Positions 1 to 64,000 of a stretch of DNA of 64,000 nt are shown piece by piece (the first letter of the stretch is position 1; each line of letters opens with the position of its first letter). The notes under the pieces are model-generated. The model ran no database searches. It saw nothing but the letters and a program-made list of their open reading frames with translations, and was not told the origin of the DNA. The position numbers and the translations under genes were made by a program. The DNA is from Stackebrandtia nassauensis DSM 44728 (GTDB taxonomy: Bacteria; Actinomycetota; Actinomycetes; Mycobacteriales; Micromonosporaceae): positions 558,001 to 622,000 of the forward strand of contig NC_013947.1 of assembly GCF_000024545.1 (NCBI RefSeq). The letters are read 5' to 3'.

Positions 1-34
1 CCTCAAAGACACCCGCGGCGCCCGCCGCGAGTGA
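1..34 (+). CDS. 3' end of an upstream gene, possibly the class III lanthionine synthetase (partial)
   Basis: One frame entering from the left edge reads LKDTRGARRE and stops at TGA 32-34. The stop lies 35 bases before the lanthipeptide start. In ram/amf-type clusters the gene directly upstream of the precursor is the trifunctional kinase/lyase/cyclase (RamC/LanKC), so this fragment is probably its C-terminus. Only ten codons are visible and no domain can be seen, so the identification rests on gene order alone. Confidence 0.4.
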   Translation, partial: LKDTRGARRE

Positions 35-69
35 TACACAAGAAAATCCTTTTTGGAAGGACTACTCAC

Positions 70-222
70 ATGGCACTTCTCGACCTGCAGGGCCTCGAGT
101 CCCCCGCTGACCTGTCCGCCACCCGAGGCGGCAGCAGCGGCAGCGGCCACAGCTGCCCGAGCAACCTGAGCGCGACCCTGTGCGGCGGCACCAGCGGCCT
201 CAGCGTCCTCATCTGCCACTAG
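70..222 (+). CDS. Class III lanthipeptide precursor (RamS/AmfS-like) with three S-x2-S-x3-C motifs
   Basis: A 50-residue precursor peptide. ATG 70 is chosen over GTG 31 because GGAAGG (55-60) sits 9 nt upstream and the peptide then begins with the class III leader signature LLDLQGLES (residues 3-11). The core is Ser/Gly/Cys rich and holds three consecutive Ser-x2-Ser-x3-Cys motifs: S22/S25/C29, S31/S34/C38 and S42/S45/C49. In this family a LanKC enzyme phosphorylates and eliminates the serines, and the cysteine closes (methyl)lanthionine or labionin rings. SapB and labyrinthopeptin precursors have two such motifs; three matches what I recall of the 'supersized' stackepeptin. The two downstream ABC half-transporters would export it. 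The leader cleavage site is not evident; the R19-G20-G21 region is one candidate. Confidence 0.9.
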   Translation: MALLDLQGLESPADLSATRGGSSGSGHSCPSNLSATLCGGTSGLSVLICH

Positions 223-232
223 GCCCGCCAGT

Positions 233-275
233 CGTGGCCCTCGGTCATACCCTCCCCGGCCGTCCGGGGGCCACG
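233..275 (+). terminator. Hairpin between lanthipeptide gene and ABC exporter (possible attenuator)
   Basis: CGTGGCCCTCGG (233-244) pairs with CCGGGGGCCACG (264-275) over 12 bp with one G-U pair and a 19-nt loop. It begins 11 nt after the peptide stop and ends 15 nt before the exporter start. There is no T-run. By analogy with other lantibiotic operons it may let precursor mRNA exceed exporter mRNA; that role is inferred. Confidence 0.45.
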
Positions 276-289
276 GCTCGCGAGAACTC

Positions 290-1996
290 ATGACGTTCAT
301 TCGCGACGAAGAGCGCCCCCGGAAGCTCGGTGACATAGCCCGGCGTCCGGGGGCGTGGCTTCCCCTGATCGGCGCATCCGCCCTCATAGGAACGGCGAGC
401 ACCCTGTCGCTACCAACAGTGCTCGGGCATGCCGTCGACTCGATCGTCGCCGGTGCCGACGGCGGCGGGTGGATGTGGTTGGCGATGGGAATCATCGCCG
501 CGGGCGTACTGAGCGACTTGACCGATTCTTATGCGTCCTCGGCAAGTCTCGCCGGTACCGCGGCCTGGCTGCGCGGCACTGTGGTGCGTCACGTGCTGGC
601 CCTCGGCGCCCGTCCGCCGCGCCGATTCGACACCGGAGACCTGGTCACGCGCGTCTCGGCCAACAGCGTCGACGCGGCGCGGACCGGTCCCGGTGTCGTC
701 TCAGGCGTCTCGGCGGTCGTCCCGGCGGCGGGAAGCCTGGTCCTTCTGGCCATGATGGACATATGGCTGGCGGTGGCCTTTCTGGGGGGCGTCGCGCTGG
801 TCGCGATCGTGTTGCGGGTCTTCACTTCCCGGACCGCGTCCGTGACCGCCGACTACCAACGGGTACAAGGACGTCTCGCGGCGCGCCTGACTGAGGCAAC
901 GGCGGGAGCGCGTACGATCGCCGCCGCGGGGTCGGCGCGTCGCGAGGCCAACCGGGTGTTGACCGATCTGCCGCAGCTGTCCGAGCATGGACGGCGCACC
1001 TGGCGGGTGCTGGCCTCGGCCAGCGCCCAGGGAGCGGTGGCGGGACCGCTGGTGCTCATCAGCGTGCTGGCCGTCGGCGGCCTGGGCCTGTGGCAGCGGC
1101 GACTGACCCCGGGCGAGCTGTTCGCGGCCGCCCAGTACGCGGTGATCGGCGCGGGCCTGGGCGGACTGACGAGCGTCTTCGCGGCACTGGCCCGCTCGAT
1201 GGCGGGCGGCAAAAGGGTCCTGGAACTGCTGCGGCTGGACCCGGTCGGCCACGGCGGCGACGAGCTGCCCGACGGCGGCGGCGAACTGGAGTTCCGGGGC
1301 GTCAGCGTGTCGGCTCCCGCACCCGAGACCGACGACGAGGCCGACGATGCCGACACTCCCGCATCCCTTCTGACCGACGTGAACCTGCGACTGCCCGCGG
1401 GCAGCGCGGTCGCCGTCGTCGGCGACGACACCAAGTCGGTGCTGGCCGAACTCGCCGCCCGGCTGCGCGACCCCGACTGTGGTCAGGTGCTTTTGGACGG
1501 TGTGCCGCTTTACCGCCTGTCCCGGCGGCGACTGCGCGAGGCCGTCGGCTACGCGCCCGCCCAACCCGTCCTGGTCGGCGCCACCGTCGCCGAAGCGCTG
1601 GGCCCCAACAGTTCCCAGGACGACATCCGCGACGCCGCCACGGCGACCCACTGCCACGACTTCATCGCGAAACTGCCGTTGGGCTATGAGACACCCCTGG
1701 ACGAGGTCCCGATGTCCGGCGGCGAACGGCAACGCCTCGGCCTGGCTCGCGCCTGGCGGGCCGGTCGGCTGCTCGTCCTCGACGACGCTACCTCCAGTCT
1801 GGACACCGTCACCGAGCTTCGGATCGGACACGCCCTGTTCAACGGCGACAACCGAACCCGACTCATCGTGACCTACCGCGCCTCCACCGCCGCCCGCGCC
1901 GACCTCGTCGTGTGGTTGGAGGCAGGTCGGGTCAAGGCCGTCGGACCCCACGCCGAACTGTGGGCCGTTCCCCGGTACCGGGAGGTATTCGGGTGA
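290..1996 (+). CDS. ABC exporter half-transporter A (RamA/AmfA-like), degenerate Walker A
   Basis: A 568-residue ABC exporter subunit: membrane domain with about six helices (residues ~20-310) followed by a nucleotide-binding domain (~330-568). The signature motif SGGERQRLGLARA (~475) is intact. The Walker A region reads VVGDDTKSV (~375), two residues shorter than GxxGxGKS, and the residue after Walker B is Asp rather than the catalytic Glu (LLVLDDATSSLD, ~493-504). It therefore probably binds but does not hydrolyse ATP at its own Walker site and must work as a heterodimer with the next gene, whose start is 19 nt downstream. The likely cargo is the upstream class III lanthipeptide, as for RamAB. 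The reading frame is continuous on both sides of the short P-loop, so a frameshift is unlikely. Confidence 0.88.
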   Translation: MTFIRDEERPRKLGDIARRPGAWLPLIGASALIGTASTLSLPTVLGHAVDSIVAGADGGGWMWLAMGIIAAGVLSDLTDSYASSASLAGTAAWLRGTVVRHVLALGARPPRRFDTGDLVTRVSANSVDAARTGPGVVSGVSAVVPAAGSLVLLAMMDIWLAVAFLGGVALVAIVLRVFTSRTASVTADYQRVQGRLAARLTEATAGARTIAAAGSARREANRVLTDLPQLSEHGRRTWRVLASASAQGAVAGPLVLISVLAVGGLGLWQRRLTPGELFAAAQYAVIGAGLGGLTSVFAALARSMAGGKRVLELLRLDPVGHGGDELPDGGGELEFRGVSVSAPAPETDDEADDADTPASLLTDVNLRLPAGSAVAVVGDDTKSVLAELAARLRDPDCGQVLLDGVPLYRLSRRRLREAVGYAPAQPVLVGATVAEALGPNSSQDDIRDAATATHCHDFIAKLPLGYETPLDEVPMSGGERQRLGLARAWRAGRLLVLDDATSSLDTVTELRIGHALFNGDNRTRLIVTYRASTAARADLVVWLEAGRVKAVGPHAELWAVPRYREVFG

Positions 1997-2015
1997 GACT
2001 TCGGGAGGACGCCAC

Positions 2016-3725
2016 GTGAAACGGGAACTCGGGGTCGGACTGCGGGCGCTGTGGCGGCGCCCGTTGGCGGGTCTGCTGGTGTGGTCGGTCCCGGAGGTGC
2101 TGCCGACGGCCGTGTCGGGTTACGTTGTGGCGCAAGCGATCGACTCCGGTTTCCTGGCCGGGGACCTGTGGCGCGGCCTGGCCTGGCTGGGCGCGCTGTT
2201 CGCCGCGAGCCTGCTGGGCGGACTCGGCAGCCGGGGCGTCTTCCGCTACCTGGGGGCGCTGGTGGAGCCGTTCCGGGACACGCTGGCGCGCCACATCGTC
2301 GCCGGGGCGTTGACGAACGCCACGGCGGGCCGCCGCGAGGACGGGGCGGTCGCCCGGCTGACCCGGCAGCTGGAGATCGTGCGCGACACCTACGCGGGCC
2401 TGATCCTGCTCACCCGGGGCTTCGCCGTCACCGTCGTGGGGGTCGCGGCCGGGCTGTTGTCGTTGTCGCCGTTGGTCGCCGCCGTGATCGTGCCGCCGTT
2501 CCTGTTGGGACTGGGGCTGTTCGCGGCCACGATCGGCATCGCCGCCGGACGCTATCGCACCGCCGTGGCCGCCGACGAACGGCTCGCCAGCGAGGCCGGG
2601 ACCGTCCTGGGTGGAGCCCGGGACATCGTGGCCACCGGAACCGAGGACCACGCCGCGGGCATGGTCGCCGACCGCGCCACCGCGCAGGCGAAGGCCGAAC
2701 TCGCGTTGGCCCGGCTGGCCGTGCTGCGCACCGGCTGCTTCGTCGTCGGCGCCTGGCTTCCGTTGGCGCTGTTGCTGTTCGCCGGTCCCTGGCTGGTCGC
2801 GGGCGGCGCCAGCGCCGGGACCATCATGGGCGGTCTGACCTACATCCTGTTCGGGCTCCAGCCCGCCCTCAACCAGTTCATCACCGGCACCGGCGACAGC
2901 GGGCTGCGGTTCATCGTCACGCTGCGCCGCATTCTCGACGCCGGTGGCGAGTTCCCCACCGCCACAACACTTCCCGAGTCCGAGGAACCCCGTCCGGACC
3001 GTCCGGTCGCGGACACGTCGCGACTGCGGGCCCGCGACCTGAGCTTTCGCTACGGACCGCGCTCCGAACGCGTCGTCGACGGCCTCGACCTCGACATCCA
3101 ACCGGGGGAGCACCTGGCGATCGTCGGACAGAGCGGCATCGGCAAGTCCACACTGGCCTGCCTGCTGTGTGGACTGCTGCCGCCCGACACCGGCGAGGTG
3201 ACCATCGGCGGGCAGCCCGTGGCCGGGCTGCCGCCCCGGGAACTCGCCGAACTGCGCGTCCTCATTCCCCAGCAGGCCTACGTCTTCTCGGGAACCGTCG
3301 CCGACAACCTCACCTACCTGAACCCTTACGCCCCAGGCGATCTCATCGACGAAGCCCTCGACGTGGTCGGTGCCGCCAAGCTCGTGTCCGAACTGGGCGG
3401 CCCGACCGCCGAGGTGTCCCCGGCGCAGCTGACCGACGGCCAGCGCCAGTTGATCGCACTGGCGCGCGCCTACCTGTCACCGGCACCGCTGGTGTTCCTG
3501 GACGAGGCGACCTGCCACCTGGACCCGGCCGCCGAGGAGCGCGCCGAACTGGCCTTCGCCGCCCGGGGCGGCAGCCTCGTCGTCATCGCGCACCGGATCA
3601 GCTCGGCGTTGCGCGCCAAGCGGATCATGGTCATGGACGGTCCCCGGTCCAGCATCGGCACCCACACTGAACTGTTGTCCAGGTCGCCGTTGTACCGCGA
3701 TCTGGTCGGGTACTGGAACGGCTAG
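2016..3725 (+). CDS. ABC exporter half-transporter B (RamB/AmfB-like), degenerate signature motif
   Basis: A 569-residue ABC exporter subunit, GTG start preceded by GGGAGG (2003-2008). It has a membrane domain (~1-310) and an NBD with a canonical Walker A GQSGIGKST (~370-379) and Walker B LVFLDEATCHLD with the catalytic Glu (~491-502). The signature is LTDGQRQ (~471) instead of LSGGQ. Together with subunit A this gives one consensus ATP site (Walker A/B of B plus signature of A) and one fully degenerate site. Its stop codon shares the tetranucleotide CTAG (3722-3725) with the convergent regulator gene. It is presumed to export the modified lanthipeptide with subunit A. Confidence 0.88.
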   Translation: MKRELGVGLRALWRRPLAGLLVWSVPEVLPTAVSGYVVAQAIDSGFLAGDLWRGLAWLGALFAASLLGGLGSRGVFRYLGALVEPFRDTLARHIVAGALTNATAGRREDGAVARLTRQLEIVRDTYAGLILLTRGFAVTVVGVAAGLLSLSPLVAAVIVPPFLLGLGLFAATIGIAAGRYRTAVAADERLASEAGTVLGGARDIVATGTEDHAAGMVADRATAQAKAELALARLAVLRTGCFVVGAWLPLALLLFAGPWLVAGGASAGTIMGGLTYILFGLQPALNQFITGTGDSGLRFIVTLRRILDAGGEFPTATTLPESEEPRPDRPVADTSRLRARDLSFRYGPRSERVVDGLDLDIQPGEHLAIVGQSGIGKSTLACLLCGLLPPDTGEVTIGGQPVAGLPPRELAELRVLIPQQAYVFSGTVADNLTYLNPYAPGDLIDEALDVVGAAKLVSELGGPTAEVSPAQLTDGQRQLIALARAYLSPAPLVFLDEATCHLDPAAEERAELAFAARGGSLVVIAHRISSALRAKRIMVMDGPRSSIGTHTELLSRSPLYRDLVGYWNG

Positions 3726-4336
3726 ATCCAGCCGGCGCTCTGCGCGACCCGGATCGCCTCGATCCGGTTGCGGGCACCGAGTTTGGCGCAGGCGTTGGCC
3801 AGGTAGTTGCGGACGGTTCCCACGCTGAGCTGGAGCTTGGAGGCGATCTCCTTGGGCGTCGCCCCGCCGTGGGTGATGCTGAGTACTTCCCGTTCCCGTG
3901 CCGTCAATGGAGAATGGTTGGCCCGCAGGAGTCCCAGGGCGACATCCGAATCCATCACGAGATGTCCGCAGGCGATCTGCCTGACGCTCTCCAGGAACTG
4001 TGCCGCGGAGGCGCAGGTCCCCATGAAGCTCACCTTCGGTGAGGACCGGAACGCCTCGGCGAACGGGGCCAGGGGCATGTCACGTTCGTGCAGGACCAGC
4101 ACCCGGTGCTGACCTGGGCCTTCGCTGAGCTTGTGGCAGAGTTCGCCCACAACGCTCACCTCTGTTAAATACAGGGCGAGCACCACGACGTCGGGGGGAG
4201 AATCCATTGCCAGCCCGAGGATCTCGTCCGGGCGATTGGCCTCTCCGACTACCTTGATGTCCGATTCCCGCGACAGCACCGAAGCCAGAGATTCACTCCA
4301 CAATGTATTTTCATGTCCATACAGTATTTCAATCAC
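3722..4336 (-). CDS. LuxR/NarL-type regulator with degenerate receiver (RamR/AmfR-like)
   Basis: A 204-residue regulator. The C-terminal LuxR helix-turn-helix is clear (LTAREREVLSITHGG... PKEIASKLQLSVGTVRNYL, ~140-190). The N-terminal domain follows the response-regulator receiver fold (DIKVVGEA, PDVVVLALYL), but the acidic pocket is YGHEN rather than DD, the phospho-acceptor Asp is Ala (PDVVVLAL), and the conserved Lys is missing (SFMGTCAS). Phosphorylation control is therefore unlikely. GTG 4336 is preferred over an upstream TTG at 4402 because AGGTGG lies about 7 nt upstream and the protein then starts exactly at the first receiver strand. Position beside a class III lanthipeptide cluster matches RamR/AmfR activators. 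The upstream TTG extension cannot be excluded. Confidence 0.85.
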   Translation of the reverse strand: MIEILYGHENTLWSESLASVLSRESDIKVVGEANRPDEILGLAMDSPPDVVVLALYLTEVSVVGELCHKLSEGPGQHRVLVLHERDMPLAPFAEAFRSSPKVSFMGTCASAAQFLESVRQIACGHLVMDSDVALGLLRANHSPLTAREREVLSITHGGATPKEIASKLQLSVGTVRNYLANACAKLGARNRIEAIRVAQSAGWI

Positions 4337-5062
4337 AGTAACACCACCTATCTTCAAGCATTCCAGACTCACCACGCGAGGTCTGGACGCGGTGTTCGCC
4401 AACCGAGGGATATTGCCAGAAGACTACCGATCCCAATCCTAACGGTAAGGGTAAGTGACGGTCAAGATTGGCAATTGCCGCCCCGCTCAACCTAATTCCT
4501 GCCGAGGCTGGCCATACTCGGGAATCACTTATTTAGAGTCCAAGGTCCGCCAAGATCAGATCCGTTGGGCCCCAAGGGCTCTGAATATTCTGGCCCGAAA
4601 CTCACGTATTCATGCGCACGGTGCCGCGACCTAGGGAACAACGACTCTTCGTGGTTTCGAGATCTGTCAATATCCTGAAAGGGCGAAAGCGTAATCGCGT
4701 GATCGCACTGAATCGGCATAAACCGAATCTCACTCCTGAAGAGTTCTCTCGAATAGGGCTCCTCGTTTCTTCTCGGAAAACGAGGAGCCCTATTCATGGA
4801 TGTAAATACTCAACCAGTATTCATTCGTGACTCGCGAGGGCGTCTTTCGCGATCAATCGCGCATTCATCTTTTCGGGCGCACACGGCCCTCTGGAACCCT
4901 TGGGGGATAAGGGTTTCAGCTTTCCCGGTATTCCAATGGGGTCTAACAGCCCTGCCGTGGCGACCGAACGGTGGGTAAAACTCGTAACTCACTTGCAGTG
5001 ATTCCCGGCTAACTCAAGTGGACACTCCGACAACACAATACGGATTCGAAAGGTCGGATCTC
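4337..5062. other. Lower-GC non-coding interval between lanthipeptide cluster and Kelch gene
   Basis: About 725 bases with clearly lower GC than the flanks and stop codons in most frames. Short open frames (for example 4612-4830 plus, 4525-4797 minus) lack family resemblance, a good ribosome site or GC-skewed third positions, and run through the 18-bp hairpin at 4751-4795. It must hold the promoter of the LuxR regulator and of the gene at 5063. Nothing else is recognised. Confidence 0.6.
4751..4795. repeat. Perfect 18-bp inverted repeat, 9-nt loop
   Basis: GAATAGGGCTCCTCGTTT (4751-4768) and its exact complement (4778-4795) flank a 9-nt loop. No T-run follows on the plus strand. It could be a bidirectional terminator or the structured part of a small RNA; no neighbouring gene ends close to it, which makes a simple terminator role odd. 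Confidence 0.6.
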
Positions 5063-8000
5063 ATGCCCGGATCCCGATTTATCAGACGATCGCTGGCATC
5101 CCTTGCGGGACTTGCGATCGTCGCCGCCACCCTGTCCGCCTCGGCGGCCGACCCGTCCGCCGAACCCGGCGAACCGATCGTCAAGCCCGCCGCCGCCTTC
5201 GACACCTCCACACCACTGCGGGACATGGATCCCAAGGGGGTCCCCGAGGCGGCGACAGTCCAGCAGGACCATCCACTGGGAAGCCTCGGAAAATCCACCG
5301 TAGACAAGACAGCCGAGACCGGCAGCGCCGCCGTCCAGAACGACGCGGCGGCGAACATGCCCGGCATCCTCAACGACTTCGAAGGTGTCGGAAACACCTT
5401 CGGGGGCGCCCCTCCCGACACCAACGGGGATGTCGGCCCCGACCACTACATGCAGTACATCAACATCTCCTTCGCGATCTGGAACAAGCAGGGCGACCTG
5501 CTGTACGGGCCCGCCCCCAACAACACCCTGTTCCAGGGCTTCGGCGGCGAATGCGAGTCCCACAACGACGGTGACGCGATCGTGCTGTACGACGAGCAGG
5601 CCGACCGCTGGATGGCCAGCCAGTTCGCGATCTTCACCGACAGCGGCGTCAACCACCAGTGCATCGCGGTCTCGGCCACCGGAGACCCGCTGGGCGCGTG
5701 GCACCGCTACGACTTCGAGTACCCGGCCGACGCGATCAACGACTACCCGAAGTTCGGCATCTGGCCCGACGGCTACTACATGACCGCCAACGAGTTCGAC
5801 AACCAGACCTTCGAGTTCCTGGGTGCCGGAGCCCTCGTCTACGAACGGGAACGGATGCTCGCCGGGGCACCGGCGAACCAGATCTACTTCCACCTCGACC
5901 AGCGATTCGGCGGTCTGCTGCCCGCCGACGCCGAGGGACTGTCCCCACCGGACGGCGCGCCGAACCCGTTCACCGCGATGAACGACGACGCCTGGGGCAC
6001 CGTCACACAGGACACCCTGCACGTGTGGAACTTCAAGACCGACTGGAACGTCCCGGGCAACTCCAGCTTCGGCAACGCCCTGGAGCCGGACCAGAACCTC
6101 GTCACCGAGCCCTTCGACTCCGACCTGTGTCAGTACGAACGAGATTGCGTGCCACAACAGGGAACCGACGTCGGACTCGACGCGATCTCCGACCGGCTGA
6201 TGTACCGGGCCGGGTATCGCAACTTCGACGACCACCAGTCGATCGTGCTGAACCAGTCGGTCGACGCGAACGGCGCCGACCACGCCGGGGTGCGCTGGTA
6301 CGAACTGCGCAACACCGGCGGCGACTGGAAGATCCACCAGCAGAGCACCTTCGCCCCCGACGCGGATCACCGCTGGATGGGCAGCATCGGCATGGACGTC
6401 TCGGGCAACATCGCCATGGGATACACCATCTCGAACACCAACCGGTACCCGTCCATCGGTTACGCCGGACGGCTCGCCGACGACCCGCTCGGCCAGCTGT
6501 CGCAGGGCGAGGCCGTCATGACCGAGGGAACCGGTTCCCAGACCGGGTTCAACCGCTGGGGCGACTACTCGTCCATGTCGGTGGACCCGACCGACGGGTG
6601 CACCTTCTGGTACACCAGCGAATACGTTCCCGAGACCGGCGCGGCGACCTGGAGCACCCGGATCGGCTCGTTCCGGTTCGACAACTGCTCCGACGGCGCC
6701 AGCGGCGTCGTGTCCGGAGTGGTCACCGACGCCAAGTCCGGGAAACCCGTACCGGGAGCCAAGATCAGCGCCAGCGGCGACGGCTCCACCGTCACCGACG
6801 CCAAGGGCGGGTACACGCTGCGGCTGCCGGTGGGCGACTACCAGCTGCGGGCCACAGCCTTCGGCTACAAGACCCAGACCAGCAACGTGAAGATCACCAG
6901 GGACAGTGAGACCAGGGTCGACTTCGCGCTGCCGCGCGCACCCCGGGCCACCCTGTCCGGCAAGGTGACCGACGGCGGCGGCCACGGCTGGCCGGTGTAC
7001 TCGGCCATCACGATCGAGGGCTTCGCCGATCCGGTCTACACCGACCCGGTGACCGGCGAGTTCGAGATCGAGGTCCCCGAGGGCGGCTACGCCCTCACCG
7101 CGACCGCCGAGTACCCGGGCTACGAGCCCCGCACCGAGGCCGTCGAGGTGGACGGCAACACCGAGGTGGAGTTCGCGTTGTCCACCACCCCCGACTGCAC
7201 CGCGTCGGGCTACACGCCGAAGTTCGACGACCTGCAACTGTCGGAGTCGTTCAACGGCGGCACCCCGTCCGGCTGGGAGGTCGTCAACAACGGCGGCGCG
7301 CTGCCGTGGGCCTTCGACGATCCCGGCGGCCGGGGCAACCTGACCGGCGGCGAGGGCGGTTTCGCCATCGGAGACAGCGACCTCCCGGGTCGCGGCACCT
7401 TCGTCGACACCTACCTGATCAGTCCGAAACTGGATCTGTCCTCGCTGGACAGTCCGGTGCTCCGGTTCAAGACCGACTACCGCAGCATCAGCGACGACAT
7501 CGCGCGCGTCGAGGTCTCCGGCCCCGACGACACCTGGTCGACCATCTGGGACTCCTCCGGGGTCTCGGTGCGCAACACGCAGGTCGAGATACCGCTGGTG
7601 CCGACACTGTCGGCCGCCGAACTGGCCGCCTCCGAGACGCGACTGCGGTTCCACTACCGCGGCGAGTACGCCTGGTGGTGGCAGCTGGACGACATCCAGG
7701 TCGGCGACGGCGCCTGCGAACTCGTCCAGGGCGGCCGGGTCGTCGGTCAGGTGACCGACACCTCCGGCAAGGCCCTGGACGGCGCGAAGGTCCGTGACTC
7801 GGTCAGCGGCGAATCGGCGACGACGGGCGCCACCCCGGGCGATCCGGCCCTGGGCGACGGCTTCTACGCGCTGTTCACCACGACCACCACCAACCACGAC
7901 CTGGTGGCGTCCAAGAGCAAGTACGCCGAGGTCGCCAGGAAGGTCGACGTCAAGAAGGACGCGGTGGTGCGAGCCGACTTCAAACTCGGCGCCGGGCACT

Positions 8001-9607
8001 TCGCGGTGGAACCCGGCGAGATCGACACCAATGTCACCCTGGGCGGCAGCTGGACCGAACAGCTGAAGGTCACCAACACCGGTGACGCCAAGGCCACTCT
8101 CGACATCAAGGAGGCCGAGGGCGGTTTCGACCCGATGTCGGCCGACGACGGTGCCGCGCGGCTGGTGAAACCGGTGCAGGGCGAAGCCTCACAGGGCATG
8201 GAGACCAAGGCCGACACCAAGTCGGGCGCCGTCACCGCGGCGGAGGTCCCGGACGATGCCGAGTGGGGAGCGTTGCCGGAGTACCCGACGACGATCTCCT
8301 CCAACGCGGCGGCCCGTGGCGAGGACGCGATCTATGTGGTCGGTGGCTTCGACGGCAACGAGACCACCACCGCAAGCTTCAAGTACGACCTCGTCGACGG
8401 CGGCTGGTCACCGATCGCGCCACTGCCGACACCGTTGCAGAAACCGGCGGCGGCGTTCATCGACGGCACCCTGTACGTGTACGGCGGCTGGAACCCCGAC
8501 GGCAGTACCTCGACGAAACTGTTCAAGTACGACCCCGCCGGTGACTCCTGGTCGCAGGGCGCCAACGGTCCCACCGGTGTCTCCGCCCCCGGACAGGCCG
8601 TTGTGGACGGAAAGCTGTACATAGTGGGCGGCTGTCGCAACGACGTGTGCGACAAGTCCGCTCAGACCCAGGTCTACGACCCGTCTGGTGACTCCTGGGC
8701 GAACGAGGCCTACTACCCGGTCGACCTCGCCTGGGCGTCCTGCGGCGGCATCGGCGACACCCTCGTGTGCGCGGGCGGCGCCGGCGCCGAGGGCAGCGGA
8801 CTGCGCGGCGTGTCCGTCCTCAAGCCAGGGGACGACGAATGGTCCGAAGCGGCGTCGCTGCCCATCGACCTGTGGGGCAGCGCCTACGACGTCGCCAACG
8901 GCATGCTGGTCGTCAACTCCGGCATCACCGGCGGCACCTCGGTCACCAACGCCAGCTTCGGTTACGACCTGACGGCCGACGAGTGGGTCACGCTGCCCAA
9001 CTCCTCGCAGACCCGCTTCCGTGCGGCCGGAGCCTGCGGCTTCGCCCGGATCGGCGGCAGTGACGCGAACCGTCAGCCCGTCAACGACGCCGAACTGTTG
9101 AGCGGATTCGACGACTGCGGAGACGGTACCGCCGACATCTCGTGGCTGAAGCCGTCGAAGACCTCGGTGACCCTGGACCCCGGGAAGTCGACGACCGTCG
9201 ACGTCACGCTGTCCGCCACGGTCGCCGACGGTGTCGAGCAACCGGGAACCTACACCGCCGAACTGCGCTTCGGCTCCGACACCCCGTTCCGGGTGGATCC
9301 GATACCGGTCACCATGTCCGTGGCCCCCAAGGCCAATATGGGCAAACTGCTGGGCACCGTCAGCGGCACCAAGTGCGACGGTACCGCCGTGATGATCCCC
9401 GAAGCCCAGGTGCAGGTCAAGAACGCCGCCGGTAAGCGGTTCGACCTGTACACCGGGGCCGACGGCCGGTACCAGTACTGGTTCACCAAGGGCAAGTACA
9501 CCATCATCGTCCACAAGGACGGATGGAGTGCCGAAGCCCGATCGGTGACGGTGAAACAGGGACAACTCAACCTGGCCGACTTCGTCCTGGACAAACTCGG
9601 CTGCTGA
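5063..9607 (+). CDS. Large secreted multidomain protein with Kelch repeats and carboxypeptidase-regulatory-like domains
   Basis: A 1514-residue exported protein. ATG 5063 has GAAAGG 9 nt upstream and starts a Sec signal peptide (RR, then LASLAGLAIVAATLSASAA, cleavage near 29). The N-terminal ~500 residues form an unrecognised, probably beta-propeller-like region (PPDTNGDVGPDHYMQY). Then follow carboxypeptidase-regulatory-like beta-sandwiches (~549-622, 628-707, 888-972, 1430-1509), a MAM/choice-of-anchor-J-like segment (~720-883) ending in WWWQLDDIQVGDG, Kelch repeats (~1076-1343; IYVVGGFDG, LYVYGGWN, LYIVGGC) and a BACON-like domain (~1360-1420). This C-terminal architecture is familiar from secreted S8 peptidases of actinomycetes, but no Asp/His/Ser catalytic triad was seen here. 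A role in extracellular adhesion or glycan binding is likely. Confidence 0.85.
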   Translation: MPGSRFIRRSLASLAGLAIVAATLSASAADPSAEPGEPIVKPAAAFDTSTPLRDMDPKGVPEAATVQQDHPLGSLGKSTVDKTAETGSAAVQNDAAANMPGILNDFEGVGNTFGGAPPDTNGDVGPDHYMQYINISFAIWNKQGDLLYGPAPNNTLFQGFGGECESHNDGDAIVLYDEQADRWMASQFAIFTDSGVNHQCIAVSATGDPLGAWHRYDFEYPADAINDYPKFGIWPDGYYMTANEFDNQTFEFLGAGALVYERERMLAGAPANQIYFHLDQRFGGLLPADAEGLSPPDGAPNPFTAMNDDAWGTVTQDTLHVWNFKTDWNVPGNSSFGNALEPDQNLVTEPFDSDLCQYERDCVPQQGTDVGLDAISDRLMYRAGYRNFDDHQSIVLNQSVDANGADHAGVRWYELRNTGGDWKIHQQSTFAPDADHRWMGSIGMDVSGNIAMGYTISNTNRYPSIGYAGRLADDPLGQLSQGEAVMTEGTGSQTGFNRWGDYSSMSVDPTDGCTFWYTSEYVPETGAATWSTRIGSFRFDNCSDGASGVVSGVVTDAKSGKPVPGAKISASGDGSTVTDAKGGYTLRLPVGDYQLRATAFGYKTQTSNVKITRDSETRVDFALPRAPRATLSGKVTDGGGHGWPVYSAITIEGFADPVYTDPVTGEFEIEVPEGGYALTATAEYPGYEPRTEAVEVDGNTEVEFALSTTPDCTASGYTPKFDDLQLSESFNGGTPSGWEVVNNGGALPWAFDDPGGRGNLTGGEGGFAIGDSDLPGRGTFVDTYLISPKLDLSSLDSPVLRFKTDYRSISDDIARVEVSGPDDTWSTIWDSSGVSVRNTQVEIPLVPTLSAAELAASETRLRFHYRGEYAWWWQLDDIQVGDGACELVQGGRVVGQVTDTSGKALDGAKVRDSVSGESATTGATPGDPALGDGFYALFTTTTTNHDLVASKSKYAEVARKVDVKKDAVVRADFKLGAGHFAVEPGEIDTNVTLGGSWTEQLKVTNTGDAKATLDIKEAEGGFDPMSADDGAARLVKPVQGEASQGMETKADTKSGAVTAAEVPDDAEWGALPEYPTTISSNAAARGEDAIYVVGGFDGNETTTASFKYDLVDGGWSPIAPLPTPLQKPAAAFIDGTLYVYGGWNPDGSTSTKLFKYDPAGDSWSQGANGPTGVSAPGQAVVDGKLYIVGGCRNDVCDKSAQTQVYDPSGDSWANEAYYPVDLAWASCGGIGDTLVCAGGAGAEGSGLRGVSVLKPGDDEWSEAASLPIDLWGSAYDVANGMLVVNSGITGGTSVTNASFGYDLTADEWVTLPNSSQTRFRAAGACGFARIGGSDANRQPVNDAELLSGFDDCGDGTADISWLKPSKTSVTLDPGKSTTVDVTLSATVADGVEQPGTYTAELRFGSDTPFRVDPIPVTMSVAPKANMGKLLGTVSGTKCDGTAVMIPEAQVQVKNAAGKRFDLYTGADGRYQYWFTKGKYTIIVHKDGWSAEARSVTVKQGQLNLADFVLDKLGC

Positions 9608-9623
9608 ACCACCCTCACACCCA

Positions 9624-9656
9624 ACGGCCCCACCGGAACCCCTCCGGTGGGGCCGT
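9624..9656. terminator. Bidirectional terminator hairpin
   Basis: ACGGCCCCACCGGA (9624-9637) and its perfect complement (9643-9656) form a 14-bp stem with a 5-nt loop, between the convergent Kelch gene and AMP-ligase gene. Confidence 0.85.
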
Positions 9657-9666
9657 CTTCGCGTTT

Positions 9667-11157
9667 CTAGCCCAGGACCCGGGCCAGCAGTGCCCGTTTG
9701 TCGGGCTTGCCGCCCGGGGCGACCGGGATCTCGGTGACGAAGTGCAGGTGGCCGGGCGCGGCGGAGGCACCCAGTTCCCGGGTGACCAGTTCCCGCAACT
9801 CCTGCGGTTCGGGATGACTCTCCTTGACCGGCAGGATGATCGCGTGGATCGCCTCCCCGGCGTCCTCGTCCGGGGTGCCGACCACGAAGGCCTGGTCCAC
9901 GTCCGGGTGCTCCATGAGCGCCCGTTCGATCGGACCGGCGTAGTGCAGCACCGCGTTGACGATGATGATGTCGCGGGAGCGTCCGGTGAGGAACACGAAG
10001 CCGTCGCCGCTGAGGTAACCCAGGTCCCGGGTCCGCACCCAGCCGTCGCGCAGTACCTCGACGGTCTCCTCCTCGTCGTCCCAGTACCCGCACAGCTGAC
10101 CGGGAGTGCGCACCCACACCTCCCCGGACCGGCCCGGCGGCACCGCTCGGCCCACGGCGTCCCGGATCTCCAATTGCACGTTCTCCCACACGCGGCCCAC
10201 TGAGGACAGTGCCTCCGGCCACTGGTCGACGTCGTCCTTCGTCAGCATCGTCAGGGTGCCGTCCTCGGTCTGCCCGTAGGTCTGCCGCAGCACCGGACCC
10301 AGCCGCTCGAAGCCCTCGGCCAGCCGACGCGGCGACACCGGCGAACCCGCCACGATCGCGCAGCGGAGGCTGGAGATGTCGACCTCCTTGTCCCGCAGCG
10401 CGTCCAGGACCCGGTGGTAACGCGGGACGCTCAGCAGGCACATGGTGATGCCCAGCCGTTCGATCACGTCCGGGAACTCGACCGGTCCCTCGGGGATCAC
10501 GGCGGTGCCGCCGGACAGCAGCGTCAGTCCCAGCTGCTCGAAGACGATCGCGCTCGACAGCGAGCCGTACAGCAGGAACCGGTTGTGGGTCTCGGCCAGT
10601 TCCTCGGTGCGCGACCCCCAGACTTCCGGTTGCAGCGACCAGTTACCGGACATGGCGGCGTAGGTGAACGCGATCCCCCTCGGCGAGCCGGTGCTGCCGC
10701 TGGTGAAGGTGATGTAGGCGATGGTCTCGCGTCGGCCCTGCGGCACCAGCGAACCGCCGTCGCCGGCCAGATCCGCTCCGACGGTCAGCACCTGACAGCC
10801 CTTGGCGGCGCCCAGCAGGTCGGGCGTGCCGGTCTCGGCGTCCACGAGCAGGTACTCGACGTCGTCGAAGATGTGTCTCAAGTGTCCGGACGGCAGGTCG
10901 GGAAGCACGCCGACGACCCGGCTGCCCACCACGTGGGCAGCGATCTGGGCCGCGAAGCCCTCGGCCGTTGTGGCCGTAGCGATGGCCACGCCCTTGCCCG
11001 GCCCCACTCCGGCGGCACGCAGCCCCGCGACATAGCCCGCGATGACGTCGAGCAGTTCGCCGCGCGCCACCACACGCGCGCCGTGCTCGAAGGCCGGACT
11101 CTCGGGCTCGCGCCGAAGTGCGTCCAACAACGTCTGCGGGTATACGGGGGTACCCAT
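9667..11157 (-). CDS. AMP-forming acyl-CoA synthetase / adenylating ligase
   Basis: A 496-residue ANL-superfamily enzyme that activates a carboxylic acid as acyl-AMP. Visible motifs: P-loop TFTSGSTGSPRG (~148), A5 motif TYGQTEDG (~291), hinge region GWVRTRDLGYL (~372) and the C-terminal catalytic lysine in GGKPDKRAL (~482). The length is typical of stand-alone acyl-CoA ligases and of the ligases in secondary-metabolite clusters. No carrier protein or thioesterase gene is adjacent, so the substrate cannot be named. ATG 11157 is the first start of the family-like N-terminus (an ~85-residue segment before the A3 core). Confidence 0.85.
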   Translation of the reverse strand: MGTPVYPQTLLDALRREPESPAFEHGARVVARGELLDVIAGYVAGLRAAGVGPGKGVAIATATTAEGFAAQIAAHVVGSRVVGVLPDLPSGHLRHIFDDVEYLLVDAETGTPDLLGAAKGCQVLTVGADLAGDGGSLVPQGRRETIAYITFTSGSTGSPRGIAFTYAAMSGNWSLQPEVWGSRTEELAETHNRFLLYGSLSSAIVFEQLGLTLLSGGTAVIPEGPVEFPDVIERLGITMCLLSVPRYHRVLDALRDKEVDISSLRCAIVAGSPVSPRRLAEGFERLGPVLRQTYGQTEDGTLTMLTKDDVDQWPEALSSVGRVWENVQLEIRDAVGRAVPPGRSGEVWVRTPGQLCGYWDDEEETVEVLRDGWVRTRDLGYLSGDGFVFLTGRSRDIIIVNAVLHYAGPIERALMEHPDVDQAFVVGTPDEDAGEAIHAIILPVKESHPEPQELRELVTRELGASAAPGHLHFVTEIPVAPGGKPDKRALLARVLG

Positions 11158-11317
11158 ACCGAATCTCTACCAGGGGGTTGGCACAAACGGCAACCAGGCT
11201 AAAACGGACTAAACCCACAATGGATCACACTTTGCCATGTCAACGCCCTGTATCTGCAGATTTCACATGCATAGTGATATGAGTCACATACTAAACCGGT
11301 GTATGCGATCCACAAGA

Positions 11318-13264
11318 TCACTTGTCCCGCAACAGTTCCCGGTATTCGTCCGAAAGGCCAGCTCGCTTGAGTATCGTGACGCAATCCAGATTGGACCGAC
11401 ACGCCCGCGCCGGGGCGGTCTGTGACAGCGTGGTGTTGCCCGCGAAGGAGACGTGGTGCGGCTGCCCGCACGGCCACGCACCCGGGAAGTCCATCCGGTC
11501 GATGCCCTCGGGAACCGCGTCGTCCCAGAAGTTCCCGGTGAAGCGGATCCGGTCCACCGGACGCCGCGGCGACTCGTCGCAACCGCCGATCGCCGCCAGG
11601 TTGTCGTAGGTGGCGTTGTCCGCCACCGTGACCCACTTCGAGCCATCGTCGGTGTAGATCCCGATGTTGAAGAAACCCCCGGTGTCGGTGCGCGCGTTGG
11701 TGACCACATTGCCCTTCACCAGCGCACCGTCGGCATAGGAGTCACCCTGGCTGCCGCGCAGGTAGATGCCGCCACCGTCCCCGATCCGCTGCATCGCGTC
11801 GATCACCAGGTTGCCGAGGATCCGGGTGCCGCTGGTCGCGGCGGGCACGTCCGGGTCGCGTCCGGCGAGGATGCCCATGTGCGGGACGTCGTTGACCTGG
11901 TTGTGCTCAATGGTGGCGTCCTTGGTGCCCATGAGCCAGATCCCCGAGGCGGCTCGGTTCTCCACCCCGATGTCGTGCACCCAGTTGTCGGCGATCCGGT
12001 TGTCGCGATGTTCCCCGGCCGTGTCGGGCGGCAGCAGCCCCATGACGATGCCGCCGTCGGAGATGTCGGTGAACTCGTTGCCCGCCACCACGAAACCGGA
12101 ACTGCTGGACGAGATCTCAAGACCCTGGCCGCCGAGCCGAGTGAAAGTGTTGCCGCGCAAGCCAATCCGATCACTGTCGCGGAACCTCACATTGCCGGGG
12201 ACGGTACGGCGGGCCTGCTCGCCGGGCAGCGAATAGGAACTCCACGAACTGACGAACCCGCTCGGTTCGTCCGGAGCCAGCCAGGTGGCCTCGGCGAAGG
12301 TGAAGCCGTTGAGATCGACGTCGTGCAGCCGCTTCCCGGACCCGCCTGAACCATCTACAAGGGTCTCCAATCGCGGCGCGACGACCTCGGTGCTCCCCGG
12401 TTCCTGTCCCGGCAGCGGCTTATAGAACAGCGTGTGTTCCCCGGAACCGGTGCGGTCGAGGAACCACGAACCCGCCTTGTCGAGGAAGCTTCGCGAGTTG
12501 ACGATGTCGGTCGGTTCGGAGGGCAGTTCGCCCTTCTCGCCGAGCACCGGGTCGTCGGCCTCGGCCAGCATCAGCCCCCAGCACTCGGAGTCCATGGTGA
12601 TCGTCGAACCGGACTCATCGCCGGTGACATCCTTGACGCCGCAACGGCGATCGGTGTACAGCGCCAGCGTGTACACGAACTCGATGTTCTCCGGGTCCTT
12701 CCAGGACTGTGGCGCGGTGCTGTCGGTGGTGTAACCGGTTTTGGTGGCTATAGCGTCACCGGGAATCCCGCCGCCGAGCCCGGCCCGGGGCGCGCGATCG
12801 CCGTCGACGTACAGCTGCCGGGTCCGCAGGTCGCCGACCTTCGCGCTCCACACGCCGTCGTCGGTGTTCCAGCCGCTGACCTTGTGGCCACCGCTGATCG
12901 TGACCCGCTCAGGTTCGGACGTCCCGTAGCCGTAGGCCTGGTAGACCACTCGATGCCCGTTGCGACCGGAATCGGCCTCCCCGTTGAACTTCAGCGGCTG
13001 TGACAGCCGGTAGGTTCCGCCCCGGACGTGGACGGTGATGTCGGCGCCCATCGAGTCGGTCAACGCGCGAACCTCCTTCTGGGCGCGCTTCAGGGACGCG
13101 AACGGCCGCTCCAGGCTGCCGTCCCAGGAGTCGTCGCCGGACGTCGACACGTAGAGGTCCCGCGTGCCGCCCAGCGACGCCAACACGATGGCCACACTGG
13201 CGGCGACAAGTGCCGCGACCACGATCACGAGCGTCTGGGCGCGGTGGTGCTTCGGTTCGGTCAT
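11318..13264 (-). CDS. Membrane-anchored right-handed beta-helix protein
   Basis: A 648-residue protein with a short cytoplasmic tail, one N-terminal transmembrane helix (~11-33) and an extracellular body beginning LYVSTSGDDSWDGS, the entry sequence of DUF1565/pectate-lyase-like parallel beta-helices. The C-terminal half contains many N-x-[IVF] turns (ADNWVHDIG, EHNQVNDVP, TGNFWDD) typical of beta-helix coils. Such folds bind or cleave polysaccharides; no catalytic residues can be assigned. ATG 13264 is chosen because it directly precedes the tail and helix, and a TAGCGT -10 box lies 7 nt upstream (leaderless mRNA likely). An upstream extension in the same frame is low-complexity antisense sequence of the histidine kinase. 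Confidence 0.8.
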   Translation of the reverse strand: MTEPKHHRAQTLVIVVAALVAASVAIVLASLGGTRDLYVSTSGDDSWDGSLERPFASLKRAQKEVRALTDSMGADITVHVRGGTYRLSQPLKFNGEADSGRNGHRVVYQAYGYGTSEPERVTISGGHKVSGWNTDDGVWSAKVGDLRTRQLYVDGDRAPRAGLGGGIPGDAIATKTGYTTDSTAPQSWKDPENIEFVYTLALYTDRRCGVKDVTGDESGSTITMDSECWGLMLAEADDPVLGEKGELPSEPTDIVNSRSFLDKAGSWFLDRTGSGEHTLFYKPLPGQEPGSTEVVAPRLETLVDGSGGSGKRLHDVDLNGFTFAEATWLAPDEPSGFVSSWSSYSLPGEQARRTVPGNVRFRDSDRIGLRGNTFTRLGGQGLEISSSSSGFVVAGNEFTDISDGGIVMGLLPPDTAGEHRDNRIADNWVHDIGVENRAASGIWLMGTKDATIEHNQVNDVPHMGILAGRDPDVPAATSGTRILGNLVIDAMQRIGDGGGIYLRGSQGDSYADGALVKGNVVTNARTDTGGFFNIGIYTDDGSKWVTVADNATYDNLAAIGGCDESPRRPVDRIRFTGNFWDDAVPEGIDRMDFPGAWPCGQPHHVSFAGNTTLSQTAPARACRSNLDCVTILKRAGLSDEYRELLRDK

Positions 13265-13271
13265 GGACGCG

Positions 13272-13277
13272 ACGCTA
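13272..13277 (-). promoter_or_regulatory. -10 element for leaderless beta-helix gene
   Basis: TAGCGT on the minus strand ends 7 nt before the ATG at 13264, the spacing expected for transcription starting at the start codon. Confidence 0.4.
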
Positions 13278-13405
13278 TGGCCGTCACAGCCCGGTTTCCC
13301 GCCCCCGGTGGACGATCCACACCCTCCTTCCGTAAGGGGAGCTACCCCTGCGGTAGGAGGCGGCGCCTCATCACCGAAGGGGAGGACGACCGCCGAAACC
13401 ACCCG

Positions 13406-13411
13406 TACCGT
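13406..13411 (+). promoter_or_regulatory. -10 element for leaderless histidine kinase gene
   Basis: TACCGT is followed after 6 nt by the GTG at 13418, and no Shine-Dalgarno sequence is present in the right window; this fits a leaderless transcript and helps decide the start. Confidence 0.4.
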
Positions 13412-13417
13412 GAGCTC

Positions 13418-14638
13418 GTGAGCACCAGGATTGCCGGTCTGCCGTGGTCCTGGCGGCCGTCGCGCCGAGCCGCGATCGCCGCCAGCGCGATCCTCGCCGT
13501 GGCCACCACCGTCGCCGCCCTCGCCCACGTCAGCCACTTCGAACCGCCCGGCGCCCAACCCTGGATCGACTACGCGCTGGCCCTCGCCGGTTCGCTGCCC
13601 CTGGCGCTGCTCTACCGGCGACCGCTCGCGGTCTGCTCGATAGTGGTGGCCTCCGATCTGGCCGTCTGGTTCTTCCGTCCGTCATGGACGATGGCGGGCG
13701 CCCTGGTGCTGCCCGTGGTCATCTACGCCGCCACCAGCAGACACGGCCGCCCGGTCGCGGCCGTCAGCTGGCTCGTCTGCGCGACCGGACTCGCCACCGC
13801 GACAGCCGTGGTCGCCCCCGTCTTCCTGGCCGACGGCACCTGGGTGGTCGTGGCGCTGCTGGCCGCCGTCGGCGCCATCGCCGGGGACGCCGCCCACGCG
13901 CGCCGCCGCTGGCACGCCCACGACCGCGCCGCCCGCCAACGCCGGGCCGCGTTGGAGGAGCGCCTGCGCCTGTCGCGCGACCTGCACGACGTCGTCGGCC
14001 ATCACCTCACCGCGATCGCGCTGCAAGCCGACGCCGCGACCCGCCGTCTCCAGCACGACGCCGCCGCACACGCTGGCGCATCCGAGCCGACGCCGACTCC
14101 AGCGGACCCCGCGTCCGCCGATGCCGTGACGTCCTCGATCCCGCCCGCCGCGAACCACTTCGCCGTCGTCGCCGACACCGCCCGCACCGCCCTGGCCGAA
14201 ACCCGCCGGCTCATCGCCTACCTACGCCAGGGCACCGACCACCCCACCGCCGACCAGCCCGGCATCGACGAACTCCCGCAACTGATCGCCGAAGCCCTCC
14301 GGGACGGCCTCATCGTCGACCTGCACACCACCGCGCCCGCGGCCGTGCCACCCGCCATCGGCCTCGCCGCCTACCGCGTCGTCCAGGAAGCGCTCACCAA
14401 CGTCCGCAAGCACTCTGGCGCCCCGACCGCCCGCGTCGAGATCAGCGGCCCACCCGAACTGCTGACCATCCGCGTCGCCGACTCCGGCCCCGCCGCCGAA
14501 GCCACGACCCGCACGGGTTTCGGCCTCACCGGCCTGCGCGAACGTGTCGAAGCCCAAGGCGGCCAACTACTCGCGGGACCACGCGACAGCGGCGGCTTCG
14601 AAGTCCTCGCCAGCATCCCGCTCACCTCAGGACCATGA
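13418..14638 (+). CDS. NarL-class sensor histidine kinase
   Basis: A 406-residue sensor kinase. About five membrane helices occupy residues ~18-160. The HisKA_3 dimerisation motif is LSRDLHDVVGHHLTAI with the phospho-acceptor His190; the ATPase domain has the N-box EALTNVRKHS (~325) and glycine box GFGLTGLRER (~368). It phosphorylates the response regulator encoded immediately downstream, whose start overlaps the stop. The GTG at 13418 is chosen because the membrane region starts right after it. The signal is unknown; neighbours give no clear output gene. Confidence 0.9.
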   Translation: MSTRIAGLPWSWRPSRRAAIAASAILAVATTVAALAHVSHFEPPGAQPWIDYALALAGSLPLALLYRRPLAVCSIVVASDLAVWFFRPSWTMAGALVLPVVIYAATSRHGRPVAAVSWLVCATGLATATAVVAPVFLADGTWVVVALLAAVGAIAGDAAHARRRWHAHDRAARQRRAALEERLRLSRDLHDVVGHHLTAIALQADAATRRLQHDAAAHAGASEPTPTPADPASADAVTSSIPPAANHFAVVADTARTALAETRRLIAYLRQGTDHPTADQPGIDELPQLIAEALRDGLIVDLHTTAPAAVPPAIGLAAYRVVQEALTNVRKHSGAPTARVEISGPPELLTIRVADSGPAAEATTRTGFGLTGLRERVEAQGGQLLAGPRDSGGFEVLASIPLTSGP

Positions 14639-15303
14639 TGGACGAACCGCTGCGCCTCCTGGTCGTCGACGACCAGACGCTCGTCCGCGAGGCCCTCGCC
14701 GGACTCCTCGACGCCGAACCCGAGTTCACCGTGGTCGGACAAGCCGCCGACGGCTCCGAAGTCCCCGCACTGGCCCGCGACAGCGACCCCGACATCGTCA
14801 TCATGGACGTCCGCATGCCCGATGTGGACGGCGTCGAGGCCACCGCCCGACTGACCCGCGAACGCCCACAGTCGAAGGTCATCCTCCTGACCACCTTCGA
14901 CGTCGACGCCTACGTGTACGCGGGCCTGCGAGCCGGAGCCAGCGGCTTCCTCCTCAAGGACTCCCACGCCGCCACCCTGATCGCCGCCGTCCACACCGTC
15001 GCCTCCGGCAACGCGGTGCTCTCCCCTTGGGCCACTTCACGACTGGTGTCGACCTTCGCCCCGCTGCTGCCGGAACCCCTGGCCACACCCCCGCGACTCA
15101 AAGCCCTCACGGCCCGCGAACGCGACGTCCTGTCACTGACCGGCCGGGGCCTGTCCAACAACGAGATCGCCACCGAACTCGGCATCGGCTACGAAACCGT
15201 CAAGAGCCACCTCAGGTCCGTGATGACGAAACTGCGGCTGCGCGACCGCGTCCACGCCGTCATCGTCGCCTACGAGACCGGCCTGCTGCGCCCGTCCGAA
15301 TGA
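14638..15303 (+). CDS. NarL/FixJ-type response regulator
   Basis: A 221-residue response regulator. The receiver has the acidic pair D11/D12 (LLVVDDQ), the phospho-acceptor D57 (IVIMDVRMP) and the conserved Lys in GFLLKD; the LuxR helix-turn-helix is at ~150-210 (LTARERDVLSLTGRGLSNNE). Two adjacent ATGs (14635 and 14638) are possible; the second is 5 nt from the AGGA at 14629-14632 and is preferred. The start overlaps the kinase stop, so the pair is translationally coupled. All phosphorylation residues are intact, unlike the regulator at 3722-4336. Confidence 0.92.
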   Translation: MDEPLRLLVVDDQTLVREALAGLLDAEPEFTVVGQAADGSEVPALARDSDPDIVIMDVRMPDVDGVEATARLTRERPQSKVILLTTFDVDAYVYAGLRAGASGFLLKDSHAATLIAAVHTVASGNAVLSPWATSRLVSTFAPLLPEPLATPPRLKALTARERDVLSLTGRGLSNNEIATELGIGYETVKSHLRSVMTKLRLRDRVHAVIVAYETGLLRPSE

Positions 15304-15330
15304 CCCCGGTCGAGCGGGCCCGTCCTCGAC

Positions 15331-15336
15331 TACCGT
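15331..15336 (+). promoter_or_regulatory. -10 element for leaderless PNPOx-like gene
   Basis: TACCGT followed by 7 nt and the ATG at 15344; no ribosome-binding sequence is seen. Confidence 0.4.
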
Positions 15337-15343
15337 CACTGTC

Positions 15344-15820
15344 ATGGAACCCGTCGAAACCGCCAAGCACGTCATCGACTCCAACAAGTACCTCACCCTC
15401 GGCAGCGTCCTCGACGACGGCAACCCCTGGACAACCCCCGTCTACTTCACTCCCGACGGCTACCACCGCTTCTACTGGGTGTCCAACCCCGACTCGGTCC
15501 ACTCCCGCAACATCGCCGCCCGCTCCCGGGTCCGCATCGTCGTCTTCGACTCCAGTGTCCGCATCGGCGGCGCCGAAGCGGTGTTCATGGACGCCGAGGC
15601 CACCCTCGTCCCCGAAGCCGAACTCGCCGACGCCTCGGCCCTCTACAGCGGACGATTCCCCGAACTGCGCGAGTTCGGCGTCGACGAACTGACGGCACCG
15701 AACTCGCTGCGGCTCTACCGCGCCGACGCCCTCAACCACGAGATCCTCGTCCGCGGCAGTGATCCGGTGTTCGGCAAGGGCACCGACTCCCGGCTACTGG
15801 TGGACATCCCCCGAGGCTGA
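15344..15820 (+). CDS. Pyridoxamine 5'-phosphate oxidase-like FMN/F420-binding protein
   Basis: A 158-residue split-barrel flavin-binding protein. The N-terminal strand pattern YLTLGSVLDDGNPWTTPVYF followed by FYWVSNPDSVHSRNI is typical of general-stress/PNPOx-like proteins that bind FMN or F420. Homologues are small reductases; the substrate is unknown. Its last 27 bases overlap the convergent membrane-protein gene (15794-15820). Confidence 0.85.
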   Translation: MEPVETAKHVIDSNKYLTLGSVLDDGNPWTTPVYFTPDGYHRFYWVSNPDSVHSRNIAARSRVRIVVFDSSVRIGGAEAVFMDAEATLVPEAELADASALYSGRFPELREFGVDELTAPNSLRLYRADALNHEILVRGSDPVFGKGTDSRLLVDIPRG

Positions 15821-16795
15821 ACCCGCTGGTTCCACCCCGAACCTGTTCTGCCCCAACCACAACGACACCTGCGGCCGGTACAGCGCGACCAGCGCCACCG
15901 TGGAGCTGACGGCCGCCAGCAACCCCAACGCGAAGGTCACGACGAACCACACGTCGATCGCGTACATGTCCAGGTTGGTGACGAGCCCGATCTGGCTGCG
16001 CAGTCCGGAGTAGACGTAGAAACCGCACGCCCCGAAAGCCAGCACCCGGGCCAGATCGCTGCGGACGGCCAAGCCGACGGTCGCGACGAGGACCGCGATC
16101 AGTGGCGCCGCCGAGCTGGCGAAGAAGCCCAGATAGTAGGTGGCGATGTCGATCCCGGAGGTGTTGAACATCAACGCCAGATAGGCCGCCTTGGCCGCGA
16201 TGTCGAGCAGCGCGGTCAACGCCACGAACGCCACCCCGACGGTGAACATCGTCGGGCGGGGCACCGCGACGGCCGGGTCCATGATCGACACCTCCCGCCG
16301 CTGCTCCCAGAACCACCGCGACGCCGCCGGACTCGCCAGCGCCACCACCGGTGTCACGGTGAGCGCCGCCGCCAGCAGCCACAACGGGACCGCGACGATG
16401 GCCACGTCGATCGACCCGGACAGCTCCACCAGGGTCTGCATGGCGTTGCCGAAACACGACAGGGTCGCGATTCCCAGCAGCGTGAACGTCGCGAGTCGGC
16501 CACCGTCGCTGCCGTTGCGGACCAGGAGCGCGCACGGCGCCACCCCGACCGCCAGCAGGAACAGCCACAGCCCGAGGTCGAACCGCACCGACTGCAGGAC
16601 GCTGCCGGGATCGGGGTTGTCGAGGACCTCGACGACGATCAGCACCAGGGCGCCCAGTCCGCTCAACCCCGCGATCGCCAGCATGATCGCGCTGGCGAGG
16701 GTCACCGCCGTCGGGCGTTTGGGCGGGATCACCGAGAAGCCGTCGGCCACAGTGAAACCACCCGTCACGGCGGGGTCGTACGGCTGTTGCGACAT
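15794..16795 (-). CDS. Multi-pass membrane protein of unknown function
   Basis: A 333-residue protein with a proline-containing cytoplasmic N-terminus and about eight hydrophobic helices (for example residues ~30-56, 75-95, 105-120, 130-155, 180-205, 225-250, 275-300). No family recognised. It follows the methyltransferase gene after 28 nt, but a TATTGT -10 box in that gap (16802-16807, 6 nt before the ATG) suggests it also has its own leaderless promoter. Confidence 0.75.
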   Translation of the reverse strand: MSQQPYDPAVTGGFTVADGFSVIPPKRPTAVTLASAIMLAIAGLSGLGALVLIVVEVLDNPDPGSVLQSVRFDLGLWLFLLAVGVAPCALLVRNGSDGGRLATFTLLGIATLSCFGNAMQTLVELSGSIDVAIVAVPLWLLAAALTVTPVVALASPAASRWFWEQRREVSIMDPAVAVPRPTMFTVGVAFVALTALLDIAAKAAYLALMFNTSGIDIATYYLGFFASSAAPLIAVLVATVGLAVRSDLARVLAFGACGFYVYSGLRSQIGLVTNLDMYAIDVWFVVTFALGLLAAVSSTVALVALYRPQVSLWLGQNRFGVEPAGSASGDVHQ

Positions 16796-16801
16796 GGCCC
16801 C

Positions 16802-16807
16802 ACAATA
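16802..16807 (-). promoter_or_regulatory. -10 element for leaderless membrane-protein gene
   Basis: TATTGT on the minus strand, 6 nt before the ATG at 16795; it lies in the 28-nt gap after the methyltransferase stop. Confidence 0.4.
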
Positions 16808-16823
16808 GTGGTCCCGCGCCGCC

Positions 16824-17585
16824 TCAGCCGGGCTTGCGCGCCTCGATCAGGAACCGGGTGGTGTGGGCCAGGAACGGCCCCTCCGCCTGGATCAGCTCGT
16901 GCATGTCGCGCAGCCGGTCCCGATACTGCTCCACAGTGAACCCGGGAACCATCCAGATCACCTTGCGCAGGAAGTAGATCACCGCCCCGACGTCGAAGAA
17001 CTCGGTCCGCAGCGACTCCGACCGCAGCTCCACCACCTCCAGGCCCGCGGCCTCGGCGAGCGCCTGGGCGTCCTCGGGCTGTCGACCCCGCCGCACCTCG
17101 GGCGGCTGCGGCCCCAGGAAGAACTCGACCACCTCGAAGACACTCGCCGGACCGACCTGCTGCGACAGGTACGTCCCGCCCGGCCGCAGCACCCGCGCGA
17201 TCTCCTCCCACCACGTCGACACCGGATGCCGGCTCACCACCAGATCGAAGGCCTCGGCCCCGAACGGCAGCGGCGGCTCGTCCTCGTCCACCACGACCGC
17301 CACCCCACGCGGATGCAGCAGCCGGGTCGCCTTGTCGATGTTCGGCGGCCACGACTCGGTCGCCACCGTCAACGGCGGCAACGTCTCCACGCCCGCCAGC
17401 ACCTCGCCGCCACCGGTCTGAATGTCCAGGGCCGCCGACGCCGAGGCCATCCGCTCGCCCATCAACCGCTGATATCCCCACGAGGGCCGCTGTTCGGTCG
17501 CCCGACCGTCCAACCAGGAGAAGTCCCAGCCCGCCACCGACACGGCCTCAGCCTCGGCCACCAGTTCCTCGAAAGTTCGCGACAT
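16824..17585 (-). CDS. SAM-dependent class I methyltransferase
   Basis: A 253-residue methyltransferase. The Rossmann core is visible: TGGGEVLAG (motif I, ~57-66), FDLVVSRHPVSTWWEEIARVL (motif IV region, ~120) and LRPGGTYL (post-motif). The family (methyltransferase 11/25-like) methylates small molecules or proteins; the substrate is unknown. The start at ATG 17585 follows GAGGAT about 8 nt upstream; an in-frame extension to 17621 looks unconvincing. The P450 gene upstream is separated by a strong terminator, so co-transcription with it is doubtful. Confidence 0.85.
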   Translation of the reverse strand: MSRTFEELVAEAEAVSVAGWDFSWLDGRATEQRPSWGYQRLMGERMASASAALDIQTGGGEVLAGVETLPPLTVATESWPPNIDKATRLLHPRGVAVVVDEDEPPLPFGAEAFDLVVSRHPVSTWWEEIARVLRPGGTYLSQQVGPASVFEVVEFFLGPQPPEVRRGRQPEDAQALAEAAGLEVVELRSESLRTEFFDVGAVIYFLRKVIWMVPGFTVEQYRDRLRDMHELIQAEGPFLAHTTRFLIEARKPG

Positions 17586-17633
17586 GCCCGGATCCTCGCA
17601 GCCCGCACCGGGCCGATCCACCGATTAACGAAA

Positions 17634-17666
17634 CCCGACCGCGCGCGGCGGGCGCGCGCGGTCGGG
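17634..17666 (-). terminator. Terminator hairpin after P450 gene
   Basis: CCCGACCGCGCGC (17634-17646) pairs perfectly with 17654-17666 (13-bp stem, 7-nt loop), 8 nt past the P450 stop. Confidence 0.8.
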
Positions 17667-17674
17667 CCCTCCTG

Positions 17675-18901
17675 CTACGCGGCCGTCTCGGTCCAGGTCA
17701 CCGGTAGCTCGTGGACGCCGTAGATGCGCATGTTCGTGCGCAGCTTCACCTCGTCGGCGGGGATCGCCAGCTTCAGGCTCGGAATGCGCCGCAGCAGCCC
17801 GTTGAACCCGGCCCGCATCTCGATGCGAGCCAGCTGCTGCCCCAGGCACTGGTGAACGCCGTGCCCGAAGGACATGTGTCCGCGAGCCTTGCGGTTGATG
17901 TCGAGGAGGTCGGGGTTCTCGAACTTCTTCGGATCCCGGTTCGCCGCCAGCAGCGACACCACGACCGTCGAACCCTCGGGGATGGTCTCGCCCCCGAACT
18001 CGATGTCCTCGATCGCGTATCGGTAGAAGTTGTCGGCGATGGACAGGTACCGCATGAGCTCCTCGACCGCATTCGGCATCAGCTCCGGGTTCTGGCGCAA
18101 CTCCGCCAGCTGCTCCGGGTGCTCCAGCAACGCGAAGGTACCCAGTCCCAGCATGTTCGCGGTCGTCTCGTGCCCCGCCAGCAACAGCAGGAACCCGATG
18201 CCGACCAGTTCCTCGATCGTGAGGTCCTCGTCCCGCGCGAGGTCCGACAGGATGTCGTCGTCCGGCTGCGCCCGCTTGCCCGTCACCAACCCGGCCAGGT
18301 AGGTCGTCAGCTCCGTCAGCGCCGCCATCTTCTCCTCGAACGTCACGTCCGTGTTCAGGAACGTGTTCGTGTTGACCTGGAAGGTCTCCCGGTCCTCATA
18401 CGGGACCCCGAGCATCTCGCAGATCACCAGCGACGGCACCGGCAACGCGAACTCCGCCACCAGGTCCACCGGCGGCGTCAGGCTAGCCAGGTGGTCCAGC
18501 TGCCGCTCCACGATCGCGACGATGCCCTCCTCCAGGGTCTTCATCCGCTTCACGGTGAACGTCCCCGTCAGCTTGCCGCGAATCCGCCCGTGGTCCGGCG
18601 GATCCATCGCGATGAACAGCCCCGGCTGCTGCGGCCCCGGATCCGTCGGAACCTCCAGCCCTTCCATCGGAATCAGGTCGTGGACCACCCCGATGTCCTG
18701 CCGCGAACTGAACCTCGTATCGGCCATGAGCTGCCGCACCGCCTCGTACCCGGTCACGACCCACCCCTCGTGCCCGCTGGGGAACACCAGCGGACTGACC
18801 GGCCGCGTCTCGCGCAACCGCGTGAGCCCACTCGGCGGATCGAACGGCCCCGCGTCCCGCTCCACCGGCAGACCGCGTGGCACATCACCCATCTGGTTCA
18901 T
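17675..18901 (-). CDS. Cytochrome P450 (soluble bacterial class)
   Basis: A 408-residue P450 monooxygenase. The I-helix oxygen-activation motif is AGHETTANM (~244), the K-helix ExxR is in EELMRYL (~281), and the heme-binding loop is FGHGVHQCLG with the axial Cys352. Length and motif spelling match CYP105/CYP107-like soluble enzymes of actinomycetes, used for xenobiotic or secondary-metabolite hydroxylation. ATG 18901 has AAAGGA about 8 nt upstream; a longer frame to 19018 runs over the preceding terminator and is rejected. No ferredoxin gene is adjacent. Substrate unknown. Confidence 0.93.
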   Translation of the reverse strand: MNQMGDVPRGLPVERDAGPFDPPSGLTRLRETRPVSPLVFPSGHEGWVVTGYEAVRQLMADTRFSSRQDIGVVHDLIPMEGLEVPTDPGPQQPGLFIAMDPPDHGRIRGKLTGTFTVKRMKTLEEGIVAIVERQLDHLASLTPPVDLVAEFALPVPSLVICEMLGVPYEDRETFQVNTNTFLNTDVTFEEKMAALTELTTYLAGLVTGKRAQPDDDILSDLARDEDLTIEELVGIGFLLLLAGHETTANMLGLGTFALLEHPEQLAELRQNPELMPNAVEELMRYLSIADNFYRYAIEDIEFGGETIPEGSTVVVSLLAANRDPKKFENPDLLDINRKARGHMSFGHGVHQCLGQQLARIEMRAGFNGLLRRIPSLKLAIPADEVKLRTNMRIYGVHELPVTWTETAA

Positions 18902-18982
18902 CGGAAAGTCCTTTCGTGGCTCGACTGTCGCGTCCACGATCGCCGTCCCCTCCGCCACGGCGCTGACACCGCCCTGACACGG

Positions 18983-19021
18983 CGAATGGTGGCCCCGCGA
19001 CACTCGCGGAGCCACCATTCG
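18983..19021 (-). terminator. Terminator hairpin after adhesin-like gene
   Basis: CGAATGGTGGC plus CCGCGA (18983-19000) pairs with TCGCGG plus GCCACCATTCG (19004-19021), one C/A mismatch and a 3-nt loop; it starts 16 nt beyond the stop of the gene ending at 19037. Confidence 0.8.
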
Positions 19022-19036
19022 GTGGTTCAGGGACCT

Positions 19037-20752
19037 CTACTCCTCGGCTTTGCGGGTGCGGCGGCGCATGTACCACAGTGTGGCCACGCCCGCCGAGATC
19101 AGCGCCAGCGCGATCAGGATCGGGACGGTGTAGCTGCCGCCCGTGATCGAGAGGTTGCTCGGGCCGCCCGCCGTGTCGCCCGGCTTGTCACCGGGTCTGT
19201 CGCTCGGCTTGCCGGTGGGGGAGTCCGGACGGTCGCTGGAGTCCTTGATCGGCTGGGAGGTCTTGCATTCCTTGACGGTGAGATGCCAGTCGCAAGTGGT
19301 GGGACGGGAGCCCGGCGCGACGACGTTGTTGACGAGCTTGCCGTCGCCGGAGATCGGGTCGTTGACCTTGACCTTGTAGGTGACCGACTCGGTCTTCCCG
19401 GCCGCCACGTCGCCGGTCCACTTGATCTTGGGCGAGTCGAACTCGGCGTCCCCCGTGGTGGCGGTCGGAGTGCCGACCGTGCCGTCGTCGAGGACGTCGG
19501 TGAGGTCGTCGCTGAACTTGGCGTTCGGGTAGTCGAGGTTGCTGATGTTCTTGATCTTCACGGTGTAGGTGACCGTGTCACCGGCGTAGACCGTCGCGGG
19601 TGAACTGGTCTTGGCGACTTCCAGGTCCGGCACCGGGACGGCGAACGCGACCTGCTGGGCCACATAGGTGTCGCCGCTGGTCTCCAGGGTCAGCTTCGCG
19701 GACGTCGAACCCGGCGGGATCGCTGTGGATGGAAGGTCGAAGTCCTTGGCGTCGATGTTGAGGTTGTTGGCATTGTCCGGGGTCGCGGCGCCGTCGGAGG
19801 AGCTGTTGAAGAAGTTCTTCGTGGCGTTGGTGCCGGGCTCGGCGATGTTCTTGCCGTTGACGAGGAACCGGTCGCCCTGGGTGCTGCGGTCGCCCTCGTA
19901 GGCGGTGACGCTCGCGTGCGAGGCGGCGCCGTCGGTGGCGTAGAAGCCGTCGATGCCGATGTCGGTGGGAGCGTCGGCGGACCGCTGCACGACCAGGCCA
20001 CTGTAGATGTAGAAGTTGTGCATGTCCTGGGTGTCGGGGTCCGGGTTCGTGTACTTGTACACGATGGTCAGTGACCAGCCGCCGACACAGCCCAGACCCG
20101 TTGGCGCCCAGACGTCGCCGACGGCCACGCTGGTCGAGCCGGAGGCCGAGCCGAACAGCGACGTGATGTCGGCCTCGGCACCGTAGTAGTGCGGCCCGTT
20201 GACGGAGTTCCCGCTCTGGTTGAACACCTCGGGCGCCACCGACGTCGTCGAGCCGCCGTCGACCTTGACCTTCACCTCGGTGGACTTGGCCGAACCGTCG
20301 GGTTTCGCGACGACGTTGGCGGAGGAGTCGCAGCGCTCCCGGGTGGTGCCGCTGGCGTAGCCGTACTTGCCGTTGTTGCCGCCCCAGTGCAGCCGCGCGT
20401 AGTCGACGGTCGCTCCGGAGGGGATGGTGGCGGTCGCGGAGGAGGAGTTGAAGCCGCCGAGTCCGGCCATGTCGGCGTTGGTCATGACGAAGTTGTTGTT
20501 GTTGAGGTTTCCGTTGCCCGCCTGGGTGTCGCGGCAGTCGGATTCGGTGCTGTCGTTCGGGCAGTCGAGCACGCCGTTGCCGACGGTCTGGAAGTCGCCG
20601 TAGAAGGCCTTGTCGTAGACCTTCTTGAACGGTGTGATCTCCGAGGCCGACGCCGGGGTCGCCGTGACCGTCGGGGCCAGTACCGCGGCGGCCGTCGTCA
20701 GGACGGCGGCGGTGAGGTAGCGGAGTCGGGAGTTTTGCCGGACAGCGCGCAT
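19037..20752 (-). CDS. Sortase-anchored surface protein with DUF11-type repeat
   Basis: A 571-residue cell-wall protein. The Sec signal peptide spans ~1-37 (cleavage after ASA). A large beta-rich domain (~38-400, DxxN and GxNGKYGYASG) is followed by a DUF11-type Ig-like repeat (EVAKTSSPATVYAGDTVTYT, ~395-480). The C-terminus is a sorting signal: pentapeptide LSITG (534-538), hydrophobic helix (~543-562) and the basic tail RRRTRK. LSITG resembles the LAxTG signals of class E sortases in high-GC actinobacteria; no sortase gene is in this window. ATG 20752 gives a perfect signal peptide; the longer frame to 21001 has none. Likely role: surface display or adhesion. Confidence 0.85.
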   Translation of the reverse strand: MRAVRQNSRLRYLTAAVLTTAAAVLAPTVTATPASASEITPFKKVYDKAFYGDFQTVGNGVLDCPNDSTESDCRDTQAGNGNLNNNNFVMTNADMAGLGGFNSSSATATIPSGATVDYARLHWGGNNGKYGYASGTTRERCDSSANVVAKPDGSAKSTEVKVKVDGGSTTSVAPEVFNQSGNSVNGPHYYGAEADITSLFGSASGSTSVAVGDVWAPTGLGCVGGWSLTIVYKYTNPDPDTQDMHNFYIYSGLVVQRSADAPTDIGIDGFYATDGAASHASVTAYEGDRSTQGDRFLVNGKNIAEPGTNATKNFFNSSSDGAATPDNANNLNIDAKDFDLPSTAIPPGSTSAKLTLETSGDTYVAQQVAFAVPVPDLEVAKTSSPATVYAGDTVTYTVKIKNISNLDYPNAKFSDDLTDVLDDGTVGTPTATTGDAEFDSPKIKWTGDVAAGKTESVTYKVKVNDPISGDGKLVNNVVAPGSRPTTCDWHLTVKECKTSQPIKDSSDRPDSPTGKPSDRPGDKPGDTAGGPSNLSITGGSYTVPILIALALISAGVATLWYMRRRTRKAEE

Positions 20753-20845
20753 GTCGTCTTTCTTCCCCGTATTGGTTGCCGAACCTGACGAATTTAATGG
20801 AGGAACGGCCCCGAACCCGGGACGCCACGCTGCCCAGGCGAACGA

Positions 20846-20878
20846 AAGGTGGCCCCGCGGCGAACGCGGGGCCACCTT
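20846..20878 (-). terminator. Terminator hairpin after phoX
   Basis: AAGGTGGCCCCGCG (20846-20859) pairs perfectly with 20865-20878 (14 bp, 5-nt loop), just beyond the phoX stop and upstream of the adhesin gene start. Confidence 0.85.
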
Positions 20879-20897
20879 GTGGCGGGGAACAGGTCGG

Positions 20898-22994
20898 CTA
20901 GCGACCGACGTCCTTGCCGTCGGGACGCCAGGCGCAGACCACGGCGGGCTTGGCGTAGTCGCCGTTGGGCCACACCGAGGCAGGCTTGTCCACAGTGGCA
21001 CCGTCGACCTCGCCGGGGTGCTGCACCGAGACGAACACGGTCTTGTTGTCCTCGGAGATGAACGGACCGCAGGTCTCGGCGCCGACCGGGACCGACAGGA
21101 ACTGGCGCAGCCAGCCCTTGTGCTCGCCGGTCAGCGGGACCGCGAACAGGCCGTCGTGGGAGCCGAGGGCGTTGCCGTCGGTGGAGATCCACAGGTTCTT
21201 GCCCGAGGAGTCGAAGGCCACATTGTCCGGACACGAGATCGGCGAGACCTTCGACTTGTCGAAGCCGGAGAAGAAGGTCGATTCGTCGTTGGGGTCGCCG
21301 CACACGATCGGCAGCGTCCAGTTGAACTCCTTGGACGTGTTGTCGCCGCGGTTCTCGGTGATCTCGATGATCTGGCCGTGCTTGTTCTTGTTGCGCGGGT
21401 TGGCCTCGTCGGCGCCCGGCTTGCCGTCCTTGCCGCGGTCGCTGTTGTTGGTGAGGGCGGCGTAGATCTTTCCGGTGAGCCGGTTGGGTTCCACGTCCTC
21501 GGGACGGTCCATCTTGGTGGCGCCGACCTTGTCCGCGGCGAGCCGGGTGTTCACCAGGACCTCGGCCGCGGTGAAGCCGTCCACGAAGGACTCGTCGTTG
21601 TGGGCCAGCTTGATCCACTTGCCCGCGCCGTCGAAGGCGCCGTCGGACGGGAGCTTGCCGGAACCGTCGATCTCGTCCTCCGACGTGAAGGACAGCTTGG
21701 CCACGTACAGGGTGCCGCGCTCCAGCAGCCGCAGGTTGTGCTCGCGGTCGTGCTTGCGGTACTTCTCGTCCGAGACGAACTTGTACAGGTAGTCGAAGCG
21801 TTCGTCGTCTCCCATGTAGACGACGACCTTGCCGTTCTTGGCGATGATCGGGTTGGCGCCCTCGTGCTTGAACCGGCCCAGCATGGTGTGCTTGCGGGGC
21901 TTGGAGTTCGGGTTGTGCGGGTCGATCTCGATGATCCAGCCGAAGCGGTTGGCCTCGTTGGGGTGCTTGGACAGGTCGAAGCGCTCCTGCACCCGGTCGA
22001 AGCGGCGGTTCTCCTCGTCGTGGTGCACGTCGAGGTTGAAGCCGTAGCGCTTCAGGGCGGGCTTGGCCTCGTCGGGCGCGGCGTCGCCGCCGACGAAGTA
22101 CTGGTTGAAGTTCTCCTCGCCCGACAGCACCGTGCCCCACGGGGTGAGCCCGCCGGAGCAGTTGTTCTGGGTGCCGATCGGGGTGGTGCCGCGCGGGTCG
22201 GCCTTGGTCTTGACCAGGTCGTCGCCGGTGGCGGGGCCGGTGAACTTGAACTTGGTGTCCAGGTGGATGCGGCGGTTGTACTCGCTGAACCGGCCCTTGG
22301 CGTCCATGATGGTGCGCCACTGTCCGGTCTCGCGGTCGCGACGGATCTCGACCACCGACAGCCCGTGGGCCGCCATCGCGATCTTGATCTGCTCCGGGTC
22401 GGCCTCCGAGCCGCCCGGGTATTCGCGGAACATCAGGATCTCGTCGGTGTACTCGTGGTTGACGACCATGAGGGCCTTGTGGTCGCCGCGGCCCAGTGGC
22501 AGCACGCCCAGGTAGTCGTTGTTGTAACCGAACTGGCCGCGCTGTGCCTTGGCGGTCTGGTTGTCGATGTCGAACTCGGGCGCGCCCTCGATGATCGGCG
22601 TCCCCCATTCGATGATGACGGAGTGCTCGTAGCCGGACGGCACCGTCACCTTGTCGTCGGTGTTGGGCGGCACCGGTTCGAAGGTGAGCTTGCCGGAGTG
22701 GTGACGCGGGTCCGGCGCGGCCGGACCGGCGGGCTCGGAGACGGGGTCGGCGGCGGCGTTGCCCGTCGCCAGCAGGCCTGCGGTCCCGGCGCCGATCGCT
22801 ATGGCACCGACCGATCCGGCCCGCAGCACGTTGCGGCGGGACGCGAACAGGTCGCCGAAGTAGGTGTTGAGTGAACGGTTGGGTGCCGGATGATCGCAGG
22901 CGTTGCCGCACCGGAAGCGGCAGGTCATGTTGCTGCGGTTGGCATGCCGGGTGCCGGAGTTCAGAAGCGGCAGCTGGCGGCGGGGACGAGTCAC
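20898..22994 (-). CDS. phoX: PhoX-family alkaline phosphatase (DUF839), Tat-exported
   Basis: A 698-residue secreted phosphatase of the PhoX family, which releases phosphate from organic esters and uses a Ca/Fe cofactor. The Tat motif SRRNVLRAG (twin arginines R53/R54) is preceded by an unusually long N-region of about 50 residues with three cysteines. Family segments visible include WGTPIIEGAPEFD, NHEYTDE, CSGGLTPWGTVLSGEEN and ERFDYLYKFVS. GTG 22994 is chosen because AGGAG lies about 8 nt upstream. The upstream region holds a PHO-box-like direct repeat (23063-23084) and a 12-bp hairpin, so phosphate control by the PhoP/RegX3-type regulator is likely; a SenX3/RegX3 pair is encoded at 51-53 kb. 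Confidence 0.92.
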   Translation of the reverse strand: MTRPRRQLPLLNSGTRHANRSNMTCRFRCGNACDHPAPNRSLNTYFGDLFASRRNVLRAGSVGAIAIGAGTAGLLATGNAAADPVSEPAGPAAPDPRHHSGKLTFEPVPPNTDDKVTVPSGYEHSVIIEWGTPIIEGAPEFDIDNQTAKAQRGQFGYNNDYLGVLPLGRGDHKALMVVNHEYTDEILMFREYPGGSEADPEQIKIAMAAHGLSVVEIRRDRETGQWRTIMDAKGRFSEYNRRIHLDTKFKFTGPATGDDLVKTKADPRGTTPIGTQNNCSGGLTPWGTVLSGEENFNQYFVGGDAAPDEAKPALKRYGFNLDVHHDEENRRFDRVQERFDLSKHPNEANRFGWIIEIDPHNPNSKPRKHTMLGRFKHEGANPIIAKNGKVVVYMGDDERFDYLYKFVSDEKYRKHDREHNLRLLERGTLYVAKLSFTSEDEIDGSGKLPSDGAFDGAGKWIKLAHNDESFVDGFTAAEVLVNTRLAADKVGATKMDRPEDVEPNRLTGKIYAALTNNSDRGKDGKPGADEANPRNKNKHGQIIEITENRGDNTSKEFNWTLPIVCGDPNDESTFFSGFDKSKVSPISCPDNVAFDSSGKNLWISTDGNALGSHDGLFAVPLTGEHKGWLRQFLSVPVGAETCGPFISEDNKTVFVSVQHPGEVDGATVDKPASVWPNGDYAKPAVVCAWRPDGKDVGR

Positions 22995-23034
22995 GGTCAA
23001 ACTCCTGGTCAATGTCGTAATTGACCCCGACGCT

Positions 23035-23065
23035 AAGGTCCGCCGGGAAGCAGCCGGCGGACCTT
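23035..23065 (-). promoter_or_regulatory. 12-bp inverted repeat in the phoX upstream region
   Basis: AAGGTCCGCCGG (23035-23046) and its complement (23054-23065) with a 7-nt loop lie between the PHO-box-like element and the phoX start. It may be an operator or a leader hairpin. Confidence 0.55.
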
Positions 23066-23084
23066 GGGTAAAGCGCCGGTTAAC
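23063..23084 (-). promoter_or_regulatory. PHO-box-like direct repeat upstream of phoX
   Basis: On the minus strand two adjacent 11-nt units, GTTAACCGGCG and CTTTACCCAAG, resemble the actinobacterial PHO-box unit GTTCACC-N4. Each unit deviates by one or two bases from the consensus. Location about 70-90 nt before the phoX start supports PhoP/RegX3 binding; this is a pattern match, not proven. Confidence 0.5.
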
Positions 23085-23104
23085 GTGTCGTCTCGAAGCC
23101 TACG

Positions 23105-23515
23105 TCAACTGTTCTTTTTGTCGTTCTTGTCAGGTATCACGAGGTTGAGTACCCAGCTGACCACGGTGATGACGATCGACGCCAGCAGCGCGATCCAGAA
23201 CCGGTGGAAGCCTTCGCCCTCGATGGTGAACGGCAGTCCGAACTGGTCGGCCACGAAGATCACCAGCAGGAACAGCAGCGCGTTGAGCACCAGCCCCAGG
23301 ATGCCCAGCGACAGGTAGTACAGACAGCTGGCCTTGAGCATGAACTTGGCGATCGGTTTGACGATCGCGTTGACGAGGCCGAACACCAGCGCGACGAACA
23401 GCAGGGTGCCGACGTAGGTCAGCGGACTGTCGGTGTCGATGACGATGTCGTCGAAGATCAGGGTGGTGATCCACAGTGTCGCCGCGGTTACGAGGATCTT
23501 GAGGAGGATTTTCAC
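23105..23515 (-). CDS. Phage-holin-family IV (PF04020-type) membrane protein
   Basis: A 136-residue protein with four hydrophobic helices (~4-22, 30-52, 60-85, 105-128), the pattern ITTLIFDDI...VFGLVNAIVKPI being typical of the mycobacterial/actinobacterial four-helix 'phage holin' family. These are chromosomal membrane proteins of unknown function, not evidence of a prophage. The GTG at 23515 gives the usual N-terminus (MKILLKILV); a TTG nine codons upstream is less likely. The stop is followed by the phoX upstream region. Confidence 0.75.
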   Translation of the reverse strand: MKILLKILVTAATLWITTLIFDDIVIDTDSPLTYVGTLLFVALVFGLVNAIVKPIAKFMLKASCLYYLSLGILGLVLNALLFLLVIFVADQFGLPFTIEGEGFHRFWIALLASIVITVVSWVLNLVIPDKNDKKNS

Positions 23516-23547
23516 CCGAACAATCGTGCCAGACCGGGGCAAGCCTC

Positions 23548-23587
23548 AAAAAATGCGGGATTCCTTGAAGATCAAGGAATCCCGCAT
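23548..23587 (-). terminator. Rho-independent terminator after the PGYQ-repeat gene
   Basis: A 16-bp perfect stem (23553-23568 with 23572-23587, 3-nt loop) is followed on the minus strand by a run of six T (complement of 23548-23553). It ends transcription of the gene at 23621-24223. Confidence 0.9.
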
Positions 23588-23620
23588 AAAGCGACAAATC
23601 GGAATATTTGCCTGTAAGTC

Positions 23621-24223
23621 TTAGATCCAGAACCCGCCGAGGCTGCAGATGCATACCAGAACCAACAGCGCCAGCGGAACGGCCATCAGGCCGATCATCA
23701 GTCCCATGCCGTTGTACTGCTGCGGCGACGGGCCGAGCGAGCCCGGCACGAAGAACGCGACCAGCGGGCTCTTGTACTCCAGCGGCACGTTCTGCCCGGG
23801 TCCGACGGTGACCTGCGTCTCGGCCTCGCCGAAGTCCCACAGATAGGGCGTGACCACCTTGACGTGGTGGGTGCCCGGCACCACCGGGAAGGTGTTGGCC
23901 TTCCACTCCGTCCCCTGCATCTGCTGGCCGTCGATGAAGATCTTCGGCTTGAAGAAGGAGAGGATGAAGTTGAGGACGAAGTACTGCGCGTCGACCGTGA
24001 TCCACGCCTGCCCGCCGCCTCCCGGCTGCTGGGGCGGCTGCCCGTAGTCGGGCGAGGAGTACCCCGGCTGCTGCTGGCCGTAGCCAGGCTGCTGGGGCTG
24101 CCCGTACGCGGGCTGTTGCGGCTGTTGCCCGTACCCGGGTTGCTGCTGCCCGTAGCCGGGCTGTTGAGGTTGTTGTCCGTATCCCGGCTGTTGCCCGTAA
24201 CCAGGCTGCTGCGGATATGTCAT
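23621..24223 (-). CDS. Membrane protein with N-terminal Pro-Gly-Tyr-Gln low-complexity repeats
   Basis: A 200-residue protein. Residues 1-~70 are tandem repeats of the type QQPGYGQQP/PQQPGYG, with almost only P, G, Y and Q. The remainder has a compact beta-like region (WITVDAQYFVLNF, FKPKIFIDGQQM, GTHHVKVVTPYLWDFG) and one or two C-terminal hydrophobic helices (FFVPGS..., GLMIGLMAVPLALLVLVCICSLGGFWI). Similar P/Q/Y-rich N-termini occur on small actinobacterial membrane proteins, presumably cytoplasmic and protein-binding. Function unknown. It is divergent from the sigma-factor gene at 24433. Confidence 0.8.
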   Translation of the reverse strand: MTYPQQPGYGQQPGYGQQPQQPGYGQQQPGYGQQPQQPAYGQPQQPGYGQQQPGYSSPDYGQPPQQPGGGGQAWITVDAQYFVLNFILSFFKPKIFIDGQQMQGTEWKANTFPVVPGTHHVKVVTPYLWDFGEAETQVTVGPGQNVPLEYKSPLVAFFVPGSLGPSPQQYNGMGLMIGLMAVPLALLVLVCICSLGGFWI

Positions 24224-24390
24224 CAGTTATCCAGGTAGTCCAATGCGTGAAGAACGTTCTTTGATCGCGAGAGTACATATTGACGGTGCTTTCGGACGAA
24301 CCACGCACCGGGGTCGGGAGGAGTTTCACGAGACGCTCGCCACGACCGGTGGACGCCGACTTTCGCAACCGGCAGGATCGGTGCGGCGTG

Positions 24391-24400
24391 TGTACGTACA
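24391..24400. promoter_or_regulatory. 10-bp palindrome upstream of ECF sigma gene
   Basis: TGTACGTACA is a perfect palindrome 32 nt before the ATG at 24433 and close to a CATACT -10-like box; it could be an operator for autoregulation. Confidence 0.35.
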
Positions 24401-24432
24401 GATAGACATCCATACTTGGTGAGGAGTAAGCG

Positions 24433-25116
24433 ATGGCGAGCACGCTGGCGCTCGGTGGCACCATGCCGCTCGACATCAGTGCCCCCCCGGCGCGTGGCGG
24501 TAACCGGCCGACAGGAAAAATGGCGCCAGTCGCCGTCGACAACGCAGTCGGGGGCGAGCGTGTAGGTGTTGTCGAACGTGACGGAGTGCGCGTGCGATCG
24601 GAAAGCGAGTTCATCGCGCTCTATGAGTCGCGATTCTCGGAGCTCGCTGCCCAAGTGTATGCGTACACTTCGGATGCGAGCGAGGCCCAGGACCTGGTCC
24701 AGGAGGCGTTTCTGCGTGCCTGGCAACGGTGGGACACCATCGGCGGCTACGACGAGCCGCTGGCATGGATCCGCCGTGTCGCCTGGAACCTCGCCACCAG
24801 TCGCCACCGCCGCAACGCCGTCGCCCGCCGGTTCCTGCAGCGCGCCCAGCCGCCGGAGCCGCACCCGGGCATGAGCCCCGACCACGTCGCCCTCGTGGAG
24901 GCGCTGCGCCAGGTGCCCGAGAAGCAGCGCCGCGCGGTCGTCCTGCACTACCTGGGTGACATGTCGGTCGCCGACATCGCCGCCCAGACCGGCGCCAAGG
25001 AGGGCACAGTCAAATCCTGGCTGCACCGGGGACGCTCCGAGCTGGCGCGCTACCTCAACGAGTACGAAGCCACCGGTGAATTCCGCAGATCCGGGGAGGT
25101 GAGCCCGCATGGCTGA
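24433..25116 (+). CDS. ECF RNA polymerase sigma factor (SigE-like family)
   Basis: A 227-residue sigma-70 factor of the extracytoplasmic-function group. After an unusual ~55-residue N-terminal extension, region 2 is visible (FIALYESRFSELAAQVYAYT, DLVQEAFLRAW, ~58-100) and region 4 (VPEKQRRAVVLHYLGDMS, DIAAQTGAKEGTVKSWLHRG, ~160-205). GAGGAG (24421-24426) precedes the ATG. The stop overlaps the start of the next gene by 8 nt (ATGGCTGA), so the two are translationally coupled, as sigma/anti-sigma pairs are. The SigE-like spelling and the coupled membrane protein suggest envelope stress control. Confidence 0.9.
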   Translation: MASTLALGGTMPLDISAPPARGGNRPTGKMAPVAVDNAVGGERVGVVERDGVRVRSESEFIALYESRFSELAAQVYAYTSDASEAQDLVQEAFLRAWQRWDTIGGYDEPLAWIRRVAWNLATSRHRRNAVARRFLQRAQPPEPHPGMSPDHVALVEALRQVPEKQRRAVVLHYLGDMSVADIAAQTGAKEGTVKSWLHRGRSELARYLNEYEATGEFRRSGEVSPHG

Positions 25117-26059
25117 TTTCCAGCCCGCCCGCGACCCGGACGAGGAACTGATCACCGCAGCCTTTTCCTCGTACCGTGCCCAGGCGCCCAAGAACTTCCC
25201 ACACCCGCCCGCAGCCGAGGTCATGGCCAAGGCTGACACCGCCCGACCCCGCAAACGCGCGCTGACGGTCTCGCTGGCCGCACTGGCGTTCACCGGCCTG
25301 ATCGCCGGTGGGGCCGCGGTGGCCCAGACCGTCGCCTCCTCCGGCGAGATGCCGGACGACCGCGGCGACGGCAGCTCCAGCGTCGCCAGTGGCGAGGACG
25401 GCGGCTCCAGCAGCAAGGACCCGTCCAGCTCCTCCAAGCCGGACGACGACAAGACCGAGGACGACGACCTGCACGGTCTGGCGATCACGCTGCCCGACTG
25501 GCCCGAGGCCGCCGCCGACTGCCCCGCCGGGACGTACACCTTCTCCAAGGAGGGCGTCTCGAAGCCGGACAGCAAGTGGAGCCTGGCCTCCGACGGAACC
25601 GTGACCGCCCTCGACGACGACGGGGTCAGCAACGACCTGATCGTCGAGATCGACTGCGACGAGCTGTCGGGTGTCATCGCGCTGGAACGCGATGACGACG
25701 AGGCCACGGCGAAGGACTTCGTCGACACGGCCGAGCCCGGGACCGCCATCGACGTCGTCTCCGTCGACGGCAACAAGGTCACTGTGGACACTGGCCCCTC
25801 GACCGAGGGACAGACCCAGGAAACCTTTGTCTACGACGGGGACGGGTTCAACGAGGCACCCGACGAGGAACCCTCGGACGAACCATCGAGTTCGAGCGGA
25901 ACCCCATCCGAGGAGCCCTCGACATCGTCACCGGGATCCGAGTCCACGTCGGGCTTACTGGATCCCGGTGACCGCGTTGCCAACGGTTCGGCTGAGCCGA
26001 GTGTCGCCCGTCGCACACCGAACGATCCCCCTTACGACGACGTACGATCGCGAGGGTAG
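25109..26059 (+). CDS. Membrane protein coupled to ECF sigma factor (candidate anti-sigma or sensor)
   Basis: A 316-residue protein: ~45 cytoplasmic residues (PDEELITAAFSSYRAQAPKNF), one transmembrane helix (~47-68) and an extracellular part that starts and ends with Ser/Asp/Glu-rich disordered stretches around a compact domain (~125-235, LAITLPDWPEAAADCPAGTYTF). It overlaps the sigma gene by 8 nt. The zinc-binding ZAS motif (HxxxCxxC) of common anti-sigma factors is absent, so an anti-sigma role is inferred from position only. Only two cysteines, both extracellular, are seen. Confidence 0.75.
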   Translation: MADFQPARDPDEELITAAFSSYRAQAPKNFPHPPAAEVMAKADTARPRKRALTVSLAALAFTGLIAGGAAVAQTVASSGEMPDDRGDGSSSVASGEDGGSSSKDPSSSSKPDDDKTEDDDLHGLAITLPDWPEAAADCPAGTYTFSKEGVSKPDSKWSLASDGTVTALDDDGVSNDLIVEIDCDELSGVIALERDDDEATAKDFVDTAEPGTAIDVVSVDGNKVTVDTGPSTEGQTQETFVYDGDGFNEAPDEEPSDEPSSSSGTPSEEPSTSSPGSESTSGLLDPGDRVANGSAEPSVARRTPNDPPYDDVRSRG

Positions 26060-26101
26060 GAAAGGTTTCCCGAGACTTCGCTCTAGGAGAGTGCATCTGT
26101 C

Positions 26102-27955
26102 GTGAATACCGTCCGGCAATTGGACCGGGTCGTCATCCGTTTCGCGGGGGATTCCGGCGACGGAATGCAACTCACCGGGGATCGGTTCACCGCCGAGACC
26201 GCGAAGCTCGGCAACGACCTGTCAACTCTTCCCAATTTCCCCGCCGAGATCCGCGCCCCCGCCGGCACCCTGCCCGGGGTGTCCAGCTTCCAGATCCACT
26301 TCGCCGACACCGACATCCTCACACCCGGCGACGCGCCGGGCGTTCTGGTGGCGATGAACCCCGCCGCGCTCAAGGCCAACCTGCCCGACCTGCCCCGCGG
26401 CGCCACCATTGTGGTCAACTCCGACGAGTTCACGCCCCGCAACCTCAAGAAGGTCGGCTACGCCGCCAACCCGCTCGAGGACGGCACCGTCGAGTCGTAC
26501 CAGGTACACGCGGTCCCGCTCACCTCGTTGACCATCGAAGCGCTGGCCGAGTTCGACATCGGCAAGAACGAGGCGGCCCGCGCCAAGAACATGTTCGCCC
26601 TCGGCCTGGTGTCGTGGCTGTACTCGCGGCCCACCGAGACCACCGAGAGCTTCATCAAACGCAAGTTCGCCGCCCGGCCCGAGATCGCCGCCGCCAACAT
26701 CGCGGCCCTGCGCGCCGGACACGCCTACGGTGAGACCACCGAGACCTTCGCGGTCCGCTACGAGGTGCCGCCGGCCAAACTGCCGTCGGGCACCTACCGC
26801 AACATCACCGGCAACGTCGCCCTCGCCTATGGCCTCGTCGCCGCCGGCGTCCGGGCCCAGCTGCCGGTCTTCCTGGGCGCGTACCCCATCACGCCCGCCT
26901 CCGACATCCTCCACGAACTCAGCAAGCACAAGAAGCTGGGCGTGACGACCTTCCAGGCCGAGGACGAGATCGCCGCCGTCGGCGCCGCCCTGGGCGCCTC
27001 CTACGGCGGCGCGCTGGGCATCACCACCAGTTCCGGCCCGGGCATCGCGCTGAAGTCCGAGACCATCTCGCTGGCGGTCGCCTTCGAACTGCCGCTGGTG
27101 GTCGTCGACGTACAGCGCGCCGGACCCTCCACCGGCATGCCCACCAAGACCGAACAGGCCGACCTGCTGATGGCACTGCACGGCCGTCACGGTGAGGCCC
27201 CGGTCGCGGTCATCGCGGCCCAGTCGCCCTCCGACTGCTTCCACGCCGCGATCGAGGCGTGCCGGATCGCGCTGCACCACCGCACCCCGGTGATGCTGCT
27301 GTCCGACGGCTACCTGGCCAACGGCTCCGAACCCTGGTCGCTGCCGGAGGTCGCCGACCTGCCCGACCTGCGCGTCGAGTTCGCCTCCGCGCTCAACCAC
27401 GTCGACGAGGACGGCACCGAAGCGTTCTGGCCCTACAAACGCGACCCCGAAACCCTGGTCCGCCCCTGGGCGGTCCCGGGCACCCCGGGTCTGCAACACC
27501 GCATCGGCGGTCTGGAGAAGAAGGACGGGACCGGGGACATCTCCTACGACCCGGCCAACCACGACTTCATGGTCCGCACCCGCGCGGCCCGCATCGAGGC
27601 CATCAAGGTCCCCGACCTCACCGTCGACGACCCCGACGGCGACTCCCGGGTACTGGTACTCGGCTGGGGCTCCACCTGGGGCCCGATCGGCGCGGCCTGC
27701 CGCGCGCTGCGCGGCCGCGGCGTCCACATCGCCCAGGCGCACCTGCGTCACCTCAACCCGTTGCCCGCCAACGTGTCCGACGTTCTGTCCTCATACGACA
27801 AAGTCGTGATCCCGGAGATGAACCTGGGCCAGCTGTCCAGCCTGCTGCGCTCCCGCTTCGACGCCGACATCGTCGGCTACAACCAGGTGCGGGGACTGCC
27901 CTTCACCTCGCACGAGCTGGAATCCATGCTTGAGGAGGTCGTCAAGAATGTCTGA
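26102..27955 (+). CDS. korA: 2-oxoacid:ferredoxin oxidoreductase, alpha/gamma subunit (KorA)
   Basis: A 617-residue subunit that, with KorB, converts 2-oxoglutarate (or pyruvate) plus CoA to acyl-CoA, CO2 and reduced ferredoxin. The N-terminal gamma-type domain begins with [17 protein letters not shown]; the alpha domain follows (~225 on: [41 protein letters not shown]). This gamma-alpha fusion of about 620 residues is typical of actinobacterial KorA. The start is GTG 26102, with AGGAGAG upstream. The stop overlaps korB by 8 nt (ATGTCTGA). Confidence 0.93.
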
Positions 27956-28973
27956 GCCGGTAGCGCTCACCTTGAAGCCCAAGGACTTCAAGTCCGATCA
28001 GGAAGTGCGCTGGTGCCCGGGCTGCGGCGACTACGCCATCCTGGCCGCGATGCAGTCCTTCCTGCCCAGCCTCGGCCTCGAACGCGAGAAGATCGCCTTC
28101 GTCTCCGGAATCGGCTGCTCCTCCCGCTTCCCGTACTACCTCAACACCTACGGGATGCACTCCATCCACGGCCGCGCCCCCGCCATCGCCACCGGTCTGG
28201 CCACCACCCGCCCCGACCTGTCGGTCTGGGTGGTCACCGGCGACGGCGACGCCCTCTCCATCGGCGGCAACCACCTCATCCACGCCCTGCGCCGCAACGT
28301 GAACTTCAAGATCCTGCTGTTCAACAACCGGATCTACGGCCTCACCAAGGGCCAGTACTCCCCAACGTCCGAAGTGGGCAAGATAACCAAGTCCACCCCG
28401 GCGGGTTCGGTCGACGCCCCCTTCAACCCCCTCTCCCTCGCGCTGGGCGCGGAGGCCTCCTTCGTGGCCCGCACCCTCGACTCGGACCGCAAGCACCTCC
28501 AACAGGTCCTCACCACCGCGGCCCAACACGAGGGCAGCGCGTTCGTCGAGATCTACCAGAACTGCCCGATCTTCAACGACGACGCCTTCGAGGTCCTCAA
28601 GAACCCCGACTCCCGCGACGAAACCCTGATCCGCCTCACCCACGGCGAACCGATCACCTTCGGCCCCGAGGGCAAATACGCGGTCGTCCGCAACGGCTGG
28701 GGCATCAAGGTCGCCGAGACCGCCTCGGTCCCCCCGTCGGACATCGTGGTCCACGACGAAACCGTCACCGACCCCTCCTACGCGTTCGCCCTCTCCCGCC
28801 TGTCGGGCGAGAACCTCGACCACACCCCCATAGGCGTCCTGCGCAACGTCAAACGCGACACCTACGACGCCTCGGTCCGCCGCCAGGTCGAAGCGGCCAA
28901 ACCCGTCGACACCACCCCGGAACAGGAACTCACCAAGCTCCTGACCGGCGGCGACACCTGGACAATCCTGTAG
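27948..28973 (+). CDS. korB: 2-oxoacid:ferredoxin oxidoreductase, beta subunit (KorB)
   Basis: A 341-residue thiamine-diphosphate-binding subunit. Visible are the iron-sulfur-associated WCPGCGDY (~22), ISR loop [16 protein letters not shown], and the TPP/Mg motif [20 protein letters not shown] with downstream [16 protein letters not shown]. It works with the overlapping korA. ATG 27948 has GAGGAGG upstream inside korA; 8-nt overlap. In actinobacteria KorAB supplies reductant and an alternative to the oxoglutarate dehydrogenase step. Confidence 0.94.
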
Positions 28974-28981
28974 CTAGCGGC

Positions 28982-29023
28982 GGCGGTGGCCGGATGTTCA
29001 CTGAATTAACATCCGGCGCCGCC
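28982..29023 (+). terminator. Terminator hairpin after korB
   Basis: GCCGGATGTT plus GGCGG (28982-28998, 2-nt bulge) pairs with AACATCCGGC plus GCCGCC (29008-29023), loop 9 nt. Confidence 0.75.
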
Positions 29024-29095
29024 ACGCAGGCAATACATTGAATATCTTCAGTATGCACTGGCAGTAGTCGTAAGCGTCGATTACTGTGCATATTG

Positions 29096-29121
29096 CTTAG
29101 GACTCACGGGATTGTCCTAAG
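29096..29121. promoter_or_regulatory. 8-bp inverted repeat in the LamG-gene upstream region
   Basis: CTTAGGAC (29096-29103) and GTCCTAAG (29114-29121) with a 10-nt spacer lie 45 nt before the ATG at 29167, in an AT-richer stretch; candidate operator. Confidence 0.4.
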
Positions 29122-29166
29122 TCGAAGTCACTGTTCACTGTATTCATTCGAAGCCGAGGTGCCCCC

Positions 29167-30879
29167 ATGCTCCGCTTTCGCCTGCGTTCGCATGCCCGAA
29201 AACTGTTGTCATCCCTCGTGATCGTCTCCGTCGCCGGTGCCGGGATCGGCCTGGCGTCCACACCGGCCGCCGCGGCCGAGCCGGTGATCACCAGTACCGA
29301 TTTCCCTGACGGCGACGTCATCTCCCCGATGGTCGGCGAGGTCGGGGAGCTGACGATCGACAGCCCCGACGACGTCGTCTCGTATCGCGTGACGTTCAGC
29401 GAGGGTGGAAGGGTCGAAGACGTTGAACCCGAGTCGCCGGGCGCCCCGGTGACCGTCTCCTACATGCCGAGGATGAGCGGACGGCACCTCGTGTCGGTTT
29501 CGGCCCTGCACGCGGACGGCACCGGTTCCTCGAGCAGCTATGCGTTCCGGGTGTCGGCGCGCGGCCCGGTGTCGTCCTACGACCTGTCGGAGGCGCCGGG
29601 ATCGGACACGGCCGCTGACAGCGCCGGTTCCAATCCGGGCAAGCCCGGTTCCGGTGTCGCGTTCGGGGTCGCGGGTCCGAAAGAGCCGACGGCCGCCAGT
29701 TTCGACGGTGGTGCGAACGCGTATATCTCCACTGAGGCTTCGGGACTGGTGCCGACCGACGAGGGTTTCGCCGCCGCCGCATGGGTCAAGATCGACGACC
29801 TGGGCCGCGACCAGACGATCGTGTCGGTGGACGGCACCGAGGAGGCGGGATTCGTCCTGGGCTATCGGTCGACGTCGAGCGATTCCGGTACCTGGACGCT
29901 CCAGGTTCCCGGCGAGGACGGGGATTCCGCCGCCCACACCGTTTCCGGCGGAGTGGTCAGCCAGACCAACCACGACCAGTGGGTGCACGTGGCCGGAGTC
30001 TACGACGACCACGAGCGCACGATGGAGCTGTATCTCAACGGGCGGTCCGTGGGAACTGAGAACCGTGACAGCTCATGGAAAGCCGACAACACCATCCAGA
30101 TCGGACGTTCGCTGCACTCGGGGGAATACGGTCGCCATCTCGACGGGTCGCTCGCCGAGGTTCGCCTTTTCGACCGGGTCGTGTTCGCACACGAGACCGA
30201 CCACCTGAACACCATCGCCCCGCACCGCGCTGCCTACTGGCAGCTCAACGCCAATGGTGCCGAGTACACCGGGAAATCCCCGCTGACGCTCGACGGGGGC
30301 GCCAGCATCTACACCCGGACTTCGTCGAGCAGCCCTCGTCCGCTGATGGGCGCGGGACACCTGAAACTGGACGGTGAAACCGGATTCGCCCACACCGGCG
30401 ACACACTGGTCGACACGCGACTGTCGTTCAGCGTGACGACGAGGGTTCGCCTCACGGACGTGACTCCGGGACGCGACATGACCGTGTTCGCCTTGCCGGG
30501 ACAGAACGCCAATCTCGTCGAAGTCAAGTATTCCGCCGAGGCCGACGCGTGGCGCCTCGTCGTCGCGAAAGACGACAGTGCCTCCGCTGAGACGATCACG
30601 GTGGACCACGGGATCGCGCCGTACGGCAGTTTCGGGCAAGCCGTGAGCCTCACCTTTGACGCATTCACCGGCGAACTGGTGTTGTGGGTCAACGGCGAGG
30701 CCAGTCAGCCGCTTGCCTTCACCACGCCCTGGGCCACCACCGGGATTCAGCTGGGCCGATCAGGCCCGGGGTCAGGACACCTCGACGGTGCCATCGACGA
30801 CGTCCGCGTCTACCAGGGCGCCTGCGATGCGGACCTGGTCAGCACCCTGGCGAATCGCAGTGAGCAGCCGAACCTGTGA
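29167..30879 (+). CDS. Secreted protein with two LamG/concanavalin A-like domains
   Basis: A 570-residue exported protein. A Sec signal peptide (~1-37, ending AAAA|E) is followed by an Ig-like segment (~40-130) and two LamG (jelly-roll) domains (~135-345 with SFDGGANAYISTEAS and WVHVAGVYDDHERTMELYLNG; ~355-560 with LKLDGETGFAHTGD and LVLWVNGEASQPL). LamG domains bind carbohydrate or protein; no catalytic module is present. Codon usage and GC are slightly lower than the neighbours. No operon partner: korB upstream is terminated and the next gene is an unrelated small protein. Confidence 0.85.
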   Translation: MLRFRLRSHARKLLSSLVIVSVAGAGIGLASTPAAAAEPVITSTDFPDGDVISPMVGEVGELTIDSPDDVVSYRVTFSEGGRVEDVEPESPGAPVTVSYMPRMSGRHLVSVSALHADGTGSSSSYAFRVSARGPVSSYDLSEAPGSDTAADSAGSNPGKPGSGVAFGVAGPKEPTAASFDGGANAYISTEASGLVPTDEGFAAAAWVKIDDLGRDQTIVSVDGTEEAGFVLGYRSTSSDSGTWTLQVPGEDGDSAAHTVSGGVVSQTNHDQWVHVAGVYDDHERTMELYLNGRSVGTENRDSSWKADNTIQIGRSLHSGEYGRHLDGSLAEVRLFDRVVFAHETDHLNTIAPHRAAYWQLNANGAEYTGKSPLTLDGGASIYTRTSSSSPRPLMGAGHLKLDGETGFAHTGDTLVDTRLSFSVTTRVRLTDVTPGRDMTVFALPGQNANLVEVKYSAEADAWRLVVAKDDSASAETITVDHGIAPYGSFGQAVSLTFDAFTGELVLWVNGEASQPLAFTTPWATTGIQLGRSGPGSGHLDGAIDDVRVYQGACDADLVSTLANRSEQPNL

Positions 30880-30950
30880 CCCCTGAGCCTCGGCATCGAT
30901 CGGTTTTCGAGAAGCCGGACGTGCGGACGCGGTTCTAGATTGAGAATTGA

Positions 30951-30977
30951 CCTTGGCCCGGGTGACCCGGGCCAAGG
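30951..30977. repeat. Perfect 12-bp hairpin between LamG and DUF1801 genes
   Basis: CCTTGGCCCGGG (30951-30962) pairs perfectly with 30966-30977, 3-nt loop. It may end the LamG transcript or lie in the leader of the gene at 31006, 28 nt downstream. Confidence 0.65.
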
Positions 30978-31005
30978 CGAGAGCCGAAAGAGGAGGACCG
31001 CCACG

Positions 31006-31476
31006 ATGGCGACCGCGAAGAAGAGCGCGAAGCAGAACAGCGCCGACGGCAAGTACGTGGGCTTCGACGACGCCGAGAAGGCCGCGATGAAGGAGCGGGC
31101 CGCGGAGCTGAAGAAGGAGACCAAGCGCGGGGCGAAGAAGTCGAAGGACGGCGAGGCCGACGTGCTGGCGAAGATCGCCGAGATGCCCGAGGAAGACCGG
31201 GTCATCGCCGAGGGGATTCACGCGCTGATGAAGGAAGTCGCGCCCCAGCTGACCTCGAAGACCTGGTACGGGATGCCCGCGTACGCCAAGGACGGGAAGA
31301 ACGTGTGCTTCTTTCAGGCCGCGTCGAAGTTCAAGGTGCGGTACGCGACGTTCGGGTTCGAGGTGAACGCGAACCTTGATGACGGGACCATGTGGCCGAC
31401 GAGTTTCGCTGTGACCGAGTGGAACGACGCCAACCGCCAGCGGATCGCCGCGTTGGTGAAACAAGCGGTCGGTTGA
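31006..31476 (+). CDS. DUF1801 / YdhG-like protein with Lys-rich N-terminus
   Basis: A 156-residue cytoplasmic protein. The C-terminal two thirds match DUF1801 (IHALMKEVAPQLTSKTWYGMPAYAKDGKNVCFF). The first ~50 residues are rich in Lys/Ala/Glu (MATAKKSAKQNS, AAELKKETKRGAKK), like the DNA- or RNA-contacting tails of histone-like proteins. Function unknown. AGGAGG (30991-30996) supports ATG 31006. Confidence 0.82.
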   Translation: MATAKKSAKQNSADGKYVGFDDAEKAAMKERAAELKKETKRGAKKSKDGEADVLAKIAEMPEEDRVIAEGIHALMKEVAPQLTSKTWYGMPAYAKDGKNVCFFQAASKFKVRYATFGFEVNANLDDGTMWPTSFAVTEWNDANRQRIAALVKQAVG

Positions 31477-31560
31477 GCGATGAGTTGCGGTGGTGCGTCT
31501 CGTCTGTATGGGTGAACCGGGCCGAAGAGCTCGGTCCCGAATCGAAAGGCAGTGCTCGAT

Positions 31561-32034
31561 ATGTCCAAGATCAGTACCTCGCTGTGGTTCGACACCCAGG
31601 CCGAGGAAGCCGTCAACTTCTACACGTCCCTGATCCCCAACTCCAAGATCAAGACCGTTACGCGCTACGGGGATGAGAACCCGGACCGCTCCGGGCAGGT
31701 GATGACCATCGATTTCGAACTCGATGGGCAGCAGTACAACGCGCTCAACGGTGGACCGGAGTTCACGTTCAACGAGGCCGCGTCCATTCTGGTGGATTGT
31801 GAGAGCCAGGAGGAGATCGATCGGTTGTGGGCCGCGCTGAGTGAGGGCGGCGAGGAAGGTCCGTGTGGGTGGTTGAAGGACAAGTACGGGCTGTCCTGGC
31901 AGATCAACTCGACGCTGTTGATGGACTACATCGTCAATGGGGAGCCGGAGGCCAAGTTGCGGGCGGTGCAGGCGATGTACAAGATGAGCAAACTGGACAA
32001 CGCCGTGCTGAAGGCCGCTTATGAGGGTGAGTGA
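31561..32034 (+). CDS. VOC-superfamily protein (PhnB / 3-demethylubiquinone methyltransferase-like)
   Basis: A 157-residue vicinal-oxygen-chelate protein: the half-barrel repeats are visible as SLWFDTQAEEAVNFYTSLIPNS and FNEAASILVDCESQEEIDRLW, with CGWLKDKYGLSWQINS near the end. Members of the PhnB subgroup are often annotated by old homology as methyltransferases; the real activity is generally unknown. ATG 31561 is chosen because AAAGG lies 11 nt upstream and GTG 31552 would be too close to it. Confidence 0.85.
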   Translation: MSKISTSLWFDTQAEEAVNFYTSLIPNSKIKTVTRYGDENPDRSGQVMTIDFELDGQQYNALNGGPEFTFNEAASILVDCESQEEIDRLWAALSEGGEEGPCGWLKDKYGLSWQINSTLLMDYIVNGEPEAKLRAVQAMYKMSKLDNAVLKAAYEGE

Positions 32035-32053
32035 GGGCTGAGACGGACAGCGA

Positions 32054-32083
32054 ACGGCCGGAGCGTGGGTACGCTCCGGCCGT
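32054..32083. terminator. Bidirectional terminator between VOC gene and serC
   Basis: ACGGCCGGAGCGT (32054-32066) pairs perfectly with 32071-32083, 4-nt loop; it sits between two convergent genes. Confidence 0.88.
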
Positions 32084-32099
32084 AAAGCTGTTCTCGTGG

Positions 32100-33230
<1,131 letters not shown>

Positions 33231-33367
33231 TCAGTTAAGGGGGCTCGGCGGCGCTGCCGACCAGGCGATTTTCGCACGGGCTCGAAAGTTCCGTGAACGG
33301 GGAGGGTGTCGTCTTCGTCACAACTGGGATACGTTGGGACAGTTGATATCTCACGCAGGAGGGGTCC

Positions 33368-34474
33368 ATGGCGGCTATATCCGTACCGCCGCTCGGCGAG
33401 AAACCGCTGTTGGTGAAGTCGTGGTGGGAGGCACTGGGGAACGGGGAACGGCTGGGTCTGCTGGCAGATCGGCCGGAACGGATCGGGGGAATGGACGGTA
33501 TTCCGGTCGAAGTCCGCGACCGGGCCAACCGCGCCGATCTGACCGCGATACTCGAGGCGATCGAAGTCTGGGGGAAGAAGGCCGAACAGCTGCCGTTCGG
33601 GCAACTGGCGTCCGAAGTGGGGGAACGTATGGCGCGGATCCTCCAGAAGCGGGCGTCCCGGCAGAGTCTGCGGATCCTCAGCGACTGGATCGAGCGGCCG
33701 TCGCCTGTGGATGGTCTGGCGTACTTCCTCATTGACTTCGATGTGAGCGGTGACGGCAAAGCCGTTGTCGCCCTGGGCAATCCCGACATATCCGATAACG
33801 TCGCCGTGTTCGTGCCCGGGGCGTTCGCCGCCGTCGACGAGGCTCTGGACGACTACGCCCGCATGGACGCGATGGCCGGAGACGCCGCAAGCCGCGACGG
33901 CGGGAAGAAGACCGCGGTGGTGCGCTGGCTGGGCTACGACGCCCCCGACAGCATCGTTCCCGACGCGGCCAGCCCCCGGTTCGCCGAGAACGCGGCGGTC
34001 AGCCTCGACCGCTTCATCGCTGGGCTGCGGGTGACCCGTGACGGCCCCCGCACCCGGATCACGATGGTCGGGCACTCGTACGGCTCCACCGTGATCGGTA
34101 TCGCCGACCGGGAGCGGCGGTTGTCGGTGGACGGCATGGTGTTCGTCGGCGCCCCCGGTGTCGGGGTGGTGCAGGCGGACAAGCTCAGCGTCGGCGCCGA
34201 GAAGGTGTGGGCGACGGTGGCGCCCGGCGACCTCATCATCAAGACGCCGCCGGGCCTGTTGGGCATCCCGCCGTGCAAACCCGGGTTCGGCGCGAAGATC
34301 TTCACCTGCGCCGACACCGGACGGCAGCCGTGGTTCCTGTCCATGTTCGGGATCCCGCGCGACGCCATCAAGGCCCACAACGGGTACTGGAACCCCGGCA
34401 ACGTGGCCCGCGACAACATCGCCGCGATCGTCCTGGGGCACCGGGACAAGGTGAAGCTGAAGAAGAGCCAGTGA
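33368..34474 (+). CDS. Alpha/beta-hydrolase, DUF1023 family
   Basis: A 368-residue protein with a C-terminal alpha/beta-hydrolase fold of the DUF1023 type, common in actinomycetes. The nucleophile elbow is GHSYGS with Ser237; NVAVFVPGAFA (~155) and FVGAPGVGVVQADKL (~260) are further family segments, and a late HNGYW supplies a candidate catalytic His. The substrate is unknown. GCAGGAGG precedes the ATG at 33368. No signal peptide, so cytoplasmic. Confidence 0.85.
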   Translation: MAAISVPPLGEKPLLVKSWWEALGNGERLGLLADRPERIGGMDGIPVEVRDRANRADLTAILEAIEVWGKKAEQLPFGQLASEVGERMARILQKRASRQSLRILSDWIERPSPVDGLAYFLIDFDVSGDGKAVVALGNPDISDNVAVFVPGAFAAVDEALDDYARMDAMAGDAASRDGGKKTAVVRWLGYDAPDSIVPDAASPRFAENAAVSLDRFIAGLRVTRDGPRTRITMVGHSYGSTVIGIADRERRLSVDGMVFVGAPGVGVVQADKLSVGAEKVWATVAPGDLIIKTPPGLLGIPPCKPGFGAKIFTCADTGRQPWFLSMFGIPRDAIKAHNGYWNPGNVARDNIAAIVLGHRDKVKLKKSQ

Positions 34475-34547
34475 TCAGTCGTCGCTGAACTGGCTGACAA
34501 TTCCCCGCCTCACCCACGCGTCCGCGCACCCGCCGACGCAGGACACG

Positions 34548-34553
34548 TACCCT
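34548..34553 (+). promoter_or_regulatory. -10 element for leaderless alr
   Basis: TACCCT, 7 nt before the ATG at 34561; no Shine-Dalgarno sequence is present. Confidence 0.4.
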
Positions 34554-34560
34554 GGACTGC

Positions 34561-35661
34561 ATGTCTTTTCAGGCCGAGGCGGTGGTCGACCTGGGCACCA
34601 TCGCCGCCAACGTGGAGGCGCTCGCCGGGCGCACCAGCGCCGCCGTGATGCCCGCGCTCAAGGCCAACGGTTACGGGCACGGGCTGGTACCCGCCGCGCG
34701 AGCCTGCCTGGACGGCGGCGCGTCCCGGCTCGGGGTGGCGACGCTCGACGAGGCGATGGAGTTGCGGAACAGCGGCGTGGCCGCGCCGATCCTGGCCTGG
34801 CTGGTGGCTCCCGGTCTGGACCTGGCCGCCGCCGTGGACGCCGACATCGAGCTGGCCGTGGCCAGCCGGGAACAGCTCAGCGCCGTCGCCGACGCCGGGG
34901 CGCGGCATCCGGCGCGCATTCACCTCAAGGCCGACACCGGGATGGGACGCGGCGGGGCCCCGCGGGCCGAATGGCAGACCCTCGTCGACCTGGCCGCCAA
35001 GGCCCAGGCCGACGGCCGGATCGAGATCGTCGGCGCCTTCAGTCACCTGGCCTGCGCCGACGAGCCCGGCAACCCGCTGACTCAATCCCAGGACGACAAC
35101 TTCCGCGACTTCCTCGATCTACTGTGGGCCGCCGACGTCCAGCCGCAGTGGCAGCACCTGGCCAACTCGGCCGGACTGCTGGCCCACCCCGACACGCACT
35201 ACAACCTGGTGCGGCCCGGCATCGCCGTCTACGGGTACCCGCCGGTCGCCACCGAGGCGCCGCTGCGGCCCGCGATGACGCTGCGGGCCCGCGTCGTGCT
35301 GGTCAAGACGCTGCCCGCCGGGCACGGCATCGGTTACGGCCACACGTATGTCACCAAGCGCCCCACCCGGGTGGCGATCGTGCCGCTGGGCTACGCCGAC
35401 GGCATCCCCCGCTCCACGTCCAACAGGGCCGAAGTGCTCGTCGGCGGACGGCGGTGCCCGATCCGGGGCCGGGTGTCCATGGACCAGGTCGTGGTCGAAG
35501 TGGACGAAGGCGACGTGCGCGCCGGCGACGTCGTCGAGTTCTTCGGCGACGGCGACATCACCGCCGAGGACTGGGCGACCTGGCACGACACCATCTCCTA
35601 CGAGATCCTCACCTCGATCGGCCCCCGCATACCCCGCCGCTACGTAGGGAAGAACACATGA
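34561..35661 (+). CDS. alr: Alanine racemase
   Basis: A 366-residue fold-III PLP enzyme that makes D-alanine for peptidoglycan. The PLP lysine is Lys34 in ALKANGYGHG; the catalytic tyrosine region is HGIGYGHTY (~257), and PLGYADGIPR and GRVSMDQ are typical. It is the first gene of a conserved actinobacterial operon; its stop overlaps the next start as ATGA. The lack of a ribosome site and the TACCCT box point to a leaderless mRNA. Confidence 0.95.
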   Translation: MSFQAEAVVDLGTIAANVEALAGRTSAAVMPALKANGYGHGLVPAARACLDGGASRLGVATLDEAMELRNSGVAAPILAWLVAPGLDLAAAVDADIELAVASREQLSAVADAGARHPARIHLKADTGMGRGGAPRAEWQTLVDLAAKAQADGRIEIVGAFSHLACADEPGNPLTQSQDDNFRDFLDLLWAADVQPQWQHLANSAGLLAHPDTHYNLVRPGIAVYGYPPVATEAPLRPAMTLRARVVLVKTLPAGHGIGYGHTYVTKRPTRVAIVPLGYADGIPRSTSNRAEVLVGGRRCPIRGRVSMDQVVVEVDEGDVRAGDVVEFFGDGDITAEDWATWHDTISYEILTSIGPRIPRRYVGKNT

Positions 35662-36830
35662 GCCCCAAGGAGATCGTGGGCAACAAGAAGACCAGCCGCG
35701 CCGGAATCATCGGCGCGGTAGCCGGTTTGGCCGCGGCGGGGATAGCAGCCGGGGTGGCCACCGAGCGTTACCTGATCAAACGGGCCCGCAGCGACCCGAA
35801 TGATCCCTATGCCGAGGAGCCGTTCGCGAACTTGCACGCCGACGACATTCGCACCATCACCACCGCGGACGGCATCGACGTCCACGTCGAGACCGTGGAC
35901 AGCCGCGGCGTCGGCGAGGCCGAGGCCACCGCGGTGTTCGTCCACGGTTTCTGCCTGGACATGGGAACCTTCCACTTCCAACGCCGCGCCCTCACCGAGT
36001 CCACAATGCCACTGCGGGCCGTCTACTATGACCAACCCGGCCACGGCCAGTCCGGCGAACTGCCGCTGCCGGAGTACGACATCGAATCGTTGGCCGAAGC
36101 CCTGTACGCGGTGCTCGCCAAAGCGGTACCGACCGGCCCGGTGTTCCTGGTCGGACATTCCATGGGCGGCATGACGATCCTGGCGTTCGCGCGCCGCTAC
36201 CCGGAACTGTTCGCCTCCCGGGTGCGGGGCGTCGCACTGCTGTCCACAACGGCCGGAGGACTGGACAAGGTGTCCTTCGGTGCCCCCAAGGCGCTGGCCC
36301 GGGCCCGCAAGGTCTTCCTGCCCGCGCTGTCGAAGGCGATCGCACTGACCCCCGGCGTCATCGACGGCGCCCGCAGGGTAGCCAGCGACCTGGCCTGGCG
36401 ACTGACCCGCCGCTACGGCTTCGCGACCCGCAAACCCTCACCGTCCCTGGTGTCCTATGTCGAGAAGATGAACACCGCCACCCCCATCAAGACCGTCATC
36501 GGCTTCAGCAAAGCACTCCTGGAACACGACGAACACGACGTGCTGCCGCAACTCGCCTCGATCCCGGTGTTCATCAGCTGCGGCGACTCCGACCAGTTCA
36601 CCCCGCCGGAACACTCGGTCGCGCTGGCCGAAGCGCTGCCACACGCGAAACTCAACATCGTCCCGGAAGCCGGACACGTCGCGCTGCTGGAGAAGCCCGA
36701 ACTGGTCACCGACCCGCTGTTCGCCCACCTGAGCGAGTGCCTGGACGCCCTGGAACGCGACCGCCAACCAGCAGAACCTGTCAAACGCCGCAAACCCTGG
36801 CTGCGCAAGAAGAAGAGAACGGGGGACTAA
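35658..36830 (+). CDS. Alpha/beta-hydrolase, membrane-tethered, in alr-tsa operon
   Basis: A 390-residue protein: short Lys-rich start, one N-terminal hydrophobic helix (~16-36, IIGAVAGLAAAGIAAGVA), then an alpha/beta-hydrolase. Motifs: oxyanion HGFCLDMGTFHFQ (~94), PGHGQSGEL, nucleophile GHSMGG (Ser ~168), acid SCGDSDQFTPP and His in GHVALLEKP. The tail is highly basic (KRRKPWLRKKKR). The gene between alr and tsaE is conserved in actinobacteria but its substrate is unknown. It overlaps alr by 4 nt and abuts tsaE with no gap. Confidence 0.88.
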   Translation: MSPKEIVGNKKTSRAGIIGAVAGLAAAGIAAGVATERYLIKRARSDPNDPYAEEPFANLHADDIRTITTADGIDVHVETVDSRGVGEAEATAVFVHGFCLDMGTFHFQRRALTESTMPLRAVYYDQPGHGQSGELPLPEYDIESLAEALYAVLAKAVPTGPVFLVGHSMGGMTILAFARRYPELFASRVRGVALLSTTAGGLDKVSFGAPKALARARKVFLPALSKAIALTPGVIDGARRVASDLAWRLTRRYGFATRKPSPSLVSYVEKMNTATPIKTVIGFSKALLEHDEHDVLPQLASIPVFISCGDSDQFTPPEHSVALAEALPHAKLNIVPEAGHVALLEKPELVTDPLFAHLSECLDALERDRQPAEPVKRRKPWLRKKKRTGD

Positions 36831-37367
36831 GTGCTTCTGGAAACCGTCGAGGACACCTGGGCGTTCGGCGCCCGGCTCGCCGCCCTGCTGCGACCCGGTG
36901 ACCTCCTGATCCTCACCGGCTCCCTGGGCGCGGGCAAGACCGCGCTGACCCAGGGCATCGGCGAGGGCCTGAAGGTCGAGGGCACGGTGGCCAGCCCCAC
37001 CTTCGTCATCGCGCGCATCCACAAAGGATCAACCCCGTTGGTCCACGTGGACGCGTATCGACTGGGCGGTCTGGACGAGCTGGACGACCTCGACCTGGAC
37101 GCCACCGTCGAGGACTCGGTAACCGTCGTGGAGTGGGGTGCGGGCGTGGCCGAACAGCTCAGCTCCGACCACCTCGAGATCCGCATCGACCGGCGCCCCG
37201 ACGACGTCCGCGAACTGACCCTCCATCCCACCGGCGGTGACTGGGCCGAACGCCTGCGAGCGCTGGCGTTAAGCCCTGTCTCAGCGCGATTAAGCCTGGC
37301 CTCAGTCGTCCGGGGCTACCGTCAGAAGTGGGGAGGAGGCAGGAGGCCCCGGGGCCTAAACTGTTGA
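36831..37367 (+). CDS. tsaE: tRNA threonylcarbamoyladenosine biosynthesis ATPase TsaE
   Basis: A 178-residue P-loop ATPase needed, with TsaB and TsaD, for t6A formation on ANN-decoding tRNAs. The Walker A is GSLGAGKT (30-37), followed by SPTFVI and VHVDAYRLGG. Catalytic homology ends near residue 145; the last ~30 residues (to GLNC) are unconserved and their DNA holds a 21-bp direct repeat and the tsaB -10 box. The GTG at 36831 directly follows the hydrolase stop. Confidence 0.92.
   Translation: MLLETVEDTWAFGARLAALLRPGDLLILTGSLGAGKTALTQGIGEGLKVEGTVASPTFVIARIHKGSTPLVHVDAYRLGGLDELDDLDLDATVEDSVTVVEWGAGVAEQLSSDHLEIRIDRRPDDVRELTLHPTGGDWAERLRALALSPVSARLSLASVVRGYRQKWGGGRRPRGLNC
37269..37305 (+). 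repeat. Direct repeat, 21-bp period, inside the 3' end of tsaE
   Basis: TTAAGCCCTGTCTCAG (37269-37284) and TTAAGCCTGGCCTCAG (37290-37305) share 13 of 16 bases at a two-helical-turn spacing, 64-100 nt before tsaB. It may be a regulator-binding site for a tsaB promoter. Confidence 0.4.
37357..37362 (+). promoter_or_regulatory. -10 element for leaderless tsaB
   Basis: TAAACT, 6 nt before the GTG at 37369; the purine-rich GGAGGAGGCAGGAGG upstream is too far from the start to serve it. Confidence 0.4.
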
Positions 37368-37368
37368 C

Positions 37369-38025
37369 GTGCTGATTCTTGTCGTGGACACCTCCACTCC
37401 GGCCGTGACGGCCGCGATCGCCGAGTTCGACGGCACCACCATGTCGATGCCCGAGGGCAGCGTTGTGGTGAACCCTCGGGCTCATGGGGAGCAGCTGGCG
37501 CCGCTGATACAGGGCGAGCTGGCCGCGCGCGGGGCTGTGCCCGGTGATGTGGGGGCCGTGGTGGCGGGGCTGGGGCCGGGGCCGTTCACCGGTTTGCGGG
37601 CCGGGCTGGTTACCGCCGCTGCGATGGCGCACGCGCTCGATGTTCCCGTGTACGGGGTTTGCTCGTTGGACGGGATCGGGGCTATGACGAGTGGGCGGGT
37701 GTTCGTCGCTACCGATGCTCGTCGTAAAGAGGTGTACTGGGCCGTTTATGAGGACGGTGTGCGCGTTGAGGGGCCCGAGGTGGCGGCCCCGGAGACGTTG
37801 GTGGAGCGGGCCAAGGCCGCGGATGGGGCTTATGGGGATGGGGTGCATCGTTATGCCGACGTGCTGGGCGTCGCTCCGGCCGGGGCGCCGCGTTATCCGC
37901 ATCCCGGGCGGTTGGCCTGGGTGGCTCGGGAGCGGATCGTCGCCAAGGAGCCGTCCGAGAGCTTGACGCCGCTGTATTTGCGACGTCCCAACGTGAACAT
38001 CGGCGGAGTCCAGCAGCGTGCCTGA
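37369..38025 (+). CDS. tsaB: tRNA threonylcarbamoyladenosine biosynthesis protein TsaB
   Basis: A 218-residue ASKHA-fold scaffold protein that dimerises with TsaD in the t6A complex. Visible: ILVVDTSTPAVTAAI at the N-terminus and GLGPGPFTGLRAGL (~68), the signature that spans the TsaB dimer contact. The start is GTG 37369, one base after the tsaE stop. The stop overlaps rimI by 8 nt (GTGCCTGA). Confidence 0.93.
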   Translation: MLILVVDTSTPAVTAAIAEFDGTTMSMPEGSVVVNPRAHGEQLAPLIQGELAARGAVPGDVGAVVAGLGPGPFTGLRAGLVTAAAMAHALDVPVYGVCSLDGIGAMTSGRVFVATDARRKEVYWAVYEDGVRVEGPEVAAPETLVERAKAADGAYGDGVHRYADVLGVAPAGAPRYPHPGRLAWVARERIVAKEPSESLTPLYLRRPNVNIGGVQQRA

Positions 38026-38467
38026 CTGGGACATCGCGCCGCTGCGCTGGTGGCACATCGAACAGCTGTTGCCGATCGAGGACGAGCTGTTCGGTGCCGA
38101 GGCGTGGAACGCGGCGATGTTCTGGTCCGAGCTGGCTGCCGGGCACTATTACCGGGTGGTGTTGGACGACGAGCGGGTGCTCGGGTATGCCGGGCTGGCG
38201 TTGTCGGGGGACGACGGCTGGGTGAACAACATCGCGGTGCGCAAGGCGGCCCAGCGGCGCGGTGTGGCCCGCGCGCTGTTGAACGACCTGATCGGGCGGG
38301 CCGAGGGACAGGGCGTGCGGCGGCTGGCCTTGGAGGTCGCCGTGGACAACGCGGCCGCGCAGCGGTTGTACGACGCCTTCGGTTTCGAGGGGGTCGCGAT
38401 CCGCAAGGGCTACTACCAACCGAGCAACACCGACGCGGTGGTGATGATGAAGGAGCTGAGGCAATGA
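38018..38467 (+). CDS. rimI: Ribosomal-protein-alanine N-acetyltransferase RimI
   Basis: A 149-residue GNAT acetyltransferase. The acetyl-CoA site is [15 protein letters not shown] (~74-88), followed by [19 protein letters not shown] (~108), which is RimI's typical C-terminal motif, and IRKGYYQ. It N-acetylates ribosomal protein S18 in E. coli; in actinobacteria it lies with tsaB and tsaD, as here. It overlaps tsaB by 8 nt and tsaD by 4 nt (ATGA). Confidence 0.92.
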
Positions 38468-39516
38468 GGGAACCGCTGATACTGGGCATCGAGTCGTCGT
38501 GCGACGAGACCGGCGTCGGGATCGTGCGGGGACTGGAGCTGCTGGCCAACGAGGTCGCCTCCAGCGTCGAGCAGCACGCCAGGTTCGGGGGCGTCATCCC
38601 CGAGGTGGCTTCGCGCGCGCACCTGGAGGCGATGGTGCCGACGATGCGTCGGGCCCTGGACGTCGCCGGGGTGAAGCTGTCGGACGTCGACGCCATCGCG
38701 GTGACGGCGGGGCCGGGCCTGTCGGGTGCGCTGTTGGTGGGGTTGGCCGCCGCGAAGGCGTACGCGCTGGCGGCGGGCAAGCCGCTGTACGGCGTGAACC
38801 ACCTGGACGCGCACATCGCCGTGGACACGCTGGAGAACGGGCCGCTGCCCAAGCCGTCGCTGGGGTTGTTGGTGTCGGGCGGGCACACCGAGCTGTTGTA
38901 CGTGGAGGACCTGGCCGGGAAGGTGCGGTTGCTGGGCCAGACCCTCGACGACGCCGCTGGCGAGGCCTACGACAAGGTGGGCCGGATTCTGGGCATGCCG
39001 TACCCGGCCGGGCCGCACATCGACGCGGCCGCTCGCCTGGGGGATCCGACGGCGATCGACTTCCCGCGCGGGCTGACCGGGCCCCGCGATCTGGCCAAGC
39101 ATCGCTATGACTTCTCGTTCTCGGGCCTGAAGACGGCCGTGGCCCGCTGGATCGAGGCCCGGCAGCGTGAGGGCGCCGAGATCCCCGTCAACGATGTCGC
39201 GGCGTCGTTCCAGGAGGCGGTGTGCGATGTGTTGACCGCCAAGGCCATCGACGCGGCGCGCGAGCACGGCATCGACACGCTGTTGCTGGGCGGCGGGGTC
39301 GCGGCGAACTCGCGGTTGCGCGAGCTGGCCCAGGAGCGGTGTGATGCCGCCGGGCTGACGCTGCGGTTCCCGAGCCGCAAGTTGTGCACCGACAACGGCG
39401 CGATGGTCGCGGCACTGGGCAGTCACCTGGTCGCGGCCGGAGTGACCGAGTCCCGTATGGACATACCGGCCGACTCCTCGCTCGCCGTCGAGACCGTCAG
39501 CCTCGCCAACGCCTGA
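38464..39516 (+). CDS. tsaD: tRNA N6-adenosine threonylcarbamoyltransferase TsaD
   Basis: A 350-residue catalytic subunit of the t6A complex (transfers the threonylcarbamoyl group to A37). Metal-binding motif HLDAH (~113-117), N-terminal [19 protein letters not shown], and the late [12 protein letters not shown] are all present. Length is normal. It completes the alr-hydrolase-tsaE-tsaB-rimI-tsaD operon; no further gene follows on this strand. Confidence 0.95.
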
Positions 39517-39585
39517 CCGGCCGGGGCGGTACGGACCGGCCGACGTCGGTCGTCCGCCGCCGCCCGGCTCGGTGTGGCGAAGTCG

Positions 39586-39846
39586 CTAGAGCGGCAACGG
39601 GTTCCAGGGCTGCTTGCGCACCACGGTGACACCCTTCGCGCGGTAGTACGGGTCGTCGTCCAGGATCGCGTCAACCTCGGCTTCGCTGTCGACGTCGAAG
39701 ATCAGCGCCGCCCCGGACTGGTCGGGGAACGGGCCCGCCATCGGGCAGGTGCCCTTGGCGTGCAGGGCGGCCAGCTTCTCGCGGTGTGCCGGACGCAGTT
39801 CGAGCCGCTCCGGGCTGCCGTCGAAGGACAACTCCACTATGTACAT
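39586..39846 (-). CDS. YciI-like protein
   Basis: An 86-residue small ferredoxin-like alpha/beta protein of the YciI family: MYIVELS at the start, HREKLAALHAKGT with the conserved His, and PFPDQSGAALIFDVDSEAEVDAIL...DPYY. YciI domains occur as stand-alone enzymes or stress proteins of unknown reaction. ATG 39846 has GAGAGG about 5 nt upstream. It follows the TetR gene after 11 nt and is probably co-transcribed with it. Confidence 0.85.
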   Translation of the reverse strand: MYIVELSFDGSPERLELRPAHREKLAALHAKGTCPMAGPFPDQSGAALIFDVDSEAEVDAILDDDPYYRAKGVTVVRKQPWNPLPL

Positions 39847-39857
39847 CCGAGCCTCTC

Positions 39858-40517
39858 TCACGCGATGTGCCGGGACAGGTAGTCCCGCAACAGAACCTTC
39901 GCCTCGTTGAGGATGGTGTCGTCACCCTCGGGGTCGTGCCGGAACGCGAGTTTGATCAGGGCGTCCCCGGTGGCCACCGCGACGGTCAGCGTCAGCCGCA
40001 CCACCTGCTGGTCCGGGAAGCTGAAGTGCCCGAAGATCAGTTCCAGCAGCCGCTCGGTCAGGACGTCGTCGTTGCTGCGTTCCTCGTCCATCAGGTGGAT
40101 GTCCACCGTGTCACCGAAGTGGAGGGTCCGGAAGCCGGGGACGGTGCGATGCATGTCGATGTACTCGTCGATCGCGGCGTCCACGAACTGGGACCAGTGC
40201 TGCGGTTTCTCGGCGGTGATGTAGTTCTCAAGCCGGGACATGTACTCGTCCAGGTACCGGACGTCCAGCGCGCGCACCACCGCCCGCTTGTCGCCGAAGA
40301 ACTGGTACACCGACCCGATGGCCACCTCGGCGCGCTGCGCGATGAGGGTCGTGGTCAGCTTCTGGTAGCCGATCTCATCGAGCAGTACGGCGCAGGCGTC
40401 GAGCATTCGGTTGACACGTTCGGCGCTCCGCCGCTGCACAGGCGTGCGGCGGAGCGCGTTCTCGGGCCCGCGCGGAGCCTTGACCACGCCAGGTCGCGAA
40501 TTAGCTACAGTAGACAC
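39858..40517 (-). CDS. TetR-family transcriptional regulator
   Basis: A 219-residue regulator. The helix-turn-helix is at ~57-80 (TTLIAQRAEVAIGSVYQFFGDK); the ligand-binding C-terminal domain is unlike named subfamilies. GTG 40517 has AAAGGAG upstream. It is divergent from the aldonolactone oxidase gene (40636), and the 118-bp interval holds both promoters, so it likely represses that gene and itself. Confidence 0.9.
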   Translation of the reverse strand: MSTVANSRPGVVKAPRGPENALRRTPVQRRSAERVNRMLDACAVLLDEIGYQKLTTTLIAQRAEVAIGSVYQFFGDKRAVVRALDVRYLDEYMSRLENYITAEKPQHWSQFVDAAIDEYIDMHRTVPGFRTLHFGDTVDIHLMDEERSNDDVLTERLLELIFGHFSFPDQQVVRLTLTVAVATGDALIKLAFRHDPEGDDTILNEAKVLLRDYLSRHIA

Positions 40518-40599
40518 GACTGCTCCTTTGCCGTCTCGATCTTAGGATGCGCGTTTCCCATGTGATGTCGGTGGGAAGGCCCGTGCCCCACTTGGCCCC

Positions 40600-40628
40600 T
40601 TGACGATAACTAAAATGAGGAGTATTCA
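40600..40628 (+). promoter_or_regulatory. Promoter of the aldonolactone oxidase gene (leaderless)
   Basis: TTGACG (-35, 40600-40605), a 17-nt spacer and TATTCA (-10, 40623-40628) are followed by 7 nt and the GTG at 40636. The spacing fits transcription starting at the start codon. The -10 box is imperfect. Confidence 0.5.
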
Positions 40629-40635
40629 CTTTCTG

Positions 40636-41922
40636 GTGAGAGAAGGCACACGCTGGACGAACTGGGCGGGCACCGCGAAAACCACCCCACGACGCGTCCT
40701 GAGCCCCACCGGCCCCGATGACATCGCCAAGCTGGTGTCCGAGGCCGCCGGACGTGGTGGGCGGCTCAAGGCGGCCGGCAGCGGCCATTCCTTCACCGGC
40801 ATCGCCGTGGCCGACGATATCCTGCTGCGGCTGGACGGCTACCGGCCCGAACCGGTCGTCGACCGCGAGACCTCCCGGGTCACCGTCCCGGCCGGGATCA
40901 CGCTGCGCGAACTCAACCCACTGCTGGCCCACCACGGCCTCGCGCTGCCCAATCTCGGCGACATCGACGCCCAGACCCTCGCCGGTGCCACCTCCACCGG
41001 GACCCACGGCACCGGCGCGAAACTCAACGGCATCGCCGCCGCGATCGTCGGGGCGCGGCTCGTGGACGGAACCGGAACCGTCCGCGACTTCGGACCAGAA
41101 GATCCCGAACTGGCCGCCGTCGCGCTGGGGCTGGGCGCCCTGGGAGTTGTCACCGATCTCACGATTCAATGCGTCCCCGCCTTTCGACTGCTCGCCGAGG
41201 AACACCCCATGCCCCTCGACGCGGCGATCGCGGAGTTCGACACTCTCGCCGCAACAAACGATCACCTCGACCTGTACTGGTTTCCGCGTGCCGACCGTGT
41301 CCTCGTCAAACGGAACAACCGTGCCGGTGCTGGCCGCCCACTCTCCGGTATCAAACGTTGGTGGGAAGACGAAGTCATGTCCAATGCGGTATACGGTACC
41401 GCCTGCCATATCGGAAAGACTTTTCCCGCAACGGTTCCGGCCATCACCTCGATGTCCGCTCGGCTGATGTCATCCAGAACCTTTATGGACGAATCCTATC
41501 GCGTCTTCTGCACCCCACGGCGGGTTCGCTTCGTGGAGATGGAATACGCGCTGCCGCGCGCGGCCTTCGCACCCGCCTTCGCGGCACTGCGTGGGGCGGC
41601 GAACAAGCGCCGGATCATCTTCCCGGTCGAGATCCGCGTCACGGCGCCCGACGACCTGTGGCTGTCGACGGCGCACGGCCGCGACTCGGTGTACTTCGCG
41701 GTGCACCAGTTCCGGGGCATGCCGTACCGCGACTACTTCGCCGAGGTGGAGGCGGTCATGCGCGAGCACGACGGCCGTCCACACTGGGGCAAGCTGCACA
41801 CCCGCACCGCCGCCGACCTGGCCGGGGTCTACCCGCGGTTCGCCGACTTCCAGCGACTGCGCGACCGGCTCGACCCGCAGCGGGTGTTCGCCAATTCCTA
41901 TCTGGACCGGGTCCTCGGCTGA
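40636..41922 (+). CDS. FAD-linked aldonolactone / alditol oxidase (VAO family)
   Basis: A 428-residue flavoenzyme resembling D-arabinono-1,4-lactone oxidase and alditol oxidase. The FAD domain shows GSGHSFTG, in which His51 is the likely 8-alpha-histidyl FAD attachment residue, and TSTGTHGTGA (~115); the C-terminal catalytic region has GRPHWGKLH. Start choice: GTG 40636 fits the promoter spacing, whereas ATG 40615 would lie between the -35 and -10 boxes and TTG 40600 is the -35 itself. The divergent TetR probably controls it. Confidence 0.85.
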   Translation: MREGTRWTNWAGTAKTTPRRVLSPTGPDDIAKLVSEAAGRGGRLKAAGSGHSFTGIAVADDILLRLDGYRPEPVVDRETSRVTVPAGITLRELNPLLAHHGLALPNLGDIDAQTLAGATSTGTHGTGAKLNGIAAAIVGARLVDGTGTVRDFGPEDPELAAVALGLGALGVVTDLTIQCVPAFRLLAEEHPMPLDAAIAEFDTLAATNDHLDLYWFPRADRVLVKRNNRAGAGRPLSGIKRWWEDEVMSNAVYGTACHIGKTFPATVPAITSMSARLMSSRTFMDESYRVFCTPRRVRFVEMEYALPRAAFAPAFAALRGAANKRRIIFPVEIRVTAPDDLWLSTAHGRDSVYFAVHQFRGMPYRDYFAEVEAVMREHDGRPHWGKLHTRTAADLAGVYPRFADFQRLRDRLDPQRVFANSYLDRVLG

Positions 41923-41942
41923 GGACCCGGCCTGCCTGGGCG

Positions 41943-42569
41943 TCAGTCCTGGCGGTCGAAGTGGAACGGGCAGATCCGGCCGCCCAGCCCGATGGTCGTG
42001 CTGCGGGTGAACCGGAAGCCGTGCCGCTCGGGGTCGATGGCCTCGTACCAGTTGGCGTCGAAGGCGCACAGCACCGGCGTCAGCTCGGCGGCGTCGTGCT
42101 TCACGAAGAAGTCGTGGTAGCCGCACCTGTGGACATCGGTGTGGAAGCCCCGCTCGTCGTCCTGGCTGTGCTCGAACGCGAACTGGGCGCCGTACTGCTC
42201 GCCCTCGACCCGTTTGGCCAGCTCGGTCATCACCGCGAACGGGTCGGGTGAGCCGTCGAGCATCGCCTCGGTGCCCTCGCGGACCTGCTCGGCCAGCGGT
42301 TCGGTGAACGCGGCGGTGAGCCACGCGATCAGCCCGCGGCCGTCGGGGTGGGCGGCCTCGTGCTGGCGCAGCACCCGGTACGCGGCCAGCACCGCGGCGG
42401 TGTACAGGACGTTGTCGTGGGCCGGAGGGTCCGGCAGTTCCCCGGTCTCGGCGACGAGGCGCGCCTGGAGTTCCCGGATCCGGTCCACGAGCCCGGACCG
42501 ATCGCCCAGGTCGTCGGTCAGGCGCCGGTAGAACAGCTCGACGAGCTCACGGCTTTGTTGGGATGGCAT
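41943..42569 (-). CDS. L-2-amino-thiazoline-4-carboxylic acid hydrolase-like protein
   Basis: A 208-residue protein of the ATC-hydrolase family: FEHSQDDERGFHTDVHRCGYHDFFVK and CAFDANWYEAIDPERHGFRFTRSTTI are the conserved C-terminal block, with the metal- or substrate-binding Cys and His residues. The true substrate in actinomycetes is unknown. ATG 42569 has AAAGGA about 9 nt upstream. Convergent with the oxidase gene, 20-nt gap. Confidence 0.8.
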   Translation of the reverse strand: MPSQQSRELVELFYRRLTDDLGDRSGLVDRIRELQARLVAETGELPDPPAHDNVLYTAAVLAAYRVLRQHEAAHPDGRGLIAWLTAAFTEPLAEQVREGTEAMLDGSPDPFAVMTELAKRVEGEQYGAQFAFEHSQDDERGFHTDVHRCGYHDFFVKHDAAELTPVLCAFDANWYEAIDPERHGFRFTRSTTIGLGGRICPFHFDRQD

Positions 42570-42664
42570 TGGTGGAGTTCCTTTCGGTGAACCGGCGCGG
42601 CCATGCCGCACCGGTCAACGCACTCCACCTACCACCGGCGTTGACGGTAATTGACCCTTGAAGG

Positions 42665-43090
42665 TTAGCGGGCCTCGCGCAGGATGCCGGTGACGATCCC
42701 CGTCACCGCCCCGGCGAAGTAGTCGCGCATCGACACGATCTGGCCGTCGCGGACCCGCACCACCTGGACGTAGCGCGAGGTTCCGGCCGGTTCCACGGCG
42801 AGCTCGATCTCGGCGATGAGCACCTCCGGGTCGGTGGTGTCGTGGAGCGTCAGGGTGGAGTTCTCGCGGTCGACGCGCACGCCGGTGGCGCCGACGCCGG
42901 ACTGCATGGCGGCGAAGAACTCCCCGATCGCGGCGCGGCCCTCGAACCGGTTCGGCAGCCCGTCGGCGAACAGGAACGGGAACTCCAGCACCGCGTCCTC
43001 GGCGTAGAACGCGGTCTGGGCCGCGATGTCGCCGGTGATGGCGGCGTTGACGCAGGCCTCCCACACCTGGCGGGGCGATGGATGGGTCAT
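42665..43090 (-). CDS. SnoaL-like / NTF2-fold protein
   Basis: A 141-residue protein of the SnoaL-like (nuclear transport factor 2) fold: WEACVNAAITGDIAAQTAFYAEDAVLEFP, FEGRAAIGEFF and MRDYFAGAVTGI are typical. These include isomerases, dehydratases and lone binding proteins. ATG 43090 has GGAAGGA upstream. It is divergent from the TetR gene and shares its operator region (twin palindromes at 43123-43166), so it is the likely TetR target. Confidence 0.88.
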   Translation of the reverse strand: MTHPSPRQVWEACVNAAITGDIAAQTAFYAEDAVLEFPFLFADGLPNRFEGRAAIGEFFAAMQSGVGATGVRVDRENSTLTLHDTTDPEVLIAEIELAVEPAGTSRYVQVVRVRDGQIVSMRDYFAGAVTGIVTGILREAR

Positions 43091-43122
43091 GGCGGATTCC
43101 TTCCGGGATGTCGCACTAGAAT

Positions 43123-43166
43123 CGGAGTTCCGACTCCGGAACCCATCATACGGAGTGAAGACTCCG
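43123..43166. promoter_or_regulatory. Twin palindromic TetR operators
   Basis: CGGAGT-N4-ACTCCG occurs twice (43123-43138 and 43151-43166), centres 28 bp apart, exactly between the divergent snoaL-like and TetR genes. Perfect six-base half-sites and duplication strongly indicate the binding site of the adjacent TetR. Confidence 0.75.
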
Positions 43167-43188
43167 TTTGTCGACCCGAGGAGCCACC

Positions 43189-43755
43189 GTGCCCAAACCG
43201 CTGCGCGCCGACGCCCGCCGCAACCGCGAGCGGATCCTCGACGTCGCCGAGGCCGTCTTCGACGCCAAGGGAACCCGGGCATCCACCGAGGACGTCGCCA
43301 GTGGTGCGGGGGTCGGCATCGGGACGGTGTTCCGCCACTTCCCGACCAAGACCGACCTGCTCAAGGCGATCATCGGCCGGGGCGTCGAGCGGATGGCGGC
43401 CCAGATCCAGGTCCTCGTGGACGAGGGCGACCCGGCCACGGCGTTCTTCGAGTTCTTCACCCGCATGGTCGCCGAGGCGTCGTCGAAGAAGACCGTCGTC
43501 GACCTGCTCGGCGAGGCGGCCGAGGACCTGCGCGCCGACAAGCCGATCGGGGTGTGGCGCTCGGCGATCGAGGCCCTGCTGGCCAAGGCCCAGGACGCCG
43601 GTGCGGTGCGCGCCGACGTCCAGCCGCCCGAGGTGCTGGCGCTGCTGCTGGGCACCTGCCAGGCGGCCGTGTCGGCGGGCTGGGACGAGCGACTGCGGGA
43701 CCGCACCCTGGCCATCGTGTTCGACGGCCTGCGGGCGCGCGGCCCGCAGCCCTAG
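43189..43755 (+). CDS. TetR-family transcriptional regulator
   Basis: A 188-residue regulator. The helix-turn-helix is STEDVASGAGVGIGTVFRHFPTK (~32-55). The C-terminal domain resembles the AcrR/SCO4008-like group (FEFFTRMVAEAS). The GTG at 43189 has GAGGAG 5 nt upstream. It likely binds the twin palindromes in its promoter and represses itself and the divergent SnoaL gene. Its stop TAG shares CTAG (43752-43755) with the convergent MFS gene. Confidence 0.9.
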   Translation: MPKPLRADARRNRERILDVAEAVFDAKGTRASTEDVASGAGVGIGTVFRHFPTKTDLLKAIIGRGVERMAAQIQVLVDEGDPATAFFEFFTRMVAEASSKKTVVDLLGEAAEDLRADKPIGVWRSAIEALLAKAQDAGAVRADVQPPEVLALLLGTCQAAVSAGWDERLRDRTLAIVFDGLRARGPQP

Positions 43756-45053
43756 GCGCGCACGGCTTTCAGCTCGCCGGTGTCGTCGGGCAGGTCGGTG
43801 CGCACCGGCCGCACCTCCGGCGTCTCGGCCTCAGCCAGCAGCCGGGCCAGCCGACGTTCCCGGGCCGGTTCGGCGATCAGGTTACCCACCGCGGCCACCA
43901 CGCCGATGACCGCGCCGACGCCCCACAGGCCCGCGCCCAGGTACTCAAGGCCCAGACCGCCCAGCGTCGGGGCGATCATCGTGGACGCCTGGAACGACAG
44001 CGCGAACACCGACTGGTACCGGCCGCGCATGTCCACAGGAGACAGGTCGGCGATCGTCGCCGAGTTCGCGGGCGTCTGCAGCATCTCGCCGAAGGTCCAG
44101 ATCAGCACCGTCAGCATGAACATCGGGACACTGGCCACCAGGCCGGTGGCGCCGACCCCGGCGGCCCAGAACAGACACGACACCGCCAGCACCCGGGAGC
44201 GGCGCTTGCCGTCGACGAGCTTGGGGATGAACAGCTGCCCGGCCACGATGACCACGCCGTTGGTGGCGATGATCCAGCCGTACTCCTGCTGGCTGAGTCC
44301 GGCACCGGTGACCTGAAGCGGCAGCAGCGATTCCAGCAGCATCAGCAGCAGCGCGGGCAGGAACGTCAGGCCCACGAAGGCCAGGAACACCCGGTCGGCG
44401 GCGATGACCCGGATCGAACCGCGCGGCTTGACCCCGGCGGGGTTGTCGGGAACCGGCGACGGGGCGGGCCGGGTCTCGGGGAGCTTGAACAGGATCAGCA
44501 GTCCCGAGGCCGCCACGGCACCGGCGTTGATGAAGAAGATCAGCTGGAAGCTCAGCCCGGCCGCGACGCCCGCCAACAGCGCGGCGCCGGAGAAGCCGAG
44601 GTTGATGGCCCAGTAGTTGAGGGTGTAGGCGCGCACCCGGTCGGCGGGCGGGACCAGGTCGGCGATCATCGCCGAGAACGCGGGCCGGGCCATGTTGAGG
44701 GTGGCGCCCATCGCCGCCAGCAGGGCACCGATGGTCCACACGTTCTGGACGAAGGCCAGCCCGGTCAGCACCGCGACCGAGGAGAAGTTGGACAGCAGCA
44801 GTGTCTTGCGGCGGCCCCACCGGTCGGTCAATACCCCGGACAGCTGGGTCCCCACGACGGCTCCCGCACCCTGGGCGCCGACGAGCATGCCGATCGTGGT
44901 GGGGGTGAAGTCGCGGACCACGCTGAGGTACAGCGTCATGTAGATGAGGACGAAGGAACCCAGCCGGTTGATGAGCGTTACCGTCCACAAGTGCCAGAAG
45001 GCGCGGGGGAGGCCGCCGGTGGTCTCGGTGAACCAGGCACGGACAGTACGCAT
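43752..45053 (-). CDS. MFS drug-efflux transporter
   Basis: A 433-residue, 12-helix major facilitator. Motif A-like GVLTDRWGRRKTLL (~75), the repeat in the second half, and MRGRYQSVFALSF (~335) are visible. It is a close paralogue of the next upstream MFS gene (same PRAFW start, NMARPAF versus NAAFGPAG, MRGRYQ), so both probably derive from a duplication. Export of small hydrophobic drugs is inferred. ATG 45053 has GGAGG upstream. Confidence 0.88.
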   Translation of the reverse strand: MRTVRAWFTETTGGLPRAFWHLWTVTLINRLGSFVLIYMTLYLSVVRDFTPTTIGMLVGAQGAGAVVGTQLSGVLTDRWGRRKTLLLSNFSSVAVLTGLAFVQNVWTIGALLAAMGATLNMARPAFSAMIADLVPPADRVRAYTLNYWAINLGFSGAALLAGVAAGLSFQLIFFINAGAVAASGLLILFKLPETRPAPSPVPDNPAGVKPRGSIRVIAADRVFLAFVGLTFLPALLLMLLESLLPLQVTGAGLSQQEYGWIIATNGVVIVAGQLFIPKLVDGKRRSRVLAVSCLFWAAGVGATGLVASVPMFMLTVLIWTFGEMLQTPANSATIADLSPVDMRGRYQSVFALSFQASTMIAPTLGGLGLEYLGAGLWGVGAVIGVVAAVGNLIAEPARERRLARLLAEAETPEVRPVRTDLPDDTGELKAVRA

Positions 45054-45174
45054 TCGGGCACCTCCGGGGTAAGGGGCTTGGGGCGATAATGTTCATTACA
45101 CGCGAAACAACCCGCGGCTGTCGCGCCGATATGCCGTGTGCTTGCTCACGAACTGTGGCCCGGGTCGCAGCCCA

Positions 45175-46407
45175 TCACGCGGTGACCTTCTCGGACTGAT
45201 CTATCAGGACGGACGCCTCGCGTGCCCGCCGTTTCGTCGCCCGTTCCCGCGCGGGCCCCGCCAGCAGGTGACCGGCCGCGGCCAGGACGCCCACCGCGAA
45301 GATCACCGCCCAGTGCCCGTCGCCCAGGAACTGGAACGTGAAGCCGCCGATCGCCGGGGCCGCGAAGGCCGCCGCCGAATGGGTCAGACTGAAGACGCCC
45401 TGGTACCGGCCCCGCATCCCGTCCGGCGACAGGTCGGCGATCACGGTGGCGTTGGGCGGCGCGGCCATCATGTTGCCGATCGTCCAGATCACCGCGCACA
45501 CCACGTATCCGGTGAACCCGGCGACCAGCCCCACCGCGCCGAAACCGGCCGCGAAGAACGCCAGCGCCATCGCCAGTGCCGTCGCCTTGGAGAACCGGGT
45601 GGTCAGCTTGGGGACGATCAGCTGACCGCCGATGATCATCGCCGATCCGATGGCCAGCACGACACCGTAGTCGCTTTCGGACAGTCCATCCCGGGTCATC
45701 GCCAACGGCAGCGTCGTCTGCGCCTGCGCCCACACGAAGGACTGCAGGAACACCAGCGACACGAACGTCATGTACACGCCGTCGCGCCACACGTCCACGA
45801 ACCGCCCCCGGTGTACCGGCTCAGCACCAGAACGCTTGTGCCGCAAGGTCTCCGGCACCGCCAGCAGGATCAGCACCCCGGCCAGCAACGCGGTGCCCGC
45901 GTCCAGCCAGAACAGCAGCGAATACGAGAACTGCGCCAGGAAACCCGCCAGCAGGCTCGCCGCGCCCATGCCCAGGTTGATCGCCCAGAACATCAGGTTG
46001 AACGCCCGGTCGCGATCCTCGGGCCGCAGCACGTCGGCCATGGCCGCGATCCCCGCCGGTCCGAAGGCCGCGTTGGCGAACCCGAACACCGCCACGAACA
46101 CCGCGATCCACACCGGATCGGTCAACTGGCCCAGCGTCGCCAGCGCGACCGCCGAGACCCCGGCACTGGCCACCATCGTCGGCTTGCGGCCGATCCGGTC
46201 GGCACACACCCCGCCCACCAGCACCCCGGCCGCGCCGCCGATCCCGAACAGGCCCACGATCAGCCCGGCCCGCGACTCGGTGAGCCCCCGCTGCGCCGTC
46301 AGGTACAGCGTCATGATGATGACGACGAAACCACCGGCCTTGGAGATCAGCAGCGCCGACCAGATGATCCAGAAGGCGCGGGGGAGTCGGGCGGGGCGGG
46401 GCGACAT
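45175..46407 (-). CDS. MFS drug-efflux transporter (paralogue of the next gene)
   Basis: A 410-residue, 12-helix major facilitator: GGVCADRIGRKPTM (motif A), GFANAAFGPAGIA, and MRGRYQGVFSLTHS. AAGGAG is 6 nt before the ATG at 46407. Same strand as the paralogue, 121-nt gap. The tandem pair suggests duplication followed by divergence of substrate. Confidence 0.88.
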   Translation of the reverse strand: MSPRPARLPRAFWIIWSALLISKAGGFVVIIMTLYLTAQRGLTESRAGLIVGLFGIGGAAGVLVGGVCADRIGRKPTMVASAGVSAVALATLGQLTDPVWIAVFVAVFGFANAAFGPAGIAAMADVLRPEDRDRAFNLMFWAINLGMGAASLLAGFLAQFSYSLLFWLDAGTALLAGVLILLAVPETLRHKRSGAEPVHRGRFVDVWRDGVYMTFVSLVFLQSFVWAQAQTTLPLAMTRDGLSESDYGVVLAIGSAMIIGGQLIVPKLTTRFSKATALAMALAFFAAGFGAVGLVAGFTGYVVCAVIWTIGNMMAAPPNATVIADLSPDGMRGRYQGVFSLTHSAAAFAAPAIGGFTFQFLGDGHWAVIFAVGVLAAAGHLLAGPARERATKRRAREASVLIDQSEKVTA

Positions 46408-46572
46408 TCAGTACTCCTTACGGCCGCTGGTCAACCTATCGCCGCCGCGTCGCGCGAAGCCAACGCATTTCCACTGGTCAGACTGTGATCTGCGCTGTGA
46501 ACGAGCCGGTCGCGCAGCGTCAACCGGCCACCTGTCTTCGTCCCAGCAGACGGATCAGGCAGGATCGAGCCC

Positions 46573-47325
46573 ATGACCGCTACTTTGGTGCTGCTGCGAC
46601 ACGGCGAAAGCGAATGGAACGCCAAGAACCTGTTCACCGGCTGGGTCGACGTCGACCTGACCGCCAAGGGCGAGGACGAGGCCCGGCGCGGCGGCGCGCT
46701 GCTGGTCGAGAACGACCTGCTGCCCGACGTCGTCCACACCTCCCGGCAGCGTCGCGCCATCCGCACCGCCGAGATCTCGCTGCACGCCTGCGACCGGCAC
46801 TGGATCGACGTCAAGCGGTCCTGGCGGCTCAACGAACGCCACTACGGTGCGCTGCAAGGGAAGAACAAGGCCGAGACCCTCGCCCAGTACGGCGAGGAAC
46901 AGTTCATGACCTGGCGCCGCTCCTACGACGTCCCGCCGCCGCCCATCGACCGCGACGACGAGTACTCCCAGGCCGACGACCCGCGTTACGCCGAACTCCC
47001 GCCGGAGCTGGCGCCGCTGACCGAATGCCTCAAGGACGTGCTGGACCGGTCGCTGCCGTACTGGTACGACAGCATCGTCCCCGACCTGAAGGCCGGCAAG
47101 ACCGTGCTGGTCGCCGCGCACGGCAACTCGCTGCGGGCCCTGGTCAAGCACCTGGACGGCATCTCCGACGCCGAGATCTCCAAGCTCAACATTCCCACCG
47201 GGATGCCGCTGCGCTACGACCTCGACCTGGACACGATGCGGCCGCTGAAGACCGGCGGCGTGTACCTCGACCCGGAGGCCGCCGAGAAGGCCGCCGCCGC
47301 GGTTGCCGCCCAGGGTAAGAAGTAG
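46573..47325 (+). CDS. gpmA: 2,3-bisphosphoglycerate-dependent phosphoglycerate mutase
   Basis: A 250-residue dPGM glycolytic enzyme that interconverts 3- and 2-phosphoglycerate. The phospho-His motif is [10 protein letters not shown] (His10), with [14 protein letters not shown] (~84) and [14 protein letters not shown] (~180) carrying the second His. Length is standard. AGGA precedes the ATG. It is convergent with the ECF41 sigma gene after a 3-nt gap. Confidence 0.95.
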
Positions 47326-47328
47326 CGC

Positions 47329-48243
47329 TCAGCCCGTCGTCCAGGCGCGCAGCTTGTCGGGGTTGCGCACCGCCCAGATCCGGGTGACCCGGTCGTCGGC
47401 GACCTCGAACGCGCACACCGAGACGATGACGCCGTCCTGCGACACCACCAGGCCGGGCTGGCCGTTGACCGTGCGCTCCAGCAGCGTCACGCCCGCCGAC
47501 TTGCCGCCGAACTTGGTGAAGAAGGTCGCGATCCGCTCGGCGCCCTCGATCGGGCGCAGTGCCGCCCGGACCTTGCCGCCGCCGTCGGCGACCATCGTCG
47601 CCTCGGCGTCGAGCAGGCCGATGAGGGCGCCGATGTCGTTGGCCTCCCACGCCTGCTTGACCTGCTTGACGATGCCGCGATGCTTGGCCGGGGCCACGGC
47701 CGGAACCGGTCGCGGCGCGTCGAGGCGATGCCGGGCCGAGGACGCCAGTTTGCGGCACGCCGCCGGGCTGCGGCCCACGATCTCGGCGACTTCCGCGAAC
47801 CGGTAGCCGAACACGTCGTGCAGGACGAACGCCACCCGCTCGGCCGGGGTCATCGACTCCAGCACCACCATGAAGGCCATGTTCACCGACTCGTCGAGCG
47901 TGACCCGGTCGGCCGGGTCGACGGGGGTGCCGCCACTGGTCCACTCCCGACGGTCCGGCAGCGGTTCCGGCAGCCACTCGCCCACGTAGCGCTCCCGGCG
48001 GGCCCGCGCCGAACCGAGCACGTCCAGACAGATGCGCCCCGCGACGGTCGTCAGCCAGGCGCCCGGCGACACGACGGCCTCCCGCCGCTGCCGCGACATC
48101 GCGAACCAGCGCGCGTACGCCTCCTGCACCACGTCCTCGGCCTCGGCCAGCGAACCCAGCAGCCGGTACGCCAGATTGGTCAGCTGCCGCCGCTCGCCCA
48201 TGATCACGTCCAGGCCCGGCTCCGGCAGGTCGATGGTGCTCAC
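47329..48243 (-). CDS. ECF41-group RNA polymerase sigma factor with fused SnoaL-like domain
   Basis: A 304-residue sigma factor. Region 2 (ERRQLTNLAYRLLGSLAEAEDVVQEAYARW) and region 4 (MTPAERVAFVLHDVFGYRFAEVAEIVGRS) are joined to a C-terminal SnoaL-like domain. The hallmarks of the ECF41 group are present: WLPEPL in the linker (~90), DGGGK (~219) and NPDKL near the end (~293). In ECF41 the fused domain replaces an anti-sigma factor. The GTG at 48243 is preferred to ATG 48282 because the predicted -10 (48285-48288) would place the transcript start at or beyond that ATG. Targets are the genes divergently transcribed from 48394. Confidence 0.9.
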   Translation of the reverse strand: MSTIDLPEPGLDVIMGERRQLTNLAYRLLGSLAEAEDVVQEAYARWFAMSRQRREAVVSPGAWLTTVAGRICLDVLGSARARRERYVGEWLPEPLPDRREWTSGGTPVDPADRVTLDESVNMAFMVVLESMTPAERVAFVLHDVFGYRFAEVAEIVGRSPAACRKLASSARHRLDAPRPVPAVAPAKHRGIVKQVKQAWEANDIGALIGLLDAEATMVADGGGKVRAALRPIEGAERIATFFTKFGGKSAGVTLLERTVNGQPGLVVSQDGVIVSVCAFEVADDRVTRIWAVRNPDKLRAWTTG

Positions 48244-48284
48244 AGTGCCCCGGTTCCCTTCCTCGTATTCATCCACGCCCATAG

Positions 48285-48349
48285 GACAATCCGCCGCCCC
48301 GAAATGTGACGTCGGCCGCGCACCTCACATTTCGGCCCGGTACGTCGTC
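48285..48349. promoter_or_regulatory. Divergent ECF41-type promoters in a shared inverted repeat
   Basis: CCGAAATGTGA (48299-48309) and TCACATTTCGG (48325-48335) form an 11-bp inverted repeat with a 15-nt spacer. Each arm supplies a -35-like TCACA: plus strand TCACA (48325-48329)-N16-CGTC (48346-48349); minus strand TCACA (48309-48305)-N16-TGTC (48288-48285). As I recall, the ECF41 consensus is TGTCACA-N16-CGTC. This would drive the sigma gene itself and the downstream pair. Confidence 0.6.
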
Positions 48350-48393
48350 GGACCAGACGAGACACCACGCCGGATGGAGAAGGGAATCCCTCG

Positions 48394-48807
48394 ATGTTCA
48401 CGACCGGGACGACGACCAAGCCGGGCAGTCTGAAACTACTGCGCCTGGCGATCACGCTGCAGACGCTGTCGGTGTTCGCCACCCCCGTCACAGCCGGGCT
48501 GCTGCTGACGACGCCGAGCGGACACGTGCTGCACAGCGGCTCGTCCTACACGTTGTTCTTCGTCACGCTTTTCCACCTGATCGCCGCGATCCTGGCCTGG
48601 CGTCCGGGCGGCGGCTCCGCCACACCCGTGGCGGCCGCGGCCGGGTTCTTCGCACTCACGCTGGCGCAGGTGTTCATCGGCATCGCGCACCTGACGACCG
48701 TGCACGTCCCGCTGGGCGTGCTGCTGTTCGGCCTCAGCGTGCTCCAGCTGGCCTGGGTGTGGAACCTCCGCCGTGCCGACCGAATCCGAGAAGGGAAACC
48801 AGCATGA
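48394..48807 (+). CDS. Small four-helix membrane protein, ECF41-controlled
   Basis: A 137-residue integral membrane protein with four hydrophobic helices (~18-40, 50-67, 78-98, 105-122) and a basic C-terminus (RRADRIREGK). No family recognised. GAGAAGGG precedes the ATG. It is the first gene after the predicted ECF41 promoter and overlaps the CMD gene by 4 nt (ATGA), so its function is probably linked to that protein. Confidence 0.8.
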   Translation: MFTTGTTTKPGSLKLLRLAITLQTLSVFATPVTAGLLLTTPSGHVLHSGSSYTLFFVTLFHLIAAILAWRPGGGSATPVAAAAGFFALTLAQVFIGIAHLTTVHVPLGVLLFGLSVLQLAWVWNLRRADRIREGKPA

Positions 48808-49310
48808 CCACCACCGCGACAACCGAGACCGGCGAGATCACCTCGCGCCTGCCCGACCTCACGAAAGAGTTCCCCGAACTGGCGGCGCTGTCGGGCGCGC
48901 TGCACAAGGCCATCCGCGACAGCCCGGTTCCGCAGACCACCATCAGGCTGGCGCTGCTGCGGGCCGCGCAGATCGTCGGCAGCACTTACCACACCATTCG
49001 CATGACCGCCGAGATGCGCAAGGCCGACGAGACCGAGGAGCGGATCACCGCCGTGGCGACCTGGCAGGGAGCCCCCTACTTCACCGACGCCGAACGCGTC
49101 GCGCTGGAGCTGGCCGAGGCCGTCCTCACCCCGAACCCGTTCGGCGAGCGCGTTTCCGACGAGCTGTTCGCCAGGGCCTCGGTCCACTACGACGACAGGG
49201 CGATGTGGGCGCTGACGATCGCGCTGGGTCAGCTGTGCCTGTTCATCCCGGTGGCCGTCATCGCCAAACCGATCCCGGGCCGCCCCTTCGGCAAGAACTA
49301 CAGTCGCTAG
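48804..49310 (+). CDS. Carboxymuconolactone decarboxylase-like (AhpD-fold) protein lacking redox cysteines
   Basis: A 168-residue protein with the AhpD/CMD helical pattern (RLALLRAAQIVGSTYHTIRM, ERITAVATWQGAPYFTDAERVALELAEAV). In AhpD-like relatives, including most ECF41 targets, the segment is GCxYCxxxH; here it is GSTYHTIRM, so both redox cysteines are absent and the usual disulfide chemistry is not possible. CMD-type genes are the classic partners of ECF41 sigma factors. It ends in CTAG shared with the convergent CGNR gene. Confidence 0.85.
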   Translation: MTTTATTETGEITSRLPDLTKEFPELAALSGALHKAIRDSPVPQTTIRLALLRAAQIVGSTYHTIRMTAEMRKADETEERITAVATWQGAPYFTDAERVALELAEAVLTPNPFGERVSDELFARASVHYDDRAMWALTIALGQLCLFIPVAVIAKPIPGRPFGKNYSR

Positions 49311-49882
49311 CGACCTGTCTCGCCGGCGCGACGTTTACGGTAGGCCGCGGTCTTGGCGCGAGCGGTACAACCGGAACTGCAGTACCGACGGGAGCCGTTG
49401 CGCGTGAGATCTATGTAGACGGCCTCGCACTGGTGTGCCTCACAGCTGCCGAAACGCTCTACTCCGTACCCGTCCACGATCAGGGCCACCGCACTGGCGA
49501 ATTCGCCGCCCATGGATTCGACGGGTGTCTCGCCGTCCCCGTCGAAGTGGATGTGGAACGGCTGGTCCATGTCGTCGACCAGGTATGGGCGCGCCCGATA
49601 GCGCTCGATCATGTCGTTGACGCGTGCCGCCATGACCGACGGCGACGGGGCCGTGATGGCGTCGCGCAGCGCCCAGGCCAGTGCGGTCAGCCGCGTCTCC
49701 ACGTCGGACACGGCCCGGATGTCGGCGGCTGACCGCGAATCCAGCAGCGCGGTGAATGCGTCCGCCAGTCGGCCTTCGGGCAGCCTCGGCAGTTCGCTGC
49801 CGCCCCGCCAACGTGGCGTCACCAGATTGACCAGTTCGGTGATGAGTGGCGCCAGCCGAATGACGTTATGGGCTATCTCCAT
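49307..49882 (-). CDS. CGNR zinc-finger (ABATE domain) regulator
   Basis: A 191-residue putative transcription regulator. The N-terminal helical ABATE-like domain is followed by a C-terminal zinc finger: SCEAHQCEAVYIDLTRNGSRRYCSSGC (four Cys in Cx4C...Cx3C), with TARAKTAAYRKRR replacing the family's CGNR-K-R pattern. Basic tail fits DNA binding. ATG 49882 is the only start before the domain that avoids a spurious extension into the divergent MFS gene. Likely target: the MFS gene starting 66 nt away on the other strand. Confidence 0.82.
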   Translation of the reverse strand: MEIAHNVIRLAPLITELVNLVTPRWRGGSELPRLPEGRLADAFTALLDSRSAADIRAVSDVETRLTALAWALRDAITAPSPSVMAARVNDMIERYRARPYLVDDMDQPFHIHFDGDGETPVESMGGEFASAVALIVDGYGVERFGSCEAHQCEAVYIDLTRNGSRRYCSSGCTARAKTAAYRKRRAGETGR

Positions 49883-49947
49883 TTGACAGGTAACATCCTT
49901 CCGTGATGTTATGTCCAAACCTTGGTTAGATGGTAACGGAGGTTGTC

Positions 49948-51225
49948 GTGTTCGGTTCATATCGTCGCTTGTTCGCCCGGCCCGGTGTCATGGGCATGAC
50001 CGGATTGAGTCTCTCCGTCAAGCTCGGGCCGCCGACGCTCAGCCTGGCCCTGTTGCTGGTGGTCTTCGACGACACCGGCTCCTACGCGGTGGCCGGACTG
50101 ACGCTCACCGGTCACGCTCTCGCACTGGCCCTGTGCGCGCCACTGGGAGGGCGGCTGGTCGACCGGTTCAGTCCTCGCAAGGTGCTGCCGCCGTATCTGC
50201 TCGTCCACGCCGCCGCGTACACCCTGGTGCTGCTGAGCATCCACCTCCCGGTGCCCGCGCCGCTGGTCGTGGCCGCCGCCGCCGTGCTCGGCGCCACCAG
50301 CCCTCCGGCGGGCGCCGTCATCCGGGGAGCCTGGCCCCGACTGGTGGCCCCCGGGTCGTTGAACACCGCCTACGCGTTGGACAACGCGATCAACGAACTC
50401 ATGTTCATCGCCGGGCCGGTGCTGGTGGCCGGGTTGCTGCTGGTCATGCCCGCCAGCGCGATCATCATCGTGACCGGGACGGTGTTCCTGGCGGCCGTGG
50501 CCGCCGTGACGATGTCCCGCGTGGTGCGCACCGCGGCTCCGGGGGCGCCGACGGGCGACGGCCCGTCCCGCGGCAGACTGACGCGCCTGGTCGGGCCGCT
50601 GGCGCACCGGCCCACGCTGATCCTGCTGTTCATCGCCGCCCTGGGCACCTTCACCTTCGGCAGTCTGCGGGTCGCGATGGTGGCCTCGGCCACCGTGCTC
50701 GGTTCGGCGGGGGCGGCCGGGATCTTCGCCGGACTCCTGTCGGCCGGCACCCTCGCCGCCGGACTCGGGTACGGCGGCCGGCACTGGTCCATCACCGGTC
50801 GCCGACTGCTGGGAATACTGTTCGCCGCCGATTGCGTGCTGCTGTTCGCCGGGGTGTTCGACGTCGGCTACCTGTGGCTGGCGGTCGTCATCACGGCGAT
50901 CGGTGCGGTGTCCGGTCCGCGCGACACCCTGATACCCGTCATTCTCACCGAACACGCGCCGGCCACCGCCCGCACCGAGGTCTTCGCCTGGCTCAACACC
51001 TTCATGTGGATCGGCTACGGCCTGGGCACCGCCGTCGCGGGTCAGCTGACCGGCCCGAAGGATTCCGGAGCTGCGGCATTCGTCACCGCCGGGATCGTCG
51101 CGGCCGGTGGCATACTCGTGTCGGCCCTGCTGCCCCGCGCGACAACCGCGCCCGATCCGGCTGAACGCTCCGGCGAGAGTGGCGAAGTACTCGTCGAGCA
51201 CGCGGAATCCCGCGGTCGCCGTTGA
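49948..51225 (+). CDS. MFS transporter
   Basis: A 425-residue, 12-helix transporter with motif A-like GGRLVDRFSPRKVL (~68). The GTG at 49948 is chosen: GGAGG (49938-49942) is 5 nt upstream, whereas ATG 49930 has none. The C-terminal ~30 residues are charged. Divergent from the CGNR regulator, which probably controls it. Substrate unknown. Confidence 0.88.
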   Translation: MFGSYRRLFARPGVMGMTGLSLSVKLGPPTLSLALLLVVFDDTGSYAVAGLTLTGHALALALCAPLGGRLVDRFSPRKVLPPYLLVHAAAYTLVLLSIHLPVPAPLVVAAAAVLGATSPPAGAVIRGAWPRLVAPGSLNTAYALDNAINELMFIAGPVLVAGLLLVMPASAIIIVTGTVFLAAVAAVTMSRVVRTAAPGAPTGDGPSRGRLTRLVGPLAHRPTLILLFIAALGTFTFGSLRVAMVASATVLGSAGAAGIFAGLLSAGTLAAGLGYGGRHWSITGRRLLGILFAADCVLLFAGVFDVGYLWLAVVITAIGAVSGPRDTLIPVILTEHAPATARTEVFAWLNTFMWIGYGLGTAVAGQLTGPKDSGAAAFVTAGIVAAGGILVSALLPRATTAPDPAERSGESGEVLVEHAESRGRR

Positions 51226-51309
51226 CGGCCGGGCGGTCACCGTCGAAGCAGGACGGGTCTTGTTCATCTCTTGTTTACTCGCAGCTAGGGTTTTGCCCGC
51301 TCATCTGGC

Positions 51310-51315
51310 TACCCT
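51310..51315 (+). promoter_or_regulatory. -10 element for leaderless senX3
   Basis: TACCCT, 6 nt before the GTG at 51322. Confidence 0.4.
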
Positions 51316-51321
51316 CGGGGT

Positions 51322-52527
51322 GTGACCTTCAGTAATGTCCCGCGCGCGGGACGGGCGGCGGCCACCTTCGCCGTCGGACTCGCGGCCGGAGCGGCAGCCG
51401 GCTACGCCCTCAACGGGCGTCGTCGCACCCTGGAACCCGCCTCCGACGAGGAGTTCTCGCGCACCCAGGTCGGCGCCTGGCACAAGGTCTTCGAGGCGCT
51501 GCGCACCGGCGTGTGCGTCGTCGACGCCGACAACCAGGTCACCTACGCCAACACCGGCGCCCGGGCCCTCGGTGTCGACGCCGAGACCGAACTCGAACCC
51601 GCCTCGCTGCGCAGCCTCGCCGAACACGTCCGCGCCACCGGCGCCCCGCGCCAGGTCGAACTGGAACTCAACCAGGGCGGCGACCCCACCGCCGTGCGCG
51701 TCGACGTCGCCCCGCTGCCCGACGGCCACGTCGCCGTCGAACTGACCGACATCTCCGAACTGCACCGGGTGGAACGGGTGCGGCGCGACTTCGTCGCCAA
51801 CGTCGGCCACGAACTCAAGACCCCGGTCGGGGCGCTGCAACTGCTCGCCGAGGCCCTGGCCGACGCCGTGGACGACCCGGCCGCCGCCGCCCGCTTCACC
51901 ACCCGGATCCAGCACGAGTCGGCCCGCATGTCGCGGCTGGTGTCCGAACTGCTGGAACTGTCGCGGCTACAGGGCGCCGAACCCATGCCCGCCCCCGTCA
52001 CCGTGTGGATCGACCGGGTCGTCAACGAGGCCGTCGACAGGGGACGCACCGCCGCCTCGGCCAAGGACATCACCATCAACCGCACCGGCCGCCGTCGGCT
52101 CGCGGTGTCCGGCAGCGAGAACCAGCTGGCCACCGCGCTGGGAAACCTGGTCGGCAACGCCATCGCGTACTCGCCGGAAGGCACCTCCGTGACCGTGGAC
52201 ACCACGGTCAAAGACGACTCGGTGCTCATCGCCGTCACCGACGAGGGCATCGGTATCGACCCGTCCGAACAACACCGCATCTTCGAACGTTTCTACCGCT
52301 CCGACCCGGCCCGGTCCCGCGCCACCGGCGGTACCGGCCTTGGCCTGGCCATTGTCAAACACATCGCCGGAAACCACGGCGGCAGGGTTGACGTGTCCAG
52401 TATGCCGGGAAATGGGGCAACGTTCACCCTGACGTTGCCTTCGGTAACGGCTGACGCCGACGAAGCGGAACTGAGCCCGGGTGAAATCGACACACTTACT
52501 ACGCACATCGAGGAAGGTCGACAGTGA
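51322..52527 (+). CDS. senX3: Sensor histidine kinase SenX3/PhoR-like (phosphate sensing)
   Basis: A 401-residue kinase. One short N-terminal membrane helix (~11-30), a PAS-type domain (~50-140), HisKA with the phospho-His in NVGHELKTPVGAL (~163), and HATPase boxes ENQLATALGNLVGNAIAYS and DEGIGIDPSEQHRIFERFYRSD, GTGLGLAIVKHIAGNHGG. The single-helix PAS architecture and the coupled OmpR-type regulator match mycobacterial SenX3. In actinobacteria this system senses phosphate via the Pst transporter/PhoU. Stop and next start overlap (GTGA). Confidence 0.9.
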   Translation: MTFSNVPRAGRAAATFAVGLAAGAAAGYALNGRRRTLEPASDEEFSRTQVGAWHKVFEALRTGVCVVDADNQVTYANTGARALGVDAETELEPASLRSLAEHVRATGAPRQVELELNQGGDPTAVRVDVAPLPDGHVAVELTDISELHRVERVRRDFVANVGHELKTPVGALQLLAEALADAVDDPAAAARFTTRIQHESARMSRLVSELLELSRLQGAEPMPAPVTVWIDRVVNEAVDRGRTAASAKDITINRTGRRRLAVSGSENQLATALGNLVGNAIAYSPEGTSVTVDTTVKDDSVLIAVTDEGIGIDPSEQHRIFERFYRSDPARSRATGGTGLGLAIVKHIAGNHGGRVDVSSMPGNGATFTLTLPSVTADADEAELSPGEIDTLTTHIEEGRQ

Positions 52528-53204
52528 CTCGCGTACTCGTAGTCGAAGACGAGGAATCGTTCTCCGACGCGCTTTCGTACATGCTGCGCAAGGAGGGCTT
52601 CGAAGTGGCGGTCGCCGCCACCGGAAACGAGGCTCTCAAGGAATATGAGAAGGCCGGAGCCGACATCGTCCTGCTGGACCTGATGCTGCCGGAGAAGTCG
52701 GGAACCGAGGTGTGCCGCGAACTACGCACCACGTCCAATGTGCCCATCATCATGGTGACCGCGCGCGACAGCGAGGTCGACAAGGTCGTGGGGCTGGAGA
52801 TCGGCGCCGACGACTACATCACCAAGCCCTACTCGCCCCGCGAGCTCGTCGCCCGGATCCGCGCGGTGCTGCGCCGCAACGCCGAACCCACCGACCCGAT
52901 GGTGACGGTGCTGGAATCCGGCCCGGTGCGCATGGACGTCGACCGGCACGTGGTGTCGGTGGGCGGCGCCGAGATCCCGTTGCCGCTCAAGGAGTTCGAG
53001 CTGCTCGAGATGTTCCTGCGCAACTCCGGCCGAGTGCTGACCCGCGGCCAGCTCATCGACCGCGTCTGGGGCGCCGACTACGTCGGCGACACCAAGACCC
53101 TCGACGTGCACGTGAAACGGCTGCGCTCCAAGATCGAGACCGAGCCCGGTCGTCCCCGCCACCTCGTGACCGTTCGGGGCCTGGGCTACAAGTTCGAGTC
53201 CTAG
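52524..53204 (+). CDS. regX3: OmpR/PhoB-type response regulator RegX3-like
   Basis: A 226-residue response regulator: receiver with E8/D9, phospho-Asp D52 (LLDLMLPEKSG), Lys in DDYITKPY, and a winged-helix C-terminus (LKEFELLEMFLRNSGRVLTRGQLIDRVWG, VHVKRLRSKIE, VRGLGYKF). All catalytic residues are intact. It is coupled to senX3 by a 4-nt overlap. It would activate phosphate-starvation genes; the phoX gene at 20.9-23 kb with its PHO-box-like element is a likely target. Confidence 0.93.
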   Translation: MTRVLVVEDEESFSDALSYMLRKEGFEVAVAATGNEALKEYEKAGADIVLLDLMLPEKSGTEVCRELRTTSNVPIIMVTARDSEVDKVVGLEIGADDYITKPYSPRELVARIRAVLRRNAEPTDPMVTVLESGPVRMDVDRHVVSVGGAEIPLPLKEFELLEMFLRNSGRVLTRGQLIDRVWGADYVGDTKTLDVHVKRLRSKIETEPGRPRHLVTVRGLGYKFES

Positions 53205-53337
53205 GCGCCGAAGCGGAGGCGGAGATCGACCTGCCGCGTGGGGGGAGTCGCGGTCGTCCGCAGGGATGACAACGCCCGCCGGAAAGTCGTCTCCGAGGCG
53301 GAGAGTTTTCGGCCGTCGCGCTTCTAATGTCGTCTTC

Positions 53338-53367
53338 ATGACGACCTTGGGAGCATCCGATGCTTGA
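53338..53367 (+). CDS. Possible nine-codon leaderless upstream ORF before ABC gene
   Basis: TAATGT (53325-53330) is followed by 7 nt and ATG 53338, which opens the frame MTTLGASDA and stops at TGA 53365-53367, overlapping the start of the ABC ATPase gene (53360) in another frame. The ABC gene's own GGGAG (53349-53353) lies inside it. If translated, the peptide would couple initiation of the ABC gene. Not proven. Confidence 0.3.
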   Translation: MTTLGASDA

Positions 53368-54232
53368 GATAAGGAACCTGCGCAAGCGGTTCGGCGAGAA
53401 GACCGCCCTCGATGACGTCTCGCTGACCGTCGAACCGGGGCAGGTGTTCGGCTTCGTCGGCGCCAACGGAGCCGGGAAGACCACGACCATGCGCATCGCC
53501 ATGGGCGTGCTCATCGCCGACTCCGGGGACGTGCTGTGGGACGGCGAGCCGATGGGTCACGCGCAGCGGCTGCGCACCGGATACATGCCCGAGGAACGCG
53601 GGCTCTACCCCAAGATGAAGATCGGCGAACAGCTGGCCTACTTCGCCGAACTGCATGGTGAGACCCCCGGCGGCTCGAAGAAGGCCGCCGCGACCTGGCT
53701 GGAACGACTGGGACTGTCCGACCGCTCCGGCGACTTCGTCCAGGACCTGTCGCTGGGCAACCAGCAGCGGGTGCAGCTGGCGGTGTCGCTCGTGCACGAC
53801 CCGAAACTGCTGATTCTGGACGAACCGTTCTCCGGCCTCGACCCGATCGCCGTCGACACGATGGCCACCGTCCTGTCCGAACGCAGCGCCGCCGGGGTCC
53901 CGGTCATCTTCTCCAGCCACCAGCTGGACCTCGTGGAACGCCTCAGCGACTCGGTGGGCATCATCGCCGCCGGGAACATCGTCGCGTCCGGCTCGGTCGA
54001 CGACCTGCGCCGCCGCGGCAACCGCAAACTGCGCGTCTCCATCGACGGGGCCGCCCCCACCTGGGCCGACGCCCTGCCCGGCGAAGTGGCCAACGTGGAC
54101 GAGGGCGAGTGGGTCATCGACTCCGGCGACGACCAGAAAGTACTCGCCGCGGCCATGGCCGCCGGACGGGTCACACGATTCGGCTTCGACGAGCCCAGCC
54201 TCGTCGACATCTTCCGGGAGACGGTGTCATGA
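53360..54232 (+). CDS. ABC transporter ATP-binding protein (NatA-like)
   Basis: A 290-residue ATPase of the ABC-2 type. Walker A GANGAGKTTT (~36), signature LSLGNQQR, Walker B LLILDEPFSGLDP and switch His in SSHQLDLVERL are present; the C-terminal DUF4162 region is typical of NatA-like exporter ATPases. Partner permease is the next gene (4-nt overlap ATGA). Export of antibiotic, lipid or sodium is possible; substrate unknown. Confidence 0.9.
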   Translation: MLEIRNLRKRFGEKTALDDVSLTVEPGQVFGFVGANGAGKTTTMRIAMGVLIADSGDVLWDGEPMGHAQRLRTGYMPEERGLYPKMKIGEQLAYFAELHGETPGGSKKAAATWLERLGLSDRSGDFVQDLSLGNQQRVQLAVSLVHDPKLLILDEPFSGLDPIAVDTMATVLSERSAAGVPVIFSSHQLDLVERLSDSVGIIAAGNIVASGSVDDLRRRGNRKLRVSIDGAAPTWADALPGEVANVDEGEWVIDSGDDQKVLAAAMAAGRVTRFGFDEPSLVDIFRETVS

Positions 54233-55392
54233 AGGGACTGTGGCTGGTAGCCAGGCGCGAGATCCTGGTGCGCGGAAAGTCCAAGAGCTACCTCATCGGC
54301 CTGCTGGCCAGCGCCGTCCTGGTCGTCGTGGTGTCGCTGCTGCCGACCTTCCTCGGCGGCGACGACACCTACAAGATCGCGGTGACCGGCACCGACGCCC
54401 CGGTGCTGGCCGAGTCGGTGCCCGAGGTCGGCGAGGCCCACGGCATGAAGATCGAAGCCGACGAGGTCGACGACGCCGCCGCGGCCAAGGCCGCCATCAG
54501 CGACGACAAGGCCGACATCGCGATCGTGGACAACAAGACCGTCATCGCCGACGGCGAACCCGACCAGGGCCTGCTGACCGTCGTGGAAGCCGTCCACCAG
54601 CGGGTGATCGCCGAACGCCAGCTCGTCGACGCGGGGGCCGACCCCGACAAGGTCAGCGACGCGATGAAGGTCGACACGCTCAAGACCGAGCAGGTCAACG
54701 GCGAGGACAACACCGCCCGCCAGGTCATCGGGTACTTCCTGACGATCATCCTGTTCTTCATGGTCATGATGCCGACCATGTACGTGGCCATGGGCGTGGT
54801 GGAGGAGAAGAGCAGCCGCATCGTGGAGATCCTGCTGTCCTCGCTGCGAACCTGGCAACTGCTGGGCGGCAAGATCCTGGGCCTGGGCGTCCTGGGCTTC
54901 CTCAACCTCGCGGTACCGGCGGGGGTCGGGCTCATCGCGGCCACCGCGACCGGCGCCATCGACTACCTGCCCAGCGGCATGGGCGTCACCATCGTCACCG
55001 CGTTGGGCTGGTGGGTGCTGGGCTTCGCCTTCTACGCGGCGATGGCCGGATCCCTGGGCTCCCTGGTCTCGCGGCAGGAGGACATCAACTCCGCCATCGG
55101 CCCGATGACGATGCTCATGGTGGCCAGCTACGTCGTCACCTCCATCTACGTCTGGGACCCGACGGCGACGGTGTCGAAGGTGCTGTCGTTCATCCCACCC
55201 TTCTCGATGCTGATGATGCCGGTACGAGCGGCGGTCAACGACGCGGCACCGTGGGAGCAACTGCTGTCGGCGGCGGTGCTGGCGGCAGCGGCGGTGGGCA
55301 TGCTCAGCATCGGCGCCACCATCTACAAGCGCAGCGTGATGCGCATAGGCAGCAAGGTGAAGCTGACCGAGATCTTTACCAAGAGCGCCTGA
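54229..55392 (+). CDS. ABC-2 type permease (NatB-like)
   Basis: A 387-residue permease with one N-terminal helix (~22-42), a large extracellular loop rich in Asp/Glu/Ala (~45-165) and five to six C-terminal helices (~170-365), the arrangement of NatB/YhaP-type exporters. The motif MGVVEEKSSRIVEILLSSL is the conserved ABC-2 coupling helix. It forms the exporter with the preceding ATPase. Confidence 0.88.
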   Translation: MKGLWLVARREILVRGKSKSYLIGLLASAVLVVVVSLLPTFLGGDDTYKIAVTGTDAPVLAESVPEVGEAHGMKIEADEVDDAAAAKAAISDDKADIAIVDNKTVIADGEPDQGLLTVVEAVHQRVIAERQLVDAGADPDKVSDAMKVDTLKTEQVNGEDNTARQVIGYFLTIILFFMVMMPTMYVAMGVVEEKSSRIVEILLSSLRTWQLLGGKILGLGVLGFLNLAVPAGVGLIAATATGAIDYLPSGMGVTIVTALGWWVLGFAFYAAMAGSLGSLVSRQEDINSAIGPMTMLMVASYVVTSIYVWDPTATVSKVLSFIPPFSMLMMPVRAAVNDAAPWEQLLSAAVLAAAAVGMLSIGATIYKRSVMRIGSKVKLTEIFTKSA

Positions 55393-55404
55393 GAGCGCGG
55401 AAAC

Positions 55405-55440
55405 GAGGTCGCCCCGGGTGTGCTGGCCCGGGGCGACCTC
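55405..55440 (+). terminator. Terminator hairpin after ABC permease
   Basis: GAGGTCGCCCCGGG (55405-55418) pairs perfectly with 55427-55440 (14-bp stem, 8-nt loop), 12 nt after the stop. Confidence 0.85.
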
Positions 55441-55773
55441 CCCGTTGCCTGAAGGGCACCCCGACCGCCCCGTCGGAGCGCCCAGCCGCAGCGTACTCCC
55501 GCCCGGCCACCACCGCACCCGCCAAAGCCCCGCCCCGCGCGGCAAAGCGCCGCCCGCCCAAAGCCCCGCGCTGCAAAGCCTTGCGCGGCAAAGCCCCGCC
55601 CCGCGCGGCCGAGCTCGCGCCGTCCCCGCTGGCTGCCCCAGGCTCCTTGGCCTTCGGCCAACGAAGCGCGTCCCCGCACTCGCTAGCTGGCCCAGGCTCC
55701 TTGGCCTTCGGCCAAACGAAGCTCGCCCCGCCGGATCATCCGACGGGGCGAGCTTCGTGTTTGTCTACAGTGG
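55441..55773. repeat. Repeat-rich GC intergenic block
   Basis: Between the ABC terminator and the disordered-protein gene. It contains several imperfect copies of GCAAAGCCCCGC / CCGCGCGGC (55530-55610), then an exact 25-base direct repeat (CCCAGGCTCCTTGGCC plus TTCGGCCAA; 55637-55661 and 55691-55715, period 54), each copy holding the small hairpin TTGGCC-TTC-GGCCAA. No coding potential is supported. Confidence 0.65.
55716..55758 (-). terminator. Large hairpin terminator after disordered-protein gene
   Basis: A 15-bp perfect stem (55716-55730 with 55744-55758) whose 13-nt loop itself contains CGGAT-C-ATCCG. It lies 16 nt beyond the minus-strand stop at 55774. Confidence 0.8.
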
Positions 55774-58700
55774 CTAACTGTCCGCGGGCGGCGGCCACGC
55801 GCTCTCGTTCTCCGGTTCGGGCGCGCCGCCGTAGACCTGCGCGACCGGCGTCGGCAACTGCGCGGGCAGGTCACCGGCCGACAGCAACTGCGCCGACGGC
55901 ACACTGGCCACGCCCTTGGCCGCCCCCACCGGCTCAGCGGCCGACGGTTCGGCGCTGGCAGCCGCCGGGGACACCGGCTCAGCCGCGGCCTGCTGGCCTG
56001 ACTCCGGCTGCGAGGACTGCTCCGAGCCGCCCTCCAGCCACGGTTCGCCGAAGGCGTCCCACGCCGAGCCCGCCTGCTGGCCGTCCCCGGACGAGCTCGC
56101 CTGCTGGCCGTTGTCGTCGGGACGGTCTGCCGCCTCGGACGGCCGCTGGTCATCGGCGGGCTGAGCCTCGTGCGACTCGACCTCACCAGCCACAGCGGAC
56201 GGTTGGCCCTCGTCGGCACCGTCGCGACCGGACGACTCGTCGTCCCCGAACGCGCTCCAGCTGCCGCCGGACGACTGCTCACCAGCCGCAGCCGGTTCGC
56301 TGTCGCCGTGCGCCGACTCGGACGGACGTCCGTCGTCGGCCGGTTCGGCCTGCCGCTCCTCGGCACGCTCGCCGTCGAACGCGTTCCACGTCGACTCCGA
56401 CTGCCGCGCCGGTTCGCCGTCGTCAGCCGCCGAGCCGGACTGGCTCTCAGCCGCCGCGTCGGAACTGTGCCCAGCGTCGGCGTCACGGTCGCCCTCGGCG
56501 AAGGCGTTCCACGTCTGTCCAGCCTGGAACGACGACTCGCCGGACGACCGCTCGTCGCTGCCGGACGAGTCGCCAGTCGCCGCTTCGGCAGCGTGGTCGT
56601 CCCGCTCGGAGCCCGAGGGCTGGTCGGCGGCGTTGCTCTCGCCCGCGGCGAACGCGTTCCAGGTCGAGCCGGAATGCAGGTCCGCCACCGGCTGGCTGTC
56701 GCGCTGCTCGTCCGGCCCCGCCTCCTGCGGGGCCTCCGCCCGAGCCTCCCAGTCGCCGATGTCGGGTGCCTCGGTGACATTGGATTCGGGAGCGCTCTGC
56801 ACCTCGCCGGCACGGTAGGTCTGGCCGTCGAAGCGGCGGCCGACCGGCACGTTGTCGTCGTCCTGCACCACGAGATTCGGCACCGAGACGCTGGCCCGCG
56901 CCGGAACCGAGGACGCGTCGTCGTCCCCGGCCGGAGCGTCGGCCGAACCCCTCACCGCTTCGGTCTCGCCGCTTTCGCCGGACTCCGCCGCTTCCCCGGT
57001 CGCCGCCGGAGCGGCCCGGTTCTCGTCGGCCGCTTCCGCGCCATCGCGGTCACGGTCGGCCTCGGCCTTGTCGGTCTGCTGCGGCGCCGGGGCGTCGTCA
57101 TCGTCATCGTCGTCCTCGAAGTCGCCCATGTCGACGTCGGCCAGGTCGGCCATCGCCTTGGCGTCCTCGGCGGACAGTTCGGCGTCGCCGCCCGGCCCGG
57201 CCGGGGTGGCCATGCCCGCCCACAGCGCGGCGCCCTCGGCGGGCGGCGGGGGCGGCTGGTCGTCGGCGGCTTCGGGAGCCGGAGGCGGCGCGGGGGCCGG
57301 TTCCGGCTGTGCCACCGGAGCCTCGGCGGCGGGAGCGACGGCCTCGGGTGCCGGCGGCACCGAAGCCGAGCCGGACGCGACCGGTTCGGCGACGCGCGGC
57401 CAGGACTCGGGAGCCTGCGACTCGGGTGCCGCGGGCGGGTACTCGACCCGCGCCTGAGCCACCGGCGCCTCCGGGGCGGGCGGCATGGGCGGCGGCGCGT
57501 ACTGCGAGCTCGCGTCGGGAGCGGCCTCGCCGGTCAGCGGAGCCGACGCACTGGCGCCGGGCATCGAGAAGCCCTGCGCGGCAGGCGGTTCAGGCTCGCC
57601 GGTCAACGGCGCGGGAGCGCTCGTCCCCGGCATGGAAAAACCCTGCGGGGCACCCGCGTTGTCCTCGGGCGCACTCGTCGCGGGCATGGAGAAGCCCTGT
57701 GGAGCGCCCGCGTTGTCGTCGGGTGCGCTGGCACCCGGCACCGAGAAGCCCTGGGCCGCGTGGGGGTCCGGCGGGCTGGGAGCCGGGGGTGGCTCGGCCG
57801 GTGGCGGCGGGTAAGCCGGCGGCGGTTCCTCGGCCGCGGGTGGCGGTGGCGGGGCCTCCCCGCCGGACGACGGCGCGGCATCCTCGATCCGGCGACGCGG
57901 ACGGCCCATGATCCCGGTTCCCGGGTCGTCGGACGGCACCGCGAACGGCACGGCGGCCGACGGAGCCACCGGCGGCGCCGACTCGGGCGGGGACGGCACG
58001 TCGGCCGGAGGTTCCTGAACCGGCGGCTCACCGGGCGGGGCGAAGCTGTCGGAAGCCGGTGGCGGCGGGGGAGACGCGGGCGGCGTACCCCAGGCGCTCG
58101 ACGGCTCGGCGGGCGGTGGCGGAGGCTGCTGCCCCCACTGCCCCTGCGGCTGCGGCGCACCCGGCGGCTGACCACCGGGCTGGTTCCACTGCGGAGCGCC
58201 GGGCGGTGGCGGTGGCGGCTGTTGCCCCCACTGCTGGTTACCCGGAGCCTGCGGCGGTGGAGGCGGGGGCTGCTGGCCCCACTGGGCCGGACCGCCCGAG
58301 GACGGCGCACCGGAAACCGGTGCTCCCGGAGGTGGCGGTTGCTGCCCCCACTGAGCCGGTCCACCCGAAGAAGGCGCGGCCGAAACCGGTGCCCCGGGAG
58401 GAGGCTGCTGCCCCCACTGGGATGGCGCCCCGGAAACGGGCGCTCCCTGGGGCTGCGGCGGACCCCACTGAGCCGGTCCACCCGAAGAAGGCGCCCCAGA
58501 GACCGGCGCCCCAGGCGGAGGCTGCTGCCCCCACTGCGGTCCACCGGCGGGCGGCGCGGACGTCGGCGGTGCGGGCGGAGGCGGCGGACCGCCAGCCTGT
58601 CCCCACTGTGGCCCGCCCGCTGGCGGACCGGAAGCCGGTGGCGCGGACGTCGGCGGTGACGGCGGCGGGGGAGGACCCCCGGCCGGACCCCACTGCTGCG

Positions 58701-59217
58701 GCGGACCCGAGGCGGGCGCGCCGGAAACCGGCGGGCCACCCCACTGCGGCCCGCTCGCGGGCGGACCCGAGACCGGACCGGGCTGGCCCCACTGCTGTCC
58801 ACCCGGAGGCGGAGGCGGGGCGCCGCCGGGCGGCGCCCACGGCTGGTTCGGCTGCTGCTGCGGCGACTGCCAGCCACCACCCGCGGGCGGTGGCGGTGGC
58901 GGCGGAGCCCCACCGGGCGTCCACCCGGTACTGGTGTGCGGCTCCCCACCGGGAGGCGGCGTGTAGTTCGACGGCGGCGACTGTGGCGACTGCTGCGGCT
59001 GCCACGGCGCGGGCTGGTCGGGAGCCTGCGGCGCAGGCGGCATCACGCCGGGCTGCTGCGGCGGGGCCGACGGCGGCGGATACTGGCCACCGCCCTGCGG
59101 GGGCGCGTACTGCTGCTGCCCGCCTGCGGGCGGAGCCAGGGGCACACCACACTGCGGGCACCGTGGCGTGCCAGGTGCGACGCGCGTGCCACAGGCCACG
59201 CAACTGTTGTTGTCCAT
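55774..59217 (-). CDS. Giant disordered zinc-ribbon protein with repeated W-x-A-F motifs
   Basis: A 1147-residue protein. Residues 1-25 form a zinc ribbon (Cys6/Cys9...Cys20/Cys23). Residues ~30-460 are Pro/Gly/Gln rich with many near-repeats (QWGQQPPPP, GAPVSGAPSSGGPAQWG). Four QGFS[VM]P[GA]xS repeats start at Q489, Q507, Q525 and Q548. A poly-Asp run lies near 700. The acidic/Ser-rich C-terminal half has five short motifs with W at 853, 903, 944, 987 and 1053 (TWNAFAAGE, TWNAFAEGD, TWNAFDGE, SWSAFGDDE, AWDAFGEPW). No membrane helix or enzyme domain. The small zinc ribbon suggests protein or nucleic-acid contact; the rest looks like a multivalent scaffold. Function unknown. Confidence 0.85.
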   Translation of the reverse strand: MDNNSCVACGTRVAPGTPRCPQCGVPLAPPAGGQQQYAPPQGGGQYPPPSAPPQQPGVMPPAPQAPDQPAPWQPQQSPQSPPSNYTPPPGGEPHTSTGWTPGGAPPPPPPPAGGGWQSPQQQPNQPWAPPGGAPPPPPGGQQWGQPGPVSGPPASGPQWGGPPVSGAPASGPPQQWGPAGGPPPPPSPPTSAPPASGPPAGGPQWGQAGGPPPPPAPPTSAPPAGGPQWGQQPPPGAPVSGAPSSGGPAQWGPPQPQGAPVSGAPSQWGQQPPPGAPVSAAPSSGGPAQWGQQPPPPGAPVSGAPSSGGPAQWGQQPPPPPPQAPGNQQWGQQPPPPPPGAPQWNQPGGQPPGAPQPQGQWGQQPPPPPAEPSSAWGTPPASPPPPPASDSFAPPGEPPVQEPPADVPSPPESAPPVAPSAAVPFAVPSDDPGTGIMGRPRRRIEDAAPSSGGEAPPPPPAAEEPPPAYPPPPAEPPPAPSPPDPHAAQGFSVPGASAPDDNAGAPQGFSMPATSAPEDNAGAPQGFSMPGTSAPAPLTGEPEPPAAQGFSMPGASASAPLTGEAAPDASSQYAPPPMPPAPEAPVAQARVEYPPAAPESQAPESWPRVAEPVASGSASVPPAPEAVAPAAEAPVAQPEPAPAPPPAPEAADDQPPPPPAEGAALWAGMATPAGPGGDAELSAEDAKAMADLADVDMGDFEDDDDDDDAPAPQQTDKAEADRDRDGAEAADENRAAPAATGEAAESGESGETEAVRGSADAPAGDDDASSVPARASVSVPNLVVQDDDNVPVGRRFDGQTYRAGEVQSAPESNVTEAPDIGDWEARAEAPQEAGPDEQRDSQPVADLHSGSTWNAFAAGESNAADQPSGSERDDHAAEAATGDSSGSDERSSGESSFQAGQTWNAFAEGDRDADAGHSSDAAAESQSGSAADDGEPARQSESTWNAFDGERAEERQAEPADDGRPSESAHGDSEPAAAGEQSSGGSWSAFGDDESSGRDGADEGQPSAVAGEVESHEAQPADDQRPSEAADRPDDNGQQASSSGDGQQAGSAWDAFGEPWLEGGSEQSSQPESGQQAAAEPVSPAAASAEPSAAEPVGAAKGVASVPSAQLLSAGDLPAQLPTPVAQVYGGAPEPENESAWPPPADS

Positions 59218-59404
59218 TCGCTTGGCTCCCAGCCCAGGTGTTTCGGTTTACGGGGGCGCGACGTCCGCGCGACGGCCGTTCCACGCACCGCCGAATGAAC
59301 TCCGCTGCCCTATAACGGTGCCATACCCTTGCAAGTAACTCACAGGCGCGCACGGTTGGCCGGGACTCGGGTAAACGGACGATCTCGCCCTGTTAGGACC
59401 AGGC

Positions 59405-60703
59405 CTAACCGCGCCACGGCGTGGGCGTCGGCGTAGGCGCGTCCCCGCCACCGGGACCCGAAGTCGTCTCCTCGTCGGAGCCGGGAACCGGCGGGGACTC
59501 CGGCTTCGTCGCCGGGGTCTCGCTCGGCGAATCGGCCCGCTTCTTCTCCTTCTTGTCCTTCTTCTCCTTGGACTCGGCGGGCTTGGTGTCGACGGCCTGC
59601 ACCACCCGGTGGGCGCCGACGAACTCGTCGAACCACACCGGCGCGACCCTGACCACATCCCCGGGACGCGGGGCGTGCACCATCTGGCCGTCCCCGATGT
59701 ACATGCCGACGTGGTAGACCGAGGTCCAGTCCTCGGGTACGTCACCGTAGAAGATGAGGTCGCCGGGCAGCAGCTTCTCCATCGGCACCCGCGCCTGCGA
59801 GGTGTCGCGGAACTGCTGCTTCGCGATCCGCGGCAGCCGGACCCCCGGCTGGCCGTAGGACGTCTGGGTCAGGCCGGAACAGTCGTAGGTGTTGGGCCCC
59901 TCGTCACCCCACACATAGGACTTACCGGTCTGCTTGAGCGCGAACTTCACGGCCTGCTTGGCCTCCTCGGCGGCCTCGGCGCCGTCGATGTCGATGCTGA
60001 TCTGGCCGGTCTCGCGCTCGTTGTTCGCCTCGGCCTGCTGTTCCTCCAGCGTGATGGCCTCGCGGTTGCGCTCGATGAGCTTCTCGAGCGACTTGGTCTT
60101 CTTGTCCAGCTTCTTCGACAGGTCCTTGTGCTCGCCCTCGGCGATCGCCTCGGTCGCCTCGGCGGCGTCCAGGGTCGCCTTGGCGACGCCCGCGTCCGAC
60201 CGGGCGTCCTCGGCCTCTTCCATGATCGCGTTCTGGTTGAGGTTGAGCAGTTCCGGATTGACCTCGAACAGGTCCTCGAACTTGTCGGTCAGGCCGGGAA
60301 TCTCGGCGGCCTTCTCCTGGTACGCGGCCGCGGCCATGTCGGCGGCCAACTCCTCGGTCGCTTTGGCCTCGCCGTCCAGGTCCCGCCAGTTCAGCCGACT
60401 CAGCGAGGTCTCGTCCTTGCGCAGCTTCAGCTGCTCCTCGGCGTCGGTGGTGCGTTCCCCCAGGTCGGCGAGGCTGCGGGTCTGCTCGGCGATCTTGTCG
60501 GCGTAGGGTCCGCGGCTGATGCCCGGCCCCGAAATCGGCACCTCGCCGGGCTCCTGGTCGCCCGCGGGCGCACCACCCTCGGGACGCGAACCATCGTCGG
60601 GCACCACGGTGACCGGATCCGCCAGCGCGGGGACGGGCGTGGAGATACCAAGCAGTACCGCGGTTCCGAGACACATGACAACACGGGACGGGGTGGTCTT
60701 CAT
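59405..60703 (-). CDS. Secreted NlpC/P60 peptidoglycan endopeptidase (RipA-like)
   Basis: A 432-residue secreted hydrolase. Sec signal peptide (~1-28), a long alpha-helical/coiled-coil region (~65-235, Glu/Ala/Lys/Asp rich), then the NlpC/P60 domain: Cys275 in YDCSGLTQ, His in YHVGMYIG (~330), third residue in HAPRPGD. The C-terminal tail (~380-432) is Lys/Glu then Pro/Thr rich. Coiled coil plus P60 is the layout of mycobacterial RipA-type cell-division hydrolases, where the coiled coil inhibits the enzyme. AAGG precedes the ATG. Confidence 0.9.
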   Translation of the reverse strand: MKTTPSRVVMCLGTAVLLGISTPVPALADPVTVVPDDGSRPEGGAPAGDQEPGEVPISGPGISRGPYADKIAEQTRSLADLGERTTDAEEQLKLRKDETSLSRLNWRDLDGEAKATEELAADMAAAAYQEKAAEIPGLTDKFEDLFEVNPELLNLNQNAIMEEAEDARSDAGVAKATLDAAEATEAIAEGEHKDLSKKLDKKTKSLEKLIERNREAITLEEQQAEANNERETGQISIDIDGAEAAEEAKQAVKFALKQTGKSYVWGDEGPNTYDCSGLTQTSYGQPGVRLPRIAKQQFRDTSQARVPMEKLLPGDLIFYGDVPEDWTSVYHVGMYIGDGQMVHAPRPGDVVRVAPVWFDEFVGAHRVVQAVDTKPAESKEKKDKKEKKRADSPSETPATKPESPPVPGSDEETTSGPGGGDAPTPTPTPWRG

Positions 60704-60877
60704 GTCAGCCTTCGCGAGATATCCAGGGGATTGGATCTATCGGTCATCAGGATACGGCAATCACCCCAGAACCCACCATTCCCAGGAGAACAGTTAACTA
60801 ACTCCGGGCCGCCAGCGGCGTGGGCCACAACGGTAGGCTCGGCCCCATCGACGAGGGCTCAAGGTGAGGTGAGAGCG

Positions 60878-62050
60878 ATGACGGCCGAGGCATTCAAGGC
60901 AGACATCGAAGAGAAGGTGGCCAACGGCCAGCGCTTGAGCTATGAGGACGGAGTCGCGCTGTACGAGTGCGACGACCTCAACTGGCTCGGCCGCATGGCC
61001 CACCAGGTGCGCACCGACAAGAACGGTGAGCGCGTCATGTTCAACATCAACCGGCACCTCAACCTCACCAACGTCTGCTCGGCCTCGTGCGCGTACTGCT
61101 CGTTCCAGCGCAAGCCCGGCGAGAAGGACGCCTACACGATGCGGGTGGAGGAGGCCGTCCAACTCGCCAAGCAGATGGAGGGCGAGAAGCTCACCGAGCT
61201 CCACATCGTCAACGGCCTGCACCCGACGCTGCCGTGGCGCTACTACCCGCGCGTCCTGAAGGAACTGAAGGCGGCGCTGCCGGGCGTCAGCCTCAAGGCG
61301 TTCACCGCCACCGAGGTGCAGTGGTTCGAGAAGATCTCGGGTCTGTCGGCCTCCGACATCCTGGACGAACTCATCGAGGCGGGCCTGGCGTCGCTGACCG
61401 GCGGCGGCGCCGAGATCTTCGACTGGGAGGTCCGCCAGCACATCGTCGACCACGACTGCCACTGGGAGGACTGGTCCCGGATCCACAAGCTGGCCCACGA
61501 GAAGGGCCTGCGCACCCCGGCGACCATGCTGTACGGCCACATCGAGGAGCGCCGCCACCGCGTCGACCACGTGATGCGGCTGCGCGAGATGCAGGACGAG
61601 ACCGGCGGTTTCGTCGTGTTCATCCCGCTGCGGTACCAGCACGACTTCGTCGACGCCAAGGACGGCAAGATCCGCAACCGGATCCAGGCCCAGACCACGA
61701 TGGCCTCGGCCGCCGAGAGCCTGCGCACCTTCGCGGTGTCGCGGCTGATGCTGGACAACTTCGACCACGTCAAGTGCTTCTGGGTCATGCACGGCCTGGA
61801 CGTCGCGCAGCTGTCCCTCAACTACGGCGCCGACGACCTGGACGGCTCGGTGGTGGAGTACAAGATCACCCACGACGCCGACTCCTACGGCACCCCCAAC
61901 ACGATGCACCGCGAGGACCTGCTGGACCTGATCCGCGACGCCGGATTCACCCCCGTGGAGCGCAACACCCGCTACGAGGTCGTGCACACCTACGACCCGC
62001 CGCAGTCGCTGGCGGAGCGGCGCGCCGAACCGCAGGACGTCTGGGCGTAG
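60878..62050 (+). CDS. mqnE: Aminofutalosine synthase MqnE
   Basis: A 390-residue radical-SAM enzyme of the futalosine menaquinone pathway, which joins chorismate-derived 3-carboxyvinyloxybenzoate to SAM. The [4Fe-4S] motif is C67-x3-C71-x2-C74 (CSASCAYC); other MqnE segments are HIVNGLHPTLPWRYYPRVL, GGGAEIFDWEVR and FIPLRYQHDF. GGTGAG precedes the ATG at 60878. It is followed by two small membrane-protein genes with no gap. No other mqn gene is in the window. Confidence 0.92.
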   Translation: MTAEAFKADIEEKVANGQRLSYEDGVALYECDDLNWLGRMAHQVRTDKNGERVMFNINRHLNLTNVCSASCAYCSFQRKPGEKDAYTMRVEEAVQLAKQMEGEKLTELHIVNGLHPTLPWRYYPRVLKELKAALPGVSLKAFTATEVQWFEKISGLSASDILDELIEAGLASLTGGGAEIFDWEVRQHIVDHDCHWEDWSRIHKLAHEKGLRTPATMLYGHIEERRHRVDHVMRLREMQDETGGFVVFIPLRYQHDFVDAKDGKIRNRIQAQTTMASAAESLRTFAVSRLMLDNFDHVKCFWVMHGLDVAQLSLNYGADDLDGSVVEYKITHDADSYGTPNTMHREDLLDLIRDAGFTPVERNTRYEVVHTYDPPQSLAERRAEPQDVWA

Positions 62051-62053
62051 CCG

Positions 62054-62491
62054 ATGTCGGCCAAGCAGGCGAAACAGCCGAGTTTCCCGCAGCGCGACGA
62101 CAACGGACGCATCGTCCTGCTGACGCAGCTGCTGGGCTTCATCGCGATGTCGGTGGCCCTGGGTGTCGTCATGCTCGCCGTCATCGACGGCCTGCTGGCG
62201 CTCCTGGGTTTCACCGAGTTCGGCAAGGACATCTCCGGCTGGATCTGCGGCGTGCTGGCCGTGTTCGTCTTCGTCGACGAATTCCGTGCCTATAAGGGAC
62301 AGTCGGTGCGGTACTGGCTGGCCCCGGTCGCGGGCCTGTTGGCGCTGGCCTTCGGGATCGTGATCTCCGCGGTGCTGCCGACCGGCTGGCTGCCGTTGTT
62401 CACCGGCGCGATCGGCGTGGCCGCCGCGATGCTCGCCTACGGCGCGCTGTGGTTCGTCGGCACTCGACTCACCGGAGCCGATATCTCATGA
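62054..62491 (+). CDS. Small integral membrane protein in mqnE operon
   Basis: A 145-residue protein with four hydrophobic helices (~22-52, 63-75, 86-107, 112-138). No family recognised. It starts 3 nt after the mqnE stop and overlaps the next gene by 4 nt (ATGA), so it is translationally coupled; a role in menaquinone-dependent membrane processes is inferred only from that. Confidence 0.78.
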   Translation: MSAKQAKQPSFPQRDDNGRIVLLTQLLGFIAMSVALGVVMLAVIDGLLALLGFTEFGKDISGWICGVLAVFVFVDEFRAYKGQSVRYWLAPVAGLLALAFGIVISAVLPTGWLPLFTGAIGVAAAMLAYGALWFVGTRLTGADIS

Positions 62492-62736
62492 GCCCACTGT
62501 GGAAGTTCACCCTCGGCCGGGTCGGGCTGTGCGTCCTCATCGGAGCGCTGCTGTGGCCGACCGGCCTGCACATCCTGGTCATCGCCATGGCGGCGCTGCT
62601 GGGTTCGTTCCTGCTGTCGTTCGTGGTGCTCAAGAAGTGGCGCACCGAGATGCTGGCCGACGTCGACGAGGCCGTCAAACGGCGCCGGGCCCAGAAAGAG
62701 GAACTGCGCTCCGCGCTGGCGGGCGAGGACGAATGA
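62488..62736 (+). CDS. DUF4229 small membrane protein
   Basis: An 82-residue protein with two hydrophobic helices (~8-24, 28-48) and a charged cytoplasmic tail (ADVDEAVKRRRAQKEELRSALAG), matching the DUF4229 pattern. Such genes are often found next to menaquinone genes in actinobacteria. Function unknown. Four-nt overlap with the previous gene. Confidence 0.8.
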   Translation: MSPLWKFTLGRVGLCVLIGALLWPTGLHILVIAMAALLGSFLLSFVVLKKWRTEMLADVDEAVKRRRAQKEELRSALAGEDE

Positions 62737-62738
62737 CA

Positions 62739-62769
62739 GACCGGCCCATGTCGATGACATGAGCCGGTC
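62739..62769. terminator. Bidirectional terminator between mqnE operon and ABC genes
   Basis: GACCGGC-C-CATGTC (62739-62752) pairs with GACATG-A-GCCGGTC (62756-62769), one mismatch, 3-nt loop; it lies between two convergent operons. Confidence 0.8.
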
Positions 62770-62784
62770 GCAAGTAGTTCGTTG

Positions 62785-63558
62785 TCAGGCTTCGTCGGCG
62801 TGCGTGGGGTCCAGCACCCGCTTCAGGAACTCCCGGGTGCGTTCGGCACTGGGGTTCTCCAGCACGTCGGCGGGCTGACCCTCCTCGACGATCACGCCAC
62901 CGTCCATGAACACCACCCGGTCGGCGACGTCGCGCGCGAAACCCATCTCGTGGGTCACGACCATCATGGTCATGCCGTCGGCGGCCAGCTCCCGCATGAC
63001 GGTCAGCACGTCACCGACCAGCTCCGGGTCCAGCGCCGAGGTCGGCTCGTCGAACAGCATCAGGTCCGGTTCCATCGACAGCGCCCGCGCGATGGCGACC
63101 CGCTGCTGCTGACCACCCGACAGCCGGGCCGGGAACTCCTTGGCCTTCTCGGCGACGCCGACCTTCTCCAGCTGCTCCATCGCGACCTTGCGCGCGGTGG
63201 CCTTCGGGGTCTTGAGGACCTTGCGCTGGGCCACCGCCACGTTGTCGAGGACGTTCAGGTGCGGGAACAGGTTGAACTGCTGGAAGACCATGCCGATGTG
63301 GCGCCGCGCCAGGTTCAGGTCGGCGTCGCGGTCGGTCAGCAGGTAACCGTCGACGACGATCTCACCGGCGGTGGGCTGCTCCAGCAGGTTCACGCACCGC
63401 AGCAGCGTCGACTTGCCGGAACCCGAGGGGCCGATGACACACACGACCTCCCCGCTCCGGATCGAGATGTCGATGCCCTTCAGGACCTTGAGCTTGCCGA
63501 AGCTCTTGTGCAGCCCTCGGATCTGCACCTGTGGATCCACAGTGGATTGTTCGCTCAT
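62785..63558 (-). CDS. glnQ: Polar amino acid ABC transporter ATP-binding protein (GlnQ-like)
   Basis: A 257-residue ATPase: Walker [10 protein letters not shown] (~43), Q-loop [11 protein letters not shown], signature LSGGQQQR, Walker [14 protein letters not shown] and switch [14 protein letters not shown]. Spelling is that of glutamine/glutamate uptake ATPases. It overlaps the permease gene by 4 nt (63555-63558). Confidence 0.92.
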
Positions 63559-64000
63559 CGTGCCTTGGCCTGCCTTGCTTCCAGCCGCCGTACCAGGATG
63601 CTCAGCGGAATCGTGATGACGAGAAACGCCAGACCGGCCACGACCAGAGGGGTCGAGTTACCGGTCTCGTTTGCCAGATCGTTGCCGAACTTCACCAGGT
63701 CGGATTCCTTGGCCGCGATACCGACGGTCAGCACCAGCGACGAGTCCTTGGTCAGCAGGATCAGCTCGTTGGTCAACGGCGGGATCACGATCCGCACCGC
63801 CTGCGGCAGGATGATCGTGACCATGGCCCGGGTGTGGGACATGCCCAGCGAACGCGCCGCCTCCATCTGCCCCTTGGGGACAGCCTGAATACCGGCTCGG
63901 AAGGTCTCGGCCATATAGGCGGCACTGCACAGACCCAACCCGAGGGCGACGGTGCCGTAGTTCCCGCCCGGGATGATCAGGTTCGGGAACGCCACCGGCC
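63555..64000 (-). CDS. Polar amino acid ABC transporter permease (5' part missing)
   Basis: The visible 148 codons are the C-terminal part of a His/Glu/Gln/Arg-type permease: [30 protein letters not shown] is the EAA loop that contacts the ATPase, followed by [16 protein letters not shown] and a last helix. The reading frame stays open to the window edge, so the gene continues beyond 64000. It forms an uptake system with the downstream GlnQ-like ATPase; the binding protein is not in the window. Confidence 0.9.

Follow-up and report, generated by a model that had tools for sequence, protein, structure and literature searches.

The window analysed here, a 64,000-nucleotide stretch of DNA from Stackebrandtia nassauensis DSM 44728, encodes a 1147-residue protein that is, by sequence comparison, a member of a fast-evolving family usually encoded after the gene for a coiled-coil, Rip-like NlpC/P60 hydrolase, and its five copies of a short motif, W-x-A-F, are best read as a lineage-specific amplification. 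As to function we tentatively favour, at somewhat less than an even chance, a disordered docking scaffold that would act together with that hydrolase at places of wall growth or division, the window's protein being a soluble, motif-amplified member. No Pfam or NCBIfam model scored above cut-off for the family, which may be why it is unnamed, and there was no paper on the scaffold protein or its family among the literature matches listed. We take the host family to be the Micromonosporaceae, in the GTDB sense.

A whole-protein search for related loci confirmed no relative among its 17 pattern matches; the relatives used here were found through the neighbouring nlpC gene. Of 83 stretches fetched we counted 76, leaving out L055-L059 (other families, with no such protein after nlpC) and L126-L127 (fragments). 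By a ribbon-or-tail pattern a family protein followed nlpC in 53 of these 76 loci, 22 failed the pattern and L033 had no downstream DNA; L079, which holds a masked stretch, was added by eye, and L034 and L040 are cut short by contig ends. Apparent further members in L039, L052 and L104 are cut or broken and stand outside the count. Seen from the other side, 80 loci were kept of 124 matches, and 20 of these lacked enough upstream DNA to be assessed; in the remaining 60, an nlpC relative lay on the same strand at most 2.5 kb upstream in 56, which supports the earlier suggestion of a link with the NlpC/P60 gene. The pair is not obligatory, because in L042, L045, L049 and L054 the next same-strand gene after nlpC encodes a DEAD-box helicase. 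Of the 80 named loci, 65 yielded a segment of more than 250 residues; this Micromonospora/Actinoplanes-rich set (set B) was found by means of the C-terminal tail described below, so that tail-less members cannot occur in it, and it shares species with the set found through nlpC (set A).

The window's scaffold gene likewise lies directly downstream, on the minus strand, of a gene for a 432-residue coiled-coil NlpC/P60 peptidoglycan endopeptidase of Rip-like type (59405..60703; Pfam 74.7 bits, 6.5e-21); the sequence-only reading had its position and strand right, although the intergenic gap is 187 nt, not 188. Its AlphaFold2 model predicts a coiled-coil hairpin (66-133/157-232) followed by the NlpC domain, and Cys275 and His331 are invariant in 29 rows. 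The best Foldseek match was Cg1735 (8aud, E 3.7e-9), a loose fit (TM 0.34, rmsd 13.2); FtsEX-RipC stood at rank 13, E values for 8idc and 9hmx were 8.6e-8 and 0.095, and most of the top matches were catalytic domains alone. A profile of the hydrolases matched the RipA coiled coil of 9hmx at E 8.4e-5. The divergent neighbour on the plus strand (60878..62050) is a radical-SAM gene, presumably mqnE-like, whose cluster (c0) was found in 23 of the 29 loci compared.

The anatomy of the scaffold protein, an open reading frame with an ATG start at 55774..59217 of the minus strand, is well supported. It begins MDNNSCVACG, with no signal peptide on inspection by eye, and its highest 19-residue hydropathy mean is 0.87, with no transmembrane helix. 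Residues 6-24 (59146..59202) carry an intact four-cysteine pattern, C6-x2-C9-x10-C20-x2-C23, as expected of the zinc ribbon proposed earlier, its cysteines being invariant in a three-row genus alignment and its Pfam scores sub-threshold (Zn_ribbon_3 E 0.009; 15.9 vs 27 and 15 vs 25 bits against the gathering cut-offs of PF13248 and PF13240). The Pro/Gln-rich half is borne out by 28-40 prolines per 100 residues in residues 1-400, where a Pro/Gln/Gly-rich region (34-400, 58018..59118) contains QWGQQPP and PVSGAP repeats. Five F-[SA]-x-P repeats follow (starting at residues 424, 490, 508, 526 and 549; 57559..57948), against a shuffle mean of 0.14, and then an element of a tryptophan plus a helix (residues 664-700, 57118..57228), reading ALWAGM...ELSAEDAKAMADLADVD before a run of Asp. 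The second half is acidic, few basic residues being present in the protein. Disorder, likewise claimed before, is predicted by AlphaFold2, with a mean pLDDT of 40 and 960 of 1147 residues below 50 from an alignment of three rows; the exceptions are approximately residues 1-30 (block means 68-78) and a helix at 683-692 (58-64). No match to a sigma-70-type promoter was found in 59150-59500 or 55390-55820; three terminator-like sites were detected, every one on the plus strand.

Two copies of a RASVPG...VYRAG module flank the W-x-A-F region, ASVSVPN...QTYRAGEV at 56797..56898 and GVASVPS...AQVYGGAP at 55813..55917 (profile A2, E 1.8e-9 and 5.9e-9). Both are themselves rows of A2, a profile assembled from family members by visual reading, so that only the absence of other strong matches is informative in these scans, which scored no more than 150 of the 166-414 candidates in each genome; A2 had no significant match in the scaffold of G013. 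The half-motifs of this module occurred in 39 and 45 of the 53 family proteins, where shuffled sequences gave 5.7 and 3.3. A loose regular expression covering the entire module matched 9 of the 53 proteins and 22 of the 65 in set B, and a PDB profile search with the module returned two matches, at E 0.82 and 3.1. An N-terminal four-cysteine pattern was seen in 21 of the 53, the window's protein included. F-[SGA]-x-P repeats are multiple in that protein and its nearest relatives; of the 20 other proteins with the ribbon, 7 have four copies or more, as do L079 and L092.

The five tryptophans fall exactly where the sequence-only reading had put them, and all five motifs fit [TSA]W[NSD]AF: TWNAF at W853 (56650..56661), W903 (56500..56511) and W944 (56377..56388), SWSAF at W987 (56248..56259), which MAFFT aligned with the first of the two motifs in L031 and L032, and WDAFGEPWL at W1053 (56035..56061), the equivalent of a widespread SPWxxFAxPW. 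Their spacings, given before as 41-66 residues, measure 50, 41, 43 and 66. Shuffling residues 780-1147 with composition preserved, 100,000 times over, gave no motif in 99,757 cases, one motif in 243 and never two or more. The spacers, formerly described as unconserved, are so for most pairs (alignment scores for 14 of the 15 segment pairs were equalled in 22 to 255 of 300 shuffles), but the one that follows motif 3 and the one that follows motif 4 have a duplicated stretch in common, its score being equalled in 1 of 300. That duplication, together with a motif number that varies among relatives and several other tandem repeats in the gene, would suit copies generated by the usual expansion of repeats in a gene of low complexity, with no selected multivalency, the protein being a loosely constrained spacer. 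We hold this to be unlikely, given that W, A and F are kept in five copies while the other spacers are no longer detectably alike, and that distant homologues retain the same motif.

Across the family, W-x-[AGSED]-F was found once in 28 of the 53 proteins, twice in four, five times only in the window's protein and not at all in 20 (one of which, L034, is cut by a contig end), for a total of 41 copies vs 2.8 in shuffled sequences, and 33 proteins vs 2.7. In set B 51 of 65 proteins lacked the motif, at least three of the 65 being cut by contig ends. The strict W-x-A-F was present in 29 of the 53 family proteins, and three relatives within the genus carry two copies to the window protein's five. 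Mapped on the hydrolase tree, a quick tree with 15 of its 50 inner branches open, the motif required nine changes and occurred to either side of a midpoint that is itself weakly placed. Because it recurs in homologues that differ widely in sequence, we regard W-x-A-F as a docking-type motif, and because it is absent by pattern from the 20 and 51 homologues just counted, as a dispensable one. Of the multivalent docking motifs proposed from the window alone, the docking character thus stands and the multivalency is not a family property; homologues without the motifs, which the sequence-only reading had named as telling against it, exist and partly refute it.

A second difference concerns the C terminus. 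A hydrophobic, transmembrane helix ends 40 of the 53 family proteins and none of those in the window's clade, and the description of a large cytoplasmic scaffold has to be modified accordingly. The helix is usually preceded by a GSLTGHIL tail, found by pattern in 36 of the 53 and missing, like the helix, from the window's protein (rows of the tail alignment, A1, were picked by the tail pattern, and its invariant columns are therefore partly by construction); tails of relatives have no strongly basic end. We considered whether the tail is encoded elsewhere in the window's genome and rejected this, since that genome gave no match to the tail query, for which 39 of 61 family genomes did give one (E up to 0.001, at whatever position). 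The tryptophan-plus-helix element was present in 11 of 12 tail-less proteins (ten by pattern, L078 by eye) and in 0 of 40 others, tested only by a pattern that was written from tail-less sequences; a stricter pattern found it in none of the 65 set B proteins. Probably the tail-less state and the element go back to a single event, so that comparing 11 of 12 with 0 of 40 does not amount to a statistical test.

The lack of a transmembrane helix in the window's protein, its multivalent aromatic motifs within acidic disorder and a second repeated motif, F-x-x-P, would also suit a free cytoplasmic condensate scaffold, in which a single oligomeric enzyme is crosslinked through the five W-x-A-F motifs, as Rubisco is by its condensing linkers, and the nlpC synteny is merely an inherited neighbourhood. 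However, the copy number is not conserved, being 0, 1, 2 or 5 among homologues, and relatives with one motif or none still keep the protein, so that crosslinking through W-x-A-F is not its conserved function; the frequent C-terminal helix and the strong synteny with nlpC also count against this reading, which we judge improbable. A scaffold linked to RNA or other nucleic acid, with the zinc ribbon and low-complexity half binding RNA and the DEAD-box helicase as functional neighbour, is very improbable: in 9 of the 29 loci compared a same-strand helicase gene (cluster c7) does lie past the scaffold gene or, if there is none, past nlpC, but it is not adjacent in the window, L031 or L032, the window's protein is acidic with few basic residues, and 32 of the 53 family proteins lack the ribbon pattern.

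The docking scaffold paired with the hydrolase is thus the reading that we prefer. In most of the members found the tail, GSLTGHIL plus one transmembrane helix, would hold the long disordered part on the inner face of the membrane, where the scaffold would probably gather cytoplasmic partners at the places of growth or cell separation in which the neighbouring exported hydrolase works; W-x-A-F, F-x-x-P, LWAG and the VP...VYRAG module, with the zinc ribbon in some members, are the candidate partner-gathering elements. Because the hydrolase is exported and the scaffold is predicted to be cytoplasmic, direct contact would be impossible without the tail or a membrane partner. In the window's clade, which has the tryptophan-plus-helix element in place of the tail, recruitment would therefore probably run via a membrane or divisome partner, and in the window's lineage the docking motif may have multiplied from two to five copies, raising avidity for one folded partner. 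Several points count against this explanation: synteny can persist without a functional link, the gene pair is not obligatory, W-x-A-F is dispensable, SteA of a known Rip pathway occurs in the genomes tested, the Foldseek fit to Cg1735 is loose, and the module profile had no significant match in the scaffold of G013. Family membership, synteny, the tail, the motif counts and the disorder prediction are results of the analysis, from which topology, partner, localisation, function and the direction of the changes are inferred. The most specific form of the explanation, that a dedicated disordered adaptor of a Rip-like hydrolase had its tail replaced, in the window's clade, by tryptophan-plus-helix docking and then, in the window's lineage, a W-x-A-F site turned into a five-fold array, yielding a soluble, multivalent organiser of wall remodelling, we consider quite doubtful. 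If the explanation is true, the wall-hydrolase gene pair of these filamentous actinomycetes would have an unnamed cytoplasmic side made of short motifs, not folded domains, and the family would offer a natural series (0, 1, 2 or 5 motif copies, with or without a membrane tail) for comparing avidity and tethering.

Several known systems invite comparison. The multivalent linkers of carboxysomes and pyrenoids (CsoS2, CcmM and EPYC1) also carry repeated short motifs within disorder; the likeness is one of description alone, and the number of W-x-A-F motifs is not conserved in the scaffold family. Another comparison comes from Actinoplanes missouriensis, which we take to be in the same family as the window's organism. 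Its protein SspA is likewise a predicted disordered, envelope-linked actinomycete protein (PMC13293333), but it bears a sortase sorting signal as well as a signal peptide, whereas the scaffold protein is without any hydrophobic segment; we rejected a sortase-anchored surface protein of this kind on the grounds of no signal peptide by eye, no sorting signal or helix, and hydropathy of at most 0.87. As is proposed here for most scaffold relatives, SteA and SteB of the Corynebacterium Rip pathway are membrane-associated partners of a coiled-coil NlpC/P60 hydrolase. Identity with SteA was rejected, the scaffold protein having no match to NCBIfam SteA (NF040608) at E 0.05; moreover SteA was present in 7 of 7 genomes tested, in the window's genome at another place than the scaffold gene, so that there is no gap to fill in that component of the pathway. 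SteB is set apart, by description, by its outer domain, nothing similar being seen in the scaffold protein. Coiled-coil Rip-type hydrolases are autoinhibited and under control of membrane partners, according to two reports (PMC6705760, PMC10694151). The hydrolase encoded next to the scaffold gene differs from RipC in scoring far under the cut-off of its NCBIfam model (NF038345; 88 of 425 bits), but resembles RipC and RipA in its coiled-coil hairpin and NlpC/P60 domain, and its Cys275, His331 and His343 match the Cys-His-His spacing of RipC.

The scaffold gene runs on the minus strand from an ATG at 59217 to 55774 and encodes 1147 residues, and the five W-x-A-F motifs that the sequence-only reading had ascribed to it were recovered at identical residue positions; when the C-terminal 368 residues were shuffled 100,000 times with their composition preserved, no shuffle contained more than one [TSA]W[NSD]AF. 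AlphaFold2 (from an alignment of three rows only) predicts a mostly disordered protein, with mean pLDDT 40, 960 of the 1147 residues below 50, values of 68–78 for residues 1–30, and a single short helix (residues 683–692). Its N-terminal ribbon, CxxC-x10-CxxC, lies under the Pfam cut-off, and the family rose above the cut-off of no model in Pfam (this protein and seven others) or NCBIfam (this and five others); literature searches turned up no publication on either protein or family. Convergent with the gene are a sensor-kinase-like gene, a response regulator, an ABC ATPase and an ABC-2-type permease (51322–55392, plus strand; named by eye), and the same four sequence clusters are present in two same-genus loci (L031, L032) and in none of the 26 other compared stretches, some of them short. 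A separate low-complexity protein rich in Q, P, G and Y, with a repetitive N terminus (MTYPQQPGYGQQPGYGQQPQQPGYGQQ...), is encoded at 23621–24223 on the minus strand.

The scaffold protein was unproductive as a query for relatives, and these were reached through the upstream NlpC/P60 protein, P0002, of which a relative (E 1e-30 or lower) is encoded in 97 of 101 genomes from the GTDB family to which the window belongs. From 83 fetched stretches we examined 76 loci, the window's own included, having excluded five from other families and two fragments; in 53 the gene after nlpC encodes a protein with a near-start ribbon, the conserved tail, or both (set A). A further member, L079, was identified by eye and stands outside this count, as do L039, L052 and L104, excluded because they resemble cut or broken members. 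A tail-profile scan of named genomes gave 124 relatives; the 80 retained (65 with segments above 250 residues, set B, overlapping set A in species) span Micromonospora, Actinoplanes, Plantactinospora, Phytohabitans, Pilimelia, Couchioplanes, Virgisporangium, Salinispora and kin. The gene family is syntenic with nlpC: 56 of the 60 loci having sufficient upstream DNA carry a same-strand nlpC relative within 2.5 kb upstream. In four loci (L042, L045, L049, L054) no scaffold gene was seen, the first recognised same-strand gene past nlpC being a DEAD-box RNA helicase, which suggests that the scaffold gene was gained or lost between nlpC and the helicase gene. Two copies look irregular: L104 and L152, of one genome, hold tail and W-x-A-F part in different open frames (possibly frame-shifted or mis-read), and an in-frame TAG lies inside the tail-encoding stretch at G018:C15:56947-57141 (possibly broken or mis-assembled).

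Across the family the motif usually reads SPW[ASD]AFAxPW. In its relaxed form, W-x-[AGSED]-F, it occurs in 33 of the 53 set A proteins against 2.7 expected after shuffling (once in 28, twice in four, five times in the window) and in 14/65 of set B; strict W-x-A-F occurs in 29/53 and 13/65, and L038 and L079 have WASLAEPF at a comparable place. Three genus relatives (L031, L032, L126) carry two motifs each, one PW[DN]AFG and one SPWxxFAQPWLE; a fourth (L034, genome G002) is cut ahead of the motif region. Window motifs 4 and 5 were placed against this pair, by an alignment that is uncertain in such sequence, and if they are its counterparts then motifs 1–3 are extra copies; common origin was detectable only for the two spacers that follow motifs 3 and 4 (1/300 shuffles). 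The window has more copies than any counted homologue, and the array, a real feature whose type had been sensibly judged, appears in its five-fold form to be a local amplification. W-x-A-F lies on both sides of the weakly supported midpoint of the hydrolase tree, as would fit an ancient motif that was lost several times, although change counts on an unrooted tree do not tell gains from losses.

The family tail consists of E-x-[ST]-G-S-L-T-G-H-I-L, a short linker and a single hydrophobic helix at the C terminus. The pattern finds it in 36 of the 53 set A proteins and the helix is present in 40, because the pattern overlooked L080, L081, L123 and L125. A tail query matched 39/61 genomes of the window's family and, in an order-wide sample, 12/81: seven of the nine from that family, and five from two other families where matches were weak (E 1e-5 to 1e-3). 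In another family of the order, a disordered tail-bearing protein (L048, genome G036) adjoins nlpC; the scaffold family may therefore predate the window's GTDB family. Most tails have basic residues ahead of the helix, and no signal peptide was seen, which makes a cytoplasmic location of the long part probable. Of the members found, most are membrane-tailed, which qualifies the large cytoplasmic scaffold proposed earlier. The window's clade is without the tail: peak hydropathy means are 0.40–1.25 in eleven tail-less proteins, against at least 2.65 in the 40 others (L034 and L040, truncated at contig ends, were set aside); a twelfth tail-less protein, L079, ends without a hydrophobic segment. 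The hydrolase tree requires three changes for the ribbon, nine for W-x-A-F and four for the tail pattern, the last inflated by the four missed proteins and L040. Eight relatives (L043, L080, L081, L099, L119, L122, L123, L125) combine the zinc-ribbon pattern with the helix, which suggests that the ancestor had both.

The W-x-A-F motifs are not the only conserved elements of the protein. A module of ~35 residues, RASVPG...VYRAG, is present twice in the window protein; its halves occur in 39/53 and 45/53 set A proteins, against 5.7 and 3.3 for shuffled sequences, and in 58/65 and 59/65 of set B, against 8.1 and 3.1. Among the best 150 candidates per genome in five genomes, its profile reached E <1e-6 only in the scaffold protein: twice each in the window genome, G004 and G023 and once in G051 (another at 0.002), these copies being rows of the profile itself; the best match in G013 (E 0.0066) sits in a different ORF. 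An LWAG-type tryptophan element occurs in 27/53 and 26/65, and the zinc-ribbon cysteine pattern in 21/53 of set A, the window among them. F-[SGA]-x-P repeats number five in the window protein and at least four in seven of the 20 other ribbon proteins (L031 5, L032 8, L035 4, L038 6, L043 8, L080 7, L081 6), with 0–2 in the remainder, 12 in L079 and seven in ribbon-less L092. A tryptophan with an acidic, helix-like ELSAEDxxxLADLxxDV behind it marks 11 of the 12 tail-less proteins, L036 being the exception; the pattern picked out ten of them and L078 was recognised by eye. That pattern found the element in 0/40 other proteins, and a stricter version found it in 0/65 of set B.

In the proposed mechanism, tailed members would be tethered on the inner face of the membrane, W-x-A-F would dock a putative folded partner, and the scaffold would be coupled to the neighbouring hydrolase; in the window's clade the helix element may have taken over from the tail. 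Rival readings of the protein are a free condensate scaffold, neutral drift of the repeats and an RNA-linked role.

P0002 itself has a predicted coiled-coil hairpin (66–133, 157–232) ahead of its NlpC/P60 domain (mean pLDDT 74). Its top Foldseek match, Corynebacterium Cg1735 (E 3.7e-9), agrees with it in order of parts only, given TM 0.34 and rmsd 13.2; later hits were mostly lone catalytic domains, with FtsEX-RipC at rank 13. Foldseek matched RipA's coiled coil, as present in the SteB-RipA complex, weakly (E 0.095), and a 29-hydrolase profile matched it at E 8.4e-5. RipC is NCBIfam's best model for P0002, yet at 88 of 425 bits it is far under cut-off. Rip-type hydrolases are described, in passages of PMC10694151 and PMC6705760, as autoinhibited and controlled by the membrane partners FtsEX and SteAB. 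All seven genomes tested encode SteA: the window's own, at a different site, and those of six relatives. On this evidence it is plausible, short of proof, that the scaffold serves a Rip-like hydrolase.
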